Below, piece by piece: positions 1-64,000 of a stretch of 64,000 nucleotides of DNA (positions are counted from its first letter, which is position 1; every line of letters starts with the position of its first letter). The DNA is taken from contig NZ_JAAWWD010000063.1 of the NCBI RefSeq assembly GCF_021404545.1, forward strand, positions 40,664 to 104,663, in the 5' to 3' direction. The stretch comes from Aestuariivita sp. (GTDB taxonomy: Bacteria > Pseudomonadota > Alphaproteobacteria > Rhodobacterales > Rhodobacteraceae). The notes under the pieces are model-generated. The model saw only the letters and a program-made list of their open reading frames with translations, was not told the origin of the DNA and ran no database searches. The position numbers and the translations under genes were made by a program.

Positions 1-1
1 T

Positions 2-358
2 CTGATCGGGTTTGTCGCGGTGTTCATGATGTTTCAGGGCGATCGATTTGCTGCCCCCCATATCGCTTTGTGTTTTTTCAGCATGTGCTTTGCGATCTTC
101 ATCGGCACGGTCTGGGAAGTGTTCGAGTTCGCGATGGATCAGGGCTTTGGCCTGAATATGCAGAAATCCGGGTTGAACGATACGATGGGAGATCTGATCG
201 TCAATCTTGTGGGTGCATTGCTGGCCGCAGCGGTGGGGTATCTTTACCTGATCGGGCGCGAACGGGCCTTCCTGGCCTCGTTGATTGCAGAATTTGTCGA
301 AAGAAATCCGCGCTTTTTCGGAAAGGCGCAACCAAAGCGACGCACCGACAGATACTGA
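2..358 (+). CDS. Membrane protein (DUF2238/YjdF-like), 5' truncated by window edge
   Basis: Frame is open to the window start; TM-rich translation with ...FIGTVWEVFEFAMDQGFGLNMQKSGLNDTMGDLIVNLVGALLAA... Confidence 0.6.
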   Translation: MIGFVAVFMMFQGDRFAAPHIALCFFSMCFAIFIGTVWEVFEFAMDQGFGLNMQKSGLNDTMGDLIVNLVGALLAAAVGYLYLIGRERAFLASLIAEFVERNPRFFGKAQPKRRTDRY

Positions 359-364
359 GCGCGC

Positions 365-1276
365 TTGACACTGATCGCGCCGCGCTCTCCACATGGCGCC
401 ATGGAAAGAAAAGCGCATGTCGATGCCGCGGGCGCGGTGATGCTCATCGGGTTCGCCGCTCTGATGGCGTTCAATCAGGTGGTGATCAAGGTCTCGGGAG
501 GCGGGTTCGGCCCGATCTTCATGGCCGGTTTGCGGTCGCTGGGCGCAATTGCCGTGATGTTGATCTGGATGCGGTTGCGGGGCATCGCACTGACCACGCC
601 CAAATCGGCGCATCTGGGTGGTGTGATCGTTGGCGTGCTTTTTGCGGTGGAGTTCATGGCGATCTATACCGCGCTTGATATCACCACCGTCGCGCGCGCC
701 TCGATCATGCTTTATTCGATGCCCGTCTGGCTGGCGATTGCCGGGCATTTTTTGTTGCCGGGCGAGGCGCTGACCGGCAAACGCGTGGTCGGCCTCAGCA
801 TTGCGATGGCCGGTGTGACGCTGGCGCTCTTGGACCGGGGGGGCGGTTCGGCCAGTCTCAAGGGCGATCTCTTGGGCGTCTTTGCCGCGATGTGCTGGGC
901 CGGGATCGCATTGACCGTGCGCCTGACGCCGCTGTCGCAGGTCAGGCCGGAAATCCAGCTTTTCTGGCAGATTGCGATCTCGGCACCGATTCTGTTGCTG
1001 GTCGCCCCGGTAACGGGCGACCTGTTTCGCGAGGTGGAGGCGATCCACCTGTGGGGTCTTGCGTTTCAGATCCTGTGCATCGCCAGCTTTGGGTTCTTGT
1101 TCTGGTTTTGGTTGCTGGCGCGCTATCCTGCGTCGGGGGTGGCCTCGTTCAGTTTCCTGTCACCGGTTCTGGCGGTGTTTATGGGGTGGGCGCTTTTGGG
1201 CGAGCGGGTGGCGTTGAGCACATGGTTCGCCTTGGGCCTGGTGACCCTTGGATTGGTCTTGATCAACCGCAAGTGA
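365..1276 (+). CDS. DMT-family (EamA) transporter
   Basis: 303 aa, ~10 TM segments, two EamA-like halves. Confidence 0.85.
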   Translation: MTLIAPRSPHGAMERKAHVDAAGAVMLIGFAALMAFNQVVIKVSGGGFGPIFMAGLRSLGAIAVMLIWMRLRGIALTTPKSAHLGGVIVGVLFAVEFMAIYTALDITTVARASIMLYSMPVWLAIAGHFLLPGEALTGKRVVGLSIAMAGVTLALLDRGGGSASLKGDLLGVFAAMCWAGIALTVRLTPLSQVRPEIQLFWQIAISAPILLLVAPVTGDLFREVEAIHLWGLAFQILCIASFGFLFWFWLLARYPASGVASFSFLSPVLAVFMGWALLGERVALSTWFALGLVTLGLVLINRK

Positions 1277-1280
1277 GCGG

Positions 1281-1808
1281 TCAGACCACCGGCATTTCCT
1301 CAAAGAGCGTGGTGACCGAACAGGTCTCGCTCATGCCCATTTCTTGGCGCAGCCGGGCCCGGGCCCGGGCGAGACGGGACATCACCGTGCCTGCCCGCAC
1401 CCCGGTGCGCTTGGCCAGGATCCGCGGGCTGGTCTCACCGGTCATCACAAGGCGCAGCAGGATGGCCTGATCCTCGGGCAGGCGGTCGATGGCCTCGCGC
1501 AGTTCGGCACAGGCGATCAGCCGGGGCGCGTCTGGGGGCGCTGTCACCATATCCTCGGCCAACTCGTCGGTTTCGCGGTGCGCGCGCCAGGCGGCGCGGG
1601 CGAGGTTGCGCAGTGTCGTCATGGCATAGGCGCGCGGATCGGCGATTTCGCCGCCGCTCTGGTAGCGTTGCCAAACCTTGAGCGCGGCCTCCTGCGCAAG
1701 ATCGGCCGCATCGGTCGGATTATCGCAGAGGTTTCGCGCCCTATGGTTGAGCAGGGGCAGGATCTGGGTCAGCTCGTCTGGCAGAGTGATGATATGTGGC
1801 AGCGACAT
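1281..1808 (-). CDS. RNA polymerase sigma factor, ECF/sigma-70 family
   Basis: MSLPHIITLPDELTQ...; region 2 DAADLAQEAALKVWQRY and region 4 RLPEDQAILLRLVMTGETSPRILAKRTGVRAGTVMSRLARARARL; start trimmed from ORF 1281..2333 to the ATG preceded by a GGAGG-like RBS. Confidence 0.82.
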   Translation of the reverse strand: MSLPHIITLPDELTQILPLLNHRARNLCDNPTDAADLAQEAALKVWQRYQSGGEIADPRAYAMTTLRNLARAAWRAHRETDELAEDMVTAPPDAPRLIACAELREAIDRLPEDQAILLRLVMTGETSPRILAKRTGVRAGTVMSRLARARARLRQEMGMSETCSVTTLFEEMPVV

Positions 1809-2084
1809 CGTAGCCTCCTTGATCTGGACATAATTCCCATCTGTCCCCTTCAGTCTGGTCAGGAATGCGGCGCTGAAAAGACGCTGTTTTCCGCCGATTG
1901 CCTCAATTGTCCTTAAATTGGGGCTTTTTCGGCGGGGCTCCGCGCAAGGCCAGAGAAAAGGTCGGCAGACAATGGCGTGCGGCACGGAATGGTTGAAATG
2001 AGGTGGGACGCAAAGTGCCCAAATCCCGTCATATTCGGTGAAGGCACGAGCAACCGCCTTCATAACAAAAACCAGGAGGACACC

Positions 2085-2330
2085 ATGAAGAAGACCGTAC
2101 TGACCCTGATCGCTGCCTTTGGTCTGGCACTGCCCGCGACAGCATTTGCCGCGACAGAGCTTGATGCGAATGGGGATGGCGTTCTGACCATCGACGAGGT
2201 GCAGGCCGTCTATCCCGATATCACCGCCGAAGCGTTCATCGCGATGGATGTGAACGCGGACGGGGCGCTCGACGATGATGAGGTCGTCGCCGCACAAGAG
2301 GCAGGAATGATGCCCCCGTCGGAGGGCTGA
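2085..2330 (+). CDS. Secreted small EF-hand domain protein
   Basis: Signal peptide MKKTVLTLIAAFGLALPATAFA followed by two EF-hand loops DANGDGVLTIDE and DVNADGALDDDE; AGGAGG RBS. Confidence 0.85.
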   Translation: MKKTVLTLIAAFGLALPATAFAATELDANGDGVLTIDEVQAVYPDITAEAFIAMDVNADGALDDDEVVAAQEAGMMPPSEG

Positions 2331-2345
2331 CACTCACGGCTCACT

Positions 2346-2373
2346 GCGCGCCCGGCGGCATGACCGGGCGCGC
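2346..2373. terminator. Hairpin GCGCGCCCGG-8nt-CCGGGCGCGC downstream of EF-hand gene
   Basis: Perfect 10-bp inverted repeat in the convergent intergenic region; no clear U-tract. Confidence 0.5.
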
Positions 2374-2443
2374 AACCGGTCTGACCCCCACGCGGCCACG
2401 CCACAGCGAACACAGGCTGGTCGGGAGGGCCCAGGACCAAAGC

Positions 2444-2477
2444 GCGGCGTCCGGCAGCCCCCAGTGCCGGACGCCGC
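2444..2477. terminator. Strong hairpin GCGGCGTCCGGCA-8nt-TGCCGGACGCCGC
   Basis: Perfect 13-bp inverted repeat between convergent genes. Confidence 0.55.
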
Positions 2478-2532
2478 ATTCATCCCCCCCGGGGCTCGGC
2501 CGCCGCCGCAGATACAGGCGCGGGCACCGCGC

Positions 2533-4083
2533 TCAGGCGACCAGGTGTATGTTGAACCGGCTCCGGATCAGGGCATCCGTATCGGGATCCAGCCGCGCCG
2601 AGGCCCGGTCGGCCAGAATAGCCTCCTTGCGGGCACGGGCCTGCGCGATCAGGTCGGGCTTGCCGATCTCGGCCCATTCCTTGGGCGAGGTGCGATCCGC
2701 CACCGCCGGATAGACATATTCGGTCTGCATCAGTTGCAACGTCTGTACAGAGCCAAGATAGTGCCCCGGTCCGTCCAGGCAGACCGACCGTATCGTTTCA
2801 AGGCTCACCGCATCTTCGGTCACTTCGATCCCGCGCACACAGCGCAGCGCCTGACCGATCAGGTCATCGCCCAGGATCAGGCTTTCATGGCAAAATCCCA
2901 GCAGGGAGGCATGCATGCCCGCCGCCTCATAGACCATGTTCAGCCCCGAAAGCCCCGCCATGACATTGGACGTGGCCTGCTCCCAGCCGGCCTGCATGTC
3001 GGGCAGCTTGGCATCCGCGATGCCCGCCGCCGATCCGCCGGGCAGGCCGTAGAATTTATGCATCTGAGAGCAACCGGCGGTCAAAAGCGCCTGTTCCCCC
3101 GATCCGCCGGACATCGCCCCGGTGCGCAGATCGCTGACAAAGGGCCAGGTGCCGAAAATTGCCGGGTGCCCCGGTTTGACGGCGTTGACGTAGACCAGAC
3201 CGGCCAGGCATTCCGCGACGGCCTGCACGATGGCGCCCGCGATCGGGGCGGGGGCGGTCGCTCCGGCCTGTCCCGCACTCAGCAGAAGGATGGGCATGCC
3301 GCCTTCTATACAGGCCTCCATCACCTGACAGCTCTCGGTGGCGAACTTCATCGGCGGGACGACGAAACAGTTGCTGTTGGACACGAAGGGGCGGGCGCGC
3401 CAGGCCTCTTCACTGCCTGCCATCAGATGCAGCAGCTCCAGCGCATGGGGCACGAAAGACGGTTCTGTGAACGATGTGCCGACATGTTTCGTGGTCCCCG
3501 AACAGCAGGCATAGATCGTGTTGAGGTCCATCTCCAGATTGTCGAGCACGTCGCGCGCCACCATCGGGCGTTGCAGGAAATGGATGTTGTCCAGGCGATC
3601 GGCGATGCGCGCGGCATCGTGCAAGTCCTGCAAAGTCGATTCGCGATAGGTGCGTCCGTCGACATCCACCATATGCACGGCAGCCCCGGCGGTGCCGTAA
3701 TGCACCCGCGTGCCGCTCAGATCGAGATCATGCGCGCCGTCGCGGCTCATCAGTGTGATCTGCCGGTTGGCCGCGGCAATCGTGTCCTCGACCAGAGCGT
3801 GCGGAAAGCGCAGGCGCCCGTCATCGCCCAGAACGGCACCTGCTTGGGTAAGATAGGCGATGCCGCTCTGGGGGGCATCGGCAAGGCCAATCTCGGCCAG
3901 GGCGTCCAGTGCGGCGCGGTGAATACGCTCCACGCCTTCCGCGCTCAGAGGGGCGTAGGTGCCGCCTGACATGCCGGGGCGGATCGGGCGCAGATGATCG
4001 GCCAGAGGGGCGGCGCGCGCGGCGCGCCGGGCAGCGCGCCCCCCGCTGCGGATGGAGGTCGGGGTGTTGGAATGGTCTGTCAT
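2533..4083 (-). CDS. Trimethylamine methyltransferase (MttB) family protein, non-pyrrolysine type
   Basis: MTDHSNTPTS...; MttB-like FVSDLRTGAMSGGSGEQALLTAG and KLPDMQAGWEQATSNVMAGLSG; no in-frame TAG. Confidence 0.82.
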   Translation of the reverse strand: MTDHSNTPTSIRSGGRAARRAARAAPLADHLRPIRPGMSGGTYAPLSAEGVERIHRAALDALAEIGLADAPQSGIAYLTQAGAVLGDDGRLRFPHALVEDTIAAANRQITLMSRDGAHDLDLSGTRVHYGTAGAAVHMVDVDGRTYRESTLQDLHDAARIADRLDNIHFLQRPMVARDVLDNLEMDLNTIYACCSGTTKHVGTSFTEPSFVPHALELLHLMAGSEEAWRARPFVSNSNCFVVPPMKFATESCQVMEACIEGGMPILLLSAGQAGATAPAPIAGAIVQAVAECLAGLVYVNAVKPGHPAIFGTWPFVSDLRTGAMSGGSGEQALLTAGCSQMHKFYGLPGGSAAGIADAKLPDMQAGWEQATSNVMAGLSGLNMVYEAAGMHASLLGFCHESLILGDDLIGQALRCVRGIEVTEDAVSLETIRSVCLDGPGHYLGSVQTLQLMQTEYVYPAVADRTSPKEWAEIGKPDLIAQARARKEAILADRASARLDPDTDALIRSRFNIHLVA

Positions 4084-4462
4084 TGGTCGTGTCCTGCTTA
4101 ATCTGAAGAATCCAAAGGGGTTCAGGCAGGATCGGGTCGCCCGCGCGCGGCACGGCCTCGGTCCGCACCGATGGTGCGGATCACCAGGCAGATGATGCAT
4201 ATCTCGTGCTGCATGTGGCCTCCGTTTGACGCAGGATGCGACTACGGATTCGGACCCGCTCGCCTGTTTGCGACCCATGTCGTTTTTGGTCCATCGGCGG
4301 GTTTTGGCCCGTCTGACCCGCACCGGTCGGCGGCTGTTGACCGATCACGATCTCCTCAAACCCTTGTGTGTTGAATCCGCAGCCTGCGCCGCCATCTATC
4401 GCACAACGTCAAGGTTTAGCAGGCAGCGCCGATGTGGCGCTTGAACACGAAGGAGACGGATA

Positions 4463-4984
4463 ATGAAGAAGATCATTCTTGCGGCCGTTGCAGCGGGCAC
4501 ACTGAGCGCCGGACCGGCCCTGGCGAATGGCGACTGGACGGGGTTCTATGCGGGTATTCAGGCTGGAAACCTGGACGTCGATACCAATATCGGCGCAAGT
4601 GGCGATGACACGTCCTATGGTGTGCATGCCGGGTATCGCTGGGATTTCGGCCAATGGGTCGCGGGCGGCGAGTTCGAATATGACAGCACCGATGTGACCC
4701 TTGGTGCCGGAGCGGCGACCGTGGATGAGGTGATGCGGCTCAAAGGCACGATCGGCTTTGATATCGGCAGGACCCTGATCTATGCGGCGGCCGGCTGGGC
4801 GGAAGTCGACACCTCCCTGGGCAGCGATGATGGCGCCTTTGTCGGTCTGGGCCTTGCATATCAGGTGACCCCGAACACTGTGCTGGGCCTTGAAGTGCTT
4901 GAGCATGATTTCAACAACATCAACGGCTCTGCCGTCGATGCGGATGCCACCAGCGTGTCCGTGCGTGCGTCGTTCCGGTTCTAA
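4463..4984 (+). CDS. Outer-membrane beta-barrel protein (porin/OmpA-like small barrel)
   Basis: Signal peptide; WTGFYAGIQAGN...; alternating strand pattern; terminal Phe (VRASFRF). Confidence 0.8.
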   Translation: MKKIILAAVAAGTLSAGPALANGDWTGFYAGIQAGNLDVDTNIGASGDDTSYGVHAGYRWDFGQWVAGGEFEYDSTDVTLGAGAATVDEVMRLKGTIGFDIGRTLIYAAAGWAEVDTSLGSDDGAFVGLGLAYQVTPNTVLGLEVLEHDFNNINGSAVDADATSVSVRASFRF

Positions 4985-5193
4985 GCCCCCAGACAGAATC
5001 GGACGACAAAAGTCCCGGTGGGCGGCTCTCGTATTACAGAGGGCTTGCCCACCGGCGATATGCATACCCGATGCATGGTGTGACAGCCGCTATCAACCCC
5101 AAGGCCGGACACTCCGTCCCCTGCGATCCGACCTGAAACAGACCCCAGGCAAAGCGCTATGCCCGGGTTCCCTGCCTGTCTTGTTGCGCGCGG

Positions 5194-6363
5194 TCAGACC
5201 TGCTCGGCCGCGAATGCGCAGAGCGTTCTGAGCGCGTCAGCAAAGCGCATATCCTCGATTGTCATAGCCACGCGCAGATGACCGGCGGCCGCCGCGCCAA
5301 AACTCTCGCCCGGCATCACAGCGATATGATGCGCGTCCAGCAACCGATTGGCGAAGTCCTCGCCACTCAGCCCCGTGGCCCGAATATCCAGCATCAGATA
5401 CATCGCGCCCTGAGACGGGATCGGCACCACCGTATTCTGGCTGGCCAGCACCGTTTGCGCCAGCGCGCGGCGGCGCCGGAACGGGGCCGCGACCTTCTCT
5501 TCCAGTGCTGTGCCCTGGTCCAGCGCAAAGACCGCCGCATCCTGGATGAACCCGGCCACACCATAGGTCGTGTGGGTGGCCAGCGTTATCAGGTGATCGA
5601 CCGCCGTCTCGGGCCCCACGATCCAGCCGACCCGGCTGCCGGTCATGGCATGGCTTTTCGACATCGAGCCGACGACCAATGTGCGCTCGGCCATGCCGGG
5701 CAGGGCGCGGGGCGACAGATGCGTCCCCTCCCAGACCTGGGTGTCATAGACCTCGTCGGAGATCAGCCAGAGGTCATGGCCGGCGCAGACCGCCGCGACG
5801 CCTTCGAGTGTTGCGCGATCATAGACCACGCCGGTGGGATTGTTGGGGGAGTTGATCAGCAGGCTGGCGGCGCCGGGCGCTGCGGCCTCCAGCGCATCGC
5901 GTTGCGGCTGGAACGCCTCGCGGGAGCGGGTGCGAATGGCCTTGGGCACCGCGCCCACACCCCGGATGGTTCCGGGATAGGTGGCATAATAGGGATCGAT
6001 GTAAAGGGCCGTGTCGCCCTCGTCGCAGACCGCATGATGCGCGGCAAAAAGCGCCGATTGCCCGCCCGGCGTGATCATCACGTTCTCAGGCCGCGTCGGC
6101 ACCCCGGTCCGTTCGGTCAGCCGCGCCGCCACCCGTTCGCGCAAAGGCCGCACCCCGGGGATCGAGGCATAGCCCGTATGCCCGCCGCGGGCCGCCGCAT
6201 CCATCGCCGCCAGAATCGTGGGATCGGTGCGGATGTCATGCTCGCCAATGGTCAGTTCGGTCACATCCACCCCCGCCGCAATCATCGCACGGGCGCGGTT
6301 GAACACGTCCCAGCCGTCCGAACCGCCGCCGGTGAGATTTGAGATACGGGTCGAGAGCTGCAT
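5194..6363 (-). CDS. PLP-dependent class I/II aminotransferase
   Basis: LLINSPNNPTGVVYDRATL, ISDEVYDTQVW, SMSKSHAMTGSRVGWIVG motifs. Confidence 0.9.
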   Translation of the reverse strand: MQLSTRISNLTGGGSDGWDVFNRARAMIAAGVDVTELTIGEHDIRTDPTILAAMDAAARGGHTGYASIPGVRPLRERVAARLTERTGVPTRPENVMITPGGQSALFAAHHAVCDEGDTALYIDPYYATYPGTIRGVGAVPKAIRTRSREAFQPQRDALEAAAPGAASLLINSPNNPTGVVYDRATLEGVAAVCAGHDLWLISDEVYDTQVWEGTHLSPRALPGMAERTLVVGSMSKSHAMTGSRVGWIVGPETAVDHLITLATHTTYGVAGFIQDAAVFALDQGTALEEKVAAPFRRRRALAQTVLASQNTVVPIPSQGAMYLMLDIRATGLSGEDFANRLLDAHHIAVMPGESFGAAAAGHLRVAMTIEDMRFADALRTLCAFAAEQV

Positions 6364-6750
6364 GGAATCCTCCCTCTGGCTGCTCGGGGGAGAGGGTCAG
6401 AGCATGTGCGCCTTGTCAATCCGGCTTGGGATATGCGCGCTCGGGGTGTCGTCGGCAGATCCGTGCGGTTGCAGGCAGGGTGGACGCACGCAGCCGCCCT
6501 GCGCGGTCAGAGTTTACCTCAGAAACCCTGCAATCGGATCCGGCTCGGTGCGCACGCAGCCGATCTGCCAGGCACCCGGCCGATATGCCGGAGACGACCG
6601 CCACCCGCTCGATTGCGGGCCCCGCGACCTCGAAATACTGCCAAGCGGCGGCTCAAAGCAATTGCAAGCGGGCCCAAGCTGCGGCACATAAATGATTTTG
6701 CCGCCCTCCCTCAGTACCGTTCAGCCGGGCCGGGATCAAAGGAGAACCCG

Positions 6751-7305
6751 ATGCGCACGAAGGACCTTGTCTATGTCGCCCTGTTTGCGGCTGTCACCGC
6801 GGCTCTGGGATTGTTTCCACCAATTGCCGTGCCTGTTCTTGCGGTGCCGATCACCGCGCAATCGCTGGGGCCGATGTTGGCCGGTGCCATTCTGGGGGCC
6901 AAACGGGGCGCCTTGGCGATTGCGCTGCTGCTGATTCTGGTGGCGATCGGCCTTCCGCTCCTGTCTGGCGGCCGCGGTGGGTTTGGAGTGTTCCTGGGGC
7001 CCAGCGGCGGGTTTCTGGTGGGCTGGGTGCTCGCGGCTTTTGTAACGGGCTGGCTGTTTGAGCGGTCGTGGTCGACGCTGACCTATTGGACCGGTGCGAT
7101 ATACACGTTTCTGGGCGGGGTGGTCGCGCTCTATACGCTGGGGATCGGCTGGCTGGCGGTAGCGGCGAACCTGTCCCTGTTTCAGGCGGCGGCGGGATCG
7201 GTGGCCTTCATTCCCGGAGATATCGTCAAGGTCTTGATCGCCACGACAGTGGCGCTGGCCGTGAAGCGGTCTTATCCGATCATCGAAGAGCGGTCGGACG
7301 GCTAG
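6751..7305 (+). CDS. bioY: Biotin ECF transporter S component BioY
   Basis: MRTKDLVYVALFAAVTAALGLFPPIAVPVLAVPITAQSLGPMLAG... typical BioY N-terminus; AGGAG RBS. Confidence 0.92.
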   Translation: MRTKDLVYVALFAAVTAALGLFPPIAVPVLAVPITAQSLGPMLAGAILGAKRGALAIALLLILVAIGLPLLSGGRGGFGVFLGPSGGFLVGWVLAAFVTGWLFERSWSTLTYWTGAIYTFLGGVVALYTLGIGWLAVAANLSLFQAAAGSVAFIPGDIVKVLIATTVALAVKRSYPIIEERSDG

Positions 7306-7514
7306 GACTGGAACGGCGCGGGGTCGCGCTGGCCGCGCCCCGGCAGAGGCGGATGGGTGTTGGCGGATACGCCGACCGGAGGCGGAAGGCAGACAGGCCT
7401 TGCAGATCTTGGTGCCCAAGACGTATCGACGCCGCATAAGGCCAGATCGCGCTTGCGCGGCTGGCTCGCAATGAGGTGGCGGAGACAGGCCGACGCGGCG
7501 GAGTGCGCGAAGAG

Positions 7515-8192
7515 ATGATCGAATTGCAGGATGTCACCCATCGCTTTGGTGACTTGACCGTGCTGAAGGGGGTCACCCTTGAGCTGTCCGAAAGGCGCAT
7601 CGGCGTCATCGGCAGCAACGGATCGGGCAAAAGCACCTTTGCGCGGCTTTTGAACGGTTTGCAGATCCCCACCTCGGGTCATGTGCTTGTGGATGGCCAG
7701 AACACGCGGCACCAGGCCCGGGCGATCCGGCGCAAGGTTGGCTTCGTGTTTCAAAACCCGGAGAACCAGATCGTCTTTCCGATTGTCGAAGAAGATCTGG
7801 CCTTTGGCATGAAGAACCTCAAACTTGACCAGAGCGTGATCTCCCAGCGGATAGACGCGGTTCTGGAACGCTACGATTTGACCGCGTTCAAACAGCATCC
7901 CGCCCACCTTCTGAGCGGTGGCCAGAAACAGCTATTGGCGATTTCCGGCGTTCTGGTCATGGACCCGAAATACATCGTGTTCGACGAGCCGACGACGCTT
8001 CTGGATTTGCGCAACAAGCGCCGCATCTCACAGGCGATTGCCGAACTGAGCCAGTCGGTGGTCATGGTCACACATGATCTCGATCTGCTGGGCGATTTTG
8101 ACCGGGTCATCGTCTTTCACGACGGCCGGGTCGCGGCGGATGATGTGCCAAGGGTCGCGATCAACAGATACAAGGCGCTGCTGTGCCCATGA
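7515..8192 (+). CDS. bioM: ECF-type biotin transporter ATPase (BioM)
   Basis: Walker [10 protein letters not shown], signature [29 protein letters not shown]; between bioY and bioN. Confidence 0.88.
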
Positions 8193-8794
8193 TGTCGCTT
8201 TACAGTCCCGGAGAGACCGCTCTTCATCGCCTGCCGGCGGGTACCAAGCTGCTGGGTCTGGTGCTGGCGGGTACGTCGCTTTTCTTTGTGGCCGATATCG
8301 TGGTGCTGAGCGGTGCGCTGATATTGGTGTGCGGGGCCTATCTGGTCGCGAATATGACGGTGAAAACCCTGTTTGCTCAGCTCAGGCCGATCTTGTGGAT
8401 CGTGCTCATCCTCTTTGTCGCACAGGCCTTTATCAATGGTTGGCAGGCCGGGCTGGTCGTTGTCTTGCGGTTGATGAACCTGATCCTGCTGGCCGCGCTG
8501 ATCACGTTGACGACGCGCGTGTCCGAGATGACCGATACTCTGGAATGGGCCATTCAGCCCTTGGGCTGGGTTGGCGTCGATCCTCGGAAAATCAGCCTCG
8601 TGATCTCGATGGCGATCCGGTTCATCCCGCTGATTTCGCAGATCACCGCCGAGGTCAGGGAGGCGCAAAGGGCCCGGGGGATCGAGAAAAGCATTGTTGC
8701 CCTGGCGATCCCGGTTGTCATAAGGACGCTCAAGATGGCCGATGACATCGCCGACGCGATGGAGGCGAGGGGGTTCGACGCCGATCCCAGGTGA
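8183..8794 (+). CDS. bioN: ECF transporter T component (BioN/CbiQ family)
   Basis: [31 protein letters not shown]...; [11 protein letters not shown] and [10 protein letters not shown] ATPase-coupling Ala-Arg-Gly motifs; overlaps end of bioM. Confidence 0.88.
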
Positions 8795-8805
8795 TATCGG
8801 AGGGG

Positions 8806-9264
8806 TCAGTCGAAATAGACATCCGTCATGCCCGCGGTCAGGATGCAGGCGCCGGTTTGTGCTTGGGTCACGCGGCACGCGGATTTGACCGTCACGAAGG
8901 CAGAGGATTTGACCGCGGACCGGATGGCGACAGTGGCCCGGATACTGGATCCGGTGGGCAGGGGATGTCTGAACCGCACCTGACGATACTCGGCAGTGAC
9001 GGCCTTGCTGAACCGCTCGACCCGGTAGGCGTGCTGCACCAGGCGCGGCAGGAGCGCCACAAGCAATCCACCGGGGACGATTGTCGCCCCATCGGCAAGC
9101 TCTCGTGCGGCGCGCCGGGTGTCGGTGTGGATCCATTGCCGATCCCCCGAGACGGCGACAAACCGGTCCACCATCTCTTGTGTCACGGCCAGGTCAAGGG
9201 CGGACGTGAGGGTAAGACCTTCGAGATCGCAAAGCGCCCCGGGGGTGCGGACAATGCGGATCAT
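8806..9264 (-). CDS. MaoC-like dehydratase/hot-dog domain protein
   Basis: VTQEMVDRFVAVSGDRQWIHTDTRRA...GATIVPGGLLVALLP; MaoC catalytic region. Confidence 0.82.
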   Translation of the reverse strand: MIRIVRTPGALCDLEGLTLTSALDLAVTQEMVDRFVAVSGDRQWIHTDTRRAARELADGATIVPGGLLVALLPRLVQHAYRVERFSKAVTAEYRQVRFRHPLPTGSSIRATVAIRSAVKSSAFVTVKSACRVTQAQTGACILTAGMTDVYFD

Positions 9265-10394
9265 GTGGCTTCGACCACCAGGCCCGTGCCCAGCCCGCCG
9301 GCCGCGGCAATCAGGGCCAAACCAAGGCTGCCCGGCGGTTCTGCCTGCATCTCGTGCCAGAGGCGGGTGGCCAAGACGGCCCCCGATGCACCGATCGGGT
9401 GACCGCGGGCCAGCGCGCCGCCGGATCGGTTCACGATCTCAGGATCCAGTCCGATACCTTGGACACAGGCCATGGCCTGCACCGCAAACGCCTCCATCAC
9501 CTCGGCAACCGCCAGATCCGCTGCCGCGATGTCCAGTTTTTGCAACAGGGTCTGTGTCACCTTGATGGGCGCCAATGCGGGTCGCGTCGGGTCGTCACCG
9601 CCTGACAATCCCATGCGGATCCGGACCGGTCTGTGCGCCGACCGAATCCTATCCAGAGCTACTTGGGAGGTTACGATGACGGCGGCGGCGGCATCCGCCT
9701 CGACCGCAACGGTTGCGGAGGTCACGCCAAAGCGGCGATCCCCGGCAATCACGGGAAGCCGGTCACACAGGCTCATCGACAGGCGTCGTCCAAATGGATC
9801 CGCGGTCACGCCGTTGATCGCAAGGCATTCCGTTTCGGGCAGGGCGGCCGTCAGGGCCTTGCCATGGCTCGCAATCGCATATTCTGCCTGCGCGGTCCGG
9901 TCGATACCCAGCTCCCGTGCGACCGCCGCCGCCGAGGCGAGCATATCGGGATCGCGATCCGGCCACGGGGTGAAGGGCGGGCGCAGATAGGTCTGCGGGC
10001 GCTCATCGGGTTGTCGCGGGCGGGTCTGCCGGATGGGTGCCCGGCTATAGCTTTCGAGCCCTCCCGCCACCATCAGATCGCAGTGACCGGACCCGACCGC
10101 CGTGGCCGCAAGCCAGATCGCGTCAAGCCCTGAACAGCATTGCGTATCGAGTGTCATCGCCGGGACCCGCTGAGCCAGACCCGCCGCAAGGGCGGCGACC
10201 CGCGCCGGGTTTCCGCCGCCATAAAGGGCATTGCCCATGACGACCCCCTCCACCTGATCGGGGTCGCACCCTGCCTCGGCCAAAAGGGCTCGTATCGTCA
10301 TCCCGGCAAGCGTGGTCACATCGATATCGCTCAGCGCGCCATTGCGAGCTGCCACCGGGGTGCGCTTTACCGCGGCAAGATAAACCGGCCTCAT
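9261..10394 (-). CDS. Thiolase family protein (acetyl-CoA acetyltransferase-like; YhfS-like context)
   Basis: TLDTQCCSGLDAIWLA active-site Cys, NRSGGALARGHPIGASGAVLATRL; start/stop overlap with MaoC gene. Confidence 0.88.
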   Translation of the reverse strand: MRPVYLAAVKRTPVAARNGALSDIDVTTLAGMTIRALLAEAGCDPDQVEGVVMGNALYGGGNPARVAALAAGLAQRVPAMTLDTQCCSGLDAIWLAATAVGSGHCDLMVAGGLESYSRAPIRQTRPRQPDERPQTYLRPPFTPWPDRDPDMLASAAAVARELGIDRTAQAEYAIASHGKALTAALPETECLAINGVTADPFGRRLSMSLCDRLPVIAGDRRFGVTSATVAVEADAAAAVIVTSQVALDRIRSAHRPVRIRMGLSGGDDPTRPALAPIKVTQTLLQKLDIAAADLAVAEVMEAFAVQAMACVQGIGLDPEIVNRSGGALARGHPIGASGAVLATRLWHEMQAEPPGSLGLALIAAAGGLGTGLVVEAT

Positions 10395-11884
10395 GTCAGC
10401 AATCTGTAGGCGCGCGACGACCAGAGGCGTTCGATGGCCCGCAGATCCGTCTTTCCAGACCGGGTCAGCGGCCAGTCCGAGAGCGCGGCCACCTGACGGG
10501 GCATTTTGTAAGGGGCGAGGCGTTTGCGCATGAACGGTCCAAGCTCCGCCCAGGTTGGGGCGTCGTCGTGAACACAGGATACAAGCGCAATCACGCTTTG
10601 GCCACGGCCCCGATCTGTCACACCGATCACCGCTGACATATCGATGGCGGGATGGGCATTCAGGACGGCCTCGACCTCTTCTGGATACACGTTCCGGCCC
10701 GAGGTGACGAGCATCCTGTCTGCCCGACCGACGAGATACAGAAAACGCCGCGCATCCAGATAGCCGATATCGCCTACGGATATCGCATCCTCCGACCGCA
10801 GGGTCGCCCCCTCGGCGCCGCAGGCATAGCCCTTAAACACCAGATCGCTTTTGACAAAAATCAGACCGGGCTCATACGGCGGGGCGGGCTGGCCGTCCTG
10901 CCTGTGAATCGCGATCTCCACCCCTTCAAACGCCCGCCCGACAGAGTGTTCGGGCACGTTTTCCGAGCTTTTAGCGAGTGTTACGAAGCTTAACTCTGAT
11001 GCGCCGTAAAACTCACCAAGCTCGGCATTGGGAAACATTGTGTGGAGCTGCGATTTGTCCGCCCCGGTCCATGTCGCCCCCGAGCACAAGACCCACCGCA
11101 CGGCGGGGATTGTGCCGGTGTTCTGGCGCTTTGCGGCGGCCAGCAGCAGTCGGTAATGGGTTGGCACGCCGTAGATCACCGTGACTGCCGCGCGGCGGAT
11201 CAACCGGATTGCCGCACCGCTCTGGAACGTGTGGCACATCACGACCGTCGCACCCGCATTCAGCCCTCGGATCAGCGCATACAGAAACAGCGAATGGGTC
11301 AGCGGACCGAGGGCCAGCACGACATCGCCGGAGGTTATGCCGAACTCGATCCTGTCCGCCTCAAAGCTCTTCAGCCAGGATGCGTGCGTTCGCCGGTACC
11401 CTTTGGGAACGCCGGTTGAACCGGAGGTGAACCCCACATAAAATGCCGTGTCGGATGACGGCTCGTTCAACCTGTCGCCATTGGCGCGGCGGGGAGGTGC
11501 ACAGGCCAAGGCGTCAAACCCCTGCCGTGGATCGACAACCCAGGTTGGCGTGCCCTCCAGATCCAGCTCTTTGGCCCCATAGCACAGGCCGGGGGCGACG
11601 GCGCGGAGGGTCTGCACCAGCATCTCGCGGGGCCATTGCGGATCAAGAACCTGCGCTTCGCGACCCGACCGGGCCACGGCCAGCACCAAGATGACCTGAG
11701 CGGGGCAATTGGGCAGGCAGATCGCGACGCCTTGATCCTTGGCAACATGGGCGTCGATGTCCTGTGCGAACCGCTCTACCAGGATATCAAGGTCACGCCA
11801 CGTCAGCGCGTCGCGCTCAAAGCGGATCGCGGTCCGGTCGGGCTGCGTCGTGGCGAAACGGTGCAGGGCCGCGGTGACGCTCAT
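10391..11884 (-). CDS. AMP-dependent acyl-CoA synthetase/ligase (YhfT-like context)
   Basis: FYVGFTSGSTGVPKGYRRTH, VGDIGYLDARRFLYLVGRADRMLVTSGRNVYPEEVE; start trimmed to MSVTAALHRF. Confidence 0.88.
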   Translation of the reverse strand: MSVTAALHRFATTQPDRTAIRFERDALTWRDLDILVERFAQDIDAHVAKDQGVAICLPNCPAQVILVLAVARSGREAQVLDPQWPREMLVQTLRAVAPGLCYGAKELDLEGTPTWVVDPRQGFDALACAPPRRANGDRLNEPSSDTAFYVGFTSGSTGVPKGYRRTHASWLKSFEADRIEFGITSGDVVLALGPLTHSLFLYALIRGLNAGATVVMCHTFQSGAAIRLIRRAAVTVIYGVPTHYRLLLAAAKRQNTGTIPAVRWVLCSGATWTGADKSQLHTMFPNAELGEFYGASELSFVTLAKSSENVPEHSVGRAFEGVEIAIHRQDGQPAPPYEPGLIFVKSDLVFKGYACGAEGATLRSEDAISVGDIGYLDARRFLYLVGRADRMLVTSGRNVYPEEVEAVLNAHPAIDMSAVIGVTDRGRGQSVIALVSCVHDDAPTWAELGPFMRKRLAPYKMPRQVAALSDWPLTRSGKTDLRAIERLWSSRAYRLLT

Positions 11885-12550
11885 GCGGTCCGCCCGATCA
11901 GCGGCCGCGCCTTCGGATGCTGCGGAACAGCGTTCGGTGCGGACCCATGGCCGTGAGAGGGGCGCGCGCCGGGCGGGGTTGCTGTGGTGGCGCAAGGCCC
12001 GTCCGAACCCGTGCCGGTTCTCAACGCCCGATCCGCGCCGGGGCGACATCGGCGTGCGGTCAAACCGCCCATAGGCGGCTGCGCGCGCCCATGCGGGCCA
12101 GGTTCCTGGCGCCATCGCAAAGGATTGTTTCGCAGCCTGATCACAGGACACTCCCTTCTGCCGGTGCTCTGAGAATCGCGCGCAGCCATGACCGGCTGTT
12201 GTCTATCCCAAACCGGACGGGAGCGCCAAGCGTCGGGGCAGGCCCCTCCTTGCATTGCCGTTTTGTTGTCACCGGGCCCTGGCCGCCCCCTCAGACCTTG
12301 CGTATCTGCGTTGCCAGGACCCGCCTGCACGACGCGCATGGTGTGCGTCCAGGCCGGTTTGGCCCGCGCGCAGATCCCGCTCGCCTTTGTCGGTCTTTCC
12401 TGATCTATATCTGCACATCCGGGTCGTCCGTGAGCATCCTTTAGCGGCTTTATGGGCGTTTGGGGTCCAGGCAGCGCCGAACGGGCCCCGGGTCAATGGG
12501 ACGTGATGCATGTTCATTTGTACTTGCCGGATTTATGCTAACTCATTGAG

Positions 12551-13684
12551 ATGAACTTCTGGAGCCTTTCGATGCGCCCGCTTGCCTACGCCTTGGGTCT
12601 TGCCCTGACCGCCGTGACCCTGTCGTCCGCCGCCGCCGTGGCGCAGGGCGGTGCGACCGCCGTTGGGGTCAAGCAAGTCGAGCTGCGCGTGCTTGCCGAG
12701 ACCGTGCCGGTCTTTGCCGAGGTGACAACCGCGCGGGACGGGGCGGTCGCCAGCCGCGTGGCGGGCAATGTGCAGGAAGTGCATGTGCTGGCAGGCATGC
12801 GCGTCGCCGAAGGCGATCTGCTGGTCGAGCTGAACCGAGGTCTGCTTGAGATCCTCGTGGCCCAGGCCGAAGCGCAGATGGCCGAGGCGGATGCCAGCAT
12901 CGCCACCGCCCGGGTTCAGGTGGATCGCACCAATACCAGCTTGGCACGGATCGAGGCGCTGCGCGGCTCAAGCTCGTTCAGCGAAAGCCGGTTCGACGAT
13001 GCGCAATCGGATATGCTGGAGGCCCGGTCGCAGCTTGCCGAGGCGCGCGCACGGCTCCAAAGCAGCGACGCGCGGCTGGCCGAGGCCCGCTATCAGCTGG
13101 AGCGGAGCCTGATCACCGCGCCGTTTTCCGGTGTTGTGATCGAGGTGACGACGATTCCGGGCGCGTTCATTCAGGCCGGCTCGCCGGTTGTCCGGCTTCT
13201 CGATACCGATGCGTTCGAGGTGACGGCGGGCGTGCCTGCGCGCTACATTCCCTATCTTGAGGTGGGCCAGAGCGTGCGGGCCAGTGTCGAGACCGGCGTC
13301 GAGCTGGAGCTGGAACTGCGCGCCATCCTTCCGATCGAGGATCCGTCGACCAGGACGCGGTCGGTACGCTTTGCGGCGCCCGGACTGGCCGATCTCGACA
13401 ATGTGGCGGTGGGTCAGTCGCTGACCGTGATGATCCCGGTCGGCGCCGCGCGCGAGGTCGTGTCGGTGCCCAAGGATGCGCTGGTACAGGCGCGCGGGGG
13501 CTGGACGGTCTTTGTGGCTGCCGAAGGCAAGGCGCAGCCGCGCCCGGTGACATTGGGTGTGCCGCTGGGCGACCGGTATGAGGTGCTTGGCGGGGTCGAG
13601 GCCGGTGATCTGGTCGTTGTACGTGGCAATGAACGCCTGCGCCCCGGTCAGGATATCAACCCCAGCCCGGTGGAAACCAACTGA
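12551..13684 (+). CDS. RND efflux periplasmic adaptor (HlyD/AcrA family)
   Basis: Signal peptide; coiled-coil hairpin AQAEAQMAEADASIATARVQVDRT; LITAPFSGVVIEVTTIPGAFIQAGSPVVRLLD. Confidence 0.9.
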   Translation: MNFWSLSMRPLAYALGLALTAVTLSSAAAVAQGGATAVGVKQVELRVLAETVPVFAEVTTARDGAVASRVAGNVQEVHVLAGMRVAEGDLLVELNRGLLEILVAQAEAQMAEADASIATARVQVDRTNTSLARIEALRGSSSFSESRFDDAQSDMLEARSQLAEARARLQSSDARLAEARYQLERSLITAPFSGVVIEVTTIPGAFIQAGSPVVRLLDTDAFEVTAGVPARYIPYLEVGQSVRASVETGVELELELRAILPIEDPSTRTRSVRFAAPGLADLDNVAVGQSLTVMIPVGAAREVVSVPKDALVQARGGWTVFVAAEGKAQPRPVTLGVPLGDRYEVLGGVEAGDLVVVRGNERLRPGQDINPSPVETN

Positions 13685-16600
13685 TGGATGTCATCCGCTA
13701 TGCCATCGAGCGTCCCGTCGCGGTCGTGGCACTGGTTCTGATCGCATTGTTGTTTGGTGGTATCGCGCTGTCGCGCATCCCGATCCAACTGGCCCCCGAT
13801 GTCCGCAAACCCATTGTTGTGATCGAAACCAGTTGGCCCGGTGCGGCCCCTTCCGAGATCGAGCGCGAGATCGTCAATCCGCAGGAAGAGGCGCTGCGCG
13901 GGCTCGACGGGCTGGAGATCATGACATCCCGCTCGCGCACCGGTTCTGCCGAAGTGACGCTGGAATTCGCGGTGGGCACCGATATGAGCCAGTCGCTCCT
14001 TTTGGTGTCAAACCGGCTCGACCGGGTCAGCGGATACCCCGATGAGGCCAATGAACCCTCGCTGAACACATCCGGCTCGGACGACAGCCCGATTGCCTGG
14101 ATCCTGCTCACCGCGCAGGACGGCAACACGCGGCCGATGCCGACCTATGGCGATTTCGTCGAGGATGTGATCAAGGACCGGCTGGAACGGATCGAAGGCG
14201 TGTCGGCAGTCAATGTCTTTGGCGGCGTGACGCGCGAGTTGCAGGTGGTCATCGACCCGCGCCGCCTCTCGCGTTTCGGGCTGACGGTGCCGCAGGTGGT
14301 GCAGATCCTGCGCACCGAGAATATCTCGATCTCGGCCGGGGATGTGGACGAGGGCAAGCGCCGCTATGTGGTGCGCACCGAAGGCAACCTCAATACCGAA
14401 GAGGCGATCCGCGACGTGGTTCTGCGCTCGGGCGCGCCGGAGGGCGGGATCGGTCGGGTCCGGGTGGCGGATGTGGCGGATGTGGGGTTTGCCTTCAAGG
14501 AACCCGGCAGCCGATTGCGCTATAGGGGCGAGCCGGGGCTGGCCTTCAACGTGGTGCGCGAGGCCGGCGCCAACGTGATCAGCGTGATGGAGGAATTGCG
14601 CCTGGTGCTTTCGGAACTGGCGGACGGTCCGATCAACGATGCCGGGCTCGATGTGCAACAGGTCTATGACGAGACGATCTATATCAACGGTGCGATTGAT
14701 CTGGTGACGCAGAACATCTGGATCGGCGGCGCCTTGGCCGCTCTGGTGCTGATGCTGTTTCTGCGCAGCCCGCGCGCAACGCTGGTGGTGTCGCTGTCGA
14801 TCCCTGTGTCCATCGTGGCGACCTTTGTGGTGATGGCGATCACCGGGCGCACGCTCAATGTCATATCGCTGGCCGGCATCGCCTTTGCCGTCGGCATGAT
14901 CGTCGATGCGGCCATTGTGGTGCTGGAGAACATCTTTCGCCTGCGTGAAGAGGGCAAGAGCCGTCGTGAGGCCGCCTATCTGGGCGCCAGTCAGGTCTGG
15001 GGCGCGATCCTGGTTTCGGCCCTGACCACGGTTCTGGTCTTTGTGCCGATCCTGATCATGCAGCTGGAGGCAGGGCAGCTTTTCCGCGATATCGCGGTTG
15101 CGATCTCGGTCTCGGTCCTGTTGTCGCTTGTCGTCGCCGTGACCGTGATCCCGGCGCTGGCCAGCCGCCTGCTGCGCCCGGGCGATCAAAAGCCGATGCG
15201 GATCTGGGGCCTGGATCATCTGGCGTTGGGGTTTCGGTCACTGGTGATGGCCTATGTCCGGATGACCGTGCGGGTGCGCCCGATCGGTATCTTGATGGTC
15301 GTGACCATCGCAGGCAGTGCGGCGGTGGCGAGCTATGCGTTCCTGCCGCGCCTGGAATACCTGCCCGAGGGCAATCGCAATCTGGTCTTTGGCCTGATCA
15401 TTCCGCCACCGGGTTACAACCTTGAAACCACCGAGACCATCGCCGAACGGATCGAATCCGTGGCGCGCCCTTTGTGGGAGGCCACGCCTGCCACCGAATT
15501 GGAGGATGGAACACCCACCATCGAAAACTTCTTTTTCGTGGCCACGCCGGGCAATTCCTTCGTGGGCGCCTCGGCGACGGACGGTCTGCGTGCATCCGAG
15601 CTGATCCCGGTGCTCAGCCGCCCGATCTTTGCAGAGCCGGGAACGTTCGGGTTTATGGCACAGCCCTCGCTTTTTGGGCGCGGTGTCGGAGGGGGCCGGA
15701 CGATAGAGCTGAATGTCTCGGGTCAGGATCTGAATGACATTCTTGAGGTGGCGGGGCGGGCCGCCGGGATCATATCGGGCATCTTGCCGCGCTCGGACGG
15801 GCATCAGTTTCGACCCATTCCCGGGCTGGAGCTGGGCGCCCCGGAGGTGCGTCTGATCCCCAACCGGGTGCGGTTGGCCGATGCGGGTCTCGACAGTTCA
15901 GGTCTCGCGGCGACGGTGGATGCCTTCAACGACGGGCTGCGGGTTGCCGAAATCACGGTGGGTGCAGAGCGGGTCGATCTGGTGCTGAAGGGCGACCCAT
16001 CGGTCAGCGACGCGGTGCGTACCCAGGATATCGGCAATTACCCGGTGGTCACACCGGGCGGTCAGATCGTACCGGTCTCGGCGCTGGCCGATGTGGTCCT
16101 GACAGCCGGGCCGACCGAGATCCGCCATCGCGACAGGTTGCGCACCGTCACCCTGGAGGTACGCCCCTCCGACACGCTGCCGCTAGAGGAAGCGGTCGAG
16201 CTTTTGCAGCGCGAGGTCGTGGCGGTGCTGCAAGAGCAGGGCATTCCCGCAGATATTCGGCTCAGCGTGTCGGGCACCGCAGATCAGCTCAGCCAGACAT
16301 GGTCGGCCATTCAGATCAATCTCGCGGTTGCGCTGATCATCGTGTTTCTGGTGATGGCCATCCTGTTCGAGAGCTTCGTGCTGCCGCTGGTGATCATGAT
16401 CTCCGTTCCCGTCGCCGCGGCGGGCGGGGTTGGAGGCCTTGCGCTGCTGAACACATATCAGACCCAACCGCTCGATATGCTGACACTCTTGGGTTTTGTC
16501 ATCCTGGTGGGGATCGTGGTGAACAATGCGATCTTGATCGTGCACCAGACCCTTTATCATCTGCGCGTCGACGGGATGGAGCCGATCGCGGCCATTGAAG

Positions 16601-16845
16601 AGGCCACGCATAACCGTATTCGTCCGATTTTCATGTCGACCCTGACCAGTGTGATGGGGATGATGCCCTTGATCATCTTTCCGGGCGAAGGGTCCGAGCT
16701 CTACCGGGGTTTGGGCGCGGTTGTGGTCGGTGGCCTGTCGATGTCTGCGTTCCTGACCCTGCTGACCGTTCCGCCGCTTTTGCGGCTTTGCGTGCGCAAA
16801 CCCGATCCCAAGGAGCTTTCGGCCGGACAGGTTCGCGAGGCGTAG
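13684..16845 (+). CDS. RND efflux permease (AcrB/HAE family)
   Basis: 1053 aa; MDVIRYAIERPVAVVALVLIALLFGGIALSRIPIQLAPD; TGA/ATG overlap with the adaptor. Confidence 0.95.
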   Translation: MDVIRYAIERPVAVVALVLIALLFGGIALSRIPIQLAPDVRKPIVVIETSWPGAAPSEIEREIVNPQEEALRGLDGLEIMTSRSRTGSAEVTLEFAVGTDMSQSLLLVSNRLDRVSGYPDEANEPSLNTSGSDDSPIAWILLTAQDGNTRPMPTYGDFVEDVIKDRLERIEGVSAVNVFGGVTRELQVVIDPRRLSRFGLTVPQVVQILRTENISISAGDVDEGKRRYVVRTEGNLNTEEAIRDVVLRSGAPEGGIGRVRVADVADVGFAFKEPGSRLRYRGEPGLAFNVVREAGANVISVMEELRLVLSELADGPINDAGLDVQQVYDETIYINGAIDLVTQNIWIGGALAALVLMLFLRSPRATLVVSLSIPVSIVATFVVMAITGRTLNVISLAGIAFAVGMIVDAAIVVLENIFRLREEGKSRREAAYLGASQVWGAILVSALTTVLVFVPILIMQLEAGQLFRDIAVAISVSVLLSLVVAVTVIPALASRLLRPGDQKPMRIWGLDHLALGFRSLVMAYVRMTVRVRPIGILMVVTIAGSAAVASYAFLPRLEYLPEGNRNLVFGLIIPPPGYNLETTETIAERIESVARPLWEATPATELEDGTPTIENFFFVATPGNSFVGASATDGLRASELIPVLSRPIFAEPGTFGFMAQPSLFGRGVGGGRTIELNVSGQDLNDILEVAGRAAGIISGILPRSDGHQFRPIPGLELGAPEVRLIPNRVRLADAGLDSSGLAATVDAFNDGLRVAEITVGAERVDLVLKGDPSVSDAVRTQDIGNYPVVTPGGQIVPVSALADVVLTAGPTEIRHRDRLRTVTLEVRPSDTLPLEEAVELLQREVVAVLQEQGIPADIRLSVSGTADQLSQTWSAIQINLAVALIIVFLVMAILFESFVLPLVIMISVPVAAAGGVGGLALLNTYQTQPLDMLTLLGFVILVGIVVNNAILIVHQTLYHLRVDGMEPIAAIEEATHNRIRPIFMSTLTSVMGMMPLIIFPGEGSELYRGLGAVVVGGLSMSAFLTLLTVPPLLRLCVRKPDPKELSAGQVREA

Positions 16846-16924
16846 CGCGCCTGATCCTTCGCCCGAAAGCTGTTCGGCGTTCAGGCGGTCGGGGCCGTTC
16901 AAGCGCCGGTCTGCCTCCGGGCGT

Positions 16925-17025
16925 CCAGAAAATGACACATTTTCTGGGAAGATTTTGACGCAAAATCTGGGTCACGCGCATGTAGAAACTGCGTCAGTTT
17001 CTTCCCAGATTTTGCGTCAAAATCT
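16925..17025. repeat. Four-palindrome cluster between convergent genes (copy 1)
   Basis: CCAGAAAATG-ACA-CATTTTCTGG (16925-16947); AGATTTTG-ACG-CAAAATCT (16950-16968); AGAAACTG-CGT-CAGTTTCT (16984-17002); AGATTTTG-CGT-CAAAATCT (17007-17025). Confidence 0.9.
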
Positions 17026-17027
17026 GA

Positions 17028-18746
17028 TCAGTCGCGCGTGCCGGAAAACCGTGTTTGCCAGTCTTCGCGTTGCTCGTCGGTGATCTTGGCAAACAAGACA
17101 TCCGGCACCGTAAATGCATGCCCGCCGGGCAAAGCGCGCAGCGCCGCGTCCACATCGGTCGGCCAATCGGTCTCAAGCGTGTTCATCGCGCTCAGCATCC
17201 GGGCCGAGGCCGTGGGGATGAAAGGCGCCGAGATCACCGCATAGAACCGGATCAGGTTCAGACCCATCCGCACCTGTGCGGCGGCCCGCTCAGGGTCTTC
17301 CTTGACCGTGGCCCAAGGGGCGGCCGATTGCAGATACTCGTTCCCGGCCACCCAGATCGCACGCAGCTCTTGCGCGGATTTGCGGACCTCCATCGCCTCC
17401 ATGCAGGTCTCGTAGCGGCGCAGACGGGCTTGCAAATCCGCAATCAAGACCTCTTCCTGCGCACCGTAAGCGCCCCCGTCGGGCACGGCTTCGCCGAATT
17501 TCGACCGGCAGAATTTGGTAATGCGGCTTACGAAATTGCCCAGTACATCGGCCAGGTCCTTGTTCACCGACGCCTGGAAATTCTCCCATGTGAACTCACT
17601 GTCCGAGCTTTCGGGCGCATGGCTGAGAAGCCACCAGCGCCAATAGTCGGCAGGCAGGATCTCCAGCGCCTGATCCATGAACACGCCGCGCCCCTGGCTG
17701 GTCGAGAATTGCCCGCCATCGTAATTCAGATAGTTGAACGACTTGATGTAATCGACCATCTTCCAGGGCTCGCCCGACCCGATCAGCGTGGCCGGAAAGC
17801 TCAGCGTGTGAAAGGGGACGTTGTCCTTGCCCATGAACTGGGTATAGCGCACATCCTGCGCGCCCTTGTCGGTGCGCCACCACCGCTCCCACTCGGCGTC
17901 CGCGCGACCCGTGGCTTCGGCCCATTCGCCCGCGCAGGCGATATATTCGATGGGCGCATCGAACCAGACATAAAAGACCTTACCCTCCATGCCCGGCCAA
18001 TCGTCATCGCCCTTTTTGACCGGAATGCCCCAGTCGAGATCGCGCGTGATGCCGCGATCCTGCAACCCGTCGCCATCATGCAGCCATTTCTTGGCGATCG
18101 AGGTGGTCAGGATCGGCCAGTCGGTCTTGCCATCGATCCAGGCGTCGAGCTGATCTTTCAGCCCGGATTGACGCAGATATAGATGCTTGGTCTCGCGCAC
18201 CTCCAGATCGGTAGATCCGGAGATTGCGCTTCGCGGCTCGATCAGATCGGTGGGATCGAGCTGTTTGGTGCAGTTCTCGCACTGATCCCCGCGCGCCTTG
18301 TCATATCCGCAATTGGGGCAGGTGCCTTCGATATAGCGGTCGGGCAGAAAGCGGCCATCGGCATTGGAATAGACCTGCTTTTCGCTGACCTCACCGATCA
18401 GCCCAGCCTCGGCCAGACGGCCCGCGAAATGCTGGGTCAGCCGGTGGTTCTGCGGGCTGGAGGAGCGTCCGAAATGATCGAATGACAGACCGAACCCCTT
18501 GGCGATCTCGGCCTGGATCGCGTGCATCTCGCGGCAATACTCCGCCACGGGCTTGCCTGCCTTGGCAGCGGCCAGCTCGGCGGGGGTGCCATGCTCGTCG
18601 GTGGCACATAAAAACAGCACCTCATGGCCACGTCCGCGCTGGTAGCGCGCATAGAGATCGGCTGGCAACTGGCTGCCTACCAGATTGCCCAGATGCTTGA
18701 TCCCGTTGATATAGGGAATGGCCGAGGTGATAAGGTGACGGGTCAT
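17028..18746 (-). CDS. metG: Methionyl-tRNA synthetase
   Basis: [35 protein letters not shown]; zinc knuckle [17 protein letters not shown]. Confidence 0.97.
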
Positions 18747-18825
18747 GCGCGCCTGCTTTGCAACAAAAAAGGGTCCGGGACTGAGCCGCTGCTTTAGCGT
18801 ATTGACTGGGCGGTGACCAGATGGC

Positions 18826-20067
18826 TCAACTGTCCGCGTCGGTCTTTGAGCGGTCGCGTTGGCTGCCCATCAACCGGCCGATGATAAAGCTGGTGCGCGG
18901 TGCATAGACAAAGGCGGTGCGTTCGGTCCGGGTGGGCCGTGCCCGCATCCGGGTCAGGCCAAAGACCACCAGCACCACATGTCCCACCGCGATCAGCACA
19001 AAGAGGGCAGGCGGGCCATAAAGCCCGATCAGGACAGAGGCCAGATAAGGCGCTGCGATCGCCCCGGAAGCGAACCAGAACATCAGCGCCGCGGACAGCT
19101 CCACCCGTTCATGGCTCTGGGCGAAATCATGGGCATGCGCGGCGGCCACAGAATAGATCGGGAAGCTGGTGAACCCAAACAGCCCCGCCATCAGCATCAC
19201 ACCCATGGTGCCCACATCCTGCGCGGCAATCGTGATCCCGCAACTGATCGTGGCGGCGACCGACAGCCAGATCAGCACCCAGCGGCGGTCATACTTGTCC
19301 GCCAGCCAGCCGACGGGGTATTGCGCCAGTGCGCCGCCCAGAACGAAGGCGGCCAGAAACCAGGCGATCTGATCGATGCTCAGCCCGACCTCTTGCCCGT
19401 AAAGCGGACCCACCATCCGAAATGACGCGCCCGAAAGCGCCGCCACCACCACCCCTGCCGCCGCCAGCGGCGAGCGTGCGACCGCCAGCATCGGTTTCAG
19501 GCGTGGTGCGCTGGGGATCTCGGGCTGTTTGATCCGGGTCAGCGTGAGCGGCAGGATCGCGGCACAACAGATGATCGCCAGGATGTTGTAGGAGATGTAC
19601 GAGGCGGGCTCCAATACGCTGATCACCATCTGGGCGGCCAGCGACCCGGTCATATCGACCAGGCGGTAAACGCCCATGGCGCGCCCACGCGTCGCGTTGG
19701 TGACCTTGGCCTGAAGCCAGCTTTCGATCACCGTATAACAACCGGCCACACACATGCCCGACGCGATCCGCATCAGGGCCCAGGCATAGGGATCGATCAC
19801 CAGCATATGGGCCAGAAGGCCAATCGCCCCGGCTGCGGTAAAGGCCGCGAAGGCCCGCGAATGACCGACCGCCCCCATCAGCCGGGGCGCCCACCAGCAA
19901 CCGATAAAAAAGCCCAGAAAATGCGCCGAGCCCAAAAGGCCGATCTCTTGCGTCGAAAACGACAGTGCAATGCCCGAGAGCGCATCCAGAGGGCCCAGAC
20001 CGCCGGAGGAGAGTTGCATCAGCAAGACCGACAGGAACAGGGCCGCAAATGAAATCAGCATACGCAT
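18826..20067 (-). CDS. MFS transporter (YcaD-like)
   Basis: 413 aa, 12-[39 protein letters not shown]. Confidence 0.87.
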
Positions 20068-20286
20068 TTGCGCCCACCGTCGCAGTGTTGGTGCGCATCG
20101 CTTGTGCTTAATCGACCAAGTCAGGTCGTTTTTCGCCGTTCCTGCCCGGCAGATGCGCAGGCATCGTCAAAGCGGTCCTGGAAGGGCCGAACCGGACCCA
20201 ATTTGCAGATCACCCTGTCTGTACCCGACGGGCAGACATCGCGCTTGACGCCGAAAATCGGTTGAAATATGCACCAACCCTGCTGG

Positions 20287-20360
20287 GCGGGTATGGTGAA
20301 ATGGTATCATAAGAGCCTTCCAAGCTTAAGGTGCGGGTTCGATTCCCGCTACCCGCTCCA
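20287..20360 (+). tRNA. tRNA-Gly (anticodon TCC), CCA encoded
   Basis: Acceptor GCGGGTA/TACCCGC, anticodon loop CTTCCAA, T arm GCGGGTTCGATTCCCGC, 3' TCCA. Confidence 0.95.
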
Positions 20361-20475
20361 GCCTGTGCTCTCATACCAGACCCCTTTGCTTGAACATCGC
20401 TCCGCTCGCGGGGCGCGGCATCTGGCCGCTTGACCATTACGCGCCTGGCGGTCAAGAAACACCGACCTTAAATGC

Positions 20476-22335
20476 ATGTTTGCGGGCATGACCCGCAAGC
20501 ACGCCCGATACGCAAGAGCGCGAATGGCCCGAATGGATACCGCCGCCCCTCCCTCGAAACTTGGCGAGGAAGAGCGCGAGAAATCGAAGAACATGCGAGC
20601 GCTGTCCGCGCTCTGGCCATTCTTGCTGCCCTATCGCGCGCTGATGGGGGCGGCCTGCGCGGCGCTGATCCTGACCGCGATCGTGTCGCTGACCCTGCCT
20701 TTGGCCGTGCGTCGGGTCGTCGACAATTTCGAAACCGAAGATGGCGCGCTGCTGGATGTCTATTTTGCCGGCGCTCTGGGAATTGCGGCACTGCTCGCGC
20801 TGGGAACGGGCCTGCGCTATGCGCTGGTGACCCGGCTGGGCGAGCGGGTCGTAGCCGATATCCGCAAGGCGGTCTTTGGCCGGGTGATCGGAATGAGCCC
20901 CGCCTTTTACGAGCGCATCATGACCGGTGAGGTGCTCAGCCGGATCACCACCGACACCACGCTGATCCTGTCGGTGCTGGGCTCATCCGTGTCGATTGCC
21001 CTGCGCAACCTTCTGATCTTTGTGGGCGGGCTGGCGCTGATGCTGCTGACCTCGGCCAAGCTGTCGGGACTGGCGTTGTTGCTGGTGCCTGCGGTGATCG
21101 TCCCCATTCTGGTGCTGGGGCGCCGGTTGCGGGTGCTCAGCCGCGAGAATCAGGACTGGATCGCGGCCAGTTCCGGCAATGCATCCGAGGCGTTGAGCGC
21201 GGTGCAGACCGTGCAGGCCTTTACCCATGAGGCCGAGAACCGCGCCGCGTTCTCGGACGTGACCGAGCGCAGCTTCGACGCCGCGCGCAGGCGTATCTGG
21301 ACCCGCGCCGTCATGACGGTGATCGTGATTTTCCTGGTCTTTTCGGGCATTGTCGGCATCCTGTGGATCGGTGCCAATACGGTCCGCGCCGGTGAGATGA
21401 CGGTCGGCACGCTGGTGCAGTTCGTGATCTATTCGGTGATGGTTGCGGGATCGGTCGCGGCGCTTTCGGAGATATGGGGCGAGTTGCAGCGCGCGGCGGG
21501 CGCCACCGAGCGGCTTGTTGAGCTGTTGAACAGCATCGACACGGTCAGCGATCCCGCAACGCCGATCGCTGCGCCGGCGGTGATCGAAGGCCGAATAACC
21601 TTCGAGGACGTAACCTTCCACTATCCGTCTCGCCCCGGGATCGCGGCCCTCGATCATGTATCTTTGGACATCGCCCCGGGTGAGACGGTGGCCTTTGTCG
21701 GCCCCTCGGGGGCGGGCAAGACAACGATCATCCAGATGTTGTTGCGGTTTTATGATCCCGATAGCGGCCGCATCTGCCTTGACGGGACAGATCTGGCGGC
21801 GATGGCGCGAAGCGATTTTCGCAAGCATATCGCGCTGGTGCCGCAGGATCCTGTCATCTTTGCCGCCTCGGCCCGGGAGAACATCCGTTTCGGCAGACCT
21901 GACGCCAGCGATGCGCAGGTCGAGGCCGCCGCGCGGGCTGCGGCGGCGCATGAGTTCATCTCGGCCCTGCCGGACGGGTATGACAGCTATGTGGGCGAGC
22001 GCGGCGTGATGCTGTCGGGCGGGCAGAAACAGCGGATCGCCATCGCGCGGGCCATTCTGCGGGACGCGCCGGTGCTGCTTCTGGATGAGGCGACCAGCGC
22101 GCTGGATGCAGAAAGCGAACGCGCGGTGCAGCAGGCCGTCGATGAGCTGAGCGAGGGGCGCACAACCCTGATCGTGGCGCACCGGCTGGCCACCGTGAAG
22201 AAGGCCGACCGCATCGTCGTGCTGGATCAGGGCCGCGTCGTGGCCACCGGCAGCCATGATGCGCTGGTGTCCGAAGGCGGCCTTTATGCGCGGTTGGCGC
22301 GGCTTCAATTCACCGATGGAATTGCAGCGGAATAA
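20476..22335 (+). CDS. ABC transporter, fused permease/ATPase (MsbA-like)
   Basis: Six-TM domain plus Walker A GPSGAGKTT and signature LSGGQKQRIAIARAIL; true start may be further downstream. Confidence 0.92.
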   Translation: MFAGMTRKHARYARARMARMDTAAPPSKLGEEEREKSKNMRALSALWPFLLPYRALMGAACAALILTAIVSLTLPLAVRRVVDNFETEDGALLDVYFAGALGIAALLALGTGLRYALVTRLGERVVADIRKAVFGRVIGMSPAFYERIMTGEVLSRITTDTTLILSVLGSSVSIALRNLLIFVGGLALMLLTSAKLSGLALLLVPAVIVPILVLGRRLRVLSRENQDWIAASSGNASEALSAVQTVQAFTHEAENRAAFSDVTERSFDAARRRIWTRAVMTVIVIFLVFSGIVGILWIGANTVRAGEMTVGTLVQFVIYSVMVAGSVAALSEIWGELQRAAGATERLVELLNSIDTVSDPATPIAAPAVIEGRITFEDVTFHYPSRPGIAALDHVSLDIAPGETVAFVGPSGAGKTTIIQMLLRFYDPDSGRICLDGTDLAAMARSDFRKHIALVPQDPVIFAASARENIRFGRPDASDAQVEAAARAAAAHEFISALPDGYDSYVGERGVMLSGGQKQRIAIARAILRDAPVLLLDEATSALDAESERAVQQAVDELSEGRTTLIVAHRLATVKKADRIVVLDQGRVVATGSHDALVSEGGLYARLARLQFTDGIAAE

Positions 22336-22618
22336 GCCCGACAGGCACCGGAACCGCCCATTCAAAAGCCTGAACACGGACCAGATCTGAACCCTGAACA
22401 CCGCTCTTTCAGCGGGGTCGGGGGTACGCCTTTCGCTGGTCGAAACGGGTGGTGCGCCCAGGGCATGTCAATCCTTGACGCGGCTTGGCGCAACGTCACC
22501 TTGCAAAATGACCCTGCGTGCAACCTTGCCAAAGCTTGCACGGATGCTCATTTGCCCCCATTTTGGAACGCAACAAGGAAGCCGCCCGAAAAACGGGTGA
22601 AATGGGGAGGATGTCGAC

Positions 22619-24496
22619 ATGGCCTTTACGGGTCTGCCAGACAAGCACGCAATCGAAACCGAAATGCCCTGGGCCGAACGGGACGTCGCCAAGACGCTCT
22701 ATGCGCAACTGAGCCAGACCGCGGGCAAGTTCCCGAATCACAGCGCGATCAGTTATCAGATCTTTTCCGGCCCCGGCGACAAGGCCGAAACGCTGACCTG
22801 GTCAGAACTCAAGGATCAGGTGAGCCAGGCGGCAAACCTCTTTCGGTCGCTGGGCGTCGGTGAGACGGATGTCGTGGCCTATGTGCTGCCCAATTGCAAC
22901 GAAACCGTGGTGACCCTGCTGGGCGGTGCGGTGGCGGGCATTGCCAATCCGATCAACCCCTTGCTGGAACCCGAACAGATCGGCTCGATCCTGCGGGAGA
23001 CCAAGGCCAAGGTCGTGGTCACGCTGCGGCCGTTCCCGAAAACGGATGTGGCCCAAAAGGTGGCCGAGGCCGTGCGGCACGCGCCCAATGTCACAACCGT
23101 GCTCGAAATCGATCTTGTGCGGTATCTGACCGGCGCGAAAAAGCTGATCGTTCCGATGATCCGGCCCAAGCTGCCTGGCGAGAAACACGCCGATTACAAA
23201 AGCTTTCACAAGGAGATGGCCAAGCAGCCCAAGACATTGCGGTTTGAGGCCTCGACCGAGAATCGCGTCGCCTGCTTTTTTCACACCGGTGGCACCACGG
23301 GCATGCCGAAAGTGGCCCAGCACACCTATGAAGGCATGATCTATAACGGCTGGCTGGGGCATGAGCTGCTCTTTACCGAAGACGACAACATCATGTGTCC
23401 GCTGCCGCTGTTTCATGTATTCGCTTGCCATGTGATCCTGATGGCGGCGGTGTGTTCGGGCGCGCATGTGGTCTTTCCCACGCCGCAGGGCTATCGCGGC
23501 GAAGGGGTGTTCGACAATTTCTGGAAGCTGTGCGAGCGTTGGAAAATCTCGTTCATCATCACGGTGCCCACGGCGATTTCGGCCAAGATGCAGCGGCCGG
23601 TGGACGCGGATGTCTCAACCGTCAAGACCGCGTTTTCGGGCTCTGCCCCGTTGCCGATGGAGCTATTCCGCCGCTTTGAGGAGGCCGCGGGCATCACCAT
23701 CGTCGAAGGCTATGGCCTGACCGAGGCAACGTGCCTGGTGTCGTGCAACCCGGTGGATGGCGAAAAGAAGGTGGGCTCGATCGGGATCCCGTTCCCCTAT
23801 ACGGATGTGAAGATCTTCACCGCCACCGATCAAGGCCCCATCGAGGCCGAGATCGACCAGATCGGCGAGATCTGCGTGTCCAATCCCGGCGTGACCGTCA
23901 AGGCCACCTACACCGAGACCGACAAGAACCGGGATCTTTATCACGGCAATTACCTGCGCACCGGCGATCTGGGCCGGATCGACGCGGACGGGTATCTGTG
24001 GATTACGGGCCGGGCCAAGGATCTGATCATTCGCGGCGGTCACAACATCGATCCCGCCGAGATCGAAGAGGCGCTGCTGGGCCACCCGGCCGTGGCCTTT
24101 GCCGGGGCCATCGGCCAGCCCGACAGGCATTCGGGCGAGATCCCTTGCGCCTTTGTCGAACTGGTCGACGGGGCAACCGCCGATCCTCAGGAATTGCTGG
24201 AATACTGCAAGACCCATGTGCATGAACGTGCCGCTCATCCCAAACATCTCGAAGTGCTTGATGAGTTGCCCAAAACGGCCGTCGGCAAGGTGTTCAAACC
24301 GGATCTGCGCAAGAGCGCGATCACACGGATCTACAATGCGGCGTTGGAAGACAGCAAGGTTCAGGCCCGCGTGGTGAATGTCATCGATGACAAGAAACGC
24401 GGGCTGGTTGCCCAGTTGCAGCGCAACGGCGCGGATGAAGACGATGTCGCCAAGGTGCTGGGCGGATTTGTCCGACCGTGGGAGTGGGCGGCCTAG
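22619..24496 (+). CDS. Acyl-CoA synthetase (AMP-dependent ligase)
   Basis: FFHTGGTTGMPKVAQHT, GDLGRIDADGYLWITGRAKDLIIRGGHNIDPAEIEE. Confidence 0.92.
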   Translation: MAFTGLPDKHAIETEMPWAERDVAKTLYAQLSQTAGKFPNHSAISYQIFSGPGDKAETLTWSELKDQVSQAANLFRSLGVGETDVVAYVLPNCNETVVTLLGGAVAGIANPINPLLEPEQIGSILRETKAKVVVTLRPFPKTDVAQKVAEAVRHAPNVTTVLEIDLVRYLTGAKKLIVPMIRPKLPGEKHADYKSFHKEMAKQPKTLRFEASTENRVACFFHTGGTTGMPKVAQHTYEGMIYNGWLGHELLFTEDDNIMCPLPLFHVFACHVILMAAVCSGAHVVFPTPQGYRGEGVFDNFWKLCERWKISFIITVPTAISAKMQRPVDADVSTVKTAFSGSAPLPMELFRRFEEAAGITIVEGYGLTEATCLVSCNPVDGEKKVGSIGIPFPYTDVKIFTATDQGPIEAEIDQIGEICVSNPGVTVKATYTETDKNRDLYHGNYLRTGDLGRIDADGYLWITGRAKDLIIRGGHNIDPAEIEEALLGHPAVAFAGAIGQPDRHSGEIPCAFVELVDGATADPQELLEYCKTHVHERAAHPKHLEVLDELPKTAVGKVFKPDLRKSAITRIYNAALEDSKVQARVVNVIDDKKRGLVAQLQRNGADEDDVAKVLGGFVRPWEWAA

Positions 24497-24500
24497 GCCG

Positions 24501-25424
24501 TTGAATTACGACAGCTATCTGGATGAGGAGGTCCGCGCGTTCATCGCGCGGACCGATGCGCTCTCTCCCCCCGACGCGGTCAATCTGAGCATTTCCGATC
24601 AGCGGCGGGTCTATGACGATCTCTGCCGCGCGTTCGATACGGGATATCCCGACGGTGTTGCCACACGCGACCTGGACGCGGGGGGTGTACCGGTGCGCCT
24701 TTATGAGGCGGGCGCGCCATCGGTCTCGGTGATCTACCTGCATGGCGGTGGGTTTGTCGTGGGCGGGCTTGAAAGCCATGACAGCATCTGCGCCGAGATC
24801 TGTTCGGGCACCGGACATCGTGTGATCTCGGTCGATTATCGGCTGGCACCGGAGCATCCGCACCCGGCAAGCTTTGACGATGCCGTGACCGCGACCGCCT
24901 GGGTTCTGGAGCGGTTTCCAGGGCCGGTCGTTTTGGTGGGCGACAGCGCCGGAGGTACTCTGGCCGCCGCCGTGACCCATGCGATGCGGGGGCGCACGGA
25001 TCGGATCACCGGACAGTTGCTGATCTATCCCGGCTTGGGTGGGGACATGACCAGAGGGTCTTATGTGACCCATGCCAATGCGCCTGGGCTGACCACGGCC
25101 GATATCGGGTTTTATCAATCCGTGCGCACAGGCGGGGCAATCCCCGAGGGCGATCCAAGCTATGCACCCCTACAGGACAGCGATTTCACGGGCCTGCCGC
25201 ATACGATCATCGTGACCGCGCAATGCGATCCGCTGGCCGATGATGGTGCAGCCTACCGCGACGCGATCCGTGCTGCGGGGGGCAAGGTGCATTGGATCTC
25301 AGAAGCGGGGTTGATCCACGGATATCTGCGGGCGCGGACCCTGTCGACGCGGGCGCGTGACAGCTTTGCCACCATTGTCGCGGATCTTCAGTGTCTGGGC
25401 CAAGGCGTCTGGCCCTACGACTGA
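24501..25424 (+). CDS. Alpha/beta hydrolase (hormone-sensitive lipase family), probable TTG start
   Basis: YLHGGGFVVGG (HGGG) and VGDSAGGTLAAAVTH (GDSAG); TTG at 24501 is 4 nt after the upstream stop and no ATG is nearby in frame. Confidence 0.85.
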   Translation: MNYDSYLDEEVRAFIARTDALSPPDAVNLSISDQRRVYDDLCRAFDTGYPDGVATRDLDAGGVPVRLYEAGAPSVSVIYLHGGGFVVGGLESHDSICAEICSGTGHRVISVDYRLAPEHPHPASFDDAVTATAWVLERFPGPVVLVGDSAGGTLAAAVTHAMRGRTDRITGQLLIYPGLGGDMTRGSYVTHANAPGLTTADIGFYQSVRTGGAIPEGDPSYAPLQDSDFTGLPHTIIVTAQCDPLADDGAAYRDAIRAAGGKVHWISEAGLIHGYLRARTLSTRARDSFATIVADLQCLGQGVWPYD

Positions 25425-25429
25425 CAGGG

Positions 25430-25524
25430 GCGGCTGCGCCGCATTCCATTTTATTCGTGCGCGGCCGCACGGGCCTTGGGACGCTGTCCCAAACCCTGGG
25501 AATATTGAGAGCCAGAAGAAGCAA
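25430..25524 (+). repeat. 3'-UTR multi-hairpin repeat, copy A
   Basis: GCGGC-TGC-GCCGC; GTGCG-CGGC-CGCAC; TTGGGAC-GCT-GTCCCAA; then ACCCTGGGAATATTGAGAGCCAGAAGAAGCA. Near-identical to 63812-63906. Confidence 0.9.
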
Positions 25525-25582
25525 GCGGGTTGTGAACCTCCCTGTTTCGGTTGCAGGCGTCGATGTGGCTGGGCGCTCGGTC

Positions 25583-26419
25583 TCAGCGGAGAAACGGCGA
25601 TGCCTTCATCGTGTCGGGGATCGGCGCGCCCAGCCGTGACAGGATCGTCGGGGCCAGTTGCAACTGATCAATGACGGTGTCTTCGGGCGGCCCCTCTGCG
25701 GGTCCGAAATAGTAGAGCGCCGTCTCCTGTTGCAGGGCGCCCCGGCCGCCGTGATGGCCGCGCGCGTCCTGGCCATGATCGGCTGTGACGATCACCTCAT
25801 AGCCCAATTGACGCCAGCGTGGGATGAAAGGGGCCAGCATTTCGTCCATCACGAAACAGGCGTGATCCATCTCATGGCTTTCGTGCTGAAAGCGGTGTCC
25901 CATGCTGTCGAGGGTGCAGGTATGCAGCATGCCATAGTTCAGCCCGAAGCGCAGGCAAAGGTTGGTAAGTGAGGCAAAGAGATCCACATCCGACGGTGTC
26001 ATCTGATTGTCCCGGCCATAGCCGGTCATCGAATGGAACCGGCCATGTGCGATGGTCTGTGCCTCCGGTTCGTCATATTCCACATCGCGCACATAATCGA
26101 AGGGGTGGCGGTTGAAGAACTGGCTCCAGAAGCTGTGCGCGACTGCCCCCGTGACCCCACCAGCGCGCCGGGCTTCGGAGAAGATATCCGGATGCGTCAG
26201 GCGAAAGACATTGCCGTTGCCGGTGCAGCCATGCTCGGCCGGGGTCACGCCGGTGTGGATCGAGGCATAGCAGGAGGCTGAGATCGATGGCAGCACCGCG
26301 CGATGGGTCCAGACGCGCGCGTCCCCGCTGTCCACCCAGCCTTCGAGATTGCCAAAGAGGCGGCGGAAGTTGCGATGGGGCACCCCGTCGAGGATGATGA
26401 GAAGAAGCTTGGCGTCCAT
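25583..26419 (-). CDS. Alkaline phosphatase family / type I phosphodiesterase-nucleotide pyrophosphatase
   Basis: LLLIILDGVPHRNF, LPSISASCYASIHTGVTPAEHG, VIVTADHGQDARGHHGG. Confidence 0.88.
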   Translation of the reverse strand: MDAKLLLIILDGVPHRNFRRLFGNLEGWVDSGDARVWTHRAVLPSISASCYASIHTGVTPAEHGCTGNGNVFRLTHPDIFSEARRAGGVTGAVAHSFWSQFFNRHPFDYVRDVEYDEPEAQTIAHGRFHSMTGYGRDNQMTPSDVDLFASLTNLCLRFGLNYGMLHTCTLDSMGHRFQHESHEMDHACFVMDEMLAPFIPRWRQLGYEVIVTADHGQDARGHHGGRGALQQETALYYFGPAEGPPEDTVIDQLQLAPTILSRLGAPIPDTMKASPFLR

Positions 26420-26616
26420 TGCGATCCTTCGGGATTATGAGGCGATCCGGTCCCGCAGGGGTAGGACGCTTTCTCACGGGCTGTCAACTTCCTGAAAGGA
26501 CATGGCGATAATCGCACCCGGCGCCCCAAATGTAAGACAGGACGCGGGATCGTCCCGTGTCTTTGGGGCGCGGTTGACCCGTCATGTCGGCTCGGCCCGA
26601 AAGGGAGGGAAGATCG

Positions 26617-26925
26617 ATGTGGAAGCGTCTCATTTCAATGTGTTTTGTGTTTGGGTTGGCAGCGACCGCGCCCCCCGTTCTGGCGCAATCCAGGTGTGAT
26701 GTGCATGATCGGATCGCCGCCCGGCTGGATCAGACCTTTGGCGAGGTCCCGATCGGGCGCGGCTTGCAATCGCCCCAGCGCATGTTCGAGATCTGGCACT
26801 CGGCGCGAACCGGAAGCTGGACGATCCTCTTGGTCCGTCCCGATGGAATGGCCTGTATCATGGCGGCGGGCACCGCATGGGTAGAGGCGCGGCGGGCCAC
26901 ACCCAAACCGGATCCCGATCGTTGA
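26617..26925 (+). CDS. Small secreted hypothetical protein
   Basis: MWKRLISMCFVFGLAATAPPVLAQ signal peptide; RBS GGGAGGGA. Confidence 0.7.
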   Translation: MWKRLISMCFVFGLAATAPPVLAQSRCDVHDRIAARLDQTFGEVPIGRGLQSPQRMFEIWHSARTGSWTILLVRPDGMACIMAAGTAWVEARRATPKPDPDR

Positions 26926-26940
26926 TCCTTTGGCAGGGCC

Positions 26941-28578
26941 TCAGTTCCCGGCGCTTTCCATCTTGCGATTGGCCAGAACGTCTTCGAGCCAGCCCAGCTT
27001 CATCTCCGGCACGGAGCTGAGCAGCAGATCGGTATAGTCATCAAAGGGTGGGCTGAGCACATCGGTTTTGGTGCCATAGCGCTGCACGCGGCCCTGATAC
27101 ATCACCGCGATACTGTCGGCGATCGCGCGCACCGTGGCCAGATCATGGGTGATAAAGAGATAAGCCACGTTTTCCGACGCCTGCAAATTCAGCAGCAGTT
27201 TGAGAATGCCGTCCGCCACCAGCGGGTCGAGCGCCGAGGTTACTTCATCGCAGATGATGAGCTTTGGCTTGGCCGCCAGGGCCCGTGCGATGCAGACGCG
27301 CTGTTTTTGCCCTCCCGACAGCTCGGCGGGATAGCGATCCTGAAACCCGTCGCCCAGCTCGATCTCGTCCAGAAGCTCCTGAATGCGCTTTTGCTTTTCT
27401 GCGCCCTTGAGGCCGAAGTAGAATTCCAGCGGCCGACCGATGATCGTGCCCACGGTCTGGCGCGGGTTCATGGCGGTATCGGCCATCTGGTAGATCATCT
27501 GCAATTCGCGCAGATCTTCGATCGGCCGGGAGGGTTGATCGGGGGTCAGCTCGCGCCCGTCAAACACGATCTTGCCCTGGCGCGGCGGCAAAAGCCCGGT
27601 GATCACGCGGGCGAGGGTGGATTTACCGGATCCGGATTCGCCCACCACGGCCAGCGTCTGCCCGGGGTAAAGCGCGACAGTCACGTCATGCAGCACGTCG
27701 AAACTGGTGCCCTTGTAGCGCGCGGTGATATGTTCGCATTTCAGCACCGGCTCTCCGGCGGGGGCTTTTTCGGGATGGTCGATGGACCGGACCGAGACGA
27801 GCGCCTTGGTGTAATCCTCTTGTGGATGGTTGATGATCTGATCGGTGGGGCCATACTCGACCATGTCGCCCATGCGCAGCACCATGATGTTGTCGCTGAC
27901 CTGGGCGACGACCGCCAGATCGTGGGTGATATAGAGAGCCGCCACACCAGTGTCGCGGATGGCGTCCTTGATGGCGGCCAGCACGTCGATCTGCGTGGTC
28001 ACATCCAGCGCCGTGGTGGGTTCGTCAAAGACCACCAGATCGGGTTCGGGGCAAAGCGCCAGTGCGGTCATGCAGCGTTGCAACTGTCCGCCCGACACCT
28101 GATGGGGATAGCGTTTGCCGATCGTGTCTGGGCCGGGCAGACCCAGTTTGCGGAAGAGGGAGACCGCGCGGTCCTCGGCCTCTTTCTTGCCGAACTTGCC
28201 CTGGCTGATCGCGGCTTCGGTCACCTGTTCCATGATCTGCTTGGCTGGGTTGAAGCTGGCTGCGGCGGATTGGGAGACATAGGTGACCTCTCCGCCGCGC
28301 AGTTTGCGGACATCGCCCAGGCTGGCCTTGAGGATGTCACGGCCATTGACCCAGACCTCGCCTCCGGTGATCTTCACGCCGCCCCGGCCATAGGCCATGG
28401 AGGCAAGACCAATGGTGGATTTGCCCGCGCCGGATTCTCCGATCAGCCCAAGCACCTTTCCCGGCATCAGATCGAAATCGACGCCATGCACGATCTCGAT
28501 GTCATGGGGTTTTTCACCGGGGGGATAGACCGTGGCCCCGATCCTGAGGCCGCGGACTTTGACGAGGGGGTCTGTCAT
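26941..28578 (-). CDS. Peptide/dipeptide ABC transporter ATP-binding protein (fused DppD-DppF)
   Basis: Two ABC ATPase domains: GESGAGKST...VSGGQLQRCMTALAL and GESGSGKST...LSGGQKQRVCIARAL. Confidence 0.92.
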   Translation of the reverse strand: MTDPLVKVRGLRIGATVYPPGEKPHDIEIVHGVDFDLMPGKVLGLIGESGAGKSTIGLASMAYGRGGVKITGGEVWVNGRDILKASLGDVRKLRGGEVTYVSQSAAASFNPAKQIMEQVTEAAISQGKFGKKEAEDRAVSLFRKLGLPGPDTIGKRYPHQVSGGQLQRCMTALALCPEPDLVVFDEPTTALDVTTQIDVLAAIKDAIRDTGVAALYITHDLAVVAQVSDNIMVLRMGDMVEYGPTDQIINHPQEDYTKALVSVRSIDHPEKAPAGEPVLKCEHITARYKGTSFDVLHDVTVALYPGQTLAVVGESGSGKSTLARVITGLLPPRQGKIVFDGRELTPDQPSRPIEDLRELQMIYQMADTAMNPRQTVGTIIGRPLEFYFGLKGAEKQKRIQELLDEIELGDGFQDRYPAELSGGQKQRVCIARALAAKPKLIICDEVTSALDPLVADGILKLLLNLQASENVAYLFITHDLATVRAIADSIAVMYQGRVQRYGTKTDVLSPPFDDYTDLLLSSVPEMKLGWLEDVLANRKMESAGN

Positions 28579-28639
28579 GAGCAGCTCCACCGGATAGGGT
28601 TCAGGGGCAGGGCCGGGCAGGGGGCGGGGTCAACGCGCA

Positions 28640-29500
28640 TCATCCCCGACCCCCTTTCAGCGATGTGGTCCGGTTCAGGACCCAATCTGCCACCAGATTG
28701 ACCGAGATCGCCAGCGTCGCAATCGCGAGGGCCGGGTAGAGTGCCGCGCCGATCCCGAAATTGATGCCGTCCTTGTTCTCTTTCACGATGCCGCCCCAAT
28801 CGGCCAGCGGCGGTTGAACGCCGATCCCAAGGAAGGACAGGGTCGAGATGAAGAGCACCATGAAGATAAAGCGCAGCCCCATTTCCGCGACCAGAGGCGA
28901 AAGAGCGTTTGGCAGGATTTCGCGAAAGATGATCCAGGCGAGTTTCTCGCCGCGCAGGCGGGCGGCCTCGACATAGTCCATGACCGAGATATCGACGGCC
29001 ACGGCACGGGCCAGACGGTAGACGCGGGTGCTGTCGAGCAGACCCATCAGCACGATCAGCGTCAGTACGGTGGCCTCGATCGACGACAAGATCACCAGCG
29101 CCAGGATCAGCGACGGGATCGCCATCATCAGATCGACGAACCGTGACATCAACTGGTCGAACCAGCCGCCCGTCACGGCCGCCAGAAACCCCAGAACCGA
29201 GCCTGTGACAAAGCTGAGGATGGTCGCGGCGGTGGCGATAAAGATTGTGGTCTGGCCGCCATAGATCATGCGGGTCAGCAGATCGCGCCCGATCTGGTCG
29301 GTGCCCAGCCAATACTCGGGCCTGGGCGTGCCTTCGGGCATAAGGCCCAGCATATATCCGATGCGCGACGGCTCCCACACATCACCCACGGTTTCGGCCA
29401 TGCCATAGGGCGAGATCACCGAGGCGAAGATCGCCGCCAGAAAATAGCTTGCCGTTATAAACAGGCCGATTACGGCTGACAGAGGGACATTCTTCAGCAC
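28640..29500 (-). CDS. Peptide ABC transporter permease (DppC-like)
   Basis: DppC-like PEYWLGTDQIGRDLLTRMIYGGQTT and REILPNALSPLVAEMG; GTG start at 29500 inferred (ORF track begins at 29539). Confidence 0.87.
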   Translation of the reverse strand: MLKNVPLSAVIGLFITASYFLAAIFASVISPYGMAETVGDVWEPSRIGYMLGLMPEGTPRPEYWLGTDQIGRDLLTRMIYGGQTTIFIATAATILSFVTGSVLGFLAAVTGGWFDQLMSRFVDLMMAIPSLILALVILSSIEATVLTLIVLMGLLDSTRVYRLARAVAVDISVMDYVEAARLRGEKLAWIIFREILPNALSPLVAEMGLRFIFMVLFISTLSFLGIGVQPPLADWGGIVKENKDGINFGIGAALYPALAIATLAISVNLVADWVLNRTTSLKGGRG

Positions 29501-29603
29501 TGTGTTCCCCCCTTGGCACCGGGGGCGGTGGATAGGCAACGCGTTCCGCCAGTTTGTCTTGCAAGCCCGCCCGGTCGACGCGATACGATGTTTTGCAGAA
29601 TAC

Positions 29604-30560
29604 TCATTTTGGGTGCCTCAACCGCGGGTTGGCGAGGATCGACACCACATCGGCGATGATGTTGAGCACGATGTAGACGGCGGCGAAAATCACACCGCAG
29701 GTCAGCACCACCGGCACGTCGCGTTTGACCACCGCATCGACCAGATACTGGCCCATGCCGGGATAGGCGAACACCACCTCGACCACCACGACACCCACCA
29801 CCAGATAGGCAAGATTGATCATCACCACGGTGACAATCGGTGCAATCGCGTTGGGGAAAGCGTGGCGATAGATCACGTTGAACGTGGTCAGGCCCTTCAG
29901 CTCGGCCGTCTCGATATAGGCCGATTGCATCACGTTGAGGATTGCCGCGCGGGTCATGCGCATCATATGCGCCAGCACCACCAGCGTCAGCACCGCCACC
30001 GGCAATGAGATCGCGTGCAACTGCTCCAACAGCGTCATGCCGTCATTGATCGACGCAAAGGACGGTGCCCAGAAAAGCTGCACCGCGAAGAAGAAGATCA
30101 GGATATAGGCGATCATGAATTCGGGCAGCGAGATGCTGGCCAATGTCACACCCGAGATCAGCTTGTCGGGCCAGCGGTTCTGATAGCGCACCGCGATCAG
30201 ACCCAGCAGGATCGCCAGCGGGACCGAGATCAGCGCGGCCCAGAACGCCAGAAACAGCGTGTTCGACATGCGAAACGCGATCTGATCGGCAATCGGCAGC
30301 TTGTTGGTCAGGGCGTTGCCCATATCGCCGGTGACGATACCGCCCAGCCATTCGAAATATCGGGTCAGCGCCGGGCGATCCAGGCCCATCTCTTCGCGCA
30401 GGTTGGCGAGGTTCTCGGCGGTGGCGGCCTGACCCAGAATGGCCTGGGCGGCGTCACCGGGCAGGATTTCGGTCAAGCCAAAGATCAGCGCAGATGCGGC
30501 CAAGAGCAACAGGATGCCCAGCGCAAGGCGCTGGACAACCAGGGTAAGAACGGGATGCAT
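29604..30560 (-). CDS. Peptide ABC transporter permease (DppB-like)
   Basis: ALILGLTEILPGDAAQAILG-type N-terminus; DppB-like KGLTTFNVIYRHAFPNAIAPIVTVV. Confidence 0.9.
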   Translation of the reverse strand: MHPVLTLVVQRLALGILLLLAASALIFGLTEILPGDAAQAILGQAATAENLANLREEMGLDRPALTRYFEWLGGIVTGDMGNALTNKLPIADQIAFRMSNTLFLAFWAALISVPLAILLGLIAVRYQNRWPDKLISGVTLASISLPEFMIAYILIFFFAVQLFWAPSFASINDGMTLLEQLHAISLPVAVLTLVVLAHMMRMTRAAILNVMQSAYIETAELKGLTTFNVIYRHAFPNAIAPIVTVVMINLAYLVVGVVVVEVVFAYPGMGQYLVDAVVKRDVPVVLTCGVIFAAVYIVLNIIADVVSILANPRLRHPK

Positions 30561-30571
30561 GCCTGCGTCCC

Positions 30572-32167
30572 TTACGCTTTCCAGGTTTTCTTGGATGCGT
30601 ACCAGTTCATCTGCGGGCCGTTGGGATCAGCCGACCAGTTCTGGATCTGGTTCGAGACGCCATCGACGAAATTGTTGAACATCGGCAGGATCAGACCGCC
30701 CTCGTCGCGCAGCATCCGACCCATTTTGGAATAGATCTCCTTGCGCTTGGCCTCATCCAGCTCGGCGCGCGCCGCCAGCAACATCTCGTCGAATTCAGGA
30801 ACTTTCCAGCGCGTGTCGTTCCAATCCGCGGTCGACAGATACGCGGTCGTATACATCTGGTCCTGCACCGGACGCCCGCCCCAGTATGAGCAGCAGAAAG
30901 GCTGCACGTTCCACACTTCGGACCAATAGCCGTCATTGGGCTCGCGCCGGACCTCCAGCGGGATGCCCGCCGCCTGGCAGGACTGCTGAAAGAGCGCCGC
31001 CGCATCGACCGCGCCGGGGAAGGCCCCGTCCGCCGTGCGCAGGATGATCGGAGAGCCGTCATGGCCGGACTTGGCATAATGCTCACGCGCCTTTTCAAGG
31101 CTGTGTTCACGCTGCGGGATGGTCGCGTCAAAGAGCGGATAGGCCCCGTTGATCGGAAAGTCATTGCCGACCGAGCCATAGCCCTGGAGGATCTTGTCGA
31201 CCATGTCCTGCCGGTCCAGCGCGTATTTCAGCGCCAGCCGCAACTCATTGTTGTCGAAAGGCGCTGTGTCGATATGGGCGATGAACACGTAATGCCCACG
31301 GCCTTCGGTCGCACGCACCGACAGGGTAGGGGCGCGGTCCAGCAGGGCGGCGATCTTGGGTTCGACGCGGTTGATCGAATCCACCTGGCCCGATTGCAGC
31401 GCCGCTGTCCGCGCCGTGGCGTCGTTCAGCACGATCACCTCGACCTCGTCGTAATGGGCGATCTCGTCCTGACCGCCAGCCCAGTAATTCGGATTGCGCT
31501 TGAAAGTCATGCGCACGCCCGGCTCGTCGGTCTCCAGCGTATAGGGGCCGGTGCCAATCGCGGCCGTCGGGTCGTCGAAGCCGCCATCGGGTTGAATTTT
31601 CAGATGATAATCCGTCAACAGGTACGGAAGGTCGGCGTTGCCGATGCCCAGGGTCACCTCAAAGACGTCACCGTCCACGCGCATGCTCTCGATGGATTGC
31701 ACGATGCCCAAGGCGCCCGATTGCGAATCCTCGTTGGAATGACGCTCCATCGTGCGCAGCGCGTCTTCGGCTGTCACGGTCTTGCCGTTGGAGAACTCGA
31801 TGCCATCGCGGATCTTGAACCGCCAGGTCTTGGCATCCGCCGTGCTCTCCCAGCTTTCGGCGACGAACCCTTCGATAGATCCGTCGGGTGCGACCTCGAC
31901 CAGGCTTTCGCCCCAGCAGTTGCCGCCCGCGATCGGCACATCCGAGGCCCAGCTGGCCGGATCCTGGCTGTTGGTGGATTCTCCGCCCTGTACGCCCATC
32001 CTAAAGACACCGCCCGCAACCGGGCTCATGGCGCGGGCCGCAGCGGCAAACAGCGTCGATGCCATCGCCGCACTTACCCCCAGCGCGGCGGCCTTGCCCA
32101 TAAATTCACGACGGTTCATTTTGCCGGCGGTCACACGCGCGGCGTAATGGTCGAGTTGATCTTTCAT
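30572..32167 (-). CDS. Peptide ABC transporter substrate-binding protein (Tat signal)
   Basis: MNRREFMGKAAALGVSAAMASTLFAAAARA Tat signal; SBP_bac_5 family pattern. Confidence 0.92.
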   Translation of the reverse strand: MKDQLDHYAARVTAGKMNRREFMGKAAALGVSAAMASTLFAAAARAMSPVAGGVFRMGVQGGESTNSQDPASWASDVPIAGGNCWGESLVEVAPDGSIEGFVAESWESTADAKTWRFKIRDGIEFSNGKTVTAEDALRTMERHSNEDSQSGALGIVQSIESMRVDGDVFEVTLGIGNADLPYLLTDYHLKIQPDGGFDDPTAAIGTGPYTLETDEPGVRMTFKRNPNYWAGGQDEIAHYDEVEVIVLNDATARTAALQSGQVDSINRVEPKIAALLDRAPTLSVRATEGRGHYVFIAHIDTAPFDNNELRLALKYALDRQDMVDKILQGYGSVGNDFPINGAYPLFDATIPQREHSLEKAREHYAKSGHDGSPIILRTADGAFPGAVDAAALFQQSCQAAGIPLEVRREPNDGYWSEVWNVQPFCCSYWGGRPVQDQMYTTAYLSTADWNDTRWKVPEFDEMLLAARAELDEAKRKEIYSKMGRMLRDEGGLILPMFNNFVDGVSNQIQNWSADPNGPQMNWYASKKTWKA

Positions 32168-32289
32168 GAAAATCTCCCAGTTTATTTATGATCCGCGTCT
32201 TGGATGAGCGGTTTGTTGATTGGCCGGTCAAGGTTTGCGTATTTGGCCCAAGGTCGCAAGGGCTAATGACCACCAGGTGGCTGGCATCC

Positions 32290-34263
32290 CTAGATCTGGT
32301 CCCGTTCGATCCGGTCCGTGACGCTGCGTTCATAGATGAGCGCGTCGTTCTCATAGGCGTGCAGTGTTGCACTGAGATGAAAGTGGGTGGTGTCGGACCA
32401 CATCCGACATTTGGCCTCGGTCCGCAACCGGATAGCGCCGCGTTCGATCTCGTCCGTCCAGTGGCAGTCGCCCCGCGCAGAAAGCGGATCGTCGGGGTGG
32501 ATGGTCCAGATCTCGCGCGCCACCGATCCGGTGACCAGATCGTGATCCGCATCGCGCAGCTTGCCGAAATCATCCTCAATAGAAAGGGATACCGCGCCCG
32601 TGACATGATCGGTGCTGGACCGGCGGGTATGGCGTTCCGGGCGCAACGTCTCGGCCCGCCAGGGGGCCTCTGCGTCGGGCGGCGGAAAGCTGCGCTCGCT
32701 GCCCGCGGCGGTGGGTCGGACCGGCAGGTCGATCCGCCCTTGGGTCAGGGTCAGCCGCGCGCGCGCCGGTCCAGGCCAGATCAAAGGCCAATAGGCGTTC
32801 GAGATCGCCAGCCGCAGCCGGTGCCCTTTGGGCACATGATAGGCGATGTGATCCAGCGACAGCGTGATGATCTGGGCCTCTCCCACCGGCATCGGGGTCG
32901 GATCTGCGGGATTTGCGCGGTGGGAAAGGTTCAGCACGCCATATGTGATTCGCGTCGAGGCGCCATCGGGGTGCACATGGGTCAGCCGTACGGCGATCCG
33001 GCCCTGGGGTCGGTCTGAGGTCAGCCTCAGCGTGACCCGGGGCGCACCCGCGATATCCGCTCCGGTCTCCAGCGGCGGGGTGTCGAAACACACCGATTTG
33101 CCATCGTCGGCGCGCTGATCGCCGGGCAGTTCGGGGCCCAGCCAGATCGCGCAGTATTCGCCCGCGTCCGCCCCGGTATCCTGCGGGGAGGCGATCACTG
33201 CCTCAAAGGGGGCTGCCTCGCCCAGACGGCCCTGTGACAGATGCAGCACCTCGATCGCCTCCGGTGCGGGTGTTGTGTTGATCCAGCGCCCCGGGCGCTC
33301 GGTATACCAGGTGGCGGGGCGGACCCCATCCATCAGATAGACGGAGTAATCCGGATCTGCCTCGACCCCCGTCTCGATCCCCTTGAGCCAGCGGTCCCAC
33401 CATCTCAGCGCCTCCTGCAAGAACCCGATGCGTGGCTCGGGCACGGCGAAGTGGGGGTACTTGTGGACCCAGGGGCCGATGATCCCCTTGGCGCCGGGGA
33501 TGTTCTCGACGATCTGCGGCACGGCATTCTTATAGGCATCCCCCCAGCCACCCACGGCCAGCACCTTGGCGGTGATGGCCGAGAAATCCTCGCAGACCGA
33601 TCCGTGGCGCCAATAGGCATCGCGCCGCTGGTGACGCAGCCAGAGCGCGGGCAGAAACGGTTCGGCCTCCAGCCGTTCGAGCCACATCTCGCGCCAGTCG
33701 GGGCGCAGCGCGGGATCCGGTGCGCGTGAGGAATAAGACCACATCGTGGCCCCCCAGCCGAGGTTTTCATTCAACAGGCAGCCGCCCTTGTAGTGAATGT
33801 CATCGGCAAAGCGATCCACCGTCGAGCAGAGCGTAATCACCGCCTTCAACGCCTCGGGCCGCATCGCCGCCACTTGCAAACCATTGAACCCGCCCCAGCT
33901 GATCCCCATCATGCCCACCTGGCCCGAACACCAGGGCTGCGTGGCGATCCAGCCGATCACCTCGACCGCATCGCTCAGCTCCTGGGGGCTGTATTCATCC
34001 TCCATTACTCCCTCGCTGTCGCCGTTGCCGCGAATGTCCACACGGATGCAGGCATAGCCGCGCTTGGCAAACCAGGGATGGGTCAGCGCATCGCGCGCGC
34101 AGGTCCCGTCGCGCTTGCGATAGGGCAGGTATTCCAGGATCGCGGGCACCGGATCGGCATCGGCATCCACCGGCCGCCAGACCCGGGCCGAAAGGCGGGT
34201 GCCATCGGCAAGCGTGATCCCCAGATCGGGCAGCTCTTCGATGTCGCGCAAGGTATTGATCAT
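32290..34263 (-). CDS. CocE/NonD family hydrolase (X-Pro dipeptidyl-peptidase-like)
   Basis: VDIRGNGDSEGVMEDEYSPQELSDAVEVIGWIATQPWCSGQVGMMGISWGGFNGLQVA; C-terminal jelly roll. Confidence 0.9.
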   Translation of the reverse strand: MINTLRDIEELPDLGITLADGTRLSARVWRPVDADADPVPAILEYLPYRKRDGTCARDALTHPWFAKRGYACIRVDIRGNGDSEGVMEDEYSPQELSDAVEVIGWIATQPWCSGQVGMMGISWGGFNGLQVAAMRPEALKAVITLCSTVDRFADDIHYKGGCLLNENLGWGATMWSYSSRAPDPALRPDWREMWLERLEAEPFLPALWLRHQRRDAYWRHGSVCEDFSAITAKVLAVGGWGDAYKNAVPQIVENIPGAKGIIGPWVHKYPHFAVPEPRIGFLQEALRWWDRWLKGIETGVEADPDYSVYLMDGVRPATWYTERPGRWINTTPAPEAIEVLHLSQGRLGEAAPFEAVIASPQDTGADAGEYCAIWLGPELPGDQRADDGKSVCFDTPPLETGADIAGAPRVTLRLTSDRPQGRIAVRLTHVHPDGASTRITYGVLNLSHRANPADPTPMPVGEAQIITLSLDHIAYHVPKGHRLRLAISNAYWPLIWPGPARARLTLTQGRIDLPVRPTAAGSERSFPPPDAEAPWRAETLRPERHTRRSSTDHVTGAVSLSIEDDFGKLRDADHDLVTGSVAREIWTIHPDDPLSARGDCHWTDEIERGAIRLRTEAKCRMWSDTTHFHLSATLHAYENDALIYERSVTDRIERDQI

Positions 34264-34305
34264 GCCGCGACACTCAGAGCGCGCCACCCCCCTGTCAAGC
34301 GCCCC

Positions 34306-34363
34306 TGCTTCTTCTGGCCCAAAATATTCCCGGGGGTTTGGGGGCAGAGCCCCCAGGCGCGGC
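34306..34363 (-). repeat. 3'-UTR hairpin repeat, diverged copy C
   Basis: Minus strand GGGGGC-TCT-GCCCCC then AAACCCCCGGGAATATTTTGGGCCAGAAGAAGCA, directly after the glycerate kinase stop. Confidence 0.85.
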
Positions 34364-35455
34364 TCATGCTTTCACCGCCACCAGCAGATCCATGACATTC
34401 GTGCCCGTGGGCCCGGACACCAACAGCGCCTCATGTGCCGCCAGATAGGTCCCACTATCGGCGGCGCGCAACGCATCTGCGGCGCCATCTCCCCAGGTGG
34501 CACCGTCGACACAGCCCCCCGCCGCCTCGGTCGGGCCGTCCGAGCCATCTGTGCCGCCCACCACAACAGCGATATTGTCGTGACCGGCAATCTCGCGCGC
34601 CAGCGCCAGGGCGAGGGCCTGATTGCGCCCGCCCTGACCGGGTGTGTCGGGCAGGACCACAGTGGGCTCGCCCCCCAGGATCAACACGCCCGGTGCCATC
34701 TTCCGCAGCCGCGCGCCGATCTGCAGGGCCAGCACGCGCACATCGTCGTAAAGACACTCCTGATTTGCCAGAACAGGCCGATCGCTCGCAGCCTCCGCCG
34801 CAGCCCGCGCGATCCGGTTGGAGGCCACGATGCGGCAATCATAGGCAAAACGCACGCTTTGCGGCGCCGCCCCGACGCCGGATCCGATCACGGCGATCTC
34901 GTCGCGGGGCACATCGGAAATGGCCAGCACCCGCACCTCCGTGCCCTTGAACCCCGACAAGAGCCCGCCCCCCTTGATCCGCGAGATCTCTCTGCGCCGC
35001 GCGTTCATCGCCCCGATATCCAGCCCCTGCGACAGAAGGCTCCGGTTGAGCGCGGCAAGGCTCTCCAGCGTTTCGCCCGGCACCAGATCCTCGGCCAGGG
35101 ACGACGCCCCGCCCGAAACCAGCAGTATCAGCCGCGCGGTGCGCCCAAGCTCCGTAACCGCCTGCCTCAACGCGGCCCCCGCGACAAGGCTGCGCGCGTC
35201 GGGGACGGGGTGGGCGGCTTCGATCACGCGCACATGGCCCGGCAAACCGGGGCAATGCCCGTCCTTGGTGACCACCAGACAGGGCACCGGCCCGTACCGG
35301 TCAAGCGCCGCGCGCGCCATGGTCCCCGCGGCCTTGCCGACCGCCAGGATGCAATCCGGCGCAGGCCCCTCCAGCGCGCGGGCGGTCGCGGCATAGCCGT
35401 CGACGGCCGCCACACCGGCTTGCCAGAGGCCGAGCGCCTCATCGCGCAGGGTCAT
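34364..35455 (-). CDS. Glycerate 2-kinase (DUF4147/MOFRL family)
   Basis: [59 protein letters not shown]. Confidence 0.92.
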
Positions 35456-35895
35456 GTGGACGTGTCCAGCCAGATCGTGACCGGCCCGTCATTGACCATA
35501 GACACGGCCATCTCGGCGCCGAATTCTCCGGTTTCGACCGTTATGCCAAGATCCGCCAGCGCGCGCGCGAAATAGGCATAGAGCCGTTCGCCCTCCGCCG
35601 GGGCGGCGGCCTGGGAAAACCCGGGCCGGTTGCCGCGCGACGTATCGGCGGCCAGTGTGAACTGGCTGACCACAAGGGCGGCCCCGTCCATATCCGCGAC
35701 AGACAGGTTCATCTTGCCCGCCGCATCGCGAAAGATGCGCAGCTTGGCGATCTTGGTGGCCAGCCGATCGGCCTCTAGCTCGCCATCGCCCTGCATGGCG
35801 CAGATCAGGATCATCAGCCCCGGACCGATCTGCCCGACGGTGGTGCCCGCCACATCGACGCGGGCCTCGGACACTCTCTGGATCAATGCGCGCAT
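35452..35895 (-). CDS. dtd: D-aminoacyl-tRNA deacylase
   Basis: [51 protein letters not shown]. Confidence 0.95.
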
Positions 35896-35913
35896 GTCGG
35901 TTCCTTTCTGTGG

Positions 35914-36588
35914 TCAGCCGCGCCAGTCGACGATATCGGCGACCTCTGCACGGGTGGTGCGAAACCGGTTCGCGGGAGCCTGCGTATCCGCATAACCAAA
36001 CGAGATCGCACACAGCACCAGACGATCATCGCCAATATCGAAATGGCGATGCACGAAGGGCGCATAGGACGCAATCGCCGCCTGCGGGATGGTGGCGATG
36101 CCCAGAGCCTGCGCCGCGACGGTAAAGGCGGTCACGAACCCACCGCAATCCATCGCGCCATAAGGCCCCAGTTCGGTCGGTGAGGTGATGATGGCCACAT
36201 GCGGCGCATCAAAGAGCGCAAAGTTGCGCAGCATCTGGGCGGAGCGTCCGGCGCGGTCCGACTTCTCGATGCCCACCGCATCGTAAAGTTGAAAACCACA
36301 GGTCCGGCGCCGGTCCTGATAGATGCCGGAATAGCCATCGGGAAAGGCGATGTCGGGGCTGTGGTTGGCGGTGGCGACTTCGGCCAGAAGGGCAGAGCGA
36401 AACCGCTCGGTCTCTGCCCCGCTGGTTAGGGTCACTTGCCAGGGCTGGGCGTTGCACCAGCTGGGTGCGCGGCGGGCCAGCGCCACGATCCGCTCGATAT
36501 CGGCGCGCGGCACCGGGTCGGGGCGAAAGGCGCGGCAGGAAAACCGCGCGGCAAAGACCTGCTCCATCGTGGTGTAGGCGTCGCTCAT
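35914..36588 (-). CDS. Nitroreductase family protein
   Basis: RFSCRAFRPDPVPRADIERIVALARRAPSWCNAQPWQV. Confidence 0.9.
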   Translation of the reverse strand: MSDAYTTMEQVFAARFSCRAFRPDPVPRADIERIVALARRAPSWCNAQPWQVTLTSGAETERFRSALLAEVATANHSPDIAFPDGYSGIYQDRRRTCGFQLYDAVGIEKSDRAGRSAQMLRNFALFDAPHVAIITSPTELGPYGAMDCGGFVTAFTVAAQALGIATIPQAAIASYAPFVHRHFDIGDDRLVLCAISFGYADTQAPANRFRTTRAEVADIVDWRG

Positions 36589-36732
36589 ATCCCTCTCCCT
36601 CGGGGTCGTTTTCGCGGCACAATGGCGATGGGCGCGGGCAATCGCAAGGGGCCCGTTTTGACGCGGATCAATGAGCCCGGTCCCGGCCTCGGCGATAATA
36701 TGGGCGTTCTCAAAGCAACAGGAGCATTCGAC

Positions 36733-37152
36733 ATGGTGGAGAAATCTGAAACCGGGCATTTCTGGCCTTCGCTCTACGAGCCATTTCGCACCTTTGGCAC
36801 TCGTCTGGCCGACTGGCTGAGCCCTGCGGCCGAAGCCTCCGGCGACGGGCAGGCCTATGTGATCGACATGGAGCTGCCCGGTGTCAGCGAAGCCGATATC
36901 GAGCTGATGATCGAGGATGGTGTTGTTACCATCCGTGGAGAGAAGAAGACCGAGCAGGAGAAAAAAGGGGACACCTGGTATTTCAGCGAGCGGCAATACG
37001 GCGCTTTCCGCCGGTCGTTCCGGTTGCCCGCGGATGCCGATGCCGACGGCGTCAGTGCCCGAATGAAGGATGGGGTGCTGCGCGTGAAGGTGCCGCGGAC
37101 AGCGCCGCAACCTTCTGAAAAGGCACGTAAGATCGAGATCGCCAAGGGTTAG
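36733..37152 (+). CDS. Hsp20/alpha-crystallin family small heat shock protein
   Basis: YVIDMELPGVSEADIELMIEDGVVTIRGEKK...RSFRLPADADADGVSARMKDGVLRVKVPR; AGGAG RBS. Confidence 0.92.
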   Translation: MVEKSETGHFWPSLYEPFRTFGTRLADWLSPAAEASGDGQAYVIDMELPGVSEADIELMIEDGVVTIRGEKKTEQEKKGDTWYFSERQYGAFRRSFRLPADADADGVSARMKDGVLRVKVPRTAPQPSEKARKIEIAKG

Positions 37153-37175
37153 CGGGCAGATCCAGACGGCGGCTG

Positions 37176-38282
37176 CTACTGGTTTTGGGCCACGACAAAA
37201 CCGATGGCGCCCGCCACCACCAGACCCAGCACGACGGCAATCGCGATCTTGACGACCGACCAGGGGCGTTCGCCCTGCACCCGCCCGGTGCGCCCATTGA
37301 CCACGAACCGGTATGTCTCACCCCGGTATCTGTAGGCCGCCAGCCAGACCGGCAGCAGGACATGCTTGAAGGTCACATCGCGGATATCGGTGTCGATGGC
37401 ATGAATGCGCTGGCGATCGCCACCGATGTCGAACCGCACGTCACGTTCGATCACCCGGGCCATTTTCTGGCGCGCCTCGTCATGACCTTCGGGCAGCGTG
37501 ACGGCATAGCCTTCGGCGCGAAAGCCTGCCAGAAACTCGGGCCGGTAGGGTTCGAGTGCCGGCAGATCCCACGGCTCCAGCGCGTCCGTAAAGCGCTTGG
37601 GCAGGCTGTGCGAGGCCAGCACCAGCACATCGTCGAAAAACCGCGCAACCCGGCCGGAGGCAGGGCGCCAGCGGACTTTGGGGACCCGGACCTGGGTACG
37701 TTTGCCGTCGCGCATCACGGTGCGCGTCTGATAATAGACCGTGCCCCGTTCGCCGCGGTAATCCGATGTCGTTTCGGCATCAAATGTCCAGTAGGGCACG
37801 TAGATGCCCTGCATTTTCCGCCCCTTGCGCGCATAATCCTGCAACCCGTTCGGCGCGAACCACAGCCGTCCCAGCCAGGCTTTCATCGCATCGCGCGCGG
37901 CCTCTTCGGTCAGGGCAAAGGGCAGAACACCGCGCGGTTTGATATGCCTGTGGATACCGGTATCGGTGACCACCGGTGTGGCGCAGAACGGGCATTCCTT
38001 GGCATGGATCTGTGGGTCGTATTCCACCTGTGCCGCGCAGTTGGGGCAGGACAGGACCCGGGTTTCCTCCATCTGCGTCTCGGGCAGGGCCTGTGCCTGG
38101 GCCGCGTCGAAATCCAGCTCTCGCAGGCTGGCGCCTTCCCATGGGCCCGCGCGGACTTCTTGGGAATGGCCGCAATGCGCGCAGGTCAAGGCGCCGGACT
38201 GAGGGTCGAACCGGTAGTCGGCGCCGCATTGCTCGCATGGAAAGCGGTGTTCCTGAAGGGGTGCGGTTGGCGTGTCAGTCAT
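37176..38282 (-). CDS. TFIIB-type zinc-ribbon membrane protein (YdjG-like)
   Basis: Two CxxC...CxxC ribbons (CEQCGADYRFDPQSGALTCAHCGH; CPNCAAQVEYDPQIHAKECPFC); C-terminal TM segment. Confidence 0.82.
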   Translation of the reverse strand: MTDTPTAPLQEHRFPCEQCGADYRFDPQSGALTCAHCGHSQEVRAGPWEGASLRELDFDAAQAQALPETQMEETRVLSCPNCAAQVEYDPQIHAKECPFCATPVVTDTGIHRHIKPRGVLPFALTEEAARDAMKAWLGRLWFAPNGLQDYARKGRKMQGIYVPYWTFDAETTSDYRGERGTVYYQTRTVMRDGKRTQVRVPKVRWRPASGRVARFFDDVLVLASHSLPKRFTDALEPWDLPALEPYRPEFLAGFRAEGYAVTLPEGHDEARQKMARVIERDVRFDIGGDRQRIHAIDTDIRDVTFKHVLLPVWLAAYRYRGETYRFVVNGRTGRVQGERPWSVVKIAIAVVLGLVVAGAIGFVVAQNQ

Positions 38283-38704
38283 AGCATGTCATGCAGGGGT
38301 TTGGGGGTAATGCGCCGCAACGCGCCGTCACCCAGGGCGGTATGGCGCCAAAGGTGGAACACCGCATGAAGCGACGCGGCCCCCAACGTATAGAAATAGA
38401 TCTCTCGCAGCGAGGCGGGTGCCGTCCATTGTCCCAGAAGGGCAAGCGCCGTGAGCGCGGCGACCGCGGCAAGGCCCAGATACATCGCCCAGCTCAGAAC
38501 AGGATGCGCGCTGCGCAAAAACCCGGTCAGTTTCGGTCCGGGCCCGTTCAAAAGGCCTCGCAACAGTGCCAGCCCCGTCATCATAAACGCGCTGGCCACA
38601 AAGACCCAGGCCAGCGCCGGAACCGGACCCGCGGCGACCAAAAGGATCAACAGCAGCAAGTTCAGCCAGTGCAAGGCAACTGTCAGCGACCGTCGGTCCA
38701 GCAT
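38279..38704 (-). CDS. Membrane protein, cytochrome b561-like
   Basis: VALHWLNLLLLILLVAAG, RSAHPVLSWAMY, SLHAVFHLWRHTALGDGALRRITP; 4-nt overlap with the next gene. Confidence 0.65.
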   Translation of the reverse strand: MLDRRSLTVALHWLNLLLLILLVAAGPVPALAWVFVASAFMMTGLALLRGLLNGPGPKLTGFLRSAHPVLSWAMYLGLAAVAALTALALLGQWTAPASLREIYFYTLGAASLHAVFHLWRHTALGDGALRRITPKPLHDML

Positions 38705-38710
38705 GTCCGA

Positions 38711-39832
38711 TCACACCCCCGGCGGAGGTGGCGGCGGCAACACGGTGAAAAGCTGCGCCAGTTCGGCCACATCCTCGGCCCGCAGCCAGCCGTCCTGGCC
38801 CGCAGTCCACACGAACGTGTCGCGGGTCAGTGTGCCATCGGCGGCCATCCGCCCCAGCTTGGCCTTGGAAAACGGGCCGGTGGTGGCGCCGTTCTCGGCG
38901 ATATGCCAGACATGCTCGACCGGCGGCGGGGGCGGTGCGAGGGCCGCAGGCTGCGGCGATTGCGCCACCTGGCGCGCGCCCCAGGGTCCGCCCTGCGCGG
39001 CCTGCTGGCCGATCTGCATACCCAGCCCTGCACCCAGCCCCGTCTGGATTGCCGCGGCCCCCGCGCCATCGCGGCCCAGGGCCTCGGCCGCCTGAAACTG
39101 CATGTATTCGTTGAGATTTCCGATCACCCCCATGGAGGTGCGCTTGTCCATCACCTGCTCGACCGCGGGCGGCAGCGAGATGTTTTCGACATAAAGCTCA
39201 GGAATCGCCAGCCCGTACCCAGCCAGCGTTCCAGCGATGTCTCCGGCAACAAGCTGGCCCAGCTCACGGGTGTTGGCGGCCATGTCCATCACCGGGATGC
39301 CCGCCCGCGCGATGGTGCGCGAAAACTCCTGCACGATGATGTTGCGGATCTGAAAGCTGATCTCGTCCATGGTGAACTCGCCATCGGTGCCGACGATTTC
39401 GACCAGGAATTTCGCCGGGTCCGCGACCTTGACAGTATAGGTTCCGAAGGCGCGCAGCCGCACTGGCCCAAATTCGGGATCGCGGCAGATCACCGGGTTC
39501 TTGGTGCCCCATTTGAGGTTTGAAAACCGGGTGGTATTGACGAAATAGACCTCGGATTTGAAGGGACTTTTGAAGCCGTGGTCCCAATGCTGGAGCGTGG
39601 TCATGACGGGCATGTTGTTGGTCTCAAGCATATAAAGACCGGGGGTGAAGACATCCGCCAGCTGCCCTTCATGCACGAACACCGCCGCCTGACCTTCGCG
39701 CACGGTCAGCTTGGCGCCGTACTTGATCTCGTGCCCCTCACGTTCGAACCGCCAGACCATGGTGTCGCGGGTGTCGTCGACCCAGTGGATGACGTCGATG
39801 AACTCGCCGGTGAGAAAGTCGAAAATGCCCAT
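38711..39832 (-). CDS. SPFH domain protein with C-terminal GYF_2 domain (virion core protein/YdjI-like)
   Basis: MGIFDFLTGEFIDVIHWVDDTRDTMVWRFEREGHEIKYGAKLTVREGQAAVFVHEGQLADVFTPGLYML; C-terminal VWHIAENGATTGPFSKAKLGRMAADGTLTRDTFVWTAGQDGW. Confidence 0.88.
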   Translation of the reverse strand: MGIFDFLTGEFIDVIHWVDDTRDTMVWRFEREGHEIKYGAKLTVREGQAAVFVHEGQLADVFTPGLYMLETNNMPVMTTLQHWDHGFKSPFKSEVYFVNTTRFSNLKWGTKNPVICRDPEFGPVRLRAFGTYTVKVADPAKFLVEIVGTDGEFTMDEISFQIRNIIVQEFSRTIARAGIPVMDMAANTRELGQLVAGDIAGTLAGYGLAIPELYVENISLPPAVEQVMDKRTSMGVIGNLNEYMQFQAAEALGRDGAGAAAIQTGLGAGLGMQIGQQAAQGGPWGARQVAQSPQPAALAPPPPPVEHVWHIAENGATTGPFSKAKLGRMAADGTLTRDTFVWTAGQDGWLRAEDVAELAQLFTVLPPPPPPGV

Positions 39833-39858
39833 GAATGATCTCCTTGGGGGTCAAAGGC

Positions 39859-40818
39859 TCAGAGCTGCTGGCCCATCAGCTCGCGCGCCAGGATGCGGAT
39901 CACGGGGCGGGCGGCGTCGGCGTCCATGCCCTGGTTGAGGCGCGGATCGTAGAGCATCGAAAGCAGTTGCTCGTCATGGCTGGTCAAGAGCGCGAACTCG
40001 TCATCGTCGTTAAAGATCGACGGGCGCGCATCCGGGCTGTCATTTGCCAGGCCAAGTCCCTGCGCCAGTTCCTCGTGAATACACGACAGCCGGATCAGGT
40101 CGGGATGTTCGGCCCGGATCACGGCCACGGCGCGGGTATAGTTCTGCGGGTTGTCATTGCCGGAAAACGCCACGACCAGACAATGGATCGACCGGGGCAG
40201 GGAGGTGATCACCTCCAGCGTCCGATCAGAGATGTTGGGCACCTTCTGACGCAACAGGGCAATCATCTGATCGGTGTCATCCTCGCTCATGAACAGAACG
40301 TGGAAATTGCCCTGACCGGCATAGCTGATCGGATGCCCGGTCACCCGCGCCAGACGCCGGACATAGTTCCGGACCGAAGCGCGGTCCTGGTCCCGTCTGG
40401 CGGTTGGCACGCTGTTGCCAAAGCTGATATCCATCCGGACCGGCCCGCTCCAACGTCGCAGCTTGCCCGCCGTGTCACGGGATGTGGCCGTCAGGCCGGC
40501 CCCTTGGGCGTATTCGTCGAAAAAGGCGATGCGCTCGAAATTGCGGGCCAGCACGTCGGCGGTGTAGGGTGTGTCGGGCCCACCGCCATCGGTTCTCAAG
40601 AGCCCTTGGGCCACCAGATCGGCCTGTAGCCGCCCGTAATAGCGGGTCAGTTGCTCGCTGCCCAGTGAGCGCGGCACATCGCCAGGCACCACCAAGGCGG
40701 CGGGGCGCGAGGGTGGGGTGGGCACCGGCTCCACCTGCTGGATCATGGCACAGCCCGCCAGCAGAACCCCAACCCCGGCCAGGGCGACTGCGTCGATATA
40801 TGTGCGCACCCGCGTCAT
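39859..40818 (-). CDS. DUF2927 domain lipoprotein
   Basis: Lipobox LLAGC; IRLSCIHEELAQGLGLANDSPDARPSIFNDDDEFALLTSHDEQLLSMLYD. Confidence 0.8.
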   Translation of the reverse strand: MTRVRTYIDAVALAGVGVLLAGCAMIQQVEPVPTPPSRPAALVVPGDVPRSLGSEQLTRYYGRLQADLVAQGLLRTDGGGPDTPYTADVLARNFERIAFFDEYAQGAGLTATSRDTAGKLRRWSGPVRMDISFGNSVPTARRDQDRASVRNYVRRLARVTGHPISYAGQGNFHVLFMSEDDTDQMIALLRQKVPNISDRTLEVITSLPRSIHCLVVAFSGNDNPQNYTRAVAVIRAEHPDLIRLSCIHEELAQGLGLANDSPDARPSIFNDDDEFALLTSHDEQLLSMLYDPRLNQGMDADAARPVIRILARELMGQQL

Positions 40819-40827
40819 GCCCTGTGC

Positions 40828-42018
40828 TCAGCCCGGAACGGCCGTACCGGAGGTGTCGCCGACCCCGTCGCGGCGTGCCTTGGCCGAGGCCAGCGTGTCG
40901 CGCAGCTCGGCCTCCATCTTCTTGAGTTCCTCTTCGGCGGCGGCACGGCGGGCCTTGCCTTCATCCGCGATCTGGAGGCTTTCCTGGATGGTGCCGATCA
41001 GATCGGCATTGGCCTGTTTGACAGCCTCGATGTCAAAGACGCCGCGTTCCATTTCTTGCCGGATCATCTTGTTGCTGTCGCGCAGGTTCTTGGCATTGGC
41101 GGTCAAAAGCTCGTTGGTCAGGTCATTGGCGTCACGCACGGCAGCGGCTGCCTCGGCGCTGCGCTGGATGGTGACGGCCTGGGCCAGCTGGGTCTCCCAC
41201 AGCGGCACGGTGTTGACCAGGGTCGAGTTGATCTTGGTGACCAGGCTCTTGTCGTTTTCCTGCACCAGCCGGATCGAGGGCAGCGATTGCATCGTCACCT
41301 GGCGCGTGAGTTTCAGATCATGCACCCGGCGCTCCAGATCGTCGCGCGCGGCGCGCAGGTCCCGCAACTCCTGCGCTTCCATCACCTGGTCGTTTTCGGC
41401 CGCGGCACTCACCTGCGCCTCCTTGGCTGGGATCGTCTCGGTATCCAGAACGCGCAGCTTTTCCTCGCCCGCCGCGATGTAAAGCGCCAGCTCGTCATAA
41501 AAGGCCAGCGTCTTTTCATAGAGCAGGTCGAGCGATTTGATATCCTTGAGCAGAACATGCTCATGACCCAGCAGATCGTCGGTGATCCGGTCGATCTGGC
41601 CCTGCACCTGTTCGAACTTGGCGCTGAACTGGGCAAAGGGAGCGGCACGCCCCAGCAGCTTTTCCCACCAGCTGCGCTCGCGGCGCACGTCCAGTTCCGA
41701 CACTGAAAAGCCGCGGATCGTGGTCACGATATTGCGCAGGCTGTCGCCCGCGGGCCCCACATCCTTGTTGCGCACATCCGCCAGCATCGCCTGGCTGATC
41801 TGTTGCAGCTCTGCCTGCGCGCCCGAGCCAAAGCCGACGATCGAGCCGGTGCTGGAAATGTCGATCTCGTCCATCCGCTTGCGGATCTCGGCGCTGACCG
41901 GCGCGTCGGCCTCGGCCAGAGCCACGATCTCGCCTTTGGGTTCGGGCAGGATCACGGCCGACACGGCCTCGACCTCGGCCAGGGCGGCCTGGGCTTGTTC
42001 ACGGGTCGTCTCAGACAT
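40828..42018 (-). CDS. Toxic anion resistance protein (TelA/YaaN family)
   Basis: FSVSELDVRRERSWWEKLLGRAAPF; extended coiled coil; RLVQENDKSLVTKINSTLVNTVPLWETQLAQAVTIQR. Confidence 0.92.
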   Translation of the reverse strand: MSETTREQAQAALAEVEAVSAVILPEPKGEIVALAEADAPVSAEIRKRMDEIDISSTGSIVGFGSGAQAELQQISQAMLADVRNKDVGPAGDSLRNIVTTIRGFSVSELDVRRERSWWEKLLGRAAPFAQFSAKFEQVQGQIDRITDDLLGHEHVLLKDIKSLDLLYEKTLAFYDELALYIAAGEEKLRVLDTETIPAKEAQVSAAAENDQVMEAQELRDLRAARDDLERRVHDLKLTRQVTMQSLPSIRLVQENDKSLVTKINSTLVNTVPLWETQLAQAVTIQRSAEAAAAVRDANDLTNELLTANAKNLRDSNKMIRQEMERGVFDIEAVKQANADLIGTIQESLQIADEGKARRAAAEEELKKMEAELRDTLASAKARRDGVGDTSGTAVPG

Positions 42019-42053
42019 GGGAGGTCCTCACTTGTTATGGATTGGGCGCGGGG

Positions 42054-42950
42054 TCACAATCGGACCCCTTCGCGTTCCAGACGCTCGCGCAACACATCGA
42101 TTTCAACCGTCAGATCGCTGCGATCCTCCAGCAGCATCTTGCGGGTCCGGGCCGAAAAGCTCTGCTCCAGATCATCCAGCAGCGCGGCATAATCCTCACG
42201 CGCCTGCGCGTCGCGGGTGCGGGCGTAGATATCGGCGAATTTGGCGGTCGCATCGCGCGCACCCAAAAGGTACACGCCCAGATAGCGGCGCGCGCCGGTC
42301 AGATCGCGGGGGTCTTCCTCGACCGTGCGGAACATCTCGCGTGCGGTCTGCTGAAAGCGTTCGACGCGCGCCTCCATCTGACGATCTCCGGCGCGTTGGA
42401 TGGCATCGGTCATGGCGCTCAGATGCCGCTCGGCCTCGTCCACAACGCGCGCGACGCGGTCCTGCTGGAAGGTGTCAACACCCTCCAGCCCCTTGTCCTT
42501 CAGCGGATCCACACCAAAGCTTGCCATGTGCAGCCCGCCCGCCGCCAGCGCAAAGATCGCCGGGGCGATCAGGCCGGGGTCGTTCTTGTAGGCGGCCATG
42601 CCAACCCCGATTCCGGTCAGCATCGAGGCAAAGATCTTGCGCGGGATCGCGGGGCGCTTGGCCACCTTGCGCGCGGTGTATGCGGCCTCCGCGCGCAGCC
42701 CGTCGCGCAAAAGCCACGCCGCCAGGATCAAGACGCCGGCAGCCGTCAGGCCCAGCGCCATTCCCAGCGCCCCGTCATTCAGCGAGAAGAACCCCAACAG
42801 CACCGGCGGCAGAAACAGCAGGTTCGACCGCGCACCGACCGGATCCACATCCGCGCCCTGAAAGGTGCCGCGCGGGGCCGGATCGGACCCCGTTTTACCC
42901 CCGACCTGCCCCGGAGTGGGGCTGTATTTGCCGCCAAAGCGTTTGGCCAT
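42054..42950 (-). CDS. XpaC-like 5-bromo-4-chloroindolyl phosphate hydrolysis family membrane protein
   Basis: Two TM segments followed by a helical domain; paired with TelA as in xpaC-yaaN. Confidence 0.78.
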   Translation of the reverse strand: MAKRFGGKYSPTPGQVGGKTGSDPAPRGTFQGADVDPVGARSNLLFLPPVLLGFFSLNDGALGMALGLTAAGVLILAAWLLRDGLRAEAAYTARKVAKRPAIPRKIFASMLTGIGVGMAAYKNDPGLIAPAIFALAAGGLHMASFGVDPLKDKGLEGVDTFQQDRVARVVDEAERHLSAMTDAIQRAGDRQMEARVERFQQTAREMFRTVEEDPRDLTGARRYLGVYLLGARDATAKFADIYARTRDAQAREDYAALLDDLEQSFSARTRKMLLEDRSDLTVEIDVLRERLEREGVRL

Positions 42951-42955
42951 GCCTC

Positions 42956-43045
42956 TCAGAGCCCCCCGAGCCAGCCGGTGGCGGTGCCGAACATGAGGAT
43001 CAAAAGTGCTGCATAGGTGATCTTTTGCAGCCCGCTTGCGGACAT
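42956..43045 (-). CDS. Predicted 29-aa single-pass small membrane protein
   Basis: MSASGLQKITYAALLILMFGTATGWLGGL*; GGGGAG SD ~5-6 nt upstream of ATG; 5 nt before the XpaC gene; too short for the ORF track. Confidence 0.65.
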   Translation of the reverse strand: MSASGLQKITYAALLILMFGTATGWLGGL

Positions 43046-43155
43046 GGGAACTCCCCGGCTTTCTGGTCTGGTCCGAGACTATGTCATGGCGCGCGCGCTT
43101 TCTAGGGGGAAGCGGCGCGGTGATGCGTCAGTTTTGCGATATTTCGCCTGTACGC

Positions 43156-44004
43156 TCAGGATTTAGGGCGCGCGGGCCGCGAGCCGGTGCGGCCCGGCGC
43201 GCGCGCGGGGCGGGGCGATGTCCGGCCGCCCGGTTTGGGGCGGGGTTTGCGCACGGGCTTGGGATCGGGTTCGGCCTCCAGTCCCAACTGATCGCGCACC
43301 ACGCGGCGGCGCAGCTCTTCGACAGCACCGGGTTTGAGCGTGCCCAGCTGAAATGGGCCATAGCTGATGCGGATCAGCCGGTTGACGGTAAAGCCGATAT
43401 CCTCGATCGCGCGGCGGATCTCGCGGTTCTTGCCTTCGCGGAGCCCGATGGTCAGCCAGGCATTGGCGCCCTGCTGCCGGTCGAGTGTCACCTGCATCGG
43501 CTGGAACCGGTCCGCGCCCACTGTCAGCCCGGTGCGCAGCGGTGCGAAATCCTCGTCCTTGGGCCGCCCCTTGATGCGCACCCGGTAGCGCCGCAGCCAG
43601 CCGGTGGAGGGCAGTTCCAGCTTGCGCTTGAGCTCTCCGTCATTGGTCAACAGCAACAGCCCCTCAGAGTTCAGATCCAGCCTGCCGATGCTCATCACGC
43701 GCGGCATCTCGTCGGGAAGATCGTCAAAAACCGTGGCGCGCCCCTTGTCGTCGCGCGCGGTGGTCACCAGCCCGGGGGGCTTGTGGTAAAGCCAGACGCG
43801 CGCGGGCTCGGGCTCGGCCAGAGGTTTGCCGTCGACGGTGATGCGGTCCTTGGCAGTCACATTCAGCGCCGGACTGTCGATCTGTTTGCCGTTGACCGCG
43901 ATGCGGCCTGCGGTGATCATCCGTTCGGCTTCGCGGCGCGAAGCGATGCCCGCGCGGGCCAGAACCTTGGCGATGCGGTCGCCGGGTGTGGGGGTGTCTG
44001 TCAT
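43156..44004 (-). CDS. 23S rRNA pseudouridine synthase (RluB family)
   Basis: S4 domain RIAKVLARAGIASRREAERMI; RLDLNSEGLLLLTNDGEL; EGKNREIRRAIE; start could be upstream (44058). Confidence 0.92.
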   Translation of the reverse strand: MTDTPTPGDRIAKVLARAGIASRREAERMITAGRIAVNGKQIDSPALNVTAKDRITVDGKPLAEPEPARVWLYHKPPGLVTTARDDKGRATVFDDLPDEMPRVMSIGRLDLNSEGLLLLTNDGELKRKLELPSTGWLRRYRVRIKGRPKDEDFAPLRTGLTVGADRFQPMQVTLDRQQGANAWLTIGLREGKNREIRRAIEDIGFTVNRLIRISYGPFQLGTLKPGAVEELRRRVVRDQLGLEAEPDPKPVRKPRPKPGGRTSPRPARAPGRTGSRPARPKS

Positions 44005-44066
44005 GCGCTGTGGCTTAGCCGATCTGGGTGACTTGCGAAAGCGGCGATTGCTGGTCATGTTGGGGT

Positions 44067-44519
44067 ATGGTGTTCAAATCCTATATGAATCAGGCACTTG
44101 ATCAGGCACGGGCAGCCGCCGCGCGGGGCGAAGTCCCGGTGGGCGCGGTGCTGGTCGCCCCGTCCGGCGCGGTGGTTGCGGCGGACGGGAACCGCACGCG
44201 CGAGAGGTGCGATCCCACGGCCCATGCCGAGATCCTGATCCTGCGTCAGGGCTGTGCCGCCGCGGGATCGGAGCGGCTGACGGGTCATGATCTCTATGTC
44301 ACGCTGGAGCCCTGCGCGATGTGTGCCGCCGCCATCGCAGCGGCCCGGATCGGTCGCGTCTATTACGGCGCGGCCGACCCCAAATCGGGCGGTGTGGCGC
44401 ATGGCGCGCGGGTCTTTTCCCACCCTCAGGCACATCACGTGCCCGAGGTCTATGACGGCATTGGCGCGGCCGAGGCCGAAGCGCTGCTCAAGTCGTTTTT
44501 CGCCGAAAAGCGGCGCTGA
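44067..44519 (+). CDS. tadA: tRNA-specific adenosine deaminase
   Basis: PTAHAEILIL and TLEPCAMCAAAIAAARIGRVYYGAADPKSGG zinc motifs. Confidence 0.94.
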   Translation: MVFKSYMNQALDQARAAAARGEVPVGAVLVAPSGAVVAADGNRTRERCDPTAHAEILILRQGCAAAGSERLTGHDLYVTLEPCAMCAAAIAAARIGRVYYGAADPKSGGVAHGARVFSHPQAHHVPEVYDGIGAAEAEALLKSFFAEKRR

Positions 44520-44534
44520 CCCGACCGGACCCGC

Positions 44535-45227
44535 CTAGAGCTCAATCGCCTGCATGACCTGCGGTTCGATCACATCGACCCCCGGCAAACCGGATCTGAG
44601 CGCGGCCGCATCCTGTTCCAGCAAGGGGAAGGTCTTGTAATGGCAAGGGATCACCGTTTTGAAATCGAAGTAGGTTTTCGCGGCATAGGCGGCCTGGGCC
44701 ATGTCCATGGTGAAATGCCCGCCCGCCGACAGGATCCCGACATCGGGTTTGTAGTAGTCGCCGATCCAGCCCATATCGGCCATGATCGCGGTATCGCCCG
44801 AGGCATAGATCGTGTGACCCTCGCCGATGATTACGAACCCCACCTCGGACCCGCCGGTGCGCAGCCCATCGCGGGTCTGGAAGGTCGAGGAATGCGACGC
44901 GGGCACCATCGCCACCTTGACGCCGCCCAGATCGACGGTGCCGCCCTTGTTGAACCCGATGGTCTCGATCTCTTCGGTTTCCGACCAGAATGTCATCAGA
45001 TCGTACTGTCCCACCGCCGGGACGTTCAGCTTTTTGGTGAGCGGCAGAACATCGACGACATGATCGAAATGGGTGTGGGTCAGCAGAATATGGCTGGCCC
45101 CCGTCACGGCGGCATCATGCTGCTCCTCGGGCAGGACCGGGTTGCCGGTCAGCCACGGGTCCAAGAGCAACACCTGCCCGCCGATCTCAAAACGGAAACT
45201 GCCATGGCCCAGCCAGATGATTTTCAT
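44535..45227 (-). CDS. Metal-dependent hydrolase (MBL fold, UPF0173)
   Basis: MKIIWLGHGSFRFEIGGQVLLLDPWLTGNP; ILLTHTHFDHVVD; ASGDTAIMADMGWIGDYYKPDVGILSAGGHFTM. Confidence 0.92.
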   Translation of the reverse strand: MKIIWLGHGSFRFEIGGQVLLLDPWLTGNPVLPEEQHDAAVTGASHILLTHTHFDHVVDVLPLTKKLNVPAVGQYDLMTFWSETEEIETIGFNKGGTVDLGGVKVAMVPASHSSTFQTRDGLRTGGSEVGFVIIGEGHTIYASGDTAIMADMGWIGDYYKPDVGILSAGGHFTMDMAQAAYAAKTYFDFKTVIPCHYKTFPLLEQDAAALRSGLPGVDVIEPQVMQAIEL

Positions 45228-45281
45228 GTCGCACTCCCTATCTATGCGAGGGGCAGGCTAGCATGAGGGTGGCAGAAATCC

Positions 45282-45932
45282 ATGGATTTGACACGGGCGA
45301 TCGACGCGTATTGTGAGCGGCTGGATCCGGGGTACTGGGCCGAGCCGATCAACGCGGTGACCAACGCCGCCTTTCTGATCGCGGCCTGGGTAATGTGGCG
45401 CCGGACGGCAGGTCTGCCCCTGGCTCGCGTATTGGCGGTGATCCTGGGCTGCATCGGGGTGGGGAGTTTTCTGTTCCACACTCATGCGCAGGTCTGGGCG
45501 GCGATGGCCGATACCACGCCGATCCTTTTGTTCATCCTGGTCTATATCTTTGCGATCAATCGCGATGTCTGGCGGTTTGGCACCTGGGGAGCGCTGGGGC
45601 TGACGGCTTTGTTTGTTCCTTATGCCGCAGCCACTGTGCCGCTCTTTCAGATGCTGCCGATCGGGGGGTCGGCAGGCTACGCGCCGGTGCCGCTCCTTAT
45701 CCTGATCTATGCCGGGCTCCTGCGCGGGCGCGAGCCGGAACTGGCGCGTGGTTTTGTGATTGGCGCGGGGATCCTGATCCTGTCCCTGACCGCCCGCACG
45801 CTGGATGAGCCGCTTTGCGATCTGATCCCGATGGGCACGCATCTGTGGTGGCACATCCTGAACGCAATCATGCTGGCCTGGATGATCGAGGTGTATCGGC
45901 GGTATCGTCGCCTCGCCCCGCAGGCCGGTTAG
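45282..45932 (+). CDS. Alkaline ceramidase-family (CREST superfamily) membrane protein
   Basis: PINAVTNAAFLIAA; GSFLFHTHAQVWAAMADTTPI; GTHLWWHILNAIMLAWMI metal-ligand motifs. Confidence 0.82.
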   Translation: MDLTRAIDAYCERLDPGYWAEPINAVTNAAFLIAAWVMWRRTAGLPLARVLAVILGCIGVGSFLFHTHAQVWAAMADTTPILLFILVYIFAINRDVWRFGTWGALGLTALFVPYAAATVPLFQMLPIGGSAGYAPVPLLILIYAGLLRGREPELARGFVIGAGILILSLTARTLDEPLCDLIPMGTHLWWHILNAIMLAWMIEVYRRYRRLAPQAG

Positions 45933-46564
45933 CCCGATGACGCGTCCGACCGGGCGGATCTGGTCCAGACCCGCAGGTCCAGCATCACCTTGGCGGTGGC
46001 CACAAGGACAAAGAGGCACAAAAGCGCTTTGGTCACGGTCTCCATTGTGCCTTGGATCAATAGCGCATGCAGGATGGTTCCCACGACGATGATGGCGGCC
46101 AGGGCAGTATGCGCGCGCCGCCACAGCCGGGGTGGCACCCGCCAACGGCGGCGGAGCAGCGCCAGCGCCGCGGTGGCAAAGACCGCCCACATCGCGATCA
46201 CCCCCCAGATCGAAAACGGGGTGGGCGAGACCAGAAGCAGCGCATCGATCACGTCAGGCGGTGTGGTGATCCAAAGACCCGCCACATGTCCCACCACGCA
46301 AGCGACCAGAGCCGCGCCGATCCAGCGGTGAACCCGGCGCCCCCGCATAGCGGGCAAGCCGGGCAGGTACCCCCCCGCAAGCAGCGGCTGAAACAGCATC
46401 AAGGCCAGACCGACCACCCCGGCAAACCCCGAAACGATATAGATCGGTTCGCGCCAGGCCAGGAGCGGGCTGAGCATGGCCGCGACGAGGGGCGCAGATA
46501 CAGCCAGACCCAGCGCCATCCAGATCAGGATCGCGCGCAGCCGCCACTGACCGGTATCCGTCAC
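45929..46564 (-). CDS. Ferric reductase-like transmembrane protein
   Basis: Membrane protein with putative heme His: RRVHRWIG, CVVGHVAGLW, RRAHTALA, TILHALLIQG. Confidence 0.75.
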   Translation of the reverse strand: MTDTGQWRLRAILIWMALGLAVSAPLVAAMLSPLLAWREPIYIVSGFAGVVGLALMLFQPLLAGGYLPGLPAMRGRRVHRWIGAALVACVVGHVAGLWITTPPDVIDALLLVSPTPFSIWGVIAMWAVFATAALALLRRRWRVPPRLWRRAHTALAAIIVVGTILHALLIQGTMETVTKALLCLFVLVATAKVMLDLRVWTRSARSDASSG

Positions 46565-46570
46565 GGTCTG

Positions 46571-47059
46571 TCAGGCCGGTTGCAGAACGAAATGCGCGGC
46601 CAGAGTGGTGTCGGAGGCATTGGGCATGATCGGACGCAGGAATACGGTTTCGAACGTGTCGTCGTCATAGGCCAGATGGCCGTGCGGTTGGCCAAAGGCC
46701 GGGACGATCTGCGGCATTTCCAGCCGGAACGCACCGTTTGCATCTGTCAGTGTCGCGCCGTGGCTTTCGGGATCGCGCTCATGGCCTTCGGTCGTATGGG
46801 CCCAGATCTGGATGCGTATATCGGGCAGAGGGGCGCCGTCGCCCGCCCGGCGTACGGTGCCGGTCATCCAAAAGCCGCCATTGCCGATCCGGTCGACGAT
46901 GGGTGCTCCGGGCAAGTAGTTATTGGCGCCGCCGCGCATGGTTGGGGTGGGGGCCAACCCTGCGGCGCGGGCAGGCGCCAGCAGACCGGATGTGCCGGTG
47001 AGCAGGGCAGCACCGCTGGCCGCAAGAACGGAGCGTCGTGTCACGCCTGTGGTGGTCAT
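46571..47059 (-). CDS. Tat-exported intradiol ring-cleavage dioxygenase-like protein
   Basis: Tat signal VTRRSVLAASGAALLTGTSGLLAPARA; VRRAGDGAPLPDIRIQIWAHTTEG...TLTDANGAFRLEMPQ...PHGHLAY. Confidence 0.75.
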   Translation of the reverse strand: MTTTGVTRRSVLAASGAALLTGTSGLLAPARAAGLAPTPTMRGGANNYLPGAPIVDRIGNGGFWMTGTVRRAGDGAPLPDIRIQIWAHTTEGHERDPESHGATLTDANGAFRLEMPQIVPAFGQPHGHLAYDDDTFETVFLRPIMPNASDTTLAAHFVLQPA

Positions 47060-47187
47060 GGGCGATCCTCCTGTCGCTGATCGGTCTGATGCAAGAAGCA
47101 TAGCGCATCTGACAAAGTTTCGAAGGGCGAGCCGAGCGGAGACGTGACACATCGCCCTCACGACTGCGTGAAGCGCGCAAATCGCAG

Positions 47188-47595
47188 TCACTCATCCACT
47201 TCATGCACCTCGATCACATTGCCATCCGGATCGTAGAAAAAGATCTGGCTCCAGCCCGAGACCGCCTGATTGCCCCAATCTGCATAAGGAATGCCCTTTT
47301 CCTCCAGATGTGCCTTGAACGCGTCCAGATCATCGGTGCGATAGGCGATGTGGCCGTGGCTGAGCGGATTGACCGCGGTGCCGGTCTTGAACGCCGCATG
47401 CACGTCCTTTTGCGCCAGATGCATCTGGATCGCGCCGTCGGTGCGAAACGCCACATCGCCCACGATGTCGCGCCGCCGGTCGATGGTGGGCAGGCCGCCG
47501 GTCTCCGCGCTGAGCCCCAGCACATCGCGATAGAACCGGTCGAGGCGCGCGACATCGTCCGTCACCAGGTTGATGTGATGCAGTTTCAGCGTCAT
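47188..47595 (-). CDS. VOC family (glyoxalase/dioxygenase-fold) protein
   Basis: LKLHHINLVTDDVARLDRFYRDVLGL; IFFYDPDGNVIEVHE. Confidence 0.9.
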   Translation of the reverse strand: MTLKLHHINLVTDDVARLDRFYRDVLGLSAETGGLPTIDRRRDIVGDVAFRTDGAIQMHLAQKDVHAAFKTGTAVNPLSHGHIAYRTDDLDAFKAHLEEKGIPYADWGNQAVSGWSQIFFYDPDGNVIEVHEVDE

Positions 47596-47779
47596 GGGAT
47601 GGCCTTTCCAAGGTTGGTGTGCTGGGCGCGGTCGCGCGGCAAGCTGGGGCAGGGATGATGCCTGTTTTCCCACCGATCTTGCGATCTGGCCTTTAGGCAG
47701 GCAAGTGCAAACAACCACCGGTCTTGAAGCGCCGCGCGTGGGGCGGTAAACGGCGCGGGACCCTAGTGAAAGAGATCCC

Positions 47780-48067
47780 ATGTCGATTGATCAAAACACC
47801 GCCGCCAAGGTCGCCAAGCTCGCACGTATCAAGGTGGATGACGACGCACTGCCTGCGCTGGCACAGGAATTCAACACGATCCTCGGTTTCATTGAACAGC
47901 TTGGCGAGGTTGATGTCGAAGGGGTAGAGCCGATGGTGTCGGTCACGCCCATGCGGCTGAAACGGCGTGCGGATGTGGTCACCGACGGCGATCAGCAGGA
48001 CAAGGTGCTGTCGAATGCGCCCGATGCGCGTGAAGGCTTTTTTGCCGTACCCAAGGTGGTCGAGTAA
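47780..48067 (+). CDS. gatC: Asp/Glu-tRNA amidotransferase subunit C
   Basis: MSIDQNTAAKVAKLARIKVDDDALPALAQEFNTILGFIEQLGEVDVEGVEPM; precedes gatA. Confidence 0.96.
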   Translation: MSIDQNTAAKVAKLARIKVDDDALPALAQEFNTILGFIEQLGEVDVEGVEPMVSVTPMRLKRRADVVTDGDQQDKVLSNAPDAREGFFAVPKVVE

Positions 48068-48138
48068 GCGCCCGGCGCCGCAGGAGAGATTTTCAGCCCT
48101 AAACGGGCGCCCCCGCGGGGGTTTGAAGGACAAACGAT

Positions 48139-49626
48139 ATGACGGAACTGAACGCTCTGACCCTGGCCGAGGCCCGCGATGCCCTGCGCGCGGGCGACAT
48201 CACCAGCGCCGAGTTGACCGAAGCCTGCCTGGCCGCGATCGACGCGGCAGACGCGCTCAACGCCTTTGCGCACAAGACGCCCGAGATCGCGATGGCGCGC
48301 GCGGCCGAGGCCGATCAGCGCATCCAAGCGGGCGATGCGCCGTCGATGTGCGGGCTGCCCATCGGGATCAAGGATCTTTTCTGCACCAAAGGCGTGCCCA
48401 GCCAGGCCGCGAGCCGTATCCTCGAAGGGTTCATGCCCGAATACGAATCCACCGTCAGCCAGAATTTGGCGGATGCAGGCGCGGTGATGCTGGGCAAACT
48501 CAACATGGATGAGTTCGCGATGGGCTCGTCCAACGAGACCAGCGTCTATGGCAACGCGATCAACCCCTGGCGGCGCGGAAACGAGGACACAGCGCTGACC
48601 CCTGGAGGCTCTTCGGGGGGGTCGGCTTCGGCCGTGGCGGCGGATCTTTGTCTGGCAGCCACCGGGACCGATACCGGCGGGTCGATCCGGCAGCCGGCGG
48701 CCTTTACAGGCATCACCGGCATCAAGCCCACCTATGGGCGTTGCTCGCGCTGGGGGATCGTGGCCTTTGCCTCCTCTCTCGATCAGGCGGGGCCCATGAC
48801 CAAATCGGTGCGCGATGCCGCGATCATGCTTGAGGCGATGTGCGGCCACGATCCCAAGGACAGCACCTCGACCGAGCTGCCCGTGCCAAACTTCGAGGCG
48901 GCCCTCACCGGCGATATCCGGGGCAAGACCATCGGCATTCCGCGCGAATACCGGATGGATGGCATGCCGGACGAGATCGAGACGCTCTGGGCCGAGGGGC
49001 GCCGCATGATGGAGGAGGCGGGCGCCAAGCTCGTCGATATCTCGCTGCCCCATACCAGATACGCGCTGCCGGCCTATTATGTGATCGCCCCGGCGGAGGC
49101 GTCGTCGAACCTGGCGCGCTATGACGGGGTGCGCTATGGCCACCGTGCGACGCTGAGCCAGGGCGACGGCATTACCGAGATGTACGAAAAGACCCGCGCC
49201 GAAGGCTTCGGGCCGGAGGTGCAGCGCCGGGTGATGATCGGCACCTATGTCCTGTCGGCGGGGTTCTATGACGCCTATTACAACCGTGCCCGCAAGGTGC
49301 GCGCGCTGATCAAGAAGGATTTCGAGGATGTGTTCGCGCAAGGTGTGGATGCGATCCTGACGCCAGCAACCCCGTCGGCAGCCTTTGGTCTGGGCGAGAT
49401 GACCGATGCCGATCCGGTGCAGATGTATCTCAATGACGTGTTCACCGTGACGGTCAACCTGGCGGGCTTGCCGGGCATCTCCGTGCCTGCGGGTATGGAC
49501 AATCAGGGTCTGCCGCTGGGTCTGCAACTGATCGGGCGGCCTTGGGAGGAGGGCGATTTGCTCAATTCTGCCTATGCTCTGGAGCAGGCCACCGGATTTG
49601 TGGCAAAACCCGCCAAATGGTGGTAA
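48139..49626 (+). CDS. gatA: Asp/Glu-tRNA amidotransferase subunit A
   Basis: [54 protein letters not shown]. Confidence 0.97.
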
Positions 49627-49667
49627 AAAGAACCCAAACAAAGAACCTAAGGCAGGACAGCAGAGCG

Positions 49668-50468
49668 ATGCGGAATATTTTGGCTGCGGTTGCAGTTGGG
49701 GTTTTGAGCGCCTGTGCGCCCGCCGTGCCGGACAGCGGTGCGGGCGTCGGTGTGGGATTTGACAATTCACTGAGTGCGCAGCGCGCGCGGGAGGCCGCCC
49801 TTGCCGGGCAGGCGCCTGTCCAGGCGATCCCGTCTGCGACCGCTGTCTCGGGCCAGGCGTTGCCGCCCGGCCCGGGGATCCGCAGATCCGCGACCACAGC
49901 TCCGGGCGCGCCGCTGAGTGCCACCTCCACCGCAGCGCTCCCGCAACAAGGCACGGCCGAGAGCGGGGACGCCATTCTCGAAGCGGCCGCCTCGCTGCGC
50001 GAAACCGAGGCGAATTCCGGCGTGGCCCCGCTTCAGGCGAGCCCGTCGAACCCGGCGCCTGCCTTGCTGAGCAACCCGGCGATTTCGGATGAGAACGATT
50101 TCAGCGCGGTGTCCCAGCGCGAATCGATCGAAAGCGATGCGGAACGGATCGCGCGCAACCGGGCGCAGATGCAGGTGATCCAGCCCACGGCGGTGCCCAC
50201 GCGCGAGGGCATCGACCAGCCCAACATCGTGCAATATGCATTGGAGACGCGCCATGCCAAGGGCACCCGGCTTTACACCCGCGCCGGGATCAACCTGGCG
50301 GGCCGCTCGCAACGCAACTGTGCCGGGTTTGCCTCGGCCGATCAGGCGCAGATCGAATTTCTGGCCAATGGCGGACCGCGCCGGGACCGCCGCAGCCTTG
50401 ATCCTGATGGCGACGGATTTGCCTGCGCCTGGGATCCGGCCCCATTCCGTGCCGCGGTGCAAAACTGA
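49668..50468 (+). CDS. Putative lipoprotein with C-terminal Excalibur-like calcium-binding domain
   Basis: Lipobox VLSAC; C-terminal NCAGFASADQAQIEFLANGGPRRDRRSLDPDGDGFACAWDPAPF. Confidence 0.78.
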   Translation: MRNILAAVAVGVLSACAPAVPDSGAGVGVGFDNSLSAQRAREAALAGQAPVQAIPSATAVSGQALPPGPGIRRSATTAPGAPLSATSTAALPQQGTAESGDAILEAAASLRETEANSGVAPLQASPSNPAPALLSNPAISDENDFSAVSQRESIESDAERIARNRAQMQVIQPTAVPTREGIDQPNIVQYALETRHAKGTRLYTRAGINLAGRSQRNCAGFASADQAQIEFLANGGPRRDRRSLDPDGDGFACAWDPAPFRAAVQN

Positions 50469-51124
50469 GCCGCATCCTTCAGCCGATCTGGCACCCTTCG
50501 CCGAATTTCGGGCCGCGTCGTGATGGGGGAAGGCCCGCTTTCGTCATTCTCCACTATACGGCCATGGTGAGCGCCGAGGCCGCGTTGGAGAGGCTCTGCG
50601 ATCCGCAGGCCGAGGTTTCCGCACATTATCTGATCGCACGGGACGGGCGCCTTTGGCAGTTGGTGCGCGAGCAGGATCGCGCTTGGCATGCGGGGGTTGG
50701 ATCATGGTGCGGGTTTGCGGATCTCAACTCACGCTCGATCGGGGTGGAGCTGGACAACCGAGGGGGCGAACCCTTCGCCGAGCCCCAGATGACCGCGCTG
50801 GAAGGCTTGCTGACGGGCCTATTGGCGCGTTGGTCAATCGCACCGCGGGGTGTGATCGGGCATTCCGACATGGCGCCGGGGCGCAAACGGGATCCTGGCC
50901 CTCGGTTCGACTGGGCGCGGCTGGCGCGTGGAGGGCTGGCGCGCCCGACCCCTGTCGAGACAGCAGAGATCCACGAACCGCTTGAGACGTTGTTGGTCCG
51001 GGCGGGCTATTCGGGGCAGGCATCGGTCGAGGATCGGCTTGCCGCCTTTCGGTTGCGCCACCGCCCATGGGGACAGGGGGCGGCGTGTAAGGCCGATTAT
51101 GCGATTCTGCGGGGGCTGGGGTGA
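50465..51124 (+). CDS. N-acetylmuramoyl-L-alanine amidase (Amidase_2/AmiD family), non-ATG start
   Basis: In-frame extension upstream of ATG 50564 encodes IWHPSPNFGPRRDGGRPAFVILHYTAM, including the zinc-ligand His; GHSDMAPGRKRDPGPRFDW near C-terminus; CTG at 50465 overlaps upstream TGA. Confidence 0.8.
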   Translation: MSRILQPIWHPSPNFGPRRDGGRPAFVILHYTAMVSAEAALERLCDPQAEVSAHYLIARDGRLWQLVREQDRAWHAGVGSWCGFADLNSRSIGVELDNRGGEPFAEPQMTALEGLLTGLLARWSIAPRGVIGHSDMAPGRKRDPGPRFDWARLARGGLARPTPVETAEIHEPLETLLVRAGYSGQASVEDRLAAFRLRHRPWGQGAACKADYAILRGLG

Positions 51125-51209
51125 AAAGGTTTCGGCGAAACCGTTTTGTCGGCCCCTCCTGGCATCTGGCGGGCTTGACCGACGGGGCGTCGATGCGTAC
51201 GTGACATCC

Positions 51210-51613
51210 TGCGCGGAAGGTCGGATGGCCGCGGGGGGCGTGCCCTTCGAGGAAAGTCCGGACTCCCTAAAGCAACGGTGCCGGGTAACGCCCGGACGGG
51301 GCAACCCGATGGACAGCGCCACAGAAAAGAAACCGCCTGCCCATGGGCCGGTAAGGATGAAACGGTGGGGTAAGAGCCCACCGCGCGTCTGGCAACAGGC
51401 GCGGCACGGCAAGCCCCACCGGGAGCAATGCCAAATAGGACCCCCGCGCGGGCAGGTCGGCCCAGGCCGGTACCGCCGCTAGGCCCGCTTTAGCCGAGAG
51501 GGGTCGGGTCGGCAGCTTGAGATCCGCGGGCAACCGCGCGATCCAGAGGAATGGTCATCATCGGGCGGGTTCGCCCGCTCGACACAGAATCCGGCTTACA
51601 GGCCTTCCGCGCA
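51210..51613 (+). ncRNA. rnpB: RNase P RNA (bacterial class A)
   Basis: P1 helix TGCGCGGAAGG (51210-51220) / CCTTCCGCGCA (51603-51613); GAGGAAAGTCCGGACTCC; ACAGAAA; GGTAAGAGCCCACCGCG; AGAGGAATGGTCATC. Confidence 0.95.
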
Positions 51614-52009
51614 GCCTATCTGACCGGCCCAGAGCCCTGGGTCAGGCCGTCGTCGCCCCGCCGCGCTGAATTGACGGGGTGTTCGTCCGATGCCGCATGA
51701 TGCGGCGGGACGGGGCGTTCGATGGACCGCCGGTAAGAGATCCCTTTTGGGATAGGACAGAGCGGTGTGCGAAAGCCGGAGATCCTGTCACAGTCACAGC
51801 AAAGCTCCGGCGCTCGGCGGCGCAGATCGAATGGGGGCGGTCGCTGCTGGTTTGGCCCGATGTGCACGCTATGGCAGAGAAGGCGACTTTCCTCTCGCCG
51901 TGCCTGAAATCTGCGCTAAAATAAAATGTATCGGGCATATACTTTATATTGTACGTTCAATCCGACGCTATTGTGCGTCACATCGCTTTGCGCGAAGAGG
52001 GGGACCGCG

Positions 52010-52462
52010 ATGAAGGTCAGATTGCTGGAACGCCTGGTGCCACCGGGCCGGGACGAGGAAATCCTGGACGTTCTCGGTTTTGTCGCGCCGTCCTTTCTGG
52101 TGTCGATGATCCAGGCCACGTCGGATTGCGTAAAAATCCTGTCGGTGGATGGCCGTATTCTGTTTGTGAACCAGATCGGGCTGGATGAATTGATGGGCGG
52201 CTCTCTGGCCGAAGTGCGCGACACGGTCTGGAGCGCCTATTGGCCGGCCCCCACGCGCCCCGCGCTGGAGGAGGCGCTGGATCTCACGACCCAGGGCCGC
52301 CACATCTATTGCGAGCTGCCGCGCGAAACCGTCGACGGGCAGGACCGCCTTTGGGCCTTGAACATGACCCCGGTCTTTGGCGAGGATGGGCAGGTGGCCG
52401 CGATCATCATTCTGTCGCGCGATCTGACCGCAAACCGCAATTATGCGCCCTTGGGAGAGTGA
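52010..52462 (+). CDS. Single-domain PAS protein
   Basis: VSMIQATSDCVKILSVDGRILFVNQIGLDELMG...WALNMTPVFGEDGQVAAIIILSRDLT. Confidence 0.85.
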   Translation: MKVRLLERLVPPGRDEEILDVLGFVAPSFLVSMIQATSDCVKILSVDGRILFVNQIGLDELMGGSLAEVRDTVWSAYWPAPTRPALEEALDLTTQGRHIYCELPRETVDGQDRLWALNMTPVFGEDGQVAAIIILSRDLTANRNYAPLGE

Positions 52463-52583
52463 CGTTCACACCCGGGTCCGGGAAGGCACTAATCTGGCTT
52501 GACTCGGGCTCCGAGCCGGGTACAAGCAGGCGCTCAGAGAAATTCCCCAAAAGGCGCACCCTTTTGGATGCAGGAGAGACATC

Positions 52584-52751
52584 ATGGCGAAACCGACGAC
52601 GATCAAGATCCGTCTGAACTCGACCGCTGGCACCGGCCACTTTTATGTGACCAAGAAGAACGCACGTACCATGACCGAAAAGATGTCGGTACGGAAGTAC
52701 GATCCGGTGGCCCGCAAACATGTCGAGTACAAGGAAGGCAAGATCAAGTAA
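52584..52751 (+). CDS. rpmG: 50S ribosomal protein L33
   Basis: [55 protein letters not shown] (55 aa, below the ORF-track cutoff); AGGAGA RBS. Confidence 0.96.
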
Positions 52752-52776
52752 GCCGTTTCCAGATCGACAGAATTTG

Positions 52777-52807
52777 AAGGGGGTCACGTCATTGCGTGGC
52801 CCCCTTT
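52777..52807 (+). terminator. Intrinsic terminator after rpmG
   Basis: AAGGGGGTCACG-TCATTG-CGTGGCCCCCTTTT stem-loop with T-run. Confidence 0.88.
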
Positions 52808-52857
52808 TGCTTTGCACGGGGACGGTGATTGACAACCAAGAACGGAAGGGTCTGGAA

Positions 52858-53382
52858 ATGGTGGATAAGCTGATACCTGCCGCGGGTCCTGTCCGTCATG
52901 TCCGTGCGAGCACTCCTGCCGATCTTGCTGCGGTCGATGCGCTATTGGCGGGCAGCTATCCGCGTCTGCTCAAGCGGGACTATCCTCCATCGGTTTTGGT
53001 GACGGCCTTGCCCTTGATCAGCCGCGCACAGCCCGCGCTGCTTGGGTCGGGCACCTATTATGTGGCCGAAGATGCGCAGGGCGAGATTATCGGGGCAGGA
53101 GGCTGGTCTGTGGACCGCCAGCTGCGCCACCGTGGCCATATCCGCCATGTGGTGGCCGATCACCGCTTGCAGCGCCGTGGAATCGCGCGCCGCCTTGTGG
53201 GTCATGCGCTGCGAATCGCGTCAGCGGCGGGTCTGCGTGAGATGGAGTGCTGGGCCACCCTGACGGCCGTGCGCTTTTACGAGGCGATGGGCTTTGCCGG
53301 AGAGGGGCCGATGGAGGTTCCGCTGGCCCCTGGCATTACATTTCCGTGCATGCGGATGCGTCAGCGTCTGGAGCAGCCGTAG
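52858..53382 (+). CDS. GNAT family N-acetyltransferase
   Basis: HIRHVVADHRLQRRGIARRLVGHALRIASAAGLREMECWATLTAVRFYEAMGF. Confidence 0.92.
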   Translation: MVDKLIPAAGPVRHVRASTPADLAAVDALLAGSYPRLLKRDYPPSVLVTALPLISRAQPALLGSGTYYVAEDAQGEIIGAGGWSVDRQLRHRGHIRHVVADHRLQRRGIARRLVGHALRIASAAGLREMECWATLTAVRFYEAMGFAGEGPMEVPLAPGITFPCMRMRQRLEQP

Positions 53383-53481
53383 GATCATGGCATGGGAGGG
53401 GGGGTATCGGTCTGCGGGTGGGATCTTCCGCGCATGGACCATCCCGGTATGGCGTCAAGATCGCAGCATCGGCCCAAGAAA

Positions 53482-53507
53482 AAAGCCGACCCTTTCAGAT
53501 CGGCTTT
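53482..53507 (-). terminator. Intrinsic terminator for the Bax inhibitor-1 family gene
   Basis: Minus strand AAAGCCGA-loop-TCGGCTTTTTTC. Confidence 0.8.
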
Positions 53508-53534
53508 CTGCGTGTTTCATATGGCGCGCTATGC

Positions 53535-54272
53535 TTATTCTCGATTGCCGAAAAGCGACAGCAGCATCATGAACATGTTGATGAAGTTGATATAGAGGCT
53601 CAGCGCGCCCATGATCGCGGCTTTGCCCATCCATTCCTGATCGCCATGCGCGGCGTGCGCCAGATAGGTGTTTTTGATGTTTTGCGTGTCATAGGCGGTG
53701 AGGCCTGCAAAAATCAGCACACCCAGGACCGAGATCGCGAACATGATCGCGGGCGAGCCCAGGAAGATGTTGACGATCATCGCTATCACAAGACCGATCA
53801 CGCCCATGATCAAGAAGGACCCCCAGCCGGAGATGTCCTTTTTGGTGGTATAGCCCCAGAGCGACAGCCCCGCAAAGGCGATTGAGGTGATCAGAAAGAC
53901 CTGCGCGATCGACATGCCGGTGAAGGCCTGGAAAATCCACGCGATCGACAAGCCCATCACCGAGGCGAAGGCATAGAAGAAGAGTTGCGCGCCCGCAGCC
54001 GATAGACGGTTGATGGCGGCGCCAAAGGCGAACACCATGATCAGCGGGGCGAACATCAGGATCCAGCCCAGGATATTGGGCGAGCCCGTCACAGGGTTAT
54101 AGAAGACCGACAGCAGGGCAGGGCTCGTTCCAACGGCCCAGGCCACGGCAAAGGTCATCAGCATGCCTACGGACATCGTGCCGTAGACCTTATTCATATG
54201 TGCACGCAGCCCCTCATCAATCTGGGCAGCGCGCGCGCCAGCGGCAGTCCGGATTGTGTCGAATTCAGCCAT
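53535..54272 (-). CDS. Bax inhibitor-1/YccA family membrane protein
   Basis: 7-TM; HMNKVYGTMSVGMLMTFAVAW; LTAYDTQNIKNTYL. Confidence 0.93.
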   Translation of the reverse strand: MAEFDTIRTAAGARAAQIDEGLRAHMNKVYGTMSVGMLMTFAVAWAVGTSPALLSVFYNPVTGSPNILGWILMFAPLIMVFAFGAAINRLSAAGAQLFFYAFASVMGLSIAWIFQAFTGMSIAQVFLITSIAFAGLSLWGYTTKKDISGWGSFLIMGVIGLVIAMIVNIFLGSPAIMFAISVLGVLIFAGLTAYDTQNIKNTYLAHAAHGDQEWMGKAAIMGALSLYINFINMFMMLLSLFGNRE

Positions 54273-54440
54273 TCAAGGTCTCCATAATACGACGTTATAC
54301 ACACCGCCGGAGGATACCGGCGGCTCTCGTGCTAAATATCGGCAACGGAGTCACCTTTTTCAAGTATTTCCCTCAGGATTCTGCGGATAATTCGGCGCAA
54401 TCCGCCCGCGCGGGCGTGATTTGGGCGCGGGCGGTGTATC

Positions 54441-54650
54441 TCAGTTGCGCCAGGTGGCGGGCACATCCCAGATCGGGCGGCTGGCTTCTGCCTGCGCCTC
54501 GGACCGTGTCAGACCGATATCGGCCAATGCGCGGTCGTCCAGAACCTTGAGCTGTTGGCGCGAACGCCAGGCGGCCAGGACGGTCGACAAACCGATGCGG
54601 CGGCGGGCGGGGCGGCGGAAGGCGGCAGAGTGCGAGGCGGTATAGGTCAT
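54441..54650 (-). CDS. DUF1127 small protein
   Basis: WRSRQQLKVLDDRALADIGLTRSEAQAEASRPIWD. Confidence 0.9.
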   Translation of the reverse strand: MTYTASHSAAFRRPARRRIGLSTVLAAWRSRQQLKVLDDRALADIGLTRSEAQAEASRPIWDVPATWRN

Positions 54651-54778
54651 GGGGTGCGTCCTTTTCTGAGTTGTTGATGCGTGATCGCTCTTTCATCAAT
54701 TTCCTTGATCTATATGGCGCCCTGTGGTGTATTTTAAAAACGAATGTTTGTGAGGCCATCAATCAAGGTTTGTGATCA

Positions 54779-55660
54779 ATGCGAAATCTAGACATCACCA
54801 CGCTCAGATCCTTTGTCGCGGTCGCTGACAGCGGCGGCGTCACCCGGGCGGCGGGGTTCCTGCATCTGACGCAGTCGGCGGTCTCGATGCAGTTGAAACG
54901 GCTGGAGGAGAACCTCGGCATTCCGCTCTTGGATCGGACCGGTCGCGGCATCGCGCTGACAGCGGCGGGTGAGCAGCTTTTGGGCTATGCCCGCCGCATT
55001 CTAGAACTGAATGACGAAGCCTGGGGACGTCTGACGGCCAATGAATATGAAGGCGAGATCACGCTGGGCGTGCCGCATGACATCATTTACCCCTATGTGC
55101 CGCACATCCTCAGACGGTTTGCGATGGATTTTCCGCGCATGCAGGTGCGGCTGATCTCGGCGCCCACGCGCAAACTGCGCGAGATGTTCGGGCGCGGGCA
55201 ATGCGATGTGATCCTGACCACCGAAGAACAGGCCGGGCCCGGTGGCGAGGTGTTGGTGCGTCTGCCGCTGGTGTGGATTGGCGCGTTGGACGGGCAGGCC
55301 TGGAAACGTCACCCGTTGCCGGTGGCCTTTTGCTCCAACTGTATTTTCCGCACCGATGTGTTGCGGCGGCTGGAGGCGGCCCATCAACCCTGGGAGATGG
55401 CCGTGGAATCCGACCTCGACAATGCGGTGGAGGCGATGCTGAGCGCGGATCTGGCGATCTCGGCGGTCATTCAAGGGGTCTATCCGCGCCAGACCACGAC
55501 AATCGACCATGGCGGCGCGCTGCCGGATCCTGGAGAGACGCGGATCGTCCTTTACATGGAGCGGACCGAAAACCCGGTGGCCAATGCGTTGCGGGAGTTG
55601 ATCCGCACCACCTATCGGACCGGCTCGAAAACCGGGGACGAGGCGTTGTTGACCGCATAG
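54779..55660 (+). CDS. LysR family transcriptional regulator
   Basis: MRNLDITTLRSFVAVADSGGVTRAAGFLHLTQSAVSMQLKRLEENLGIPLLDRTGRGIALTAAG. Confidence 0.95.
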   Translation: MRNLDITTLRSFVAVADSGGVTRAAGFLHLTQSAVSMQLKRLEENLGIPLLDRTGRGIALTAAGEQLLGYARRILELNDEAWGRLTANEYEGEITLGVPHDIIYPYVPHILRRFAMDFPRMQVRLISAPTRKLREMFGRGQCDVILTTEEQAGPGGEVLVRLPLVWIGALDGQAWKRHPLPVAFCSNCIFRTDVLRRLEAAHQPWEMAVESDLDNAVEAMLSADLAISAVIQGVYPRQTTTIDHGGALPDPGETRIVLYMERTENPVANALRELIRTTYRTGSKTGDEALLTA

Positions 55661-55767
55661 CGCAACGCCGGGATATGGGCCGCTCGGGGTTTCGGCACGG
55701 CGCGCGTCCGCGGCGATTTCCGGTCGGAAAACACACAGGATTGCAGCCTGTTACGCCGGTAAGTTGA

Positions 55768-56727
55768 TCAAGGTACAATCACCACCTTACCGGTTGATTT
55801 GCGGCTGCGCAGCAGTTCCATGCCCTGCGCCACTTCGCTCAGCGGCAAGGTATGGCTGATATGGGGCTTCAGCTTGCCGTCCACATACCAGTCGGTGAGT
55901 GTTTTCAGGCTGGACAGGATGACCTCAGGCTTGAACCCCATATAGCCGCCCCAATAGAACCCCAGAACCGAGATGTTCTTGACCAGCAGGTGATTGGCCG
56001 GAATGGATGGTACATCGCCGCTTGCAAACCCGATGGTGAGGATGCGCGCCTCGGGGTTGCAGGCCCGGAATGCAGACTTGAATGCGTCTCCGCCCACCGG
56101 ATCATAGACCACGTCGGCGCCGCCTAGCGCCTTGATCGCGCCGCGCAGGTCTTCGATCTCGGCCTCAATCAGATGATCTGCGCCTGCGCGGCGCGCGATC
56201 TCCAGCTTGTCGGCGCCGCGGGCCACCGCGATCACGTTGGCGCCCATCAACTTGCCGATCTCAACGGCCGTCAGACCGACGCCACCGGCGGCTCCCAGCA
56301 CGACCAGCGTTTCGCCTTGCTTGAGCCGCGCGCGATACGCGAGCGCCACGTGGCTGGTGCCATAGGCAACCTGAAAGGCCGCCGCATGTTCAAAGCTCAT
56401 TTCATCGGGCAGGGTCGCGACCCGGCGTGCATCGAAGACCCCGTGTTGGGCCAGCCCGCCAGAGCCGCCGAAAACCGCGACACGGTCCCCGATCTCGATG
56501 CCCGAGACCGAATCCCCCACCGCGTCAACCTCGCCCGCAACCTCCATGCCAAGGGTGAACGGGGCGTCGGGCGTGTCCTGATAGGTACCCGATTGCATCA
56601 AAAGATCGGCAAAATTGAGACCGCAGGCACGGATCGTCAGACGCACCTCTGCGGGACCCGGTTCCGGCGTGGCGATCTCGGTCAGCGCCGGTGCATCCCC
56701 GACCTTGGCGATATGGTAAGCAAGCAT
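55768..56727 (-). CDS. NADPH:quinone oxidoreductase family (zinc-less MDR)
   Basis: MEVAGEVDAVGDSVSGIEIGDRVAVFG; LVVLGAAGGVGLTAVEIGKLMGANVIAVA. Confidence 0.93.
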   Translation of the reverse strand: MLAYHIAKVGDAPALTEIATPEPGPAEVRLTIRACGLNFADLLMQSGTYQDTPDAPFTLGMEVAGEVDAVGDSVSGIEIGDRVAVFGGSGGLAQHGVFDARRVATLPDEMSFEHAAAFQVAYGTSHVALAYRARLKQGETLVVLGAAGGVGLTAVEIGKLMGANVIAVARGADKLEIARRAGADHLIEAEIEDLRGAIKALGGADVVYDPVGGDAFKSAFRACNPEARILTIGFASGDVPSIPANHLLVKNISVLGFYWGGYMGFKPEVILSSLKTLTDWYVDGKLKPHISHTLPLSEVAQGMELLRSRKSTGKVVIVP

Positions 56728-57084
56728 GTTATTTTCCCTGTTTTCACCGCAATTAGCCGGATTTCGGGCTTGTATGTCAAACCGGGAAAGGCCGCCGTGA
56801 CGTCGCGAAACACGCGGCGCAAACGCAGATCCTTATGCGGCATCGCCGACGGCATCGACAGGCAATTGGCAATGATCCATTAACCATGTGCCCCGATTGC
56901 CCGTCGGCGGTGAATCATAAATGTTGTATTCAACTTGATAATTGGACTACTGTCCGGATGCGCTGCACAGGCTCTATTGGGGGCAGCTGTGGTGATAAAA
57001 GAGGTTTGATCAAGGTACAGTTTTACAGGCCGCAAAAAGCTCAGCTGTACGATCAGGTAGAGACGTCTGTGACGGAGGTAAAGA

Positions 57085-57459
57085 ATGGCTCACCCAGTTG
57101 ACGTGCACGTGGGAAAACGTGTCCGGCATCGCCGATGGTTGATTGGCATGACCCAGCAGCAGCTTGCCGAAAAGGTCGGCATCAAGTTCCAGCAGATCCA
57201 GAAGTATGAAACCGGTGCGAACCGGGTCAGCGCCTCGCGGCTTTGGGACATTGCGGATGCGCTGGACGTGACGGTCAGTTTCTTCTTTGAAGGGCTCGAT
57301 GAAGAGGCGACAGCGGGATCTCAGGGGCAGCCTGGGGTGCCGACCGATCTTTTGGGCGACAAGGAAGCACTGGATTTGGTGCGCTCCTATTACGCGATCC
57401 CCGAGAACCAGCGCAAACGCCTGTTCGAACTTGCACGCGTTCTCAGCGACGTGGCCTGA
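57085..57459 (+). CDS. XRE-family HTH transcriptional regulator
   Basis: VGKRVRHRRWLIGMTQQQLAEKVGIKFQQIQKYETGANRVSASRLWDIADALDV. Confidence 0.93.
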   Translation: MAHPVDVHVGKRVRHRRWLIGMTQQQLAEKVGIKFQQIQKYETGANRVSASRLWDIADALDVTVSFFFEGLDEEATAGSQGQPGVPTDLLGDKEALDLVRSYYAIPENQRKRLFELARVLSDVA

Positions 57460-57532
57460 CCCTGCGGCGCCAGCCAAGGGTCGCTGCTCTGGTCTCTTGC
57501 GCTGCTGACATGTCAGTGGCACAGGAGCGAGT

Positions 57533-58333
57533 ATGAGTGACAGACCTTTGTCGGATATTAACCTGGCCCATACGCTTGCCGATGCAGCGCGCACGGTCAT
57601 TTTGCCGTATTTTCGTGCAGCAACCCTCGTGTCTGACAACAAAGACAGCGCCGGGTTCGATCCGGTTACCGAAGCCGATCGCGCGGCCGAGGCCGCGATG
57701 CGGGATATTCTGGCCCGTCACCGTCCCGAGGATGGGATTTGGGGCGAGGAGTTTGGCCAGTCCCGCGGTCCTTCGGGGCGCAGTTGGGTTCTGGACCCGA
57801 TTGATGGGACACGCGGGTTCATCAGCGGCACGCCCACATGGGGTGTGTTGATCGCGCTCAGCTCCGATGGCGCGGCCCCGTCCTTGGGGATGATCGACCA
57901 ACCCTATATCGGAGAGCGGTTCTGGGGGGATGCCTCGGGCGCGTTCTTGCGCGGACCTCAGGGGTCGCGGCAGATCCGCGTGCGCGGCACCGGGGATCTG
58001 GGCGCGGCGACACTCTTTACCACCTTCCCCGAAGTGGGGCGGGACCGGGATCGCCAGGGGTTCGAGGCCGTGGCGGATAAGGTCAGGCTCGTGCGGTATG
58101 GCATGGATTGCTACGCCTATGCGCTGCTGGCGGCCGGTCAGGTCGATCTGGTGATCGAGGCCGGATTGCAGGCTTATGATATTCAAGGACCGATGGGCGT
58201 GGTCGAGGCGGCGGGCGGCATTGTGACCGATTGGGCCGGCGGTCCGGCGCAGGCCGGCGGTCAGGTCGTGGCGGCCGCCAATGCGGCGGTTCACGCGGCG
58301 GCGTTGGCCCTGTTGCGCCCGTTTGCGGACTGA
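57533..58333 (+). CDS. hisN: Inositol-monophosphatase family, histidinol-phosphatase-like
   Basis: DPVTEADRAAEAAMRDIL; GEEFG; WVLDPIDGTRGFISGTPTWGVLIAL. Confidence 0.85.
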   Translation: MSDRPLSDINLAHTLADAARTVILPYFRAATLVSDNKDSAGFDPVTEADRAAEAAMRDILARHRPEDGIWGEEFGQSRGPSGRSWVLDPIDGTRGFISGTPTWGVLIALSSDGAAPSLGMIDQPYIGERFWGDASGAFLRGPQGSRQIRVRGTGDLGAATLFTTFPEVGRDRDRQGFEAVADKVRLVRYGMDCYAYALLAAGQVDLVIEAGLQAYDIQGPMGVVEAAGGIVTDWAGGPAQAGGQVVAAANAAVHAAALALLRPFAD

Positions 58334-58457
58334 CTTGCCAGAGCGCGACCGGCGCCTCTAGACTGCGGGTGTCGGCGCGAGTCCTTCCTGTCGCGCGGAT
58401 CCGGGGATGCCCGGATGTCACACCGAAAAAGGGTCGTGTGCGAAAAAGGTGTGAGCC

Positions 58458-59801
58458 ATGCCCGATATTTTGATCCGAAACGCGCAGACCGTGCTGACCA
58501 TGGATGACCGGCGCCGAGAGTTGCGCGGTGTGGATATCCGGGTCTCGGACGGGCAGATCGCGGCTTTGGGCAAAGGCCTTGAGGTCGGCCAGGCCGAGGT
58601 CATCGATGCGCGCGGCCTGGTGGTGACACCCGGTTTGGTCAACACGCATCATCATCTGTATCAGACCCTGACCCGGGCGGTGCCAGGCGGTCAGGACGCG
58701 CTGCTCTTTGGTTGGTTGCAGACGCTCTATCCGATCTGGGCACGGTTCGGACCCCAGGAGATGTTTGTCTCGGCTCAGGTTGGGCTGGTGGAGCTGGCGC
58801 TCTCGGGATGTACGCTGAGCGCGGATCACCTCTATCTCTACCCAAATGGCGCGCGGCTGGAGGATACGATCGACGCGGCGCGCGAGGTGGGGCTCCGGTT
58901 TCATCCAACCCGCGGCGCCATGAGCATCGGAGAGAGCGATGGTGGGCTGCCCCCCGATGCGCTGGTAGAGCGGGAGGCCGACATTCTGGAGGATATGATC
59001 CGGGTGATCGATGCCTTTCACGACCCCTCGCACGGCGCGATGCTGCGCGTCGGTGTGGCGCCATGTTCGCCGTTTTCGGTCAGCCGGGACCTGATGCGCG
59101 ACGCGGCTCAGCTTGCGCGCGACAAGGGCGTGATGATGCACACTCATCTGGCCGAAAACGCCGAGGACATCGCCTATAGCCAGGCCCGGTTCGGCTGCCG
59201 CCCGGGTCAATACGCGCAGGATCTGGGCTGGGTCGGGGCGGATGTCTGGCATGCCCATTGTGTCCAGCTCGATCGGGCCGAGACCGAGTTGTTCGCGCGA
59301 ACCGGAACAGGGGTGGCGCATTGTCCATGCTCGAACTGTCGTCTGGGCAGTGGCATCGCGCCGGTGCGGGCAATGCGGGATGCGGGCGTGCCGGTCGGTC
59401 TGGGGGTGGACGGCTCGGCCAGCAATGACATGGGAAACATGATGGCAGAGGCGCGGCAGGCCATGCTGTTGCAGCGGGTGGCGCATGGCGCGACCGCGAT
59501 GAGCGCGCGTGAGGCGCTGGAGATTGCAACGCGCGGTGGGGCACAGGTGCTGGGGCGCGACGATTGCGGGCAGATTGCCGTGGGCAAGCGGGCAGACCTT
59601 GCGCTGTGGGATGTGTCGGGAGTTGAAACTGCGGGAAGCTGGGACCCTGCCGCGCTGCTGATGGCGGGACCTCAGAAGGTGTGTCACCTATTTGTCGAGG
59701 GGCGGCAGATCGTGCGCGATGGACAGGTGTTGACGGTCGATCTCCCAAAGCTGGTCGAGCGGCAAAACCGGTTGGCGGCGCGGCTGGCGGAGGAGGTGTA
59801 G
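58458..59801 (+). CDS. 8-oxoguanine deaminase-like amidohydrolase
   Basis: GLVNTHHHLYQTLTRAVPGGQDALLFGWLQTLYPIW; HTHLAEN; HCPCSNCRLGSGIAP; GVDGSASNDMGNM. Confidence 0.88.
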   Translation: MPDILIRNAQTVLTMDDRRRELRGVDIRVSDGQIAALGKGLEVGQAEVIDARGLVVTPGLVNTHHHLYQTLTRAVPGGQDALLFGWLQTLYPIWARFGPQEMFVSAQVGLVELALSGCTLSADHLYLYPNGARLEDTIDAAREVGLRFHPTRGAMSIGESDGGLPPDALVEREADILEDMIRVIDAFHDPSHGAMLRVGVAPCSPFSVSRDLMRDAAQLARDKGVMMHTHLAENAEDIAYSQARFGCRPGQYAQDLGWVGADVWHAHCVQLDRAETELFARTGTGVAHCPCSNCRLGSGIAPVRAMRDAGVPVGLGVDGSASNDMGNMMAEARQAMLLQRVAHGATAMSAREALEIATRGGAQVLGRDDCGQIAVGKRADLALWDVSGVETAGSWDPAALLMAGPQKVCHLFVEGRQIVRDGQVLTVDLPKLVERQNRLAARLAEEV

Positions 59802-59806
59802 GCACG

Positions 59807-60238
59807 ATGCGATCCTTGAGAAAACTGGCGGTCATGACGGCCATCCTGCTGGCCCCTGGCGCACTGGCCGATCCGGGCGTGCTTGCGGATGTCAATGCGC
59901 AGCGGAGCGAGGCAGGCCGCGCACCGCTGGTCTATTCCGAGAGGTTGGAACGGGTCGCCGAAGGGCACGCGCGGGATATAGCGCGGGCCGGGTTTTTCTC
60001 TCACATCGGCAGCGACGGCAGCACATTGGCGGAGCGGGCCAGAGACAAGGGCTACGGGTTTTGTTTCATTGCCGAGAATATAGCGAAGGGTCAGCGCAGC
60101 GGAGCGGAAGCGATGGCGGGGTGGACAGCCTCGGACGGGCATCGGCGCAACATGCTGGACCGGCGGGCGACCGAGATGGGATTGGCCCGCGCCGATGGGG
60201 CGCTTTGGGTGATGGTGCTGGGGCGTCCAGGGTGTTGA
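59807..60238 (+). CDS. Secreted CAP (SCP) domain protein
   Basis: Signal peptide; LADVNAQRSEAGRAPLVYSERLERVAEGHARDIARAGFFSHIGSDGSTLAERARDKGY...WTASDGHRRNMLDRRATEMGLA. Confidence 0.92.
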   Translation: MRSLRKLAVMTAILLAPGALADPGVLADVNAQRSEAGRAPLVYSERLERVAEGHARDIARAGFFSHIGSDGSTLAERARDKGYGFCFIAENIAKGQRSGAEAMAGWTASDGHRRNMLDRRATEMGLARADGALWVMVLGRPGC

Positions 60239-60251
60239 ACATGGGCCCGAT

Positions 60252-60363
60252 CAGAAACTGACACAGTTTCTGGCCATTTTCTGACCCAGAAAATGGGGCG
60301 CGTCGTGCCGTGCCGGGTCCAGAAACTGTGTCAGTTTCTAATCATTTTCTGTGCCAGAAAATG
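60252..60363. repeat. Four-palindrome cluster between convergent genes (copy 2), overlapping a CDS 3' end
   Basis: CAGAAACTG-ACA-CAGTTTCTG (60252-60272); CATTTTCTG-ACC-CAGAAAATG (60275-60295); AGAAACTG-TGT-CAGTTTCT (60321-60339); CATTTTCTG-TGC-CAGAAAATG (60343-60363). Confidence 0.9.
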
Positions 60364-61645
60364 AACCGGGTTGACCGTTGATCCAGACCTGCGCGATGGC
60401 GCGGTCGTCGCCCATCATGATCGTGGGAAAGATCGCTTCCCACAGATCCTCAGCCTCGGCGCTGCGCTGCGCAATGGCCGGAGTGGAGGCGAGATCGAGG
60501 GCGATGATGTCTGCCTCCGCCCCGACGGCCAGATTGCCGATCTGATCCTGCATCCGCAGGCTGCGTGCCGATCCCACCGTCGCCAGCCACAAAAGCTGCG
60601 CGGGATGCAGTGCGGTACCGCGCAACTGGCCAATCTCATAGGCCGCGGCCATGCTGCGCAGCATTGAAAAGGACGACCCGCCTCCGGTGTCGGTGGCCAA
60701 CCCCACGCGATGCCCCTGAGAGATCAGCCCTGCCATGTCAAAGAGGCCCGATCCGATAAATGTGTTGGATGTCGGACAGTGGATCACCGCCGCTCCCACC
60801 TCCCGCAGGCGATCGCGCTCGCGGGGGTTCAGATGGATGGCGTGCCCGTAAAGGCCGTTTTCACCCAGTAGCCCATGGGCCTCATAGGTCTCGAGATAGT
60901 CACGCGCATTGGGGAAAAGCTCCTTGACCCAGGCAATCTCATCGGTCTGTTCGCTCAGGTGGGTCTGCATCAGGCAGTCGGGATGTTCGGCCCAGAGCGC
61001 GCCCAGCGCGTCGAGCTGTTGGGGGGTGGAGGTGGGCGAAAACCGGGGCGTGATCGCATAGGACAGCCGGTCGCGACCGTGCCAGCGCTCCAGCAGCGCA
61101 AGACTGTCGTCATAGGCACTTTGGGCATTGTCGCGCAGCCCCTTGGGCGCGTTGCGGTCCATGCAGGTCTTGCCTGCGACGACCCGCTGCCCACGCGCCT
61201 TGGCCTGCGCAAAGAACGCCTCCACGCTTGCCGGGTGGATGGTGCAATACGAGCAGACCGTGGTCGTCCCGGCCGCGGCCGTCAGATCGAGATAGCGTGC
61301 AGCGATCCGGGCGGCATAGGCGGGATCGGCAAAGCGCATCTCTTCGGGAAAGGTATAGCTGTCCAGCCAGTCGATCAGCCGCTTGCCCCAGCTGGCGATG
61401 ATCGCGGTCTGCGGGTAATGCGCATGGGCATCCACAAAGCCTGCCATCAGGACATGGTCGCCGTGATCCTCGATCCCGGCGCTGGGAGAGGCCGCGCGCA
61501 TTTCGGAGAGCGTGCCGATCGCGACAATCCGGCCCTGATCGACCACAAGCGCCTCGTCGAGCCGGACCGCCGCGCCGGGATCGTCCTGAAACGGGTTGCC
61601 GGTGAACGACAGGACCTTACCTTTGAGAATGAATGGCGCCGTCAT
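60338..61645 (-). CDS. guaD: Guanine deaminase
   Basis: LMAGFVDAHAHYPQTAIIASWGKRLIDWLDSYTFPEE; MQTHLSEQTDEI; HCPTSNTFIGSGLFDM; ATDTGGGSSFSML. Confidence 0.93.
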   Translation of the reverse strand: MTAPFILKGKVLSFTGNPFQDDPGAAVRLDEALVVDQGRIVAIGTLSEMRAASPSAGIEDHGDHVLMAGFVDAHAHYPQTAIIASWGKRLIDWLDSYTFPEEMRFADPAYAARIAARYLDLTAAAGTTTVCSYCTIHPASVEAFFAQAKARGQRVVAGKTCMDRNAPKGLRDNAQSAYDDSLALLERWHGRDRLSYAITPRFSPTSTPQQLDALGALWAEHPDCLMQTHLSEQTDEIAWVKELFPNARDYLETYEAHGLLGENGLYGHAIHLNPRERDRLREVGAAVIHCPTSNTFIGSGLFDMAGLISQGHRVGLATDTGGGSSFSMLRSMAAAYEIGQLRGTALHPAQLLWLATVGSARSLRMQDQIGNLAVGAEADIIALDLASTPAIAQRSAEAEDLWEAIFPTIMMGDDRAIAQVWINGQPGSFSGTEND

Positions 61646-61810
61646 CCAGAATGCCCTTGTGGTTTTTTGCGCTGCCCGCTTGCGTCAGGGCGCGCAACAC
61701 ACTAGCCGGGACAGGAGCGCCGGTAAATCGGCGCATTTTCATTGTTTTCCGACAGGACCTTCTCTTTTGCGTCACCTCTGTCGGACCCAAGGCCACTCCC
61801 GGGGGCAGGC

Positions 61811-63205
61811 ATGAATAGAGATGACATCGCAACAGAGCCAGAGACCGGCGCGGATGATGCCACCTATGCCCTGGACCGCAAGGCGATTGCCGCGATCCTT
61901 TTTGCGGTGGATATGGAGGACAAGGCTCAGCTGACCGCGCTGATGGAGCCGCTCCATGCCGCCGACATTGCCGATATTCTGGAGCAGATCAACGCCTATG
62001 ACCGGATCCGACTGATCCGGCTTTACGATCGCGAGTTCGATGGCGACATCCTGTCAGAGCTGGACGAAAGCATCCGCGAAGAGGTGATTTCCGTCCTCAG
62101 GCCCCAGGTTCTGGCAGACGCGGTGCGGGAACTTGAAAGCGACGATGTCGTCGATCTGGTGGAGGATCTGGGCGAGCCGCAGCAGGAAGCGATCCTCGAT
62201 GCGCTTGAGGAGGCAGACCGGATCGCGGTCGAGCAATCCCTGGCATATCCTGAGTATTCTGCCGGCCGCCTGATGCAGCGGGAGGTCGTGATGGCCCCCG
62301 AACACTGGACGGTGGGCGAGACGATCGATTTCCTGCGCAGCTCGGACAACCTGCCGGAGCATTTCTATCATGTGGTGCTGGTGGATCCGCGGCTGCACCC
62401 TGTGGGCAACGTCACCCTGGGACAGCTCATGCGTTCGCGCCGCGAAGTGGCGCTCGGCGACCTGACCGAAGACCTCTTTCAGGTCATCCCCGCCACCCAG
62501 GACGAGGGTGAGGTTGCCTATGCCTTCAACCAGTATCACCTGATCTCGGCCCCGGTTGTGGATGAAGAGGGCCGTCTGGTCGGGGTGATCACCATCGATG
62601 ATGCGATGATCGTGCTGGATGAGGAGCATGAGGAGGATATCCTGCGGCTTGCCGGTGTGGGAGAAGAAAGCTCGCTGGCTGATCGGGTGATCAGCACGAC
62701 GCGGCGGCGGTTTCCCTGGCTGGCGGTCAATCTGGTGACGGCAATCCTGGCGTCCCTGGTGATCGCGCAATTCGATGCCGCAATCGGTCAGATCGTGGCG
62801 CTGGCGGTGTTGATGCCGATTGTCGCCTCCATGGGCGGCAATGCCGGGACCCAATCGCTCACGGTGGCGGTGCGCGCGATTGCCACCAAGGATCTGACGG
62901 GATCGAATGTGTGGCGGGTGATCCGGCGCGAGGTTTTGGTGGGCGTGATCAATGGCATGATCTTTGCCATTGTGATGGGCGTCGTGGGCTGGATCTGGTT
63001 CGGGTCTTTGGCATTGGGATATGTGATCGCGGCGGCGATGGTGATCAATCTGGTGGTCGCGGGGTTTGCCGGGACGGTGATCCCGGTCCTGCTCGACCGT
63101 ATTGGGGTCGATCCGGCGCTGGCTTCGGGGGCGTTTGTGACCACGGTCACGGATGTGGTGGGCTTTTTTGCGTTTCTGGGTCTTGCGGCAGTGGTGCTGC
63201 TGTGA
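61811..63205 (+). CDS. mgtE: Magnesium transporter MgtE
   Basis: MgtE_N, CBS pair, then TM domain MPIVASMGGNAGTQSLTVAVRAIA; FVTTVTDVVGFFAFLGLA. Confidence 0.96.
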   Translation: MNRDDIATEPETGADDATYALDRKAIAAILFAVDMEDKAQLTALMEPLHAADIADILEQINAYDRIRLIRLYDREFDGDILSELDESIREEVISVLRPQVLADAVRELESDDVVDLVEDLGEPQQEAILDALEEADRIAVEQSLAYPEYSAGRLMQREVVMAPEHWTVGETIDFLRSSDNLPEHFYHVVLVDPRLHPVGNVTLGQLMRSRREVALGDLTEDLFQVIPATQDEGEVAYAFNQYHLISAPVVDEEGRLVGVITIDDAMIVLDEEHEEDILRLAGVGEESSLADRVISTTRRRFPWLAVNLVTAILASLVIAQFDAAIGQIVALAVLMPIVASMGGNAGTQSLTVAVRAIATKDLTGSNVWRVIRREVLVGVINGMIFAIVMGVVGWIWFGSLALGYVIAAAMVINLVVAGFAGTVIPVLLDRIGVDPALASGAFVTTVTDVVGFFAFLGLAAVVLL

Positions 63206-63786
63206 GCGGGTCGGCGACTGCAAAGGCCGCCCTGCGCAAGCTGGCATTCGGGCGTCGCAAGGCGGCCCATGCCTCGCAGGCGCCCGGGATGGCGGCGCTC
63301 CTGTCGGGGGTGCTGGCGGGATATCGGGGCGTGCCGCTGGCCGGATACATGCCGATTCGGACAGAGATCGATCCACTGCCCGCAATGGCCGAGGCAGCGG
63401 CGCACGGCCCCGTGGGCGTGCCGGTCATTCAGGGTACGGGGCAGCCCTTGCGGTTTTGCCGGTGGGAACCGGACGCGCCGATGACGGAGGGGCCGTTCGG
63501 TGCGCGGATTCCGCTGGTTCACGAAGTCATCGAGCCGGAGATCCTGATCGTCCCGCTGGTGGGGTTTGACAGCTCAGGCGGGCGTCTGGGCTATGGCGGG
63601 GGATTTTACGATCGCACACTGGAAGGTCTGCGCGCGCGGCGCGCGACGCTGGCCATCGGTTTCGCCTATACCGCTCAGGAGATGCAGACCATCCCTGTCG
63701 AGCCGACAGACCAGCCGCTCGACATGATCGTGACCGAGCGGGAGGTGCGCCGGATCCCTCGCCGCGCGCGCATCTGTCCAACCTGA
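63202..63786 (+). CDS. 5-formyltetrahydrofolate cyclo-ligase family, GTG start
   Basis: GRRKAAHA; LIVPLVGFDSSGGRLGYGGGFYDRTLEGLRARRATLAIGFAYTAQ; GTGA overlap with mgtE stop. Confidence 0.92.
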   Translation: MSGSATAKAALRKLAFGRRKAAHASQAPGMAALLSGVLAGYRGVPLAGYMPIRTEIDPLPAMAEAAAHGPVGVPVIQGTGQPLRFCRWEPDAPMTEGPFGARIPLVHEVIEPEILIVPLVGFDSSGGRLGYGGGFYDRTLEGLRARRATLAIGFAYTAQEMQTIPVEPTDQPLDMIVTEREVRRIPRRARICPT

Positions 63787-63811
63787 GCGCCCATGGGCTT
63801 GCCCGACCGGA

Positions 63812-63906
63812 GCGGCTGCGCCGCATTCTATTCTATTTGTGCGCGGCCGCACGGGCCTTGGGACGCTGTCCCAAACCCTGGGAATATTTAAGGCCAGAAG
63901 AAGCAA
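63812..63906 (+). repeat. 3'-UTR multi-hairpin repeat, copy B
   Basis: GCGGCTGCGCCGC...GTGCGCGGCCGCACGGGCCTTGGGACGCTGTCCCAAACCCTGGGAATATTTAAGGCCAGAAGAAGCAA; near-identical to 25430-25524. Confidence 0.9.
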
Positions 63907-63960
63907 GAGGGGCCCCGTCCTTTCTTTTTCTCTTTCAAAAACCGGCGGGGGGGGCCCGGC

Positions 63961-63978
63961 GGGGGGGCCGGCCCCCCC
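63961..63978. repeat. Perfect 18-bp GC palindrome GGGGGGGCCGGCCCCCCC
   Basis: Direct reading; in the terminal intergenic region after a pyrimidine-rich stretch. Confidence 0.8.
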
Positions 63979-64000
63979 CAAACCCAAGACAAAACACTCG

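Follow-up and report, generated by a model that had tools for sequence, protein, structure and literature searches.

Conserved linkage of XpaC–TelA and YdjG/YdjI-like genes in a seven-gene operon of Rhodobacteraceae

Genes and proteins of the operon

The window (the whole 64,000-nucleotide stretch of Aestuariivita sp. DNA analysed here) carries seven closely packed minus-strand genes that together span positions 37176–43045 (Table 1). In transcription order they are separated by 5, 35, 9, 26 and 6 nt, with a 4-nt overlap between the last two, and no terminator-like sites were found within the intergenic gaps. The ORF coordinates agree exactly with the packing described in the first-pass annotation of this DNA, and Pfam matches bear out its assignment of XpaC, TelA, DUF2927 and SPFH–GYF proteins. 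Four genes, encoding XpaC, TelA, the SPFH(GYF) protein and a zinc-ribbon protein, form the core of the operon, and the genes for the DUF2927 lipoprotein and a b561-like membrane protein are lineage add-ons. No further conserved members were found, and insertions between the core genes of relatives are sporadic. A search for sigma-factor motifs across 42 upstream regions gave nothing above chance.

Table 1 Genes of the operon in transcription order, with the evidence for each assignment
Gene product	Position	Strand	Role in operon	Basis
29-aa hydrophobic small ORF	42956..43045	-	First gene	Similar short ORFs before xpaC
XpaC (PF10112), 298 aa	42054..42950	-	Core	Pfam 1.4e-30; hydropathy
TelA (PF05816), 396 aa	40828..42018	-	Core	Pfam 1.2e-105; AF2; hydropathy
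DUF2927 lipoprotein (PF11150), 319 aa	39859..40818	-	Lineage-specific	Pfam 1.8e-62; alignment
SPFH protein, Band_7_1 (YdjI-type; PF13421) with C-terminal GYF_2 (PF14237), 373 aa	38711..39832	-	Core	Pfam 1.4e-100 and 2.1e-21; alignment
b561-like membrane protein, 141 aa	38279..38704	-	Optional	Iterated profile ~1e-28
YdjG-family zinc-ribbon/TM protein, 368 aa	37176..38282	-	Core	Invariant Cys; homology to Enterococcus protein; AF2

The zinc-ribbon protein, which only weak ribbon models match in Pfam, contains two four-Cys ribbons whose eight cysteines (C16, C19, C34, C37, C79, C82, C97 and C100) are invariant across 56 homologues, and hydropathy predicts a C-terminal TM anchor at residues 346–364. 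It aligns end to end (BLASTP 2e-38) with a homologue from an Enterococcus gallinarum plasmid, where SPFH, zinc-ribbon and TPM genes lie in a row (locus L266), the same domain set as that of ydjI, ydjG and ydjH. On sequence grounds we assign the protein to the YdjG family. An approximate YdjG query, taken as a lead rather than a test, finds the same Enterococcus plasmid proteins; both ends of the query sequence agree with cloning primers in PMC8581546. The AF2 model is confident (pLDDT 92, pTM 0.86) and lays out the ribbons, an elongated beta domain of three strands of about 30 residues each and a C-terminal helix. The core of YdjG is described as NTF2-like in fold (PMC11237479), and this fold was absent from the 50 best matches to the model, the query being the window protein rather than YdjG itself. 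A PDB sequence search found no solved relative, and no solved structure in the PDB matched the model at E ≤ 0.001; the protein has a confidently predicted core that is without significant match among solved structures.

The SPFH protein belongs to the Band_7_1 family, the model of which also matches in Bacillus subtilis, used as a control, and it ends in a Pro-rich tail. Its similarity to the SPFH protein of the Enterococcus plasmid (6e-11) is weaker than that of the zinc-ribbon pair, and a PDB sequence search for solved relatives gave a GYF-domain match only. XpaC, in which hydropathy predicts hydrophobic segments at residues 62–80 and 127–145, is followed directly by TelA. The latter had been proposed to be an inner-membrane protein; because hydropathy finds no TM segment and a long coiled coil is predicted, we instead regard it as peripheral. 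Its AF2 model consists of very long helices (pLDDT 75), and a PDB sequence search found no solved relative. Remote homology of TelA to PspA within the PspA/ESCRT-III superfamily was considered and, at an hhalign probability of only 2–11%, is rejected for now; a relation in fold is not supported either, as PspA was absent from the top 50 fold matches to the AF2 model, a query of moderate confidence.

Among the remaining products, the DUF2927 lipoprotein has an LAGC lipobox with a nearly invariant cysteine (Cys23) and a conserved EExxQxxGxxND motif, which may recall a degenerate zincin site; our literature search for DUF2927 found no paper. Pfam gives nothing for the 141-aa protein even at E = 1; iterated profile searching relates it to b561-like proteins, with conserved HW, LH and RH/HH positions, and both the sequence relation and the conserved histidines uphold the earlier b561-like call. 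The 29-aa ORF, which had been placed at the head of the operon as a TM protein, has similar short hydrophobic counterparts just before xpaC in 19 loci and is by this recurrence a real small family.

Gene order within and beyond the family

We surveyed 150 genera of the window's family, Rhodobacteraceae, and found TelA in 134, a full-length Band_7_1 protein in 133 and both in 132. In 124 of the 132 genera with both, telA is followed on its own strand by the SPFH gene at a distance below 5 kb; the median spacing of the matched TelA and SPFH domains is 1,139 nt. The operon occurs in about 90% of the genera and is nearly always present in bacteria related to Rhodobacter. Synteny at the family level is weak evidence on its own, however, because an unrelated rsuA-type gene also lies upstream in most of these loci. 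The two genes are apart in eight genera (G224, G205, G227, G145, G159, G203, G225 and G252). At least two of these separations, in G224 and G205, look like contig breaks, and the one in G227 may be either a break or a real split. In the last five of the eight, the genes part between XpaC–TelA(–DUF2927) on one side and (DUF2927–)SPFH–zinc-ribbon on the other, and each module stays whole.

Outside the family the linkage is patchy: in a phylum-wide sample, TelA is adjacent in all 19 family genomes that have a full-length Band_7_1 protein but in none of the 21 such genomes from elsewhere. In a sample of 142 genomes from the window's class, full-length Band_7_1 occurs in seven, beside TelA in six of them, and four other families of the class have XpaC–TelA–SPFH–zinc-ribbon without DUF2927 (L077, L078, L079 and L087). 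We then scanned named genomes with an SPFH profile and took the best 80 loci. TelA lies beside the SPFH gene in 43 of these, nearly all with XpaC and the zinc-ribbon protein as well, a proportion that is not an unbiased rate because the scan started from TelA-linked members. These 43 loci come from Alphaproteobacteria, Gammaproteobacteria (Thiotrichaceae, Granulosicoccaceae, Sedimenticola and Competibacteraceae) and Campylobacterota, the last with the core in 11 of its 11 loci among the best 80. A further 24 loci, two of them interrupted by contig ends, have SPFH–zinc-ribbon without TelA and belong to Planctomycetota, Bacteroidota, Gemmatimonadota, Actinomycetota and others; the remaining 13 have neither partner beside the SPFH gene.

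The genes that flank the core have nothing in common between distant groups, and across 42 four-gene loci the pairwise distances of the four core proteins correlate with r of 0.82–0.89 (permutations ≤0.22), a correlation that is in part plain shared descent. The order persists far beyond near relatives, so one refuting outcome named in the first-pass annotation, co-occurrence only by chance in near relatives, did not arise. Its central observation, that ydjG/ydjI-like and xpaC/telA-like modules are merged here, stands with homology tested for both modules, and the merger is real and old.

Whether the merged genes also act as one is a separate matter. They could be two independent modules on one transcript, both answering envelope stress without forming one complex, a reading that we think rather unlikely. 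It would fit the five genuine splits in the family, all at the module boundary, where the separated modules apparently work apart; SPFH–zinc-ribbon pairs that occur in many phyla with no TelA, and TelA genes that often stand without SPFH; and the fact that shared descent alone can yield correlated distances. Against it, adjacency has survived very deep divergence between groups whose neighbourhoods are otherwise unrelated.

PspA, TerC and the function of the operon

The first-pass annotation had noted that no PspA is visible in the window, and this absence extends to the whole genome (99.96% complete), which contains neither PspA/IM30 (PF04012) nor a YdjH-type TPM protein (PF04536). PspA scores above the cut-off in only 25 of the 150 family genera, so the operon is not PspA-dependent as a rule. 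In B. subtilis, membrane localisation of YdjI requires YdjG and YdjH, and PspA requires all three proteins (PMC8581546). The pspA-ydjGHI and xpaC-yaaN genes are separate there, as had been stated, and together with yceC-H, which holds the TerC gene yceF, they make up distinct units within the sigma-W regulon (PMC3498285). The modules that share an operon here thus share a regulon in B. subtilis, an independent link between them that supports a role in membrane stress. Also in favour of such a role, a Listeria telA mutant is described as having raised sensitivity to both nisin and tellurite (PMC12791056).

We propose, at about even confidence, that the operon specifies a membrane-stress complex independent of PspA, with XpaC–TelA joined to a YdjG/YdjI scaffold. 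All four core proteins would act at the inner membrane, where the zinc-ribbon protein would be tail-anchored, its ribbons and beta domain probably cytoplasmic, and would recruit the YdjI-type SPFH protein, which would assemble into a membrane scaffold and whose GYF domain perhaps binds Pro-rich tails. XpaC, through its two hydrophobic segments, would tether TelA, a cytoplasmic protein of long helices, to this membrane. When cationic peptides, pH or toxic ions perturb the membrane, both modules would stabilise it together, with XpaC–TelA filling the circuit position held by PspA–YdjH in Bacillus. In Rhodobacteraceae, a periplasm-facing DUF2927 lipoprotein and the b561-like membrane protein would be additions. 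The conserved order, the correlated distances, the homologies and the lack of PspA and TPM speak for this proposal; against it stand the patchy linkage outside the family, the missing relation of TelA to PspA and the five family genomes with the modules apart. The envelope-spanning complex suggested earlier may thus describe at most the version in this family; as a general description it fails, because the core is four genes and the two additions are mostly lineage-specific. A bolder form of the proposal, which we hold only tentatively, is that XpaC–TelA serves on the YdjG–YdjI scaffold as an alternative effector in place of PspA/YdjH, giving a PspA-free membrane-repair machine in Rhodobacterales, several Gammaproteobacteria and Campylobacterota. 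The labels under which its parts are annotated, 'toxic anion resistance', 'SPFH' and 'zinc ribbon', would explain why such a machine has escaped recognition.

The main rival is a role in metals, because in 25 family genomes a TerC gene stands directly ahead of the operon. These genes belong to one TerC subfamily: of the 29 family genomes with a member, 25 have it immediately upstream of xpaC, as against none of 34 cases for other TerC genes. With TerC, the operon could handle metals or oxyanions, helping to load exported proteins with Mn or Zn and to tolerate tellurite-like anions, with membrane protection as a side effect. The B. subtilis TerC protein MeeF/YceF acts in the loading of exoenzymes with Mn (PMC10550928), and yceF shares an operon with yceG-yceH (PMC3498285); the zinc ribbons and the family name of TelA point the same way. 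We nonetheless judge this reading unlikely: the window's genome has no match to TerC (PF03741) at all, TerC adjoins the operon in only 25 of 134 TelA genomes, and tellurite resistance reflects naming history rather than a shown mechanism. TelA and XpaC take their names from tellurite resistance and an indicator dye, and their function has been uncertain since.

Responses of the phage-shock-protein (PSP) type were first seen under phage stress, and a Vibrio plasmid carries an SPFH–zinc-ribbon pair near a TIR-domain gene; an anti-phage defence operon was accordingly considered. We regard this as very improbable, since PADLOC, which lends a defence-system identity no support, gave a single weak match (E 0.011), and an operon with such wide presence in the family and a usual place beside rsuA is unlike a mobile defence system.

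The membrane-stress proposal has consequences for both modules. TelA and XpaC gain a testable partner and setting in the YdjG/YdjI scaffold of the PSP response, to which they are linked across deep divergence, and that scaffold is found in bacteria other than Bacillota in the absence of PspA. The proposal would help to explain how the inner membrane is protected in a major bacterial family mostly without PspA, and the recurrence of the core, without PspA, in distant groups points to an unstudied membrane-protection machine.

Relation to known systems

Each module was known already; a description of the two combined is not known to us. A search that covers few subscription journals found no published account of TelA/XpaC with YdjG/YdjI, and no literature in which 'toxic anion resistance protein' and 'SPFH domain-containing protein' occur together; TelA and XpaC are named side by side in two papers. 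Among the closest systems, pspA-ydjG-ydjH-ydjI of B. subtilis likewise encodes a YdjG-family zinc-ribbon protein together with a Band_7_1 SPFH protein in an envelope-stress setting (PMC8581546, PMC11237479). It differs in that the window's genome lacks PspA and TPM/YdjH, the operon's SPFH protein has a C-terminal GYF domain and XpaC–TelA is joined on. PspA-free PSP variants also combine PSP-type partners without PspA, but are centred on PspC and Toastrack (PspC/Toastrack/Lia; PMC11237479), and the main text of that study does not mention TelA or XpaC. The plasmid cluster of E. gallinarum has homologous, adjacent SPFH and zinc-ribbon proteins, yet contains a TPM (YdjH-type) gene and no XpaC–TelA.

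For the other module, the stress-induced pairs of Firmicutes, xpaC-yaaN of Bacillus and lmo1966-lmo1967 of Listeria, show the same order of XpaC then TelA; they are free-standing, whereas the pair in the window is followed by the SPFH and zinc-ribbon genes. Bacillus yceCDEFGH (TerD/TerC with YceH, which we take to be a TelA homologue) resembles the 25 family relatives in encoding TerC beside TelA, but differs from the operon described here, beside which no TerD-type genes were seen and whose genome has no TerC.

Genes flanking the operon

One particular TerC subfamily (PF03741) lies immediately 5′ of xpaC in 25 of the 29 family genomes (from 150 sampled Rhodobacteraceae genera) that have it, on the same strand; for the remaining TerC genes in the family genomes, the count directly upstream of xpaC is 0/34. 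Immediately past the end of the operon is a small heat-shock (Hsp20-type) gene, found in the same convergent place in about ten family relatives.

SPFH and TelA in other gene arrangements

In the SPFH tree, the Campylobacterota proteins from four-gene clusters (XpaC–TelA–SPFH(GYF)–zinc-ribbon; L193, L198, L218, L232, L236, L238, L257, L260, L262, L263 and L265) join gammaproteobacterial ones in a 24-row branch (98/87), a grouping that may reflect transfer between phyla. In Desulfuromonadia and relatives, the gene next after SPFH–GYF encodes an unrelated double zinc-ribbon protein that replaces the YdjG-family protein and is of the PF13453 type in L188. On the Vibrio plasmid p1ST2 (L269), genes for TIR and TRAFs-binding domains are close to an SPFH–zinc-ribbon pair without TelA.

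Other Alphaproteobacteria carry a distinct operon type, in which TelA is followed by a solute-binding lipoprotein, an XpaC-like protein and a second solute-binding-like protein; the lipoprotein of L082 bears a VWA domain. In a genome from a different class of the same phylum (L136), XpaC–TelA precedes a diverged SPFH-like protein that retains the GYF domain (GYF_2, 8.8e-10; Band_7_1, only 0.0027).

Features of the window and of loci from other genomes (L numbers)
Feature	Locus	Positions	Orientation
Hsp20-type gene	window	36436-37152	convergent with operon
DUF2927 gene	window	39859-40818	
TerC subfamily gene (PF03741) 5′ of xpaC	L080, L090, L095, L111, L114, L115, L117, L119, L122, L128, L133		as xpaC
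SPFH–GYF, then unrelated double zinc-ribbon gene	L188, L195, L207, L209, L223, L224, L226		
Distinct TelA operon	L082	6147-11270	
Distinct TelA operon	L083	6147-10829	
Distinct TelA operon	L085	9729-14416	
XpaC–TelA, SPFH-like	L136	8510-11314	

A retained motif in DUF2927 proteins

Alignment of the window DUF2927 protein with its relatives revealed a retained EExxQxxGxxND motif, with H replacing Q in one relative. As a sequence pattern, this motif is reminiscent of a degenerate metzincin site.
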